A stretch of 34,326 nt of DNA, from contig JAGAOU010000036.1 of the NCBI GenBank assembly GCA_017623595.1, positions 1 to 34,326 of the forward strand, read 5' to 3'. Position numbers and translations under genes: made by a program. Each line of letters begins with the position of its first letter. The stretch's first letter is position 1. Positions 1 to 34,326 of the stretch are shown in pieces. This stretch comes from Clostridia bacterium. Lineage in GTDB: Bacteria > Bacillota > Clostridia > Oscillospirales > UBA644. The notes beneath the pieces were generated by a model, which was not told where the DNA came from, made no database searches, and saw only the letters and a program-made list of their open reading frames with translations.

Positions 1-141
1 CCGCTCTCAGACAGTAAAATAATAGGAAGTTCGTGCGCAACGGTCAGGCTCCCTTGTGTAAAGGGAGCTGGCTCGCCATAGGCGAGACTGAAGGATTGTA
101 TGGGACAAAAAGATTCTTTTTATGGTTTGTCGACAAACTGA
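1..141 (+). repeat. Dispersed palindromic intergenic element, left copy (truncated by window edge)
   Basis: This stretch matches, in inverted orientation, positions 34113-34253 at the other end of the window. Positions 1-128 differ at only about two bases, and 129-141 are weaker. It contains two hairpins: GCTCCCTT (48-55) with AAGGGAGC (61-68) around a gtgta loop, and CTCGCC (72-77) with GGCGAG (81-86). It has no coding capacity of note and no transposase. Its structure resembles the short dispersed elements common in gut Clostridia; that comparison is from memory. The match starts at base 1, so the true left edge lies outside the window. Confidence 0.85.
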
Positions 142-180
142 CAGACACCAAGACGGAACCCGTCTCGGTGTCTGTTTTTT
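142..180. terminator. Strong terminator hairpin between the repeat element and the cohesin-like gene
   Basis: CAGACACC (142-149) pairs with GGTGTCTG (167-174), and AGACGG (151-156) pairs with CCGTCT (160-165), around a short AAC loop. Six T follow on the plus strand (175-180). It lies just beyond the stop codon of the minus-strand cohesin-like gene (190), so it probably ends that transcript, although the minus-strand exit sequence is T-poor. It may also stop plus-strand transcription entering from outside the window. Confidence 0.75.
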
Positions 181-189
181 CAAGGGAAA

Positions 190-1464
190 TCAGTTGGCTT
201 CTTTTTTTGGCTTGAAGAGGAGGAAGGCGGCGGCAAAGCCGAGGGCGATGCCTGCGGTGCCGACGATGATCAGCCACCACCATGCGAGACCGTCATTCTG
301 GGTAATAGGTGCGGGTGTCGGGTCTTGGGTGGGAGCGGATTGAAGTATCAGCTCCACGGTTTTTTGCCGTTCGCAGGTTGCGCATTTATGTACCCGTTCG
401 CCTGCAAAATCCAAAGTCGGTTCTTTTGTTACGGTGCCTTCATCCCATGCGTGAGCTTCCGAAGCTTCTGCGGAATTGCAGATGGAACAGACATGCCAAT
501 GGGATTGCTCATCCCCGTACCACTCGGTGCCGTAGGTGTGGGTCACGGTACGCTTATATTGACAGGCATCGCAGGCTTCATCACAATCTGCGCTGAAGAT
601 ATGCTCCGCCTTTTCCAAGGGCTCCTTGCATCCCTCGCAGACAAACCAGTGCCCCGTTTCGTCGGAGGTGTAGGTGGCAGAAGGAGTATGGGTATGGCCT
701 TGGGCGCTGACCAGAACATGACCGCAGACGGTGCAGGTCTGATCGGTCGTTTCGGTGGCGGCAGGGCCCGGTGTATGGACGGTCGCATCCTTTTTGTCCC
801 CGCATCCCGTGCAGGCATGCCAGTGCTGCGCACCGTCGGAGGACCAGGAGGACGAATATGTATGATTGGTCACACGGGTGTAGGAGCAATCGTTGCAGGA
901 GGTATCGCAGGCATTGGAGAAGGTGTGATTCTTGGTTTCCACGTTCTTGCAGAGCGAGCAGGTGCGGGTATGGGAGGAGCCGTTGGCGTTGCTCCAAGCC
1001 GAATAACTGTGCTTGCATGCCACGGTGACCTTGGCGGCGGAAACGTTGCAGGAGATGGTTTCGTTCCCGTTCATAATGTTCACCTTTGCATCCACGGCGG
1101 TCTGCCCTAACTTCGCACCCGACTTGATACGAAGCGTAAATTTGAACACATTTTCATTGAAACCTCGGGCAGAGGCATAGGCGATGGCCGCCGTGCCGCC
1201 CGAAAAGTCGGACATGGCGGAGCCCGAGAGCAGCCATTCCCCCGAAACCAACTCAAACACGGAGGTATCGTAAGAAGGGATGATGCCAATGGATTTCGCC
1301 GCAGAGACCCCCGTCACCTTCACGGTGAAGGTGACCGAATCCCCCGCATATGTGGAAGATTTGTTGGGGGTAATGCCGACGGTGGCGGTTTGTGCCGCCC
1401 CAAGGGAAAGGGTGATTCCCAGAAGGCAAATCAGCGCCAGAGCAAAAACAAGGATCTTTTTCAT
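190..1464 (-). CDS. Secreted, membrane-anchored cohesin-like protein with CxxC repeats
   Basis: This 424-residue protein starts with a signal peptide (residues 1 to about 24). A beta-sandwich of about 125 residues follows (about 25-150) and resembles a type I cohesin domain. It has an alternating beta pattern, a YDTSVFEL segment like the cohesin YDPxxLE motif, and a late FKFTLRIKSGAKLG strand. Residues about 150-375 hold six zinc-ribbon-like pieces such as HTRTCSLC, HWHACTGC, HWFVCEGC and HWHVCSIC. A hydrophobic segment (about 393-416) followed by KPKKE would anchor the C-terminus in the membrane. The ATG is preceded by AAGGAG at 9 nt. The gene starts 15 nt after the stop of the upstream dockerin protein, so the two are cotranscribed. 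The likely role, inferred, is to display the dockerin protein on the cell surface. The cohesin call is by pattern only; a generic Ig-like adhesion domain is the alternative. Confidence 0.7.
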   Translation of the reverse strand: MKKILVFALALICLLGITLSLGAAQTATVGITPNKSSTYAGDSVTFTVKVTGVSAAKSIGIIPSYDTSVFELVSGEWLLSGSAMSDFSGGTAAIAYASARGFNENVFKFTLRIKSGAKLGQTAVDAKVNIMNGNETISCNVSAAKVTVACKHSYSAWSNANGSSHTRTCSLCKNVETKNHTFSNACDTSCNDCSYTRVTNHTYSSSWSSDGAQHWHACTGCGDKKDATVHTPGPAATETTDQTCTVCGHVLVSAQGHTHTPSATYTSDETGHWFVCEGCKEPLEKAEHIFSADCDEACDACQYKRTVTHTYGTEWYGDEQSHWHVCSICNSAEASEAHAWDEGTVTKEPTLDFAGERVHKCATCERQKTVELILQSAPTQDPTPAPITQNDGLAWWWLIIVGTAGIALGFAAAFLLFKPKKEAN

Positions 1465-1479
1465 AGGGCAAAACTCCTT

Positions 1480-4400
1480 TTATTCTGTGATTTCGCCGTC
1501 TTTGGAGCGCGTCCGCACCGGCATTGCGTAAACCGATCTTCCTCCACCGTGGAGGGGATAGAGATCGGGGAAGAGGGTGTACTTCAAAAGGTAGATGGCA
1601 TCGTCGCTGTTCAGAGTACCGTTTCCGTCAAAGTCCGAGGTCTGATTGATGGGATACATCTCGGGGAACAGGGTATGCTTCAGCAGATAAATGGCATCGT
1701 CACTGTCCACCTCGGTGTCCCCCATGACATCCCCCGGTACATAGGAGGGCAGGCGATCCACATAGTTGTCCTTATAACTGCTTCCGCAACTGCGGCAGGT
1801 GTGGAGGGTGTACCCTTCCGCATCCGTGGTGGGGGGCACCACGGTGTGGGTATAACGGTGCCCCGTGGCGGGGATTTCGCTGTAAGTCGAATGATCGCAG
1901 CGCGAGCAGGTTTCGTAAGCATTCCAGCCGATGTCCGTGCAGGTGGCGGGCTTCGCTACATGCTGAGTCAAATCATGGCTGAGGGCGGGCAATTCCTTGT
2001 AGGTGGAATGATCGCAACGAGAGCAGGTCTCGTATGCGTTCCAGCCGATGTCCGTGCAGGTGGCGGGTTTCGCAGCGTGATTCGTCAAATCATGCCCGAG
2101 GGCGGGCAATTCCTTGTAGGTGGAAAGGTCGCAACGGGAACAGGTCTCGTATGCATCCCACCCGATGCCCGTACAGGTGGCGGGCTTCGCAGCGTGATTT
2201 GTCAAATCATGGCCGAGGGCACTGATACTGCGGGTTTCGAAGTGATCGCAACGCTGACAGTCACGGTGCTCGGTGCCCGTTTCGGTGCAGGTGGGTGCTT
2301 TCGTCCGTGCCCATGTGCCAAAATTGTGGGACAGTGCAGGAACGACCTCCTGTGCAACAAGGATCTCTCCGCACCCGGAACACTTCTGCCCCTCGGTCAA
2401 GCCGGTGGTAGTGCAAGTTGGGAGTACAGCAGGAAGCACAGTAACATCCCATCTGTTATGATCGTGTGTCAGCGCGGCCACGGGCGTGGTTTCAAAACAA
2501 TCGCAGTTCACACAGTCGCGGCGCTTTTCGCCTTGAGCCGCCTCGGTGGAAGCCTTCGTCACGTACCAATCATCAAAATTGTGACCTGTAGCGTTGACAT
2601 AACTATCAACGTAGGTGTCACCGCAGTGGCAGGTGTGGGTAGTGTACCCCTGCGCAGTGCAGGTGGGCGCCGTCACCTTGTGGGTATAGTTATGGCCTGC
2701 GGCGGGGATTTCGCTATAGGTGGAATGGTCGCAACGGGAGCATGTCTCGTATGCGTTCCAGCCGATGTCCGTGCAGGTGGCGGGCTTCGCAGCGTGCTGG
2801 GTTAAGGCATGCCCGAGGGCAGGCTCCAGTTCTGCGGTACAAACGGTGCAATGCTGCGCCTCGGTGCAGGTCGCCGCTGCGCCGGGGGTGTGTCCCGTGG
2901 CGGGGACAAAGGCGTCGGTATAACTTTCGCCGCAGACGGCGCAGGTGTGCGTTGTGTAACCTTCCGCGGTGCAGGTTGGCGGGGTGACAACGGAGGTGTA
3001 AGAGTGCGTACAGCCACCTTCCATCACGGCAATATATGCAATAGACGCATTCGTAAAGCCGTGTGTATCGGTACCCATATAGGGAAAGACAAAATCTTTG
3101 CCCGAGAGCCAATCGGAAGTGGTACTTTGGTCTTTTGTTCCGATGTAGTAGTGGGTCATGGCTCCGATTTCGTTGCCGTCCACAAAAAGATAGATCCTGT
3201 TAGAGCCATCGGAGGCGATACGATTTTCCAGTCGGTAGGTATGCAGCTCGGTCCAATCAATGCCGTGGTCTCCCAAGGCAATGCCGTAATTATGGCTGCC
3301 GGAGGAGGTCTTTTCGCCCATGGCAACAATTCCGTTGGTATTGCTTTTGAAAATATAGCGAGCGTCATGCGAAGCGTTTACATCGGTGGAGGTAAAAATT
3401 CTCGCCCCGCTGCTGGAGCCGGAGTTTTGGAACGAGCCCTCACTCTGCCATTCCACAACCCAAGGCAGATTATGCAGAAGGACCACGGCATTTTCCAACG
3501 CATAACGGGTATTGCTGAAAACGCCGTCCACGGTGGTTCCCGCATTTTTCGTCAGCCCGTTTTCGCCGCGAATGCAAACGAGGTCGGACCCGTCAAACAC
3601 CCAGCGATAATTTTTCGGCGTATAAACCGATTTTGCGGTGATGGTCACATCTGCGGTAACCGCATCAATAATCACGGTGCCGTCGGCATAAGCGGTGTGG
3701 GTAATATCTTTCCCGCCCATGGTTACGGTCACCTTCAAGCCCATATCTGCCGCCGTAGTCAGATTCACAACATAACGATCGCCGTCGATAACAAGTTTGT
3801 CGTCGCCGTAATCCGCGGTCACGCCACTGAGATCCATGGAAACCTTATGGGTCTGCGCCGTATAAACCGTGTTTGCAAGCAATGCGGCCTTAAAGGCTTC
3901 CGTATATGCATCCATCCCCAGCTTGTTGGGATGCACTCTGCCATCGCCGATGTAGGTTGCAAAGCTTTCCATGGTGATGGCACTGCCGTAAATATCAACA
4001 ATATGCGCTCCGAAGTGCTCAACAACCTTCTTCAATTCCGCATTAAAGGATTGAATCAATGCGTCGGTACCATCTACCCGCTGGGAAATGTTCAGATAAT
4101 ACACTTCTGCATTGGGGTAACGCACCGAAATCTTATGAAGGACAATGGCGGCGGCCTCCAAAGAGGTTGCGGGAACCCCATAGGCGAACGTCCCGTCTCG
4201 GTTTTGGGTAATAAGAGAGGCATAATCGATGTTTGCAGTGCCCAAAGTATCCTTATAATACTGGAAATCATTGGTTCCCATCTGAATGGCAATGATGTCC
4301 GGTTCTTCCCCGGCGTTCTCGCCGGTATCATCGTGCAATTGCAGACAACGGTCCACATAAGCCCCAACCGTACCGTTTCTGGTATGTAGGAGAGACGACC

Positions 4401-7400
4401 CACTCCAGGAATTGTTCACCAACAACTGCAACCCCAAATCGTTGCAGGCCTGCATCCACCAGGTATCGGTCAATGTTACATCCGAAACTACGGCACTGGG
4501 ATAGTATATGGCATTGTTGCGGATCGTGGAATTGGTGGTGTCCGCCGCAACGCCATTGGACGTGCCGGCAAAGGTAGAAATGCTGGCGCCCAAAATAGAA
4601 AGGGTTCTTCCCTTCAGCGAAGGAACCGCCGCACCGCAACCGGAGCATATACCGTTTTTATAGGTATGCTTTCGTGTGGCGGGGACATAGGTATCCACGT
4701 AGGAGTCGCCGCAGACGGTGCAGGTGTGGGTGGTGTAGCCCTGCGCGGTACAGGTGGGCGGGGTGACGGTGGTTTGATCGTTGTGCTCCCGATTCAGAAT
4801 ATAAAGCTCATTCTCATCGCTGTTGTTCCACATTGCGACATTTATAGCAATAGCGTTTTCTGGAGCAATAAGGTAGCCGCCGTTGGCGCTGAATTCCGCA
4901 TAACATTCCGCAGGTGACATAGTCTTGACCACACCGTATGCGCTAAAGAAGGTGACACGGATACCATCGGAGGTAGCGTGTCCATTTTCTCCCGCCTTGC
5001 CAAAAGCGGTGGCAAAGATCTGATCGCGGGAATTTACGGGAATAGTCACAGAGCAGACGCTGCCAGAACTATAGACCGCCCAATTTATTCCGTTTGCAAA
5101 ATAATACTTATCGTGCACAAGAATGTTCCAGAGGTTGAGACCGGAGCAGACATTTTTCGGAAGATCTGAATAATGCTCTACAAGGTTATATTTCTGCCAT
5201 ACGCTTTCGATTTCCCTTATTTCGGTTTCACCGCATCCAGAGCAGATCCTCTCTTCGGACACAGGTTCTCCCTTTCCGGGAATTTCCTTCATTTCCCAAT
5301 CGGACCACAGGTGGACATGACTGTCCTTTCCGCAGATTCCGCAGATTCCGGAATTTGTATCGTGCGCACGGTCAAGCAGATAGATCTCGTTGTCATCGGA
5401 ATTGTTCCACATGGCAATATTCACCGCTGTCGTACCCTCGGGCGCCGTCAGATAACCGCCGTTGGCGGTAAATTCCGAGTAACATTCCGCGGGTGCCAGC
5501 GTTTTTGCCACACCGTACTCACTGAAAAAGGTAACCCGGATGCCATTGGCGGTGGCGTGTCCGTTCTCCACCGCTTTGCCAAAGGCAGTGGCAAAGATCC
5601 GTTCACCGGGATTTACGGGAATGGTCACCGAGTAGACATTGCCGGAGCTGTGAATGCCCCAGTTGGTGCCAGTGGAATAGAAATATGAGTCGTGAGGTAG
5701 AACATTCCACAAATTCAGTCCGCAGCAGATTTCTTTCGGCAACTCGCTCAAGTGCTCCTCGTAGTGAGCTCCTGGCGCTGCCTTTGCCACGTGAACCGTC
5801 TTTCCTCCAACGGTCAGGGTTCCCTCGACCTGGGCATCAACCGCCAGCAGGTCATAGTAGTCCCAGCTCAGGCCCTCGGAAAGTTCATAGGTCTCTTCCT
5901 TGGACTTCCATATGGGATACACCTTAGGCACCACCAGCGTACCGCTGTGACCTGTGGTGGACGCAGTAATCCCCGCAACCTCGGTATAGCCGTCCCAGCT
6001 GATGAGTTTCATCTCGGGTTCGACCTCCGGCGCTTCGATTTCGCCAAGCATGATCAGGGCATTGCGGACAGCTTCCCGGCCATACTCATTGTAGCCGATC
6101 TGGTCGTAATGGACGGAATCATGGACCGCCGCGGGGGTGGTTGGAGTGTACCAGCTTTCTTTCTGGGTCACCTGCGTGGTATAGTCCACCCTGCCGTTGG
6201 GGTAATGTGTCTGGAAGTAGGTACTGACCCCGTTGGTGCCGTCGGGCATCCATACCCAGTCATCACCGATATCACATACACCCCAAATATCGGGCAGCTC
6301 GGGGTTATTGATCATCCAGTACTGTGCCACACGTGGACCGCTAAATCGCAGGTCCACAAAGGACTCATGATATGCATAGGAGTTAGTAATGGAATACACA
6401 CCGTCGCGGTAGCAAGCCGCAGTACTGCCTACCCGCACAGGAATGATGCCACCAAACTCGAAGGTCTTGTCCGCAGTATTGGGATTGGTGTCATGGTCAA
6501 AGGACATTTCCGACTTGAGACCTTCATGCATGGTAAGATACTTGTCTACATACCACTGGGCAGACTGTGCACGGTCGCTGCAGCCCTGACACCAGAAGTA
6601 AGCCATATGAGATAGGGTAAAATGTCCCGCGGCAATTTCCTTTCGCAGTGTTTCCTGACAGGCGGTAAACAGAGCCCGGCATTGCTCGTACTCCGTTGTG
6701 CCCGGCTGCCAAACGTTGATGCTGGTGCCGCCGTGGGCTGCGTTGACCACCCAGACCTTCTCCCCGGTCTGGCGCACCCATTCATAGGCGAAGCCACTGT
6801 CAGGGCCGATCTTGCCGGCACCGGCTTCTGTCAGAGAATACACCGGGTATCCGCTCAGACAGTCCGTGGTACCTATGGTATTGATGTTACGATATTCACC
6901 GGTCAAGGCGCTGGGCACAAAGTGCGCGGCATTTGATACCGTCATGGCGATGTTGTCTGCGCCGCGGTCATCGCCATAAGTAGAATACACCATGCCGTCC
7001 GGACAGATGATAGACTGGTTAGCGTTGCCCTCACTACCACGCATATTGCTCTGGCCGATGAGCAGGAGCAAGCTGATAGGGGCAGGCTCGACAGTCACCT
7101 CGTACAAAACACCATCAATCTTTACGGTGGCATTGCCGATACCTGTCGCAATAAGTGTATCGCCCTGTAAAGAAACAACTGCAGAATCTCGCACCGAGTT
7201 TTCTGCTACGCCATAACCAACCTGATAAGAGGTGGGGGTGCCCGCATTGGCGATCTCTACGCTCTTTCCGCTCACATCGTAATAATCGTCATAATGTAGA
7301 GAAATCTTGTTGGGGTTCTCCGCACCGCAGGCGGTGCAGATGCCGTTTTTATAGTTATGCCCTGTGGCGGAAACGTAGGAGTCCACATAACTGTCGCCGC

Positions 7401-9822
7401 AGGGGCAGGTGTGGGTGGTGTAGCCCTGCGCGGTGCAGGTTGGCGGGGTGACGGTGGAGGTGTAGGCGTGGGTGGAAACGTAGCTCAGGCCGTTGTTCAC
7501 TGCATAGGAGCGTCCTGCCGTTCCGCAGGTTACATACAAAACCGCCTTTGGGCAGTTTTCAAAATTTTCTTTGTCTATGGTGGTTACGGATGCGGGAATG
7601 ACCACCTTGGTCAGATTCGGCGCATTGCGGACGGCAATCCAATCCAGGGTGCGAACCCCTTCCTTCATCGTGATGACGGTAAGGTTTTGACAGTAATCAA
7701 AGGCCTGCTGACCGATGGACCGCACATTCCCGGGGATGGTGACGGAAATCAGTTTGTCGCAGTTAAAAAACGCAGTAGAACCGATGCTGCCCACGGTGGA
7801 AGGGATGTCGATCGACGCCAGTTGGATGCAATCGTCAAACAGGCCGTTGGGGATGCTTGTCAGTTTGCTCGGCAAGACCACCGATTTCAACGCCTTGCAG
7901 CCCGCAAAGGTGTATCCCTCCAAAAAGACCGACTCGTTTTGGAAGGTGACGCCGGTGAGAGTGGTGCAGTTTCGGAAGGCGCTGTCGCCGATATAAGTAA
8001 TGTTTTGGGGGAAGGTGACGCTCTTCAGAAACGGGCACCAGCTGAAGGCGTAATCATCGATTTTTGTGAGGGTGGACGGGAAGGTGACGGCCGTCACATC
8101 GCTTTCCCGAAAGGCATCGTAATCCACATAAACCGTTCCCTCCGGAATCACATAGCTGCCGTATCTGGCGGCGGGATAGCAGATCAGATGGGTGCCGTCT
8201 GCGGTGTAGAGAACGCCGTTCACCGATTTGTAAGCGGGATTTCCCGCCTCCACATAAATATTCTGCAGAGAGGTGCATCCGGCAAAGCAGGCCGTTCCCA
8301 AAGAGGTTACTTTTGCGGGAAGGGTGATTTGACGGATGCCGCTGTTCATGAAAGCGGTGTCCTGAATGGACGTAATGCTCTCGGGGAGCACCACGGTTCT
8401 CAGGTTGCGATCGCCGAAGAAAATGCTGTTTGGGACACTTGTCATCCCCGCAGACAAGGTGACGGAGGTCAGCGCAGAGCAGTTGGAGAAGGCACTGCTC
8501 CCCACCGTTGTGACGGAATCCGGCAGGACGATGCTTTTCAGGGCGGTACATTCCGAAAAACCGCAGGACTCTATGATCCGCAGATGCTTCGGCAGGGTAA
8601 TGGCCTGCAAGGATCTGAGGTTGTTGAATCCGTATTGTCGAATGGCCACAAGGCTGTCCGGGAGCGTCACTTGGGTGCAGTTTTTGCACCAGTAGAAGGC
8701 GCGCTCGCCTACCTCCGTAATCCCTTCCCCAACCACAATGGCGGTGACACTGTCACGGTATGCCTTCCAGGGAGCGTCGGTATAACGGTAACTTGGAATT
8801 GCCCCCGACCCGTTCACTGTCAGGGTACCGGTGTCGCCGTCCAAGACCCATTGAATCTTACTGCCGATGGTTCCGGATGCCGTTACGTTCTGCACATAGG
8901 GCAATTCCGCCATGGGATACAGCGCATGAAAGGCCTCCGTGTCAAACTTCTCGGAGCGGTAATGATGGGGAAAATCCTGCCCGGAAACGAGAAAATACCG
9001 ATAAACGTTGATCATTCCCAAATCCCAAGTGGGATCCATGTGGTAATACTTTCCCTCCAGACAAACAATGTTCCATGCGTGATTTTCCTGCTCCGTCTGA
9101 CCGGCAACCCCCGAAATGTAACGGCAATCCACTCCAAGCTCCAGAGAAAGCCTGTAATAGAGAGAGGCAATTCCCTGACAAACCGCCGTTTTGGTCATAA
9201 CCGCCGCATGGGTGGAGTGCTTATAAAGGTCCTCGGAGGTTGTATCATCCCAATCGTAATCGTAGGTAATGTTTTCGGTGATCCAATCGTAAATACCCTT
9301 TACCTTGTCATAATCCGAGGCATCCCAAAGATTCAGCTCATTCAAAATCTCAGAAACCGCGGCGTCAACCTGAACCTCCTGCCGTGCACCGGGCAACCAT
9401 TCGATGGCAAAGGAGACGTCGGTGTAAGCGCCGTCCTCGTCCGTGCCGGAAACGGAGGAAAAGGTGCATTGGATCAGGTTTGCAAGAATGTAATCCCCCT
9501 CTTTGGGGTTCCCCGTGTGGCGGGTGGCGATTTCAAAGAGTTGTGTATAGCAGTCGCTTGCAAAGCTGCCCCGCATGCGCAGAGAGACAAAGGTCTCCCT
9601 TGCGACCAACTGTTCCCGCAGATATGCGCCGCCGTCTTCCAAGGATTCAAACCCATTTGTGGGCGCGGAGGCACTTTTGGCAAGGGACGCCCGATATTCA
9701 AAGGCAACACCGCCTTTGTCGTAGGGCACGTCTTCTTTCGCCGCCGCTTCCACGGTCCACGGGTTACACCAGAAGCAGAACAAAACCAACAGGATTCCCA
9801 AAATGAAACGCAACTTTTTCAT
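1480..9822 (-). CDS. Giant secreted multidomain esterase/adhesin with C-terminal dockerin
   Basis: About 2780 residues; numbers below count from an ATG two codons upstream. In order: signal peptide; transglutaminase-like domain with C217, H250 and D265 as triad; BspA-type leucine-rich repeats (about 320-775); a CxxC repeat; a sialate O-acetylesterase/CE6-like SGNH domain (about 920-1255) with GQSNMRG (S927) and DSVH (H1240); two copies of a roughly 120-residue beta-sandwich-like module; a second, unrelated GDSL/SGNH domain (about 1744-1980; S1749, GTND, H1966); a ConA-like domain (about 2075-2272); about ten CxxC repeats; and a dockerin with two calcium loops, GDVMGDTEVDSDD and DFDGNGTLNSDD. 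The protein is probably extracellular, acting on acetylated glycans. I chose the second ATG (9822) because AAGGGTGG lies 7 nt before it but only 1 nt before the first (9828). It heads an operon with the cohesin-like gene. Substrates cannot be read from sequence. Confidence 0.9.
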   Translation of the reverse strand: MKKLRFILGILLVLFCFWCNPWTVEAAAKEDVPYDKGGVAFEYRASLAKSASAPTNGFESLEDGGAYLREQLVARETFVSLRMRGSFASDCYTQLFEIATRHTGNPKEGDYILANLIQCTFSSVSGTDEDGAYTDVSFAIEWLPGARQEVQVDAAVSEILNELNLWDASDYDKVKGIYDWITENITYDYDWDDTTSEDLYKHSTHAAVMTKTAVCQGIASLYYRLSLELGVDCRYISGVAGQTEQENHAWNIVCLEGKYYHMDPTWDLGMINVYRYFLVSGQDFPHHYRSEKFDTEAFHALYPMAELPYVQNVTASGTIGSKIQWVLDGDTGTLTVNGSGAIPSYRYTDAPWKAYRDSVTAIVVGEGITEVGERAFYWCKNCTQVTLPDSLVAIRQYGFNNLRSLQAITLPKHLRIIESCGFSECTALKSIVLPDSVTTVGSSAFSNCSALTSVTLSAGMTSVPNSIFFGDRNLRTVVLPESITSIQDTAFMNSGIRQITLPAKVTSLGTACFAGCTSLQNIYVEAGNPAYKSVNGVLYTADGTHLICYPAARYGSYVIPEGTVYVDYDAFRESDVTAVTFPSTLTKIDDYAFSWCPFLKSVTFPQNITYIGDSAFRNCTTLTGVTFQNESVFLEGYTFAGCKALKSVVLPSKLTSIPNGLFDDCIQLASIDIPSTVGSIGSTAFFNCDKLISVTIPGNVRSIGQQAFDYCQNLTVITMKEGVRTLDWIAVRNAPNLTKVVIPASVTTIDKENFENCPKAVLYVTCGTAGRSYAVNNGLSYVSTHAYTSTVTPPTCTAQGYTTHTCPCGDSYVDSYVSATGHNYKNGICTACGAENPNKISLHYDDYYDVSGKSVEIANAGTPTSYQVGYGVAENSVRDSAVVSLQGDTLIATGIGNATVKIDGVLYEVTVEPAPISLLLLIGQSNMRGSEGNANQSIICPDGMVYSTYGDDRGADNIAMTVSNAAHFVPSALTGEYRNINTIGTTDCLSGYPVYSLTEAGAGKIGPDSGFAYEWVRQTGEKVWVVNAAHGGTSINVWQPGTTEYEQCRALFTACQETLRKEIAAGHFTLSHMAYFWCQGCSDRAQSAQWYVDKYLTMHEGLKSEMSFDHDTNPNTADKTFEFGGIIPVRVGSTAACYRDGVYSITNSYAYHESFVDLRFSGPRVAQYWMINNPELPDIWGVCDIGDDWVWMPDGTNGVSTYFQTHYPNGRVDYTTQVTQKESWYTPTTPAAVHDSVHYDQIGYNEYGREAVRNALIMLGEIEAPEVEPEMKLISWDGYTEVAGITASTTGHSGTLVVPKVYPIWKSKEETYELSEGLSWDYYDLLAVDAQVEGTLTVGGKTVHVAKAAPGAHYEEHLSELPKEICCGLNLWNVLPHDSYFYSTGTNWGIHSSGNVYSVTIPVNPGERIFATAFGKAVENGHATANGIRVTFFSEYGVAKTLAPAECYSEFTANGGYLTAPEGTTAVNIAMWNNSDDNEIYLLDRAHDTNSGICGICGKDSHVHLWSDWEMKEIPGKGEPVSEERICSGCGETEIREIESVWQKYNLVEHYSDLPKNVCSGLNLWNILVHDKYYFANGINWAVYSSGSVCSVTIPVNSRDQIFATAFGKAGENGHATSDGIRVTFFSAYGVVKTMSPAECYAEFSANGGYLIAPENAIAINVAMWNNSDENELYILNREHNDQTTVTPPTCTAQGYTTHTCTVCGDSYVDTYVPATRKHTYKNGICSGCGAAVPSLKGRTLSILGASISTFAGTSNGVAADTTNSTIRNNAIYYPSAVVSDVTLTDTWWMQACNDLGLQLLVNNSWSGSSLLHTRNGTVGAYVDRCLQLHDDTGENAGEEPDIIAIQMGTNDFQYYKDTLGTANIDYASLITQNRDGTFAYGVPATSLEAAAIVLHKISVRYPNAEVYYLNISQRVDGTDALIQSFNAELKKVVEHFGAHIVDIYGSAITMESFATYIGDGRVHPNKLGMDAYTEAFKAALLANTVYTAQTHKVSMDLSGVTADYGDDKLVIDGDRYVVNLTTAADMGLKVTVTMGGKDITHTAYADGTVIIDAVTADVTITAKSVYTPKNYRWVFDGSDLVCIRGENGLTKNAGTTVDGVFSNTRYALENAVVLLHNLPWVVEWQSEGSFQNSGSSSGARIFTSTDVNASHDARYIFKSNTNGIVAMGEKTSSGSHNYGIALGDHGIDWTELHTYRLENRIASDGSNRIYLFVDGNEIGAMTHYYIGTKDQSTTSDWLSGKDFVFPYMGTDTHGFTNASIAYIAVMEGGCTHSYTSVVTPPTCTAEGYTTHTCAVCGESYTDAFVPATGHTPGAAATCTEAQHCTVCTAELEPALGHALTQHAAKPATCTDIGWNAYETCSRCDHSTYSEIPAAGHNYTHKVTAPTCTAQGYTTHTCHCGDTYVDSYVNATGHNFDDWYVTKASTEAAQGEKRRDCVNCDCFETTPVAALTHDHNRWDVTVLPAVLPTCTTTGLTEGQKCSGCGEILVAQEVVPALSHNFGTWARTKAPTCTETGTEHRDCQRCDHFETRSISALGHDLTNHAAKPATCTGIGWDAYETCSRCDLSTYKELPALGHDLTNHAAKPATCTDIGWNAYETCSRCDHSTYKELPALSHDLTQHVAKPATCTDIGWNAYETCSRCDHSTYSEIPATGHRYTHTVVPPTTDAEGYTLHTCRSCGSSYKDNYVDRLPSYVPGDVMGDTEVDSDDAIYLLKHTLFPEMYPINQTSDFDGNGTLNSDDAIYLLKYTLFPDLYPLHGGGRSVYAMPVRTRSKDGEITE
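1880..2225 (-). repeat. 117-bp tandem repeats inside the giant gene
   Basis: Near-identical units coding for about 39 residues (each with KPATCT and YETCSRCD) recur with a period of exactly 117 bp; for example, the shared ccgatg starts at 1928, 2045 and 2162. A further close copy lies near 2762. They form the most uniform part of the CxxC array and look like recent unit duplication. Confidence 0.85.
4780..5750 (-). repeat. Duplicated ~120-residue module in the giant gene
   Basis: Two coding blocks, about 5375-5745 and 4785-5155, encode closely similar modules. Both share GLNLWN, SVTIPVN, IFATAFGKA, NGHAT, GIRVTFF, PAECY, ANGGYL and AMWNNSD. The spacer between them carries CGICG and CSGCG pairs. 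The pattern suggests an internal duplication of a beta-sandwich-type (possibly carbohydrate-binding) module; the fold is inferred. Confidence 0.8.
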
Positions 9823-9908
9823 ACCCATTCCACCCTTGCAGAGTTCTTATTATCCGTAACAGCCTTGCGGCAAGCATCCGATCGACTTCAAATTCTTCCG
9901 GAAAGAAT

Positions 9909-9937
9909 AAAAAAGCGTACTTCGTGAAAGAACGCTT
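9909..9937 (-). terminator. Terminator-like hairpin in the leader of the giant operon (possible attenuator)
   Basis: On the minus strand AAGCGT pairs with ACGCTT (plus-strand 932-937 with 913-918 of the 9,9xx block). Inside are a mismatch, a 3-bp inner stem and a five-base loop, and a run of six T follows. It sits between the predicted promoter (9953-9981) and the start codon (9822), where it would end transcription about 38 nt after the start point. No antiterminator partner was identified. Confidence 0.55.
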
Positions 9938-9952
9938 GTTTTTTGTACCTAT

Positions 9953-9981
9953 ATTATAGCATACTTTTTTTGATTTGTAAA
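9953..9981 (-). promoter_or_regulatory. Promoter of the dockerin/cohesin operon
   Basis: On the minus strand TTTACA and TATAAT are separated by exactly 17 nt, a near-consensus vegetative promoter. The predicted leader to the start codon at 9822 is about 125 nt and includes the terminator-like hairpin at 9909-9937. Confidence 0.8.
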
Positions 9982-10021
9982 CCCCGAAAGCATTCTTTTT
10001 GGATACAGATGTAAAAAAACG

Positions 10022-10050
10022 GGCGCCGCGAGGGAGCGGCGCCGCGTTTT
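10022..10050. terminator. Bidirectional GC-rich terminator after the DegV-family gene
   Basis: GGCGCCGC (10022-10029) pairs with GCGGCGCC (10036-10043). A T-tract follows on the plus strand (GCGTTTTT) and an A-run precedes it, so the minus-strand transcript also exits into T residues. It most likely ends the minus-strand DegV-family transcript (stop at 10162). The rest of the 9823-10161 gap holds only the giant operon's leader and promoter. Confidence 0.8.
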
Positions 10051-10161
10051 TCGGAGAAAAGAGGGCTATGAATTTATGAAAAAGAGTTCTCGCTTGCGCA
10101 GATAATCAAGAATTCCCCGTGAAATACAGGGGCTCTTAGGAATACGGCTTCGGGGAGGCGG

Positions 10162-11049
10162 TCAGTTCACCCGCTCGTCGCCCCAGAAGAAGAGGGCTAC
10201 GGTGCCGGGGCCGGTGTGGCTGCCGATGGTGGTGCCGATGCTGTAAATCTCCACCTTGCCGTTCAGCTTGGGGAAGGTGGCTTCCACCGCATCTGCAAGG
10301 GCGCGGGCGTCCTCGTAGCAGGCGGAATGGCAGATATAGCATTTGTCGCTGTAATCGGTGCGGTTGTCGGCGGTTTCTACCATGCGTGCCAGAATTTCGC
10401 TCAAAACCTTCTTCTTGCCCATCACCTTTTTGCGGACGGTCAAATGACCTTCGTGATCCATATTCAAAAGGGGGCAAATGTTCAAAATGCCGCCCATAAC
10501 CCCTGCGGCCTTGGACACGCGTCCGCCCTTCACGTAGAAGGTCAGATCGGTGGAGAAGAACCAGTGGGACAGGCGTTTTTTGTTGGCCTCGGCCCAATCC
10601 TTCAGCTGATCGATGGTAAATCCTTCGTCCCGCAGGTCGGCCAGCTTATCCATCAGAAGGCCGAACCCGGAGGAGGCCGCCAGGGAGTCTACCACATAAA
10701 GCTTGCGGTCGGGAAACTGCTCCCGTGCCATTTCCGCAGCGGTGCGGGCCGACTGCACCGAGCCCGAAAGACCGGAGGAAAGGGAGATATGCAGTACGTC
10801 CTTGCCCGTTTCCAGAAGGGAGGTGAAGTAGGCCAGATATTCGGACACGTTCACCTGAGAGGTGGAGGTGTCTGCGCCATCGGTCATGGCTTGATAGAAT
10901 TTGTCAAAGGGAATGGTTTCGCCCAGATCGTCGGGATACTGGGTGCCATTCAAAGAATAATGAAAGCAAACGTAACGGATGTTCCGCGCTTCGAAATGCG
11001 CACGGGTCAGATCTGCCGTGGACCAGCAGCTGAGAATGTAGTCGTTCAT
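10162..11049 (-). CDS. DegV family protein (fatty-acid-binding type)
   Basis: This 295-residue protein is the usual length for the family. Family features include TSTSQVNVSEY in the N-terminal domain, the ISLSSGLSGSVQSA stretch, the LYVVDS strand, and a C-terminal GxTIGSHTGPGTV-like segment. DegV proteins bind fatty acids; several in Bacillota (FakB) present them to the kinase FakA, which is not encoded here. The reading frame is open 36 codons further upstream, but AAGGAG lies 7 nt before the ATG at 11049, and a predicted promoter lies at 11096-11124, so I take 11049 as the start. It is monocistronic, divergent from the isomerase-like gene, and ends before a strong bidirectional hairpin. Confidence 0.9.
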   Translation of the reverse strand: MNDYILSCWSTADLTRAHFEARNIRYVCFHYSLNGTQYPDDLGETIPFDKFYQAMTDGADTSTSQVNVSEYLAYFTSLLETGKDVLHISLSSGLSGSVQSARTAAEMAREQFPDRKLYVVDSLAASSGFGLLMDKLADLRDEGFTIDQLKDWAEANKKRLSHWFFSTDLTFYVKGGRVSKAAGVMGGILNICPLLNMDHEGHLTVRKKVMGKKKVLSEILARMVETADNRTDYSDKCYICHSACYEDARALADAVEATFPKLNGKVEIYSIGTTIGSHTGPGTVALFFWGDERVN

Positions 11050-11095
11050 GAAATCGCTCCTTGGGTCGGTGAATCCGAAATCTTTACATACTATT

Positions 11096-11124
11096 ATTTT
11101 ACATGAAACGGGCAAAAAAATCAA
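11096..11124 (-). promoter_or_regulatory. Promoter of the DegV-family gene
   Basis: On the minus strand TTGATT and TAAAAT are 17 nt apart, placing the transcript start about 40 nt before the ATG at 11049. Confidence 0.65.
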
Positions 11125-11167
11125 CCTACCGTGGCAAAAAACCTGTCTACGGATCAAAAACGCCCGG

Positions 11168-11203
11168 GTAGAATCAAAAAACAGGGATTCTACTCATGGT
11201 AGA
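11168..11203. promoter_or_regulatory. Palindromic operator-like block between divergent promoters
   Basis: GTAGAATC (11168-11175) is inverted as GATTCTAC (11186-11193). The latter overlaps a second dyad, TCTAC-N5-GTAGA (11189-11203). The block lies just upstream of the -35 box at 11208. A close copy of the second dyad recurs at 11365-11379, which suggests binding by one dimeric regulator at both sites. The regulator is unknown; the nearby XRE protein is one candidate. Confidence 0.5.
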
Positions 11204-11207
11204 GTCC

Positions 11208-11236
11208 TTGACAAGGAGGATTTTTTGTGGTATAAT
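11208..11236 (+). promoter_or_regulatory. Consensus promoter upstream of the isomerase-like gene
   Basis: TTGACA (11208-11213) and TATAAT (11231-11236) are both perfect, with a 17-nt spacer. The predicted leader to the ATG at 11401 is about 155 nt. It contains a small TTCC-ttcg-GGAA hairpin and the second TCTAC/GTAGA dyad; I see no T-box or riboswitch signature in it. Confidence 0.85.
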
Positions 11237-11364
11237 AAAGAAAAAGTGGGCGATTACCGCAAAAATGTTTTTTTTGACAACTATAAACTTTTTGAACGAA
11301 GAGAGAAAGTTCCTTCGGGAAGAGAGCGATCAGTTCCCCGAAAACGGCGGCACGAAAGGGGGTT

Positions 11365-11379
11365 TCTACCCTCGGTAGA
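11365..11379. promoter_or_regulatory. Second TCTAC-N5-GTAGA dyad, just before the isomerase-like gene
   Basis: TCTACCCTCGGTAGA closely matches TCTACTCATGGTAGA at 11189-11203. It lies 21 nt before the ATG and ends before the ribosome binding site. It may be a second operator half for looping or roadblock repression, or an RNA hairpin near the start site. Confidence 0.45.
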
Positions 11380-11400
11380 CCCTCGGAACAGGAGAAAAAT

Positions 11401-12198
11401 ATGGGATACGGCGTCTTTTTTGCGCACCTGCAGCAGGAAGCAATCCGACGGGGAGAGCCCCTGTCCGTCCTGCTTTCCGCCGCCAAGGATCTTGGGGTGG
11501 ATCGGGTTACGGAGAGTGTCGATCGTCTGCCCGAAATCCTTCCCCACGTGACCGAAGCGGGGATGAAGGTGAACATTGTTTACTGCGTCAGCCGATTGGT
11601 GCAGGGCGAAGATCTCGTCCGCAACCTGCAGGCGGCGGAGATGACCGCCAAGGCAGGGGGAAGCATTCTGATGCTGGTGCCCGGCTTTTATGAAAACGGG
11701 CTGACCGACGAGGATGCTCTGCGCAACAGTGTTCCGCTGATAAAGCAGATTGTGCAGGCCTGCCGCAGTTTGGGGATTCACGTTGCCATTGAGGATTACG
11801 GCGGGAAATTCACTCCCTATTCCACCGTCCCCCAGATTGTAAACTTCCTTGATGCGGCGGATGGGCTGGAATTCGTCTTTGACAGCGGAAACATTTTGTA
11901 TCACAAGCAGGATCCTCTCGCCCTTTGGGATGCCACAGAGGACCGCATTGTGGGGATCCACGCCAAGGATCTTGCCCTCACGGGACGGGAGGAGGACAGC
12001 GTTCTCACCCCTGCGGGAGAGCGGCTTTATCCCACCGCCTTCGGAGCGGGCGCTCTGCCCGGGGCGGAGCTTTGCAGACGTATCGCAAAAAAAGGGATCG
12101 TACCCGAAAAAATCACCTTTGAGCATGACCGAGGCGGTGCTCCCGATTCTTTGGAATTCCTGCGCCGTTCCGTGGCGTTTTTTAAGAACCGGTTCTAA
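11401..12198 (+). CDS. Sugar phosphate isomerase/epimerase-like TIM barrel
   Basis: This 265-residue protein belongs to the xylose isomerase-like TIM-barrel (AP endonuclease family 2) superfamily. Four positions fit the metal site: E131 (in IEDYGGKFTP), D161 (FDSGN), H187 (IHAKD) and E241 (TFEHD). It has no signal peptide, so it should be cytoplasmic. ACAGGAG precedes the ATG by 6-7 nt. It is followed after 35 nt by the XRE regulator and then by a GH20 hexosaminidase, which suggests isomerisation or epimerisation of a sugar released from glycans. Substrate is not predictable in this family; a myo-inositol or hydroxypyruvate-type isomerase role is possible but unsupported. Confidence 0.8.
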   Translation: MGYGVFFAHLQQEAIRRGEPLSVLLSAAKDLGVDRVTESVDRLPEILPHVTEAGMKVNIVYCVSRLVQGEDLVRNLQAAEMTAKAGGSILMLVPGFYENGLTDEDALRNSVPLIKQIVQACRSLGIHVAIEDYGGKFTPYSTVPQIVNFLDAADGLEFVFDSGNILYHKQDPLALWDATEDRIVGIHAKDLALTGREEDSVLTPAGERLYPTAFGAGALPGAELCRRIAKKGIVPEKITFEHDRGGAPDSLEFLRRSVAFFKNRF

Positions 12199-12233
12199 CC
12201 ATTGACCTTATTTTATGAGAAAGGAGATCTGTT

Positions 12234-12824
12234 ATGGAAGATTTGAAACTGATTTTTGCGGAAAATTTGTCCGCATTGCGCAAGAAAAAGGGCTGGACCC
12301 AGTTGGAGCTTGCGGAAAAAATCAATTATTCGGACAAGGCCGTTTCCAAATGGGAACGGGGCGAATCCCTGCCCGACGTGGTGATCCTCAAGCAGATTTC
12401 GGAACTGTTTGAGGTGACGGTGGATTACATGCTGACACGGGATCACGATACGGTAGTTGCCCCCGTATCCAAGCGCAAGCGTCGCAACCGCGCCATGATC
12501 ACCGGCATTTCCGCCGCCACGGTGTGGTTGATTGGATGTATTTTGTTTTTCTCCTTGGGGTTTGTGGAAAAGGCATCCCCCGGCGCATGGCTCATTTTTC
12601 TGGCTGCCATCCCCGCTACCTGCATCGTGCTTTTGGTGTTCAGCGCCCTTTGGTGGGGCAAGCGATTGCTTTTGACCACCATTTCCGTTTTGGTCTGGTC
12701 CCTGCTGCTGTTCACCTTTTTCACCGTTCTGTTTGTGGCGGACAAGATCATCTGGCCCATTTTCATCATCGGAATCCCCGCGCAGGTTATTGTAGGCCTT
12801 TGGGCGGGCATGCGAAGAGAATAA
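12234..12824 (+). CDS. XRE-family regulator with a C-terminal membrane domain
   Basis: This 196-residue protein has an N-terminal helix-turn-helix of the Cro/CI type (about 7-65, with WTQLELAEKINYSDKAVSKWERGESLPD). A basic linker (SKRKRRNR) and four hydrophobic segments (about 86-107, 113-135, 141-163 and 167-190) follow. This is a known layout in Bacillota, where an XRE domain is tethered to the membrane. AAAGGAG lies 7 nt before the ATG. It sits between the isomerase-like and GH20 genes on the same strand and may control them; its ligand, if any, is unknown. Confidence 0.88.
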   Translation: MEDLKLIFAENLSALRKKKGWTQLELAEKINYSDKAVSKWERGESLPDVVILKQISELFEVTVDYMLTRDHDTVVAPVSKRKRRNRAMITGISAATVWLIGCILFFSLGFVEKASPGAWLIFLAAIPATCIVLLVFSALWWGKRLLLTTISVLVWSLLLFTFFTVLFVADKIIWPIFIIGIPAQVIVGLWAGMRRE

Positions 12825-12867
12825 CATTTATCAAAAAATACTGCATTAACCATAGGAGGCGTGTAAT

Positions 12868-14565
12868 ATGTTGCATCTCATTCCCCGTGTAAAGGAACTG
12901 ACGGAGAGCAAGGAGCTCTTTTCCAAGGGTACTCTTTGTTACGATCCGTCGCGGATCGACGCTCGGGTAGCCCGGGCGCTGAAAGAATTGCCCACCGATT
13001 CCCAAGGAATACCCCTGACCGTGACCGTGACGGGAACCGAGGGAGAGGGCTACACTCTTTCGGTGAAAAACGACAGCATTGCCATCACTGCAGACAGCAG
13101 CGCGGGTGCCTTTTATGCCGTACAAACCCTGCGGCAGATCTATGATCAGGAGGGGGTTTTCTGCCTTGAAATCAAGGACAAGCCCGACTTTAAGTACCGT
13201 GGATTTTACCATGACATCACCCGCGGCAAGATCCCCAAAATCGAAACGCTCAAGCAGCTCATCGACCGCATGGCATATTACAAGCTCAACTCTCTGCAGT
13301 TGTATGTGGAGCATGTTTTTGAGTTTCGGGAAACCAAGGATCTGCAGCCCCTGACCGGATTCATCACGGGGGCGGAGCTGGAGGAGCTGGACGCCTACTG
13401 CAAGGAGCGGTTTATTGACTTCATTCCCTCCCTTTCCACCTTCGGCCATATGTATGAAATCCTGCAGCAGCCCCGCTATCAGCACCTGCGGGTGCTGGAC
13501 GATTACCAATACGATCCCAACTTCTGGCATGCCCGCATGGCCCACCACACCGTGGATCCTCTGCAGGAGGAAAGCTTTGCGCTGGTCAAGAGTTTGATCG
13601 ATCAGTTCCTTCCCCATTTCTCCTCCGATACCTTCAACATCTGTTGCGATGAAACCTTCGATCTGACCCAACACAAGCGGACCGATCTGGATCGGGGGCA
13701 GATGTATGTGGAGTTTGTCAAGAAGATTATCGCATATCTGGAAAGCAAGGGCAAAAAGGTGATGATGTGGGCGGATATTCTGCTCAAGCACCCCGAAACC
13801 ATCGACGCTCTGCCCGCCGACACCTGTTTTCTGAACTGGACCTACCGTCAGAATCCCCCCGAAGAGCAGGTGGAAAAGCTGGTGCCCTTCGGCCGTCCTC
13901 AGATTGTTTGTCCCGGCACCAGCACCTGGAGCAGACTCTGCGAAAACGTGCCCGTCGCGGAGGGCAACATCGGTCAGCTTGCGGAATACGGTTACAAGCA
14001 CGGTGCCGTGGGTGTGCTGAACACCAACTGGGGCGATTGGGCCAATCCCTGCAGCATCGAGCTTGCCATGTACGGCATGGTTTTGGGAGCGGAAAAATCC
14101 TGGTCGGTGAATACGCCCGTGGATGATACCTTCCATGCCGCCGCCGATGCCCTTCTGTATCATAAGCAGGGGCGCTTTGAGCAGCTTTGTGCCCTCAGCG
14201 AAATTCAGAGCATGCTTCCCTGGAACGCCTTCTGCGGCGCTTATGTGAAGCGGAAGCATACGGGTGAATATACCCTGACCGCAGAGGCGCAAACCCTTGC
14301 CCTCGCCGCAGAGCAGGCACAGGATCTGCTTCGCAAATGGACCGAGGAGGAGGGCGACGATCCCTACCGTGAGGAAATGATGCTGGCGGCTCGGGGGCTT
14401 TGGTGCATGGCCGAATTGTCGGCAAAGCTGGCGCAAATCCCCATGGAACAGACCGCAGACGTGGAGGGTTGGGTCGCCGATTACGGCAGACAGTGGCGCA
14501 AAAAGAACAAGGAAAGCGAAATCCGCCACATCGAAACCATGTTCCGCTACCTGGCCACCATCTGA
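12868..14565 (+). CDS. Cytoplasmic beta-N-acetylhexosaminidase, GH20
   Basis: This 565-residue enzyme hydrolyses terminal beta-linked GlcNAc/GalNAc. The N-terminal part (1 to about 105) is the small GH20-associated domain ending in SSAGAFYAVQTLRQI. The catalytic barrel starts at FKYRGFYHDITRGKIP. The Asp-Glu pair of the substrate-assisted mechanism is D261-E262 (in CCDETFDL), and barrel motifs include LQLYVEHVFEF, STFGHMYE and MMWADILLKHP. The C-terminal helical part (about 420-565) is of unknown function. There is no signal peptide, so it should act on imported oligosaccharides. TAGGAGG lies 9 nt before the ATG. It follows the XRE gene by 43 nt and ends in a hairpin at 14602-14626. Confidence 0.92.
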   Translation: MLHLIPRVKELTESKELFSKGTLCYDPSRIDARVARALKELPTDSQGIPLTVTVTGTEGEGYTLSVKNDSIAITADSSAGAFYAVQTLRQIYDQEGVFCLEIKDKPDFKYRGFYHDITRGKIPKIETLKQLIDRMAYYKLNSLQLYVEHVFEFRETKDLQPLTGFITGAELEELDAYCKERFIDFIPSLSTFGHMYEILQQPRYQHLRVLDDYQYDPNFWHARMAHHTVDPLQEESFALVKSLIDQFLPHFSSDTFNICCDETFDLTQHKRTDLDRGQMYVEFVKKIIAYLESKGKKVMMWADILLKHPETIDALPADTCFLNWTYRQNPPEEQVEKLVPFGRPQIVCPGTSTWSRLCENVPVAEGNIGQLAEYGYKHGAVGVLNTNWGDWANPCSIELAMYGMVLGAEKSWSVNTPVDDTFHAAADALLYHKQGRFEQLCALSEIQSMLPWNAFCGAYVKRKHTGEYTLTAEAQTLALAAEQAQDLLRKWTEEEGDDPYREEMMLAARGLWCMAELSAKLAQIPMEQTADVEGWVADYGRQWRKKNKESEIRHIETMFRYLATI

Positions 14566-14601
14566 GAAAAACAATCTGAAAACCATACCTGAAAACGATC
14601 C

Positions 14602-14628
14602 GCGCCTCCCGCTTTACGGGAGGCGCTT
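14602..14628 (+). terminator. Hairpin after the GH20 gene
   Basis: GCGCCTCCCG (14602-14611) pairs perfectly with CGGGAGGCGC (14617-14626) around a CTTTA loop. The T-tract is poor (TTGACTTG). The 12-bp palindrome CTTGTCGACAAG (14631-14642) follows directly, as in the hairpin/palindrome arrangement at 125-174. Confidence 0.75.
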
Positions 14629-14652
14629 GACTTGTCGACAAGGTTAATAAAA

Positions 14653-14738
14653 AAGGTATTCTTTCTTTTTTCAGAAGAAGAAAGCAAAGAAAAAGATCCT
14701 TTCAGCCCCGACGGATTTCATCCGTCGGAAATTTTTTA
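14653..14738 (+). repeat. Intergenic hairpin repeat: pyrimidine/purine arm plus CCGACGGAT terminator
   Basis: A short inverted CTTTCTT/AAGAAAG arm (14661-14667 with 14678-14684) is followed by CCGACGGAT (14708-14716) paired with ATCCGTCGG (14720-14728) and a T-run. The same two-part layout recurs at 31472-31554. The second hairpin looks like a functional rho-independent terminator for the GH20 transcript. Confidence 0.7.
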
Positions 14739-14756
14739 TACAATAAGTTTATAATA

Positions 14757-14784
14757 GGGTGCCGTCTTCGTGAAGGCGGCACCC
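14757..14784. terminator. Hairpin between convergent GH20 and melA transcripts
   Basis: GGGTGCCG (14757-14764) pairs with CGGCACCC (14777-14784), with an inner CTTC/GAAG stem and a two-base loop. It lies 33 nt beyond the melA stop on the minus strand and probably terminates or stabilises that transcript. Its minus-strand T-tract is weak. Confidence 0.65.
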
Positions 14785-14816
14785 GTTGGATTTTATGGGG
14801 TTGTTTTCGTCTTGGA

Positions 14817-16139
14817 TCAGTGGTATTTGGGCAGATAGTCGCCGTGGGCAACGATGAGGTCGTCTACCATCTTCTTGATGGTGTCGATATCCAGCTCGCT
14901 GGCGGTATGGGGATCCAGCATGGCGGCCTGATAGATGTGCTCCAGCTTGCGGGTCTTGGCGGCTTCAATGGTCAGAAGCTGAACATTGATGTTGGTCATG
15001 TTCATGGCGGCGCACTGCACGGGGAGGGCACCCACATGGCATCCGTGTACGCCGTAAGCGTCCACAAGGCAGGGAACCTCAACGCAGGCCTCGGCGGGCA
15101 GGTTGGTGATCAGACCGTTGTTCAGCACGTTACCGCCGATCTTATAGGGCTTGCCCGTGACGATGGACTCCATAATGTGGGAAGCGTATTCGCGGGAGCG
15201 CTTGTGCTCCTTCACGCCGCTTTCCAGAAGCTCTGCATATTCCTTCTTCCAGCCGTTGATCTGATTGACACAGCGGCGGGGATATTCGTCCAGAGGAATA
15301 TTGTATTTTTCGATGAGCTCGGGATACTTGCTCTTGATATAGAACATATTGTATTCCGCGTTGTGCTCGCTGGATTCGGTGCAGTAGTAGCCGAAATGCT
15401 TGATGTATTCCAAACGAACCTTGTTTTTACATTCGGGATCGGCAATCTTTTCGTCGATCTTGGACTTGATTTCGGGATAAAGATCCACGCCGTTTTTATC
15501 CTTCAGCTCCAGCAGCCAGCCCATGTGGTTGATGCCGGCGATCAGCTCCTTGGCGCCCTTCAGACGTTCGGTATCCATGCCCAGGGTCCTGAAGAGGGAT
15601 TCGGAGCAGACCTGAACACTGTGGCACAGACCCACGGTCTTCACGCCCGTGTATCTCTGCATGTAGCCGGAAAGCATGGCCATGGGGTTGGTGTAGTTGA
15701 GGAAGAGGGCATCGGGGCAGACCTCTTCCATGTCGGCGGCAAAATCCGCCATGACGGGAATGGTGCGCAGAGCGCGCATGATACCGCCGATTCCGAGGGT
15801 GTCGGCAATGGTCTGACGCAGGCCGTACTTTTTGGGAACCTCAAAGTCGATGATGGTGCAGGGATCGTAAAGGCCGACCTGAATGGCATTGACTACAAAA
15901 TCAGCGCCGCGCAGAGCGTCCTTGCGGTTTTCCACGCCAAGATAACATTCGATCTTGCCGTAGCCACCCATGGTTTTACGCATGGCTTCCAGAATGGTTT
16001 GGCTCTCCTTGAGGCGGTCTCCGTCGATGTCGTAGAGGGCAAAGGTACTGTCTCTCAAAGCTTCGGAGCACATGCAGTCTCCGATGACGTTGCGGGCAAA
16101 CACGGTGCTTCCGGCGCCCATAAAGGTAATTTTTGCCAT
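14817..16139 (-). CDS. melA: Alpha-galactosidase, GH4 (MelA type)
   Basis: This 440-residue enzyme uses the NAD- and Mn-dependent GH4 mechanism to cleave alpha-galactosides such as melibiose or raffinose-family sugars. Visible hallmarks are the N-terminal Rossmann motif MGAGSTVFARN, YDIDGDRL, DFVVNAIQVG, the long QTIADTLGIGGIMRALRTIP block typical of MelA, NYTNPMAM, the metal-binding CHSVQ, GINHMGWLLEL and TESSEHNAEY. Length matches MelA closely. It is cytoplasmic. AAGGAGG lies 8 nt before the ATG. It is divergent from an AraC regulator across a 114-bp gap, so the regulator probably controls it. The Mgl importer nearby could bring in galactose or small galactosides. Confidence 0.93.
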   Translation of the reverse strand: MAKITFMGAGSTVFARNVIGDCMCSEALRDSTFALYDIDGDRLKESQTILEAMRKTMGGYGKIECYLGVENRKDALRGADFVVNAIQVGLYDPCTIIDFEVPKKYGLRQTIADTLGIGGIMRALRTIPVMADFAADMEEVCPDALFLNYTNPMAMLSGYMQRYTGVKTVGLCHSVQVCSESLFRTLGMDTERLKGAKELIAGINHMGWLLELKDKNGVDLYPEIKSKIDEKIADPECKNKVRLEYIKHFGYYCTESSEHNAEYNMFYIKSKYPELIEKYNIPLDEYPRRCVNQINGWKKEYAELLESGVKEHKRSREYASHIMESIVTGKPYKIGGNVLNNGLITNLPAEACVEVPCLVDAYGVHGCHVGALPVQCAAMNMTNINVQLLTIEAAKTRKLEHIYQAAMLDPHTASELDIDTIKKMVDDLIVAHGDYLPKYH

Positions 16140-16167
16140 GATTTCATCCTCCTTGGCGGTTTGTTAC

Positions 16168-16193
16168 TTTGATTTTATCAAAAAATTCAAAGT
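16168..16193. promoter_or_regulatory. Dyad in the melA-araC divergent control region
   Basis: The sequence CTTTGA-N14-TCAAAG lies in an AT-rich stretch between the two start codons, on the melA side. It could be an operator for the AraC-family protein or another regulator. I found only a weak promoter candidate for melA here. Confidence 0.35.
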
Positions 16194-16200
16194 TTTTCCA

Positions 16201-16229
16201 TTGATATTTGTGTTAAAAACTTGTATAAT
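16201..16229 (+). promoter_or_regulatory. Promoter of the AraC-family gene
   Basis: TTGATA (16201-16206) and TATAAT (16224-16229) are separated by 17 nt, close to consensus. The start codon at 16254 follows after about 25 nt, with a GAAGGGGTG ribosome binding site. Confidence 0.8.
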
Positions 16230-16253
16230 TGTTAGATGAAGGGGTGATTAGAT

Positions 16254-17033
16254 ATGCCACATTCGGAAATTGTGATCGATTACGGCTACGGAGGGTTGAA
16301 TCCCGTCCAGTTCGGAAGGGAGACCTGCGCTCCCGCCCACGCCTACGGTCCTGCCGTGCGCACCCATTGGCTGCTCCATTATGTGCGGTCGGGAAAGGGA
16401 ACCTTTGTGCGGGAGGGGAAGACCCACACCGTGTCCGCTGAGGAGATTTTTGTGATTCCGCCCTATGTTGAGACCTATTACAAGGCGGACGAGGAGGACC
16501 CGTGGGATTATATCTGGATCGGCTTTACCACGGGAGATACTCTGCCCGAGGCCTTCTCCCGTCCCGTCATTTCCTGCCCCGAAGCGGGGCGCATCTTTGA
16601 GGAGATGGTGCAGTGCCGAAACTATGACAGCGGAAAGAGCGCATATCTCTCCGCATGCCTTTGGAAATTGGTTGGATTTCTGTTGGAATCGGGGAAGCTG
16701 AAAACCGATTACGTGGACAAGGCCCTCAACTGCATCCATTCCGAATACGCCACGGGGCTCACCGTGCAGGGAATCGCTGACCGACTGAATCTGGACCGCA
16801 GTTATTTTTCCACCCTTTTCTCCCGTCGGGTCGGAACCTCTCCCCGGGAGTATCTCTGCACCTATCGTCTCAACAAGGCCGCCGAGTTGATGACCGTTTA
16901 CGGGGAAAAGCCCTCCACCGCCGCTCTTTCTGTGGGGTACGAGGATTTGTTCCATTTCTCCAAAGCCTTCAAGCAGCATTTCGGCATCCCCCCGCGAGAA
17001 TACATCAAGGCCCACAAAACGACGGGTATGTAA
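16254..17033 (+). CDS. AraC-family transcriptional regulator of the galactoside region
   Basis: This 259-residue protein has an N-terminal cupin-type sugar-sensing domain (about 10-150; HWLLHYVRSGKGTFVREGKTHTVSAEEIFVIPP is the typical strand series, described here in part). A C-terminal pair of helix-turn-helix motifs follows (about 160-255), with LTVQGIADRLNLDRSYFSTLF and the family signature VGYEDLFHFSKAFKQHFGIPPREY given as its key residues Y, F, F, K, F, G, P. It is divergent from melA and convergent with mglC, so it probably activates melA in response to a galactoside. A strong terminator follows 12 nt after the stop. Confidence 0.9.
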   Translation: MPHSEIVIDYGYGGLNPVQFGRETCAPAHAYGPAVRTHWLLHYVRSGKGTFVREGKTHTVSAEEIFVIPPYVETYYKADEEDPWDYIWIGFTTGDTLPEAFSRPVISCPEAGRIFEEMVQCRNYDSGKSAYLSACLWKLVGFLLESGKLKTDYVDKALNCIHSEYATGLTVQGIADRLNLDRSYFSTLFSRRVGTSPREYLCTYRLNKAAELMTVYGEKPSTAALSVGYEDLFHFSKAFKQHFGIPPREYIKAHKTTGM

Positions 17034-17044
17034 TCCAAAACCGC

Positions 17045-17076
17045 AACGCCGACGGAGTTTTCCGTCGGCGTTTTTT
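17045..17076 (+). terminator. Rho-independent terminator of the AraC-family gene
   Basis: AACGCCGACGGA (17045-17056) pairs perfectly with TCCGTCGGCGTT (17061-17072) around GTTT, followed by a T-run. The sequence TATACAATAA follows, as it also does after the CCGACGGAT hairpin near 14728. No other feature is seen in 17077-17164. Confidence 0.9.
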
Positions 17077-17164
17077 GTTATACAATAAAAGCATTATCAA
17101 AGGCGGCACCCTCGTGGGGATGCGGAAAAACGGAGGGGTTCATGCGAGAAGTTTTTCTGCGCTC

Positions 17165-18226
17165 TCATCTTCGTTTGAGGTATTTGCGCATGTCGATGGC
17201 GCAGGCCACGAGGATAATGAGGCCCTTGATGACGTACTGCAGGTTGGAGTCGATGCTGAGGAAGGTGAGACCCACAAAGATGATGCGCAATAACACCACC
17301 CCGAGAATCACCCCGCGGATTTTACCGAGGCCCCCCACGAAGGACACGCCCCCGATGACGCAGGCGGCGATGGCGTCCAGCTCGTAATTCAGACCCGTGG
17401 CGGCGGAATTGGAGCCGATGCGGGCCGCTTCGATGAAGCCCGTTACCCCGTACAACACTCCTGCGAGAACGAAAACTCCGATGATGGTGGCGGTGACGTT
17501 GACCCCCGACACCTTGGCGGCCTCTTCGTTGGAGCCCACGGCAAACATGTTTTTCCCGAACACGGTTTTGTTCCACACAAACCACATGATCACCGTAATT
17601 CCTATGGAATAGAATACATAATTGGGGATGGCCGTGCCGCCGATGCGGAGAAAACTCCCCGTAATAAATTCGGTATAGGAAGGATCCAGCCCCGACAGAG
17701 ATTGGCCGTTGTTGTTGCCGATCATCAGATACATCAGCAGCAGTCCGAAGATAATCAATTGGGTGGCAAGGGTGACGATGAAGGGATGGAGGCGGAATTT
17801 TGCCACGCAAAACCCATTCACCAGTCCGATGACGCCCCCTATGGCCAGGGCAATCAGCAGCACCACGGGCAGGGACAGGGCCCCCAATTCGGGGAACATT
17901 TTGTTGGGGTATCCGCTCATTTGCAGAAGGGATGCGGACACGCAGGCTACCAATCCCACCGCCCGTCCCGCCGAAAGATCGGTTCCCGATAGGATAATGG
18001 CACCTGCGATGCCCAGCGCCAGGGGAAGATTTGCCGCCGAAAGGGAGAGGATGTTCACCACCGACGGCACCGACAGAAAGCGGGGATCGTAAATCACGAT
18101 GCCCACGATGGCGGCGATAAGGAATATATAAAGGGAATTGTTGATAAAAAATTCTTTTCGGCGCAGTCTTTTTTCGTCCGCCGTCATTTCCCTGCGGGCC
18201 TGCCGCAGTTGCACAAGTGATCTCAT
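17165..18226 (-). CDS. mglC: Galactose/methyl-galactoside ABC transporter permease
   Basis: This 353-residue protein is a multi-pass permease of the ribose/galactose (BPD_transp_2) family with about 8-10 hydrophobic segments. The N-terminus carries a basic cytoplasmic extension. GIAGAIILSGTDLSAGRAVGL and the later AIAACVIGGVSFVGGLGKIRG loop are typical of MglC/RbsC and likely contact the ATPase. AAGGAG lies 5 nt before the ATG, and the gene starts 12 nt after mglA stops. Substrate assignment rests on the MglB-like binding protein in the same operon. No terminator was found between this gene and the facing AraC terminator. Confidence 0.92.
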   Translation of the reverse strand: MRSLVQLRQARREMTADEKRLRRKEFFINNSLYIFLIAAIVGIVIYDPRFLSVPSVVNILSLSAANLPLALGIAGAIILSGTDLSAGRAVGLVACVSASLLQMSGYPNKMFPELGALSLPVVLLIALAIGGVIGLVNGFCVAKFRLHPFIVTLATQLIIFGLLLMYLMIGNNNGQSLSGLDPSYTEFITGSFLRIGGTAIPNYVFYSIGITVIMWFVWNKTVFGKNMFAVGSNEEAAKVSGVNVTATIIGVFVLAGVLYGVTGFIEAARIGSNSAATGLNYELDAIAACVIGGVSFVGGLGKIRGVILGVVLLRIIFVGLTFLSIDSNLQYVIKGLIILVACAIDMRKYLKRR

Positions 18227-18238
18227 GGTTTCTCCTTT

Positions 18239-19729
18239 TTAAACGTATTTTGCCGCCAGGGTCAGGATTTCCTCCTGGGTGGTGCGGGCGGCCTCCACCG
18301 TCCCCGCAAGGCGCCCTCCCGAGAGGACAAGGATACGGTCGCAGATCCCCAAAAGCTCGGGCATTTCGCTGGACACCACCATGACCGACCGCCCCTTTTT
18401 TGCCAGGTCGAGAATAATTTTGTAGATTTCGTATTTCGCCCCAACGTCAATGCCTCGGGTGGGCTCGTCGAGAAGCAGAATCTGAGGCTCGGTCAGAAGC
18501 CAGCGCCCCAAAATTACCTTCTGCTGATTCCCTCCCGACAGCACACGGATGGGGGTTTGTCGGGAAGGGGTTTTGACCCGCAGGGATCGGATCATATGAT
18601 CGGTGTCCCCATTCATCCGTCTCTCCCGCAGAAGGCCGAGACGGCGGTAGGCGGAAAGGTTGGAGATGACCGTGTTTTCCCGAATGCTCCGTCCGGGGAA
18701 AATTCCCGTGGCACGTCGCTCCTCGGTGAGGAGGGCAAATCCGTTGCGAATGGCATGGCGCGGCGTTTTGTTGTGAATCCTTTTTCCTTGCAGGATCAGA
18801 TCCCCCGATCCCTTGGCCGCCAGCCCGAAGACCGTTTCCAGCACTTCCGTGCGCCCCGCGCCGTCCAGCCCTGCGACCCCCAAAACCTCTCCCTTCCGCA
18901 GGTCGAAGGAGATGTCCCGCAGGTGGGAATGAAGGCCGCTGAGATTCCGCACCTGCAACAGAACTTCCCCCGGTGTGTGCTCCTTGGGGGGGAAGCGTTG
19001 GGTCAGATCCCGTCCCACCATGAGGGAAATGATTTTGTCCACCGTCAGCTCCGCCGCAGGATGGGTGGCCACGGTTTTGCCGTCCCGCATGACCGTCACT
19101 TCGTCGGAAATGCGCAGGATTTCCTCCATTTTATGGGAAATATAAATAATTCCGCACCCCTCCTTTTTCAACCCGTCGATGATGCGGAACAGCTGCTCCG
19201 CCTCGGGCTCGGTCAAGGAAGAGGTGGGCTCGTCGAAGACAATAATCTTTGCGTTGTAAGACACCGCCTTGGCGATTTCCACCATTTGGCGGCGGGAGAC
19301 GGGCAGGTTTTCCATCACCGCCTTGGGATCGGCGGGAAGACCCAATTTTTCAAAGAGAGCCGCCGTATCCTGTTGCATCTTTTTTTCGTCCACAAGGCCG
19401 AAGCGGGTAGGATAGCGCCCCAGCCACAGATTGTCGGCCACGGTGCGTTTGAGGGCTTGATTCAATTCCTGATGCACCATTGCCACCCCCTGCTCCAAGG
19501 CTTCCTTGGAATCACGGAATTCCACGGGCTTGCCCTGCAACAGGATTTCCCCCGCATCCTTGGAATAGATACCGAACAGGCATTTCATCAGGGTGGATTT
19601 CCCCGCCCCGTTTTCCCCCATCAGGGCATGCACCGTCCCCGCCCGTACCCTCAGCTCTGCTCCGTCCAGGGCCTTGACCCCGGGGAAGGATTTGCAGATC
19701 CCCCGCATCTGCAAAAGAAACTCCGACAT
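18239..19729 (-). CDS. mglA: Galactose/methyl-galactoside ABC transporter ATPase (two domains)
   Basis: This 496-residue protein fuses two ABC ATPase domains, as in MglA, RbsA and AraG. The first has an intact Walker A (GENGAGKST, near residue 37-45) and Walker B ([11 protein letters not shown]). Its signature is altered (PVSRRQ). The second has a degenerate Walker A (GLDGAGRTE) but a good signature (LSGGNQQK) and [15 protein letters not shown]. This asymmetry is normal for sugar ABC ATPases of this class. The start codon lies 1 nt after the mglB stop, so translation is probably coupled. Confidence 0.94.
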
Positions 19730-19730
19730 A

Positions 19731-20804
19731 TTATTCCCCCGTATAAATTCCGTAATGAATCCGCACCTTTGCCACGCCCTCGTCCACCGAATAGTCTCCC
19801 ATGTTGTCCAGCAGAGACCGACCGTTGAGGGCGTTTTCCACCGCCTTTTTCATACATTCCGCCATGGCGTTGCCGTCCTGGGTCACAGTGCCCGCCATTT
19901 TGCCCGTGCGAATCAGCTCTTTTGCCGCATCGATGGCGTCTACTCCGAAGACGGGAACGGTGATGGATCCCTCGGCACCGGTGTTGTAGCCTGCGGATTG
20001 CAGGGCGGTGATGGCGCCCTCCGCCATGTTGTCATTGTTGCAAATGATCAGTTCGATCATGTTCTTGTTTGCGCTGTTGTAGCCGGCAAGGGCGGTGGTC
20101 ATATACTCGTTTGCGGCCTGGGCGGACCACTTCCCCTCCCGATCGGCCAGATAGCGGTCGCTGTTGGCGGGATCGTAAAATTTCAAGGGGGGCTTTCCTG
20201 CGGCGGTGAGCTTGGCGTCGGCATTCTCAACCCCGTAACGGGTGCGGTAGATGGCCTCATTGTTGCCCTTTTCCCCCATAAACATGACGTAGGAAATGAT
20301 TCCGTCCCCGTTCAGGTCGGTTTTTTCGTAATTTTCCAGCAGATACTCCCCGATCATATCTCCCTGCAGTTTTCCTGCCTCGGTGGCGTCTGTACCTACA
20401 AACATGCACTTGTCATAGCTCTTCACGACTTCATCCGACACCTCACGGTTGAAGAATATGACGGGGATGCCCGCATTGCGTGCCAGGGACAGAATTCCCA
20501 GGGCCGCATCGTCGGAGCCAGTTGTCACAATGTTGACAACCAAAAGCTTTGCCCCCTTGGTTACTGCTGTCTGCACCTGCTCGGTTTGGGTGGTCTGACT
20601 GTTGTTGGAATCGTAGTCCTGATAGGAAATGCCCGCATCGGTCAGCTTCTTGTCCAGTGCCGCCCGCACGGTGGAAACATAGGTGTCACTGTAGGTGTAA
20701 TAGAACACGTGGACGTCCGCCGTCCGCGCCCGCCCCCCGCAGGCCGCCAAAAGGGGCAGACAAAGGGCAAACAGGAAAAAGAATGAGAATATTTTTCGTT
20801 TCAT
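19731..20804 (-). CDS. mglB: Galactose/glucose-binding lipoprotein of the Mgl importer
   Basis: This 357-residue protein is a periplasmic-binding-protein-type lipoprotein. The lipobox LLAAC places the lipidated Cys at residue 22, so it is anchored outside the membrane. The calcium loop seen in galactose-binding MglB ([11 protein letters not shown]) is present, as are VFFNR-like (VIFFNRE) and NNDNMAEGA segments that shape the sugar pocket. The frame is open upstream, but GGAGG 6 nt before the ATG at 20804 and the signal peptide fix the start. It leads the mglBAC operon; I see no clear promoter in the 96-nt gap to ypeB, which holds a hairpin repeat. Confidence 0.92.
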
Positions 20805-20849
20805 AAAATTCCTCCGATTGGTTTGATAGATAGATTGGACGGGGTGCCC

Positions 20850-20873
20850 TTTTCTTTTCGGGAGAAAAGAAAA
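20850..20873 (-). repeat. Hairpin repeat after ypeB (TTTTCTTTTC family)
   Basis: TTTTCTTTTC (20850-20859) is inverted as GAAAAGAAAA (20864-20873) with a GGGA loop. In the minus orientation it matches the hairpin downstream of ddl (24687-24716), including the TCCC loop and trailing ACCCC. It follows the ypeB stop by 27 nt in sense orientation and may end or process that transcript before mglB. Confidence 0.75.
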
Positions 20874-20900
20874 AAAGAACACGCTCGTCCCCCGCAGACC

Positions 20901-22250
20901 TCACTCCGCTTTGCGGAAGTCCTCCCCGTGCAGGACGATGAGAATATCCTCCTCCACCTTGGTGTGGGCGTTGACAAAGACCAGCACCTCCTCCTCCGTG
21001 CCGTCGGTGACGGTCAGCTGCCAGCAGAGCTTTTCCGAGCCGTCCCCACCGGGAAGGGAGACCAGATCGGTATCCACCACCGACAGTCCCTCCCGCAGCA
21101 CCGTGGCGGCCTCGGTGGCGGAAAGGGTGGTTTCGGAGGATCGGTCGGGCTTATGAGAGAGCAGATATTCCACTCCGTTCACCGTCAGAAGCTCTCCGTT
21201 GTCCAATGCCACCGTGGCGGTCACCCGATCGGCATAAATCAAAACACCGTTCTGCCGTGCCGCATAGGTGACGCTCACCGTGTTTTCCGCGCGGTTCCAT
21301 GCGATGGCCTCCATGTTGGGATAGCCCAGATCGGCCAATCCCTTCGTGCCCTTTGCCGCCGCATCCTCCACCGTCAGCTTGCTTTCGCTGACCGTCCGCG
21401 TGCGGTCAAATCCGTACACCTTGCCGCCTCCCAGGGTCACCGCCACCGCCTGCTCTCCCGCAGAAAATTCCGCAAAGGGGAAGGGGGTATCGTATCGTCC
21501 CGTCTCGGTCAGATCGCCCTCCGCCAGTCCCAGGGCTTCCGCCGCCGCTCGCTTCAGTACCCCGTCCGCCGCCGTGGGAAAGGTGTTCAGCCAGGAGGAG
21601 GTTCGGGTGGTGTGCCATGCGGAAAAATCCCCGTCATAAATCAACGGCTCGTCCCCCGAAAAGATTTCCTCCAAGGATTCGAATTCCGTCTTGTCCTGCC
21701 CCTCCTCTGAGGGAAGAAGCATCTGTTGCATTGTCTGATAATCGGGGTTTTCGTCCGCAATTTTCTCTGCCAGCGCAATTACCTCATCGGCCAGCTGACG
21801 GGACCGCAGAGCAAGGGTTTTCAGGGATTCCTCCTCCTGCAAGGTCAGATCCTCTCCCCGCACCTGCTTGCGGGCCATTTCCAGGGTGAATTCCCCCACC
21901 TGGTTCAGAAAGGTCTCGGTGCCCTGCAGGCGCAGATCATAGATGGGCAAGGTCTCCAATGCCGTCCGTGCTGCCCCCGCCTCGGCAAACACCCGTGCCG
22001 CCCAGGACACGGCTTGATATTCTCCCGAAGCATACAGCCCCTTCTGCAGATCGGTTTCCAGATCGGACAGTGCATCGGACAGCTCCGCCACGCTCAGCCG
22101 CCATCCCGCCGCCGTCTCGTTTTTCGTATCCTGCTCCGCACGGGTTCGCATCCGATCCAGACACAACACCGCCCCCGCCAGCGAAAGCACCAGCACAAAG
22201 GCCAAAAGGGAGAGAATGACCAGTGTCCTTTTTTTGATTTTCACATACAT
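20901..22250 (-). CDS. ypeB: Spore germination protein YpeB
   Basis: At 449 residues it has the family's usual length. It shows an N-terminal membrane segment (about 8-31), a helical region (about 40-190) and C-terminal PepSY-type repeats (about 230-445), with FPNMEAIAWNRAENT-like (LGYPNMEAIAW) and LTVNGVEYL elements. In Bacillus subtilis YpeB is needed for the spore cortex hydrolase SleB and is encoded with it. No sleB is present here: the upstream neighbour is a divergent WG-repeat gene and the downstream neighbour is mglB. AAAGGTGGT lies 6 nt before the ATG. Its presence implies an endospore former. Confidence 0.9.
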   Translation of the reverse strand: MYVKIKKRTLVILSLLAFVLVLSLAGAVLCLDRMRTRAEQDTKNETAAGWRLSVAELSDALSDLETDLQKGLYASGEYQAVSWAARVFAEAGAARTALETLPIYDLRLQGTETFLNQVGEFTLEMARKQVRGEDLTLQEEESLKTLALRSRQLADEVIALAEKIADENPDYQTMQQMLLPSEEGQDKTEFESLEEIFSGDEPLIYDGDFSAWHTTRTSSWLNTFPTAADGVLKRAAAEALGLAEGDLTETGRYDTPFPFAEFSAGEQAVAVTLGGGKVYGFDRTRTVSESKLTVEDAAAKGTKGLADLGYPNMEAIAWNRAENTVSVTYAARQNGVLIYADRVTATVALDNGELLTVNGVEYLLSHKPDRSSETTLSATEAATVLREGLSVVDTDLVSLPGGDGSEKLCWQLTVTDGTEEEVLVFVNAHTKVEEDILIVLHGEDFRKAE

Positions 22251-22362
22251 TATATTACCACCTTTTTGTCGCAGAAGGGCTCATGCCCGTCTTTTTTTTC
22301 TCATTTTCCCCAAATTGGAGAAAAAATATGCGGAAAAAGCCATTCGCAACCCACTTTTGCTC

Positions 22363-22398
22363 TTGCTTTTTTTGAAATTTTGTGGTATTATATATAAT
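22363..22398 (+). promoter_or_regulatory. Promoter region of the WG-repeat gene
   Basis: TTGCTT (22363-22368) and TATTAT (22386-22391) are 17 nt apart. An overlapping alternative is TTGAAA (22372-22377) with TATAAT (22393-22398) at 15 nt. Either would start the transcript just before the AAGGAG that serves the ATG at 22426. Confidence 0.65.
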
Positions 22399-22425
22399 GT
22401 ATTATTATCCTCTAAGGAGAGAGTT

Positions 22426-23598
22426 ATGAGCAAAAAGCGTTTTTTCATCATTTCGGGGGCTGCCCTGCTGATCGTTGCCGCCCTTGCGGCGTGGATCGTG
22501 ATTTCCAATCTTGGGCTGAAGACCGTGGACAATGAATACCTGATGACCCTTCCCGGGGAATGGGAAGGTGCGAAGGATTTTTCCGAGGGTCTGGCGGCGG
22601 TGAAGATCGACGGAAAATGGGGGTACATTGACACCGAGGGAAATTTGGTGGTCAAGGCCATTTACGACGGCGCTTATAATTATTCGGAGGGCTTGGCCGC
22701 CGTGCGCAAGGACGGCCGCTGGGGCTACATCGACAAGGAGGGCAATATTGTGATCGCCTTCCAGTTTGATACCACCTATGCCTTCTCCGAGGGTATGGCG
22801 GTCTACGGACAGGGGAACTATTACGGATACATCAACAACAAGGGGGAAAAGGTGATCCCCGCCGATTACTCCGAAGCCACCTCCTTTCGGGAAGGGGTCG
22901 CCTGTGTGAAGAAGAACTCCTCCTACGGGTTTATTGACAAAAACGGAAACGCCGTCACGGAGATCACCTACGGTGCCTCCTCCAAGGTCTCTGAGGGGTT
23001 GATTGCCGTGTTTTCCGACGCAGGGGTGGAAGCCCTGAAGTCGGGATTCATCGACACGGCGGGCAAGGTGGTCCTTGAGCCCGCATGGTATGACGTGAAG
23101 CCCTTCTCCCAAGGCCTTGCCGCCGCCCAGAAGGAAGCATTTACCACTCCCTGGGGATTCATTGATCGGGAAGGGAAGACCGTTATCGAAGGAGACTGGG
23201 ACTTTGTGGAATCCTTTGCGGGAGATCGGGCGGTGGTCCATGATCAAACGGGCTATTATTTCATTGATATGACGGGCAAAACCGTCTCAAAGGCTTACGG
23301 GAAGGCCTATTCCTTCACCCCCGCAGGGCTTGCTCGGGTGGCGACTGCCAACGGTGCGGCCTGGAACTTCGGATTTATCGACAAGAACGGCAATGAGGTT
23401 ATCGGTCTGCGCTATGAAGGGGCGCGGGACTTCTACAACGGAGCCGCCGCCGTGAAGGACGGGGGAGACTGGGGTTTTGTGAAGGCCGACGGCACGGAGC
23501 TGTGCGATTTTCTCTGGGATGAGACGGGAGATTTCTCGGAAGAGGGCATCGCCCGCATCCAGAACGGAGACGTGCACGGCTTTGTGAAGCTGAAATAA
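22426..23598 (+). CDS. Membrane-anchored WG-repeat protein
   Basis: This 390-residue protein has an N-terminal membrane anchor (about 5-28) and then about seven WG repeats. Each carries a form of WGYID(K/T)EGN followed by a YDxAxxFSEGLAAV segment, which is typical of WG beta-propeller-like proteins. It is probably exposed outside the cell. No enzymatic motif is visible and the role of such proteins is not established. AAGGAG lies 6 nt before the ATG; upstream in-frame ATGs lack this. ddl follows after 21 nt, so the two are likely cotranscribed. Confidence 0.88.
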   Translation: MSKKRFFIISGAALLIVAALAAWIVISNLGLKTVDNEYLMTLPGEWEGAKDFSEGLAAVKIDGKWGYIDTEGNLVVKAIYDGAYNYSEGLAAVRKDGRWGYIDKEGNIVIAFQFDTTYAFSEGMAVYGQGNYYGYINNKGEKVIPADYSEATSFREGVACVKKNSSYGFIDKNGNAVTEITYGASSKVSEGLIAVFSDAGVEALKSGFIDTAGKVVLEPAWYDVKPFSQGLAAAQKEAFTTPWGFIDREGKTVIEGDWDFVESFAGDRAVVHDQTGYYFIDMTGKTVSKAYGKAYSFTPAGLARVATANGAAWNFGFIDKNGNEVIGLRYEGARDFYNGAAAVKDGGDWGFVKADGTELCDFLWDETGDFSEEGIARIQNGDVHGFVKLK

Positions 23599-23619
23599 GG
23601 CAAAGGAGCGATTTTTGAT

Positions 23620-24657
23620 ATGAATATTGTGGTGCTTGCGGGAGGATATTCTCCCGAACGGGATGTTTCCCTTTCTTCGGGAAGCCTGATTGCCAATTCG
23701 TTGATGCGGTCGGGACATCGGGTTCTTTTGGTGGATGCCTTTTTGGGAATGGAGATCGACGAGGGTGTGAACCCCCATACCTTGTTCCGTTCTTTGGGGG
23801 ATGCGGAATATTCCTACACCATCCCCGAGGTCGCTCCCGACATGGAAGCATTGAAAAAACTGGCCTATCGGGGATCGCTGGTGGGGCATAATGTATTGCG
23901 TCTCTGCCGTGCGGCGGATATCGTTTTCATGGCTCTGCACGGGGCTATGGGAGAAAACGGGCAGATGCAGGCCATTTTGGAGGCGGAGAATATCCGCTTC
24001 ACCGGGTCCACTCATGTGGGATGTGTTCTTGCCATGGACAAAGACATCACCAAAAAGCTCTTGGCGGCGGAGGGAATTCCCGTGGCCAAGGGGCTGACGC
24101 TGGATTTGCGCAAGGAATCCCTTCCCGACGAGCATCCCATGCCCTGTGTTGTCAAGCCCTGCTCCTGCGGCTCCAGCGTGGGTATTTCCATCGTCCATGA
24201 CGAGGCGGAATTGCAGCAGGCCATCGGGGAGGCGAAAAAATACGAGGATCTGATCCTTGTGGAGGAGAAGATCCCCGGACGGGAATTCTCCGTGGGAATT
24301 TTGGACGGAAAGGCTTTGCCCCCCATTGAAATCATCCCCAAATGCGGTTTTTATGATTATAAAAATAAATATCAGGCGGGTGCCACCGAGGAAATCTGCC
24401 CCGCACAACTGACTGCCGAGGAAAGGGCGCGCATCGGGGAATTGGCGGAAAAGGTGGCGCGGGTTCTGCGTTTGGGTACCTACTGCCGTATCGACTTTAT
24501 CCTCCACGAAACCGAGCATGAATTCTACTGCCTGGAGGCGAATACCCTGCCGGGCATGACCCCCAACAGTCTCCTTCCCCAAGAAGCACGGGCGGCGGGC
24601 ATCGGCTATGACGAGCTCTGCGAAACCATCGTGCGCCTGTCCCCTGAGGTGGAGTGA
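23620..24657 (+). CDS. ddl: D-alanine--D-alanine ligase
   Basis: This 345-residue ATP-grasp enzyme makes the D-Ala-D-Ala dipeptide for peptidoglycan. Key features are the N-terminal LAGGYSPERDVSL, ALHGAMGENGQMQAILE, the ATP-grasp segment KPCSCGSSVGISIV, EEKIPGREFSVGIL, and the C-terminal EANTLPGMTPNSLLP. The tyrosine/phenylalanine choice that marks vancomycin-resistance ligases was not resolved. It lies 21 nt after the WG-repeat gene, with AAGGAG 11 nt from the ATG. A hairpin repeat follows the stop. Confidence 0.93.
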   Translation: MNIVVLAGGYSPERDVSLSSGSLIANSLMRSGHRVLLVDAFLGMEIDEGVNPHTLFRSLGDAEYSYTIPEVAPDMEALKKLAYRGSLVGHNVLRLCRAADIVFMALHGAMGENGQMQAILEAENIRFTGSTHVGCVLAMDKDITKKLLAAEGIPVAKGLTLDLRKESLPDEHPMPCVVKPCSCGSSVGISIVHDEAELQQAIGEAKKYEDLILVEEKIPGREFSVGILDGKALPPIEIIPKCGFYDYKNKYQAGATEEICPAQLTAEERARIGELAEKVARVLRLGTYCRIDFILHETEHEFYCLEANTLPGMTPNSLLPQEARAAGIGYDELCETIVRLSPEVE

Positions 24658-24686
24658 GCGAAGAGTCAAATGGGCGAGGGGATGCT

Positions 24687-24716
24687 CTTCTTTCTTTTCT
24701 CCCGAAAAGAAAGAAG
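24687..24716 (+). repeat. Hairpin repeat after ddl (TTTCTTTTC family)
   Basis: CTTCTTTCTTTTC (24687-24699) is a perfect inverse of GAAAAGAAAGAAG (24704-24716) with a TCCC loop. It belongs to the same family as 20850-20873 and 31472-31511. It sits 30 nt after the ddl stop and 63 nt before the next gene. Confidence 0.8.
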
Positions 24717-24779
24717 TACACCCCCGTCTCCCGTTTCCCCTTGTCCCATTGTTTAAAATTTTAATCACCCGAGGTTTTT

Positions 24780-26171
24780 ATGTACGCAAGTTTACGGTTT
24801 CCCACGGCTCCCGCAGAGGAATTTGAATATGAGCTCACGGAGGACATGCTGCCCTTCCTGAGCAAGTGTGCCCTTTCCGAGGAAGAGCGGAGGGCGGCGA
24901 TGCGCTTTTTGCGTCGGGTTTGTCCCGCGGAAGAGGTGTTGGCCTACCGTGGGCAGGTGGGAGCGGAATTGTTGTCCTCTCCCCAATTGCAACGAGTGTT
25001 TTCCGACCTGGCGCGGTTGGGACGGAATTTTCCCGCAGGAATTCCTCAACGAGAGGTGGATCAACTGCGTACCCTGGCACGGTTTGAGACCTTTGCGGCG
25101 GAGTTCGACGAATTCTGCAAGACCCTGCAGGGTATCATCCCCGAAAGTGACGGGGCAAAGCGGTGCCTTCGGTTTTTGAAGCTTTATGAGGAAAGCTTTG
25201 AATATAAAGAATTGAAGCACAAGGCCATGGACCTCATCCATGCCTTCGGTTTTGACGACGGCGTTGCCCTTTCGGTTGGGAGTCCCAACGAGGAGGGGAT
25301 CTCCCGTCTCTTCCGCAATGACCCCTCCGACGGCATTGATGCGTCGGTGCTTCGGGTCATGAAGGAATTTGACATCACTCCGCCCCAAGAGACAGTCCCC
25401 CCGCCTCGGGATTATACCGACACCGAGGCCGCCGTGCTGACGGGCATGATTCGGGGCAAGAGCGAGCTGGGACGGCGCATGGAGGAATTTTTTGCCCTCT
25501 ATACCGCCTGCGGCACGCAGGACATTCTGCGCCTCTGCGACGAGGCCTATTGTTTCTCGGTGATGAACAAAATCTACACCCAAGGATGCGCTATGGGATA
25601 TGGGGTTTGTTGCCCAACCTATCTTCCTATGGGCTTTTATACCGAACTGACCGACCTTTACTATCCCACCGAGCAGGGGGATTGCGCACGGGCGGATTAT
25701 ATCGCGTCCCCCCTCAACCATATCACCTTGGTCTGCGGCCCCGATTCGGAGGCTTATCTTAACTCCGTTGCTATGGCCCATGTTTTTGCCTCAGCGGGAG
25801 GTCTGGTCTTCGCCGAAAGCGCCCGAATTTCTCCCATCGACCGACCCGAGCGGGATCGTAAGGAGCAGATCAACATCACAAATCTCAACGAGCACAGCCT
25901 CTGTCTATGCGCTCACCTGTTTGACGTCATGCTTCCCCGTCAGGAGGAAGCGGCGGTCAGCGAGGTCATCCGTCAGCTTTCCGAGCGCACCGTGCGAAGC
26001 GTTGTGCGCATTTGCTCCAAGAGCAATCTGACCGCCCTGGAAAAGCAGATGGAAAAGGGCTCTCTTCCTTCCTGCACCCTCCTGCAGGCGGGTACCGACC
26101 GCACCCTGGAGGATCTGTTGAAGCGGCATAATCTGACCGCAGAAGAATTGGAGGGCAACCGCAATGACTGA
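24780..26171 (+). CDS. MutS-like protein with eroded ATPase motifs (first of a pair)
   Basis: This 463-residue protein resembles the MutS core and ATPase (domains III-V) without the mismatch-binding N-terminal domain. The match is clearest around residues 315-350: TLVCGPDSEAYLNSVAMAHV and then AGGLVFAESARISPID follow the MutS pattern GPNxxGKST...AGxxVPAxxARIxxxD. The P-loop is lost: at 320-329 it reads GPDSEAYLNS, with Y326 at the lysine position. The Walker B equivalent is LCLCAH, with A378 and H379 instead of Asp-Glu. ATP hydrolysis is therefore unlikely. The family assignment is inferred by eye. GAGG lies 5 nt before the ATG. It overlaps the next gene by 8 nt. Confidence 0.6.
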   Translation: MYASLRFPTAPAEEFEYELTEDMLPFLSKCALSEEERRAAMRFLRRVCPAEEVLAYRGQVGAELLSSPQLQRVFSDLARLGRNFPAGIPQREVDQLRTLARFETFAAEFDEFCKTLQGIIPESDGAKRCLRFLKLYEESFEYKELKHKAMDLIHAFGFDDGVALSVGSPNEEGISRLFRNDPSDGIDASVLRVMKEFDITPPQETVPPPRDYTDTEAAVLTGMIRGKSELGRRMEEFFALYTACGTQDILRLCDEAYCFSVMNKIYTQGCAMGYGVCCPTYLPMGFYTELTDLYYPTEQGDCARADYIASPLNHITLVCGPDSEAYLNSVAMAHVFASAGGLVFAESARISPIDRPERDRKEQINITNLNEHSLCLCAHLFDVMLPRQEEAAVSEVIRQLSERTVRSVVRICSKSNLTALEKQMEKGSLPSCTLLQAGTDRTLEDLLKRHNLTAEELEGNRND

Positions 26172-27441
26172 TATTTCTCCCCGTTTCAGCCTTCTTTTTG
26201 CCGATCCCAAGGGAACAAAAGAGGAATTTTACCCCCCCGAGACCATGGATTTTATCGGAGATCTGCCCTGCGAGGACAGCGCTCTGATGCGGGAGATTCT
26301 GTCCCGCAAAACCACCCGAAAGGACATTGCCTTCCGCAAGGAGATTCTGGAGGATTTCCTCCAATCGCCCACCCTTCTGACCAAAACCGAAGGGGTCTTG
26401 CAGCGCTGGGAGGGCTTGTACGAAACCGCCCGTCGGGAATCTCTGCCCACAGCGGACATGCCCTGGGAGCAAGGGCTGGAGGTGTTGAAGGACAACGCCT
26501 TGAGTCTGATGGAGCATCTGCGCTTTTTGCGCCGCGCCCACGATGAAATGGCGGATCAGACCCCGGACTCCGAGGGAATGTTCGCCTTTACCGAATATCT
26601 GCGCCGCCACGGCAACTCCGAAGGGGTGAAGACCCTGACCGAGCAGATCGCCGCCTATCCGTTGCTCCGCGCCGAGCAGACCAAGGTGGTGCTGCATCTG
26701 GGGCTGGATCGCTACGGCATGAAGCAGAAGGCTCTGCTCACCTATCTGGGCACCGAGGACGGAAAATATCTGAAAAAGCATCCCCTGCGGCGGGAGGATT
26801 TCTCGGTTAACCTGCCCAAGGAAAACGCCCCGCAGTTGACGGCGGAGGCCATCGGGTCGCTCTGTCGCTCCTTCCGCACCCTCACCGCAGGGATCCGTGC
26901 CGCCTTTGTGCCCCTGCGGGAAGGCATGGTGTTCTATCATTTTGCTTTATCAATCACCGAATGGGCCCGCTCCAAGGGCTATGCATGGCGTTATGCCTCC
27001 CCCGTTGCGGAGCACGGACCCGCAGGACGGGGGATCCGCAACCCCGCCGAGCCTGCCGACGGCGTTTACCGACCCCCGCTGACCTGCACTGCCCGACCCT
27101 TGGAGGCCTATCGGGGAGAGTGGGGCACGGAAACCTTGAAAATTCTTGCCCGCACTCAGATTTTTTCCACCGCAGGCCTGCCCGTGGTGGCGGAGGACTT
27201 GGTTTTCTGCCCCGAGGAGCGAATTTTGGTTTATGATTCGGCTGATAAAACGGTGGAAACCGAAATCGAAGCCCTTGCCGCCTTGTACCGTAAAACCCGA
27301 CGGGGCGACATTTTACTGTTGAACCAACCCCTGATCACCGTGGGAAATTCCCCTGCAACGGAGATCATCGGCAATCTTTTGCGCGCCTTCCACAAAAAAG
27401 GAGCCGCCGTTCGGCTCGCCACCGACCTTTCGGTCGATTGA
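26164..27441 (+). CDS. MutS-like protein with eroded ATPase motifs (second of a pair)
   Basis: This 425-residue protein has the same apparent layout as its upstream partner. AGLPVVAEDLVFCPEERI fits the MutS segment after the P-loop. The P-loop itself reads GEWGTET (318-324), without the catalytic lysine. The later ILLLNQPLITVGNSPATEII (N387, Q388) aligns with MutS Walker B LLLDELGRGTxxxEG, giving Asp to Asn and Glu to Gln changes. The tail HKKGAAVRLATDLSVD fits GAxxxxATHxxEL. Its ATG lies inside the end of the first gene, with GGAGG 9 nt upstream, so expression is likely coupled and the two may form a heterodimer. Function is unknown. Confidence 0.6.
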   Translation: MTDISPRFSLLFADPKGTKEEFYPPETMDFIGDLPCEDSALMREILSRKTTRKDIAFRKEILEDFLQSPTLLTKTEGVLQRWEGLYETARRESLPTADMPWEQGLEVLKDNALSLMEHLRFLRRAHDEMADQTPDSEGMFAFTEYLRRHGNSEGVKTLTEQIAAYPLLRAEQTKVVLHLGLDRYGMKQKALLTYLGTEDGKYLKKHPLRREDFSVNLPKENAPQLTAEAIGSLCRSFRTLTAGIRAAFVPLREGMVFYHFALSITEWARSKGYAWRYASPVAEHGPAGRGIRNPAEPADGVYRPPLTCTARPLEAYRGEWGTETLKILARTQIFSTAGLPVVAEDLVFCPEERILVYDSADKTVETEIEALAALYRKTRRGDILLLNQPLITVGNSPATEIIGNLLRAFHKKGAAVRLATDLSVD

Positions 27442-27450
27442 GGAGATTCT

Positions 27451-30060
27451 ATGAAGATACGAAGTCTGTCCCCTATGGTTCGCATTGCCCTTTTGGGGGC
27501 ATTGGGACTGATCCTGCTCTGCGCAATTCTCGCCTTTTGCGTGTCCGCATCTGTGAAAAATGAGGACTCTGTCACCCTTGATACGGGAGGACATGGTACC
27601 TTGACCGACGCAAAAAACGGACAAAGCTTGCTTTTGTCCGCAGGGGGCGATGAATATTTTTCCGCCAACTGGTTCCCCACCCTCAGCGGAGCGAAGGGCG
27701 ACGGTACGGGGGATGATACCGATGCGATTCAGGAAAGCCTGCGGCAGGCCGCCGTTTTGGGCGGCACGGTCTATCTGCCCCGCGGCACCTATCGCATTTC
27801 CCGTCCCATCACCGTTCCTGCGGGAGTGACCCTGCGAGGGGATTTCACCTCTCCCGACGCTTCCTCCTCGGGGCGCACGGTGCTGTCGGCCATGGCGGGA
27901 GATGCGCTTTCCTCCGCACCGCTGATCACCTTGGAAAACGGAGCAAATTTGGTGGGTATCACCGTTTATTATGAAGCCCAGATCCCCACAAATCTGCGGG
28001 AATATCCCGCCACCGTACACAGTTTGGGTGCCGCCGAAATCCGCAATCTGGCGCTGATCAATCCTTATCAGGGTATCTGCGCCTCGGGCAACGGAGCTGT
28101 GGAGATCTCCTCGGTCTGGATGTCTCCGTTGGACTACGGTATCTTAGTGGCGGAAAATTCCCAAAACGTGATTTTAGAGGATATTTCCTTTTCCCCCACC
28201 TATTGGCTCAATTCTGTTCCCGAGCTTTTTGCTTCCCGCGGCGCCTATGAAACCTTGACCGCCTTTTTGAACGAGACTCTGCACGGCATTATTCTGGAGC
28301 AGGTCAATGACGTTGCGGTTCACCGCTACACCGCCGACGATGCGGGGGTGGGTCTGCTTCTCAACGTGCCCGCAGAGCGGGATGCCATGCTTCGCATTGC
28401 CGAGGTTCAGATCACCGCCACGCCCCGACCTCTTTATGTGCAATCGGTGCCTGCGTCGGGGGTTCTGTTCTCCGACTGCACCTTCCGTCCCAGTAGCGAT
28501 GCGGGTGCGGACACCGTCTTTTTGGGAGCAGAGGTGAAGGGGCCTGTAATCTTCTCCGCCTGCACCTTCTCCGGATCGCCCAAAACCGTGATTCACGGAG
28601 AAAATTCTTCCTTTGTTTCGTTTTATCACTGTGATTTCGGCACCTGGTGGAACTCCTGCTTTGATATGTCCGATTCCACTTTCCTTGCGGTTGCCCCCAC
28701 CTTCCGCACCTCTGCCGACCGTGCCCTGCTGGGACTGGGCGCCTTCGGTCTGCTTTACAGCTCGGAGGCTTTGGAGGATTCCTCGGAGCTTCTCTTCTCC
28801 GTGGTGCCCGAGAATGCGGTGCTGGCAGGATCAACCACCATGGGTGGACTGAAGGATTCCAACCGCGCCACCGCCACTGCTGCAAAGATTTTCTATGCGT
28901 CCGATTTCGGCGTTTCCACTGCCGCCGCCGACAATTCCGCCGCCCTCGCCGCCGCCCTTGCCGCTGCAGCAGAGGAAAAGGGTATTGTCTTTTTGGCGGA
29001 GGGGAATTATCGCTTCCTTTCCACCGTCACCGTCCCCGAATCGGTGCGTCTGATCGGGGCAGGCAACAAGGGTGCTTACAGTACCACCCTCACCTTTGAT
29101 GCCGCTCAGGGGCTTCAGGGTTCTTTGATTCGTCCCGAAAAGGGCGCCTCTGTGGAGCAGTTGATTCTGCATCAAGGACCGGGGGGTGAGGGTATCTTTG
29201 CCGTTTCTTCCGAATCGGAGCAGGTGCGTCTGCGTCGTCTTTCGATTACAGCGGAGCAGGGTGTCTGTCTTGTCAATGGCGCAAAAGGGGTGCTGGAGCA
29301 TCTTTCCTTGAACGTAACCACCCTGGGCATCCGTCTGCAATCCTGTACAGACGTGACCCTGCGGGATGTTTCCGTTGCCGACATCTCGGCCACCCATACC
29401 CTTGTGGGGCTTTCGGTGACCGATTCTCAGGTGACGCTTTCCGAATTTTTTGCCGATCGTTGTCTGCAGGCCATAGATATTACGGGTGTCTCCAAGGTTT
29501 CCGCAACCCTTCTGGCTCTGCGTAAGTCCGAGGGCGGAATTTCCATCGCCGATCGGGCGGAGGTTTTTCTGTCCTGCGTGGCCCTCTGCAACGAGGGAAC
29601 AAGCGGTCCCTCCCGTCCTCTGACGCTGACCGACGGGAAACTGACGGTGCAGGGCATGCTCTGCAAGGGCTCTGCCCCCGAAGGTGAGCTTCTCTCCGCC
29701 GCGGGGGGAAGCGCCGACCTGCGTGCCGCTCTGATTTCCGCAACGTTGCCCATCGGCGTTCAATCCACGGGCGAGGGTACGGTCAGCGTAACGGGCTGTA
29801 TCTTCAATGCCACGCCCACCTATCATGCCAAAGCTACCGACGGAACGGTTTCCTTTAACGGGAACCTGCTGATCTCCGACAAGGTTTTCGAGGGGATCGA
29901 GGGCAACTATCTGCTCATTTCCGAGGGCGGCGAAAGCACCGTGGAGGATGGCACCAATGTTATGAAATTTACCTATGTACCTCCGGAGGACGGAGGCTCG
30001 GAATCGGGCACCGACTCCTCTGACCGTGTTCCCGAGAACGAAAACGTTACGGAACAATAA
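27451..30060 (+). CDS. Membrane-anchored beta-helix protein, pectate lyase-3-like
   Basis: This 869-residue protein has an N-terminal membrane anchor (about 10-33) and two tandem right-handed beta-helix regions. The first begins at GAKGDGTGDDTDAIQESL (about 80-97), the classic start of Pectate_lyase_3 domains, and continues with GGTVYLPRGTYRIS. The second begins near residue 485 with a weaker version, DNSAALAAALAAAAEEKG and IVFLAEGNYRFLS. No lyase active site was recognised, so it may bind rather than cut glycans. The C-terminus is acidic and low-complexity. GAGGAG lies close to the ATG. It follows the second MutS-like gene by 9 nt and precedes mnmE by 32 nt. Confidence 0.82.
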   Translation: MKIRSLSPMVRIALLGALGLILLCAILAFCVSASVKNEDSVTLDTGGHGTLTDAKNGQSLLLSAGGDEYFSANWFPTLSGAKGDGTGDDTDAIQESLRQAAVLGGTVYLPRGTYRISRPITVPAGVTLRGDFTSPDASSSGRTVLSAMAGDALSSAPLITLENGANLVGITVYYEAQIPTNLREYPATVHSLGAAEIRNLALINPYQGICASGNGAVEISSVWMSPLDYGILVAENSQNVILEDISFSPTYWLNSVPELFASRGAYETLTAFLNETLHGIILEQVNDVAVHRYTADDAGVGLLLNVPAERDAMLRIAEVQITATPRPLYVQSVPASGVLFSDCTFRPSSDAGADTVFLGAEVKGPVIFSACTFSGSPKTVIHGENSSFVSFYHCDFGTWWNSCFDMSDSTFLAVAPTFRTSADRALLGLGAFGLLYSSEALEDSSELLFSVVPENAVLAGSTTMGGLKDSNRATATAAKIFYASDFGVSTAAADNSAALAAALAAAAEEKGIVFLAEGNYRFLSTVTVPESVRLIGAGNKGAYSTTLTFDAAQGLQGSLIRPEKGASVEQLILHQGPGGEGIFAVSSESEQVRLRRLSITAEQGVCLVNGAKGVLEHLSLNVTTLGIRLQSCTDVTLRDVSVADISATHTLVGLSVTDSQVTLSEFFADRCLQAIDITGVSKVSATLLALRKSEGGISIADRAEVFLSCVALCNEGTSGPSRPLTLTDGKLTVQGMLCKGSAPEGELLSAAGGSADLRAALISATLPIGVQSTGEGTVSVTGCIFNATPTYHAKATDGTVSFNGNLLISDKVFEGIEGNYLLISEGGESTVEDGTNVMKFTYVPPEDGGSESGTDSSDRVPENENVTEQ

Positions 30061-30092
30061 TTTTTCTCAGATTGATTGACAAGGAGATCTGT

Positions 30093-31442
30093 ATGGACAC
30101 CATCGCCGCCCTCGCCACTGCCCCCTTCAAGGCCGCCATCGGGGTGATCCGCATGTCGGGTCCCGAAGCCTTTTCCATCGCCGAGGCCTGCCTGCGCTTC
30201 CCCGGATCGGGACGGCTGATTGCCGAAGATCGGAAGCGAAACGTGGCCTTCGCCTATCTTCATGATCGGGGCGAGGTTGTGGATGAGGTGGTGGTCACCG
30301 CTTTCCGCGGTCCTTATTCCTACACGGGAGAGGACACGGTGGAGTTTTCCTGTCACGGGGGTGTTTATCTGCTGGATCGGGTTTTGCGCCTTCTCTTTTC
30401 CAAGGGGGCACGGCAGGCGCTTGGGGGAGAATTCACCAAGCGGGCCTTCCTCAACGGGAAATCCGATCTGACCCGCGCGGAAGGGGTAATGGATCTGATT
30501 GATGCGGAATATTCCTCCGCCGCCCGCGCCGCCATGAGCGAGCTGGACGGGACGGTGGGCAACGCCATTGGGGAAATCCGAGGTCAGATCCTTGCCATCA
30601 CGGCAAAGCTGCTGGCATATGTGGATTATCCCGACGATGAAATCGGGGAGGTTTCCACCGAAGAGATTGATCTCCTTCTGACCGAGGCTCTGACACGGGT
30701 GCGAACCCTGACCGCCTCCTACGGCAAGGGAAAAATCCTGCGGGAAGGGGTGCGCACCGCTCTGTGCGGGCGTCCCAACGTGGGAAAATCCAGTCTGATG
30801 AATCTGTTTGCGGGGGAAAATCGCTCCATCGTCACCGACATCGCGGGCACCACACGGGACACGGTCACCGAATCGGTGGTGTTCGGCGGGGTTAAACTGC
30901 TTTTGACCGACACGGCAGGAATTCGTGAAACGGAGGATCGGGTGGAGAAAATCGGCGTGGACCGTGCGGTGCAGGCCATGGAAAAAGCAGATCTGATCCT
31001 TTGTGTCTTTGGGGATCATCCCGATGAGCAGGATCGCGTCATCGGGGAAAAAGCCCTGCAATATCAAGGAAAAACTCTATTTTTGTTCAATAAATCCGAC
31101 CTGTATGACGCCCCGTTGCCCGCCTGGGCCTCCGCCGCTCCCTCCTTCCGCATCAGTGCGGTGACGGGGGATGGGATGCCGAAATTGGAGGCCTGCCTGG
31201 CCGATCTTTTTGCCACCGACCTGCCCGCAGGCTCGGCGGTGATCACCAACGGACGGCAATATCAATGCCTTTGCCGCATCGAATCTGCCCTTGCCCGGGC
31301 CTCGGACAACCTGACCCTCACCCCCGACGTTATCGTTTCCGATTTGGAGGAGGCCCTTGCCGCCGTCGGCGAAATCACCGGCGAACGAGTTTCCGACAGC
31401 ATCGTTCACGAAATCTTCTCCCGCTTCTGCGTGGGGAAATAA
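30093..31442 (+). CDS. mnmE: tRNA modification GTPase MnmE
   Basis: This 449-residue protein, with MnmG, installs the carboxymethylaminomethyl group at wobble uridine 34 of certain tRNAs. It shows the N-terminal formyl-THF-binding domain (TIAALATAPFKAAIGVIRMSGP), helical domain, and inserted G domain with GRPNVGKS (about 226-233), DIAGTTRDT, DTAG and NKSD. It ends in FCVGK, the conserved C-terminal motif with the catalytic cysteine. The frame is open 7 codons upstream, but AAGGAG 6 nt before 30093 and the conserved MDTIAALAT start decide for 30093. The usual partners mnmG and rsmG are not adjacent here. Confidence 0.96.
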   Translation: MDTIAALATAPFKAAIGVIRMSGPEAFSIAEACLRFPGSGRLIAEDRKRNVAFAYLHDRGEVVDEVVVTAFRGPYSYTGEDTVEFSCHGGVYLLDRVLRLLFSKGARQALGGEFTKRAFLNGKSDLTRAEGVMDLIDAEYSSAARAAMSELDGTVGNAIGEIRGQILAITAKLLAYVDYPDDEIGEVSTEEIDLLLTEALTRVRTLTASYGKGKILREGVRTALCGRPNVGKSSLMNLFAGENRSIVTDIAGTTRDTVTESVVFGGVKLLLTDTAGIRETEDRVEKIGVDRAVQAMEKADLILCVFGDHPDEQDRVIGEKALQYQGKTLFLFNKSDLYDAPLPAWASAAPSFRISAVTGDGMPKLEACLADLFATDLPAGSAVITNGRQYQCLCRIESALARASDNLTLTPDVIVSDLEEALAAVGEITGERVSDSIVHEIFSRFCVGK

Positions 31443-31471
31443 GAGGGGGAAACGAGTTAGAGGAACGTGGT

Positions 31472-31554
31472 GTACTTTTTCTTCTTTTCAGGAGAAAAGA
31501 AGAAAAAGTACCAAAAAGAAGAAAAGCCGAGTGCCGACGAATTACATTCGTCGG
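31472..31554 (+). repeat. Two-part hairpin repeat after mnmE
   Basis: GTACTTTTTCTTCTTTTC (31472-31489) is a perfect 18-bp inverse of 31494-31511, with an AGGA loop. CCGACGAAT (31534-31542) then pairs with ATTCGTCGG (31546-31554) around TAC. The pair matches the layout at 14653-14728, and the first hairpin matches 20850-20873 and 24687-24716. It starts 30 nt after the mnmE stop. The remaining gap to 31694 holds another weak hairpin (31584-31614) and no clear promoter. Confidence 0.85.
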
Positions 31555-31694
31555 GAGGATTGGTAAAGTTAAGGCTCGGTTACAGAGGATCGGTCTTTAG
31601 GTCGCCGACCCTCTCATGGAAAACATGATCTTTGGGCAAATGATGCGCCTGCGGCATGATGTTTTACAATCCTGTTTGGAAAGGAGTCGATACT

Positions 31695-32519
31695 ATGAAT
31701 GGAAAAAGTGTTTCCATTCCCTTTGGAATGATCTTTCGTTCCTATCATTGCGCGCACTGCGGTGCGAGGCTGAAAAAGGAAAAGACCCACCGTGTGGTAA
31801 CGAAAGACGATCGGGACTATCGCCAATACCATGAGCGTGGATCCTTTCCGCAGCGGGCGTATGATGTCTACAACCATCGGTTCATGTGTCCCTCCTGCGG
31901 TGCCCGAGTTTCTTATGACGAGCAACGAATTCTTGAAAGAATTCAAAAAAAGCAGGATTCCTTTGTTCTGTCTCCCGATCAAATCAAGGCAGACTACGAA
32001 TTTTTTCGGAAGGCCCAAAAATCCCGGGATTTCAAGAGGCAGCTCTTTGTTTCCTTTGGAATCATATTGTGTCTGTTGCTTTTCATCTTCTTTTACGGTG
32101 AAGGACGGGAAACTCCGGAACTTTTTATTTTCCTTGCCTTTTTGGTTCTTTTTGCCGTGATTGAGGTTCTGCGGATCGTCCGTCGGTATAAAACAACGGA
32201 GCGCACGTCCGACGAAGCAACGGAAAATCCAAACCCCAAAGAACCAAAAAAAAGACGCTTTTATTCTTACGATGAAGAGCAGCAGATGGAAAAACTGCAC
32301 GCCTACAGTAGTCATAACAAAGATCTTGTGGCCGTGTCTCAAACGTGTTATTGCTTTTATTGTTTGCAAAGCTCCGATGCCCGCAACGTCACGACCTATA
32401 CAGACGACGGCCAAACCGCCGTCTGTCCCCATTGCCACGCAGAAGCCCTTCTCCCCGACAGCATTGACGATCCTATCACCCCCCAAATCCTCTCCGTCAT
32501 GCATGAATATTGGTTTTAA
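31695..32519 (+). CDS. Zinc-ribbon protein with two membrane segments, function unknown
   Basis: This 274-residue protein was not recognised. It has an N-terminal CxxC pair set (HCAHCGARL and MCPSCGARV), a charged linker, two closely spaced hydrophobic segments (about 117-155; FVSFGIILCLLLFIFFYG and IFLAFLVLFAVI), a basic/acidic linker, and a C-terminal second set (CYCFYCLQS and CPHCHAEALLP). Both ends therefore look like zinc ribbons, probably both in the cytoplasm on either side of a hairpin in the membrane. AAAGGAG lies 8 nt before the ATG at 31695; an in-frame ATG at 31656 has no such site. Confidence 0.8.
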   Translation: MNGKSVSIPFGMIFRSYHCAHCGARLKKEKTHRVVTKDDRDYRQYHERGSFPQRAYDVYNHRFMCPSCGARVSYDEQRILERIQKKQDSFVLSPDQIKADYEFFRKAQKSRDFKRQLFVSFGIILCLLLFIFFYGEGRETPELFIFLAFLVLFAVIEVLRIVRRYKTTERTSDEATENPNPKEPKKRRFYSYDEEQQMEKLHAYSSHNKDLVAVSQTCYCFYCLQSSDARNVTTYTDDGQTAVCPHCHAEALLPDSIDDPITPQILSVMHEYWF

Positions 32520-32579
32520 CCCACACTTGTTTTTTGTTTTTGTCCACACATACACCACACAACAGAAAGGAAAAAGATT

Positions 32580-33620
32580 ATGTACCGTTTTGCCTGCGAT
32601 TATCAAGAGGGATGTCACCCTCGGATTCTGAAAGCCCTCACCCAGACCAACTTTGAGCAAACTGTGGGATACGGATGTGACCCCTATTGCGAAAAGGCGC
32701 GGGAGATTCTGCGCCGTGCCGCCAATGCGCCCGATGCGGATGTTCATTTCCTTGTAGGTGGGACGCAGTCCAATACCACCGTCATCGCCGCCCTGCTTCG
32801 TCCCCATCAAGGGGTTTTGTCCGCCGAAACGGGGCACATCAACGCCCATGAGACGGGGGCCATCGAGTCTACGGGGCATAAAGTCCTCACCCTTCCCTCC
32901 GTGGATGGCAAAATCACCGCCAAGCAGGTGGAGGAATATGTCAACGCCCATTATGCCGACGGCAGCCACGAGCATATCGTGCAGCCGGGCATGGTCTATA
33001 TTTCCCATCCCACGGAAAACGGAACCCTCTATACCAAGCAGGAGCTGTTCGATCTTTCCCGTGTTTGTCGCGCCTATCATCTGCCCCTCTTTATGGACGG
33101 CGCCCGTCTGGCCTATGCCTTGGCGGCGGGGGGCAACGATTTGAGTTTTGAGGATATTGCCGCAAAATGCGACATCGTCAGCGTGGGCGGCACCAAATGC
33201 GGCGCCCTGTTCGGCGAAGCGGTGATGATTTTCCGTCCCCAATACAAGGCCGATTTTCGCTATTTGATCAAGCAGCGGGGCGGTATGCTGGCAAAGGGTC
33301 GCCTTTTGGGGATCCAGTTTTTGACCCTCTTTTCCGACGGTCTGTATACCGAAATCGCCGAAAAGGCCGACCGTCAGGCCGATAAAATCCGCGATGCGCT
33401 GAGGAAAAGCGGATTCCCCCTTCTCTATGAAACCACCGCCAATCAGATTTTCGTCACCCTGCCCAACACTATTCTGGACTTTTTGAATCAGAAATACGCC
33501 TTCGAAACCTGGGGAAAGCCCGATGCCGACAATACCACCATCCGCATCTGCACCTCCTGGGCCACCGAGGAAGAAGCGGTGCGAGAGTTGATCGACTCCA
33601 TCAAAGCCGCCGGGGTGTAA
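32580..33620 (+). CDS. Threonine aldolase-type PLP enzyme (beta-eliminating lyase family)
   Basis: This 346-residue fold-type I PLP enzyme resembles low-specificity L-threonine aldolases, which split threonine into glycine and acetaldehyde. Key residues are FLVGGTQSNTTVI, ETGHINAHETGAIE, the PLP-contacting DGARLAYAL and the Schiff-base lysine K206 in SVGGTKCGALFGEA. Length is normal. AAAGGA lies about 10 nt before the ATG. It starts 60 nt after the zinc-ribbon gene and could share its transcript, but a separate promoter was not excluded. Family members with other beta-hydroxy amino acid substrates are an alternative. Confidence 0.9.
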   Translation: MYRFACDYQEGCHPRILKALTQTNFEQTVGYGCDPYCEKAREILRRAANAPDADVHFLVGGTQSNTTVIAALLRPHQGVLSAETGHINAHETGAIESTGHKVLTLPSVDGKITAKQVEEYVNAHYADGSHEHIVQPGMVYISHPTENGTLYTKQELFDLSRVCRAYHLPLFMDGARLAYALAAGGNDLSFEDIAAKCDIVSVGGTKCGALFGEAVMIFRPQYKADFRYLIKQRGGMLAKGRLLGIQFLTLFSDGLYTEIAEKADRQADKIRDALRKSGFPLLYETTANQIFVTLPNTILDFLNQKYAFETWGKPDADNTTIRICTSWATEEEAVRELIDSIKAAGV

Positions 33621-33677
33621 AAATCGGAAATCCTGTTGCAAAATTCTTACGGTTTGCAAACAATTGGAACTTTTTTG

Positions 33678-33691
33678 TGAAAGCGCTTGCC
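33678..33691 (+). promoter_or_regulatory. CcpA-type cre site overlapping the -35 box
   Basis: TGAAAGCGCTTGCC matches the catabolite-responsive element consensus TGAAANCGNTTNCA at all fixed positions but the last. It overlaps the -35 hexamer TTGCCT (33687-33692), so CcpA binding would be expected to repress. Confidence 0.65.
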
Positions 33692-33715
33692 TTGTTGCGA
33701 AAAATCGGATATAAT
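33687..33715 (+). promoter_or_regulatory. Promoter of the small membrane protein gene
   Basis: TTGCCT (33687-33692) and TATAAT (33710-33715) are separated by 17 nt. The start codon at 33766 follows after about 45 nt. An inverted TTGCAAA/TTTGCAA pair (33636-33642 and 33653-33659) lies just upstream. Confidence 0.8.
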
Positions 33716-33765
33716 ATAATTGTAGTCATACAACAAACTTCGACAACCGAAAAAGGAGGTTCGTT

Positions 33766-34056
33766 ATGAAAATTTCCGAAGCCATCAACAAACTGAAGTC
33801 CGCTCTGAACATCTTCAAAAAACAGGAAGCGGAAGAAAAAAGCAACAAATGGAAGAAGATCGCCATCATCGTCGGCATCATCGTCGCCCTCATTCTTGTG
33901 GGCTTCGGGATCTTCCTTTTGGTGCGAAAACTGAAAAAACGCCGCATGGAAAAGGAGGCGCAGGAGGAACTGGAAGAGCATTACGCCACCGACCCCGACG
34001 CCGATGAATTCTCCGAGGACACCGAGGAAGAAGAGGAAGACGTCCTTCGCTTCTGA
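33766..34056 (+). CDS. Small single-pass membrane protein with acidic tail
   Basis: This 96-residue protein has an amphipathic, lysine-rich N-terminus (1-30), one membrane segment (about 31-52; IAIIVGIIVALILVGFGIFLL) and a basic stop (RKLKKRR). A strongly acidic C-terminal tail (about 65-93) follows. The layout recalls YtxH-like or other small envelope proteins, but I recognise no family. AAAGGAGG lies 7 nt before the ATG. It has its own promoter with a cre site and its own terminator, so it is monocistronic and probably responsive to carbon supply. Confidence 0.85.
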   Translation: MKISEAINKLKSALNIFKKQEAEEKSNKWKKIAIIVGIIVALILVGFGIFLLVRKLKKRRMEKEAQEELEEHYATDPDADEFSEDTEEEEEDVLRF

Positions 34057-34086
34057 TTTTTCCTCCCGAAACCGCCAACAAGCCAA

Positions 34087-34121
34087 AGAGCCAATCCAAA
34101 ACGGATTGGCTCTCAATTTTT
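34087..34121 (+). terminator. Rho-independent terminator of the small membrane protein gene
   Basis: AGAGCCAATCC (34087-34097) pairs perfectly with GGATTGGCTCT (34103-34113) around AAAAC, followed by CAATTTTT. It directly abuts the inverted repeat element, as the hairpin at 142-174 does at the other end. Confidence 0.92.
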
Positions 34122-34253
34122 CGATAAACCATAAAAAGAATCTTTTTGTCCCATACAATCCTTCAGTCTCGCATATGGCGAGCCGGCTCCCTTTACACAA
34201 GGGAGCCTGACCGTTGCGCACGAACTTCCTATTATTTTACTGTCTGAGAGCGG
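34113..34253 (-). repeat. Dispersed palindromic intergenic element, right copy (inverted)
   Basis: This is the inverse of positions 1-141, with about two differences in the 128-bp core (one in the second stem, where the left copy reads ATAGGCGAG and this one ATATGCGAG). Both copies have the same orientation relative to the gene they follow. Confidence 0.85.
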
Positions 34254-34297
34254 CTCTTGAACAGCGAAAAAACATTGAGAAATGCACAAAAATAAAG

Positions 34298-34326
34298 CCT
34301 CCCTTGTGTAAAGGGAGGGGGACCGC
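34298..34326 (+). repeat. Start of a third copy of the hairpin element, cut by the window end
   Basis: CCTCCCTT (34298-34305) pairs with AAGGGAGG (34311-34318) around the same GTGTA loop as the other two copies, and then GGGGACCGC runs off the end. It is oriented opposite to the neighbouring right copy. Confidence 0.7.

Follow-up and report, generated by a model that had tools for sequence, protein, structure and literature searches.

Two overlapping genes, A and B, in a 34,326-nt stretch of DNA from an uncultured gut Clostridia bacterium (the window, analysed at its full length) encode MutS-like proteins whose ATP-binding motifs appear to have gone, which raises the question of whether the pair is decaying or has been kept for a task that needs no ATP. 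The ATPase domain is present in all MutS subfamilies and is their most conserved part (PMC12292046). A preliminary description, made from the sequence alone, had reported two adjacent frames of 463 and 425 residues with an 8-nt overlap, and had quoted the strings GPDSEAYLNS and LCLCAH from A and GEWGTET and LLLNQP from B; the frames were found exactly where it had placed them, and all four strings are present in the translations (Table 1).

Table 1. Coordinates of genes A and B, of the remnants of their ATP sites and of the neighbouring genes in the window
Feature	Position (strand)	Description	Evidence
Gene A	24780..26171 (+)	463 aa; MutS domain III-like core, domain V remnant and C-terminal tail	ORF, orthologues, hhalign, Foldseek, VIA-align
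P-loop remnant of A, GPDSEAYLN	25737..25763 (+)	3 residues shorter than intact GANGGGKTSYLR	alignments; GKT Lys kept in 0/5
Walker B remnant of A, LCLCAH	25899..25916 (+)	Asn-Glu of intact relatives gone	alignments; Asn and Glu kept in 0/5
Overlap of A end and B start, 8 nt	26164..26171 (+)	possible translational coupling	coordinates; overlap of 4-8 nt also in G001, G002, G004 and G007
Gene B	26164..27441 (+)	425 aa, MutS-like, ATP-dead; stops just past the former H-loop	ORF, orthologues, hhalign, Foldseek, VIA-align
P-loop remnant of B, GEWGTETLK	27115..27141 (+)	3 residues shorter than intact GNNGSGKTVFLR	alignments; GxxxxGKT in no B
Walker B remnant of B, LLLNQP	27313..27330 (+)	Glu replaced by Gln	alignments
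WG-repeat protein, 5' of ddl	22216..23598 (+)	context; ORF taken from the first start codon	PF14903, E 2.3e-84
ddl (D-Ala-D-Ala ligase)	23620..24657 (+)	context; constant upstream neighbour	Pfam
Beta-helix protein with N-terminal hydrophobic segment	27451..30060 (+)	context; downstream neighbour within the genus	Pfam

Neither A nor B gave a relevant match to Pfam or NCBIfam, even at an E value of 1, and the Pfam MutS_V model matched none of the orthologues scanned. Because no family model matched A or B directly, kinship to MutS was tested through their relatives. Intact tandem MutS_V genes were found as distant relatives within the same family (Pfam E values of 1e-12 to 1e-16, above the PF00488 cut-off), with further intact MutS_V relatives, as tandem pairs or single genes, in families outside it within the same order and class. 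In hhalign comparisons B matched intact B proteins with an E value of 4.5e-35 and intact A proteins with 4e-17, and A matched intact A proteins with 1.4e-22 and intact B proteins with 1.3e-14; the stronger score on its own side indicates that each window protein belongs to one side of an older pair. A profile of the intact B proteins also retrieved MutS from the PDB sequences, and profile A2 gave no MutS match in the same collection.

The phylogenetic tree revealed that the A and B proteins of tandem pairs form two separate groups, with window A placed in the A clade (support 95/91), window B in the B clade (99/98) and the ATP-dead proteins (hereafter dead) in clades supported at 100/100 on each side. 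A topology in which all ten dead proteins were forced into one clade was rejected (p-AU 0.0025), so that both partners of a pre-existing pair lost their ATP sites, with no later copying of one of them. Recent duplication of a single dead gene, considered as an alternative origin, is ruled out by the same AU test.

AlphaFold gave a fair model for B (pLDDT 78.7, pTM 0.76) and a weaker one for A (68.7 and 0.66), the latter with pLDDT mostly below 50 from residue 355 onward. As the C-terminal third of A is of low confidence, the fold of its former ATPase domain is supported more by homology than by the prediction. Searched against the PDB with Foldseek, both models retrieved only MutS, MSH or MutS2 structures among the best 50 matches listed (best E values of 7.4e-08 for B and 3.9e-08 for A). 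VIA-align superposed B with a Z score of 19.3 over 356 residues (r.m.s. deviation 7.9), covering the MutS core and ATPase regions, and A with a Z score of 17.2 over 281 residues (r.m.s. deviation 4.1). The structural matches start at approximately MutS residue 259, implying that the mismatch-recognition domain I and the connector domain II are absent; examined as possible MutS1 proteins, A and B lack both domains and are just 425-463 aa long. Structure prediction of each protein, proposed in the preliminary description as a check, thus returned a MutS core and ATPase fold for both, weakly so for the C-terminal third of A. The reading that the two proteins are unrelated to MutS and resemble it by chance, which the missing Pfam and NCBIfam matches would favour, retains virtually no probability against these hhalign values and the MutS structures at the top of the Foldseek results, and is ruled out by profiles and structure alike. 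Taken together, orthologues, intact relatives, profiles, tree and structure support the kinship first proposed from the quoted strings, and A and B belong to the MutS superfamily by descent and fold.

Alignment with the intact relatives confirmed that the ATP motifs are lost in both partners and revealed a loss that extends beyond the P-loop and Walker B changes originally noted, including a P-loop shorter by three residues, a shortened signature segment and the absence of the H-loop histidine. P-loop length was counted between two anchors, the first glycine of the loop and the Ala-Gly or Ser-Gly that is conserved past the next helix; two MAFFT runs position the P-loop of B differently, so that the gap columns are uncertain while the anchor-to-anchor residue count is firm. 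Across the five genomes that carry the pair, GxxxxGKT occurs in none of the ten dead proteins, the H-loop histidine is likewise kept in 0/10, and the conserved glycine of the signature segment is lost from all ten, with the segment itself shortened. The Walker B glutamate is missing from nine of the ten, including both window proteins, the exception being the B protein of G007 (LFLDEPL), whose P-loop region reads GPRAKTELN. The AKT of this protein may be a relic of GKT, and its persistence together with LFLDEPL indicates that the loss there was stepwise. The Walker residues of the P-loop are missing from all orthologues (10/10), and the Walker B glutamate from all but this one protein. Judged by its motifs, the pair fails every ATPase test (Walker A, Walker B, H-loop and signature).

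The first P-loop glycine is kept in the alignment in all ten dead proteins, and a number of positions that are conserved in the intact relatives and lie outside the ATP site are retained in every copy, namely Pro57, Arg102, Cys314 and Asp346 in the five A proteins and Arg61, Asp67, Ser145, Phe268, Phe277 and Tyr278 in the five B proteins (reference numbering).

A search of 59 related genomes identified full-length orthologues of both A and B in three further genomes of the same genus (G001, G002 and G004), at 46-62% identity with A and B of the window, and in one genome of another genus of the same family (G007), at 27-29% identity. An alignment scan of GTDB contigs returned the same four orthologue records again. 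All belong to Clostridia metagenome-assembled genomes (MAGs), of which three derive from the gut of water deer and cattle; when genome contigs were scanned with a single protein, there was no match. The samples comprised one genome per species, a subset of the matches was inspected, and all sequences are from MAGs. When profiles were searched against samples of the order and class, no dead pair turned up beyond the family, and those class-level matches that were inspected keep the P-loop. The preliminary description had allowed that close relatives with intact motifs would mark this copy as one in decay; every orthologue is dead, and those relatives that are intact belong to separate, older lineages.

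In each of the five pair-bearing genomes A overlaps B and ddl lies directly upstream. The position of the pair between ddl and mnmE had been put forward as an argument for its retention, and only half of this holds: ddl is a conserved neighbour, joined within the genus by the beta-helix gene behind B, and mnmE is not a constant one. One congener, G003, has ddl and the beta-helix gene approximately 30-50 nt apart with neither A nor B between them. Since the ddl of G003 is closest to that of the pair-bearing G002, and the outgroup G007 has the pair, G003 probably lost A and B together, and joint loss of both genes is the most likely explanation of its locus.

The wider surroundings show further regularities. 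A WG-repeat-like gene also lies upstream of ddl in G001, G002, G003 and G007. A gene for the spore germination protein YpeB (window positions 20901-22250, minus strand) lies near the WG-repeat gene and the ddl operon, and the YpeB/WG-repeat arrangement around ddl is similar in G001, G002 and G003. The ddl proteins of the genus and of G007 are 68-84% identical to one another and only approximately 30% identical to the best match from any other genus of the family; it looks as though this ddl had been swapped for another type. Elsewhere in the window (1480-9828, minus strand) a 2782-aa protein combines a transglutaminase-like core and BspA-type leucine-rich repeats with a sialic-acid-specific acetylesterase-type domain and GDSL lipase-like domains.

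Divergence within the genus bears directly on whether the pair is being retained or eroded. Between the window and G001, pN/pS was 0.313/0.623 (0.50) for A and 0.259/0.612 (0.42) for B; ratios within the genus are approximately 0.4-0.6 and can be read only roughly, as synonymous sites are near saturation. Nonsynonymous change was below synonymous change and third codon positions differed most in all pairs compared, and inside the genus the former ATPase half is conserved at least as well as the N-terminal half. Were A and B pseudogenes, with function gone along with the ATP sites and the pair now eroding, their faster evolution would be accounted for (dN between the window and G001 is 0.40 and 0.32 for the pair and 0.12 for ddl, approximately 3-fold faster at nonsynonymous sites), as would their absence from G003. 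Against this stand ten frames in five genomes that lack internal stops, at identities of 27-62% with A and B of the window, and that stay open across approximately 50% amino acid divergence. That every orthologue shows nearly identical motif losses speaks for an old event with conservation thereafter, and both genes have been removed cleanly in G003. The pN/pS values, the well conserved former ATPase half and the open frames make decay very unlikely. The argument of the preliminary description that the pair has been retained, and is not simply decaying, is thus borne out by open frames in five genomes, by orthologues and by pN/pS below 1.

Two further readings accept that the pair is functional and differ in what it would do. 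In one, A and B would still bind a nucleotide or another ligand in an altered pocket and work as a ligand-driven switch; the former P-loop region is conserved inside the clade, with its first glycine in every copy, the Asp preceding the domain is kept in all five A proteins, and the AKT and LFLDEPL of the G007 B protein would allow a residual nucleotide contact in that one case. The shortening of the P-loop by three residues in both partners, and the absence of both GxxxxGKT and the H-loop histidine from all ten proteins, weigh heavily enough against such a switch that we regard it as improbable. Somewhat better placed, though still unlikely, is an ATP-free clamp on nucleic acid or the ribosome, resembling MutS2 without its power stroke. 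It draws on the best structural matches, which are the core and ATPase regions of MutS and MutS2, including the ribosome-bound MutS2 of Bacillus subtilis, and is opposed by the lack of any SMR or KOW domain in the Pfam search and by the clamp-like segment itself, which is short, in which no conserved basic patch was found, and which is acidic in the A proteins of the window and G001.

The possibility that the pair serves as the dead partner of an active paralogue was also considered. In G001, G002, G004 and G007, genomes that are 71-96% complete, the search found no second small MutS-like pair, and a dead pair without such a companion in four genomes would not be a simple inhibitor or completer of an active paralogue there, which makes this role unlikely. 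The window genome also encodes a separate 882-aa MutS1 and a 786-aa MutS2-type protein. A defence system was rejected as well, PADLOC having matched neither window protein and having given no more than weak P-loop matches for their intact relatives.

Among known proteins, MutS2 (TIGR01069; PDB codes 7qv3 and 7vuf) shares the core and ATPase fold and has no mismatch-recognition domain, but it is an active ATPase of approximately 790 aa, whereas A and B lack ATP motifs, are two different subunits and give no SMR or KOW match. MutS1 and the MSH2/MSH3 and MSH2/MSH6 complexes share domains III and V with the pair, which differs from them in lacking domains I and II and the ATP motifs; a two-gene A/B heterodimer would parallel MSH2/MSH3. 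KamC (NF052383), a MutS-like ATPase of 508 aa, has a role away from DNA according to the name of its NCBIfam model alone, and no paper on its reactivase role was found in the literature searched. Membership of KamC was rejected: the window proteins do not match NF052383, and their intact relatives match its ATPase region at 44-82 bits against a cut-off of 300, being outscored by MutS1 and MutS2, with nothing over the cut-off in 13 genomes.

A further close comparison is with the intact tandem MutS_V pairs of Clostridia (for example L020, L081, L084 and L086), which have the same A-then-B order and a similar size but, unlike the window pair, keep the P-loop, Walker B and H-loop. No family name was found for these intact pairs. 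In four genomes of the family (G000, the window genome, on contig C71; G005; G011; and G014) the intact pair adjoins a protein of 178-210 aa with one hydrophobic segment, as judged by eye, at L019 3262-3807, L082 9030-9590, L020 11468-12004 and L080 9191-9823. A search of the family found this small protein in G000, G005, G011, G013, G014 and G016 and not in G001, G002, G004 and G007, all of which have the dead pair only; it matched no Pfam or NCBIfam model.

Several of these relatives depart from the intact pattern or from the tandem arrangement. The second small pair of the window genome (C71, L080 6346-9823), beside the small membrane protein, combines an intact A (GANGGGKT) with a B that reads GKNSGDKT, in which Asp replaces the Gly before the Lys. 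In G419 (L179, 21-1295 and 1384-2826) the A protein keeps its P-loop (GQIGTGKT) and has no recognisable Walker B, and the B protein keeps both; the pair is possibly a one-sided intermediate. Intact MutS_V proteins of 531-588 aa encoded by single genes are widespread in the other families of the order (L087-L099, for example L092 6331-7953), and no NCBIfam model exceeded its cut-off for those of L087 and L092.

The explanation that we favour, and consider probable, is that A and B form a heterodimer derived from an older pair of small MutS-like ATPases, in which both ATP sites were lost and the two genes kept as a unit. The ancestor would have been a bacterial pair of small MutS-like ATPases, each with core domain III and ATPase domain V and without mismatch-recognition or connector domains. 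In one lineage, which comprises the genus of the window and one or more further genera of its family, both partners would then have lost the residues for ATP binding and hydrolysis, and purifying selection would since have retained the pair as a unit. The old split between A and B, their adjacency in every pair-bearing genome and their joint absence from one congener argue strongly for a heterodimer, and we infer that the subunits would pair through their former ATPase domains. The complex would be held in one fixed, ATP-free conformation and may act on a protein or nucleic acid partner, either as a scaffold or as a clamp. That the ATP sites have been lost while the pair stays under selection indicates that it probably has a job for which ATP is not needed. 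The best reading is thus an obligate, nucleotide-independent MutS-like heterodimer that would serve as a scaffold.

A more specific version of this proposal is put forward tentatively, as possible but doubtful: that both subunits are permanently free of ATP and have taken on a new role outside repair, possibly linked to the cell envelope, having arisen from the little-described tandem MutS-like pairs. The suggestion of an envelope link comes from the fixed place of the pair behind the D-Ala-D-Ala ligase gene. A role directed at protein is thinkable by analogy, given that NCBIfam names the small MutS-like ATPase KamC a lysine 5,6-aminomutase reactivase.

Neither an ATP-dead MutS pair nor tandem MutS-like pairs were found described in the literature searched, which covered few subscription papers. 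A pair that is under selection without ATP function in either partner constitutes a natural experiment on the MutS scaffold minus ATP, and the gradient among its relatives, from intact pairs through pairs with one partner changed (A in G419, B on C71) to dead pairs, makes the question testable. Bacterial MutS proteins are typically homodimers (PMC12292046). In contrast with this usual description of bacterial MutS, the present data suggest that Clostridia commonly encode MutS-like ATPases in tandem, probably as heterodimers.
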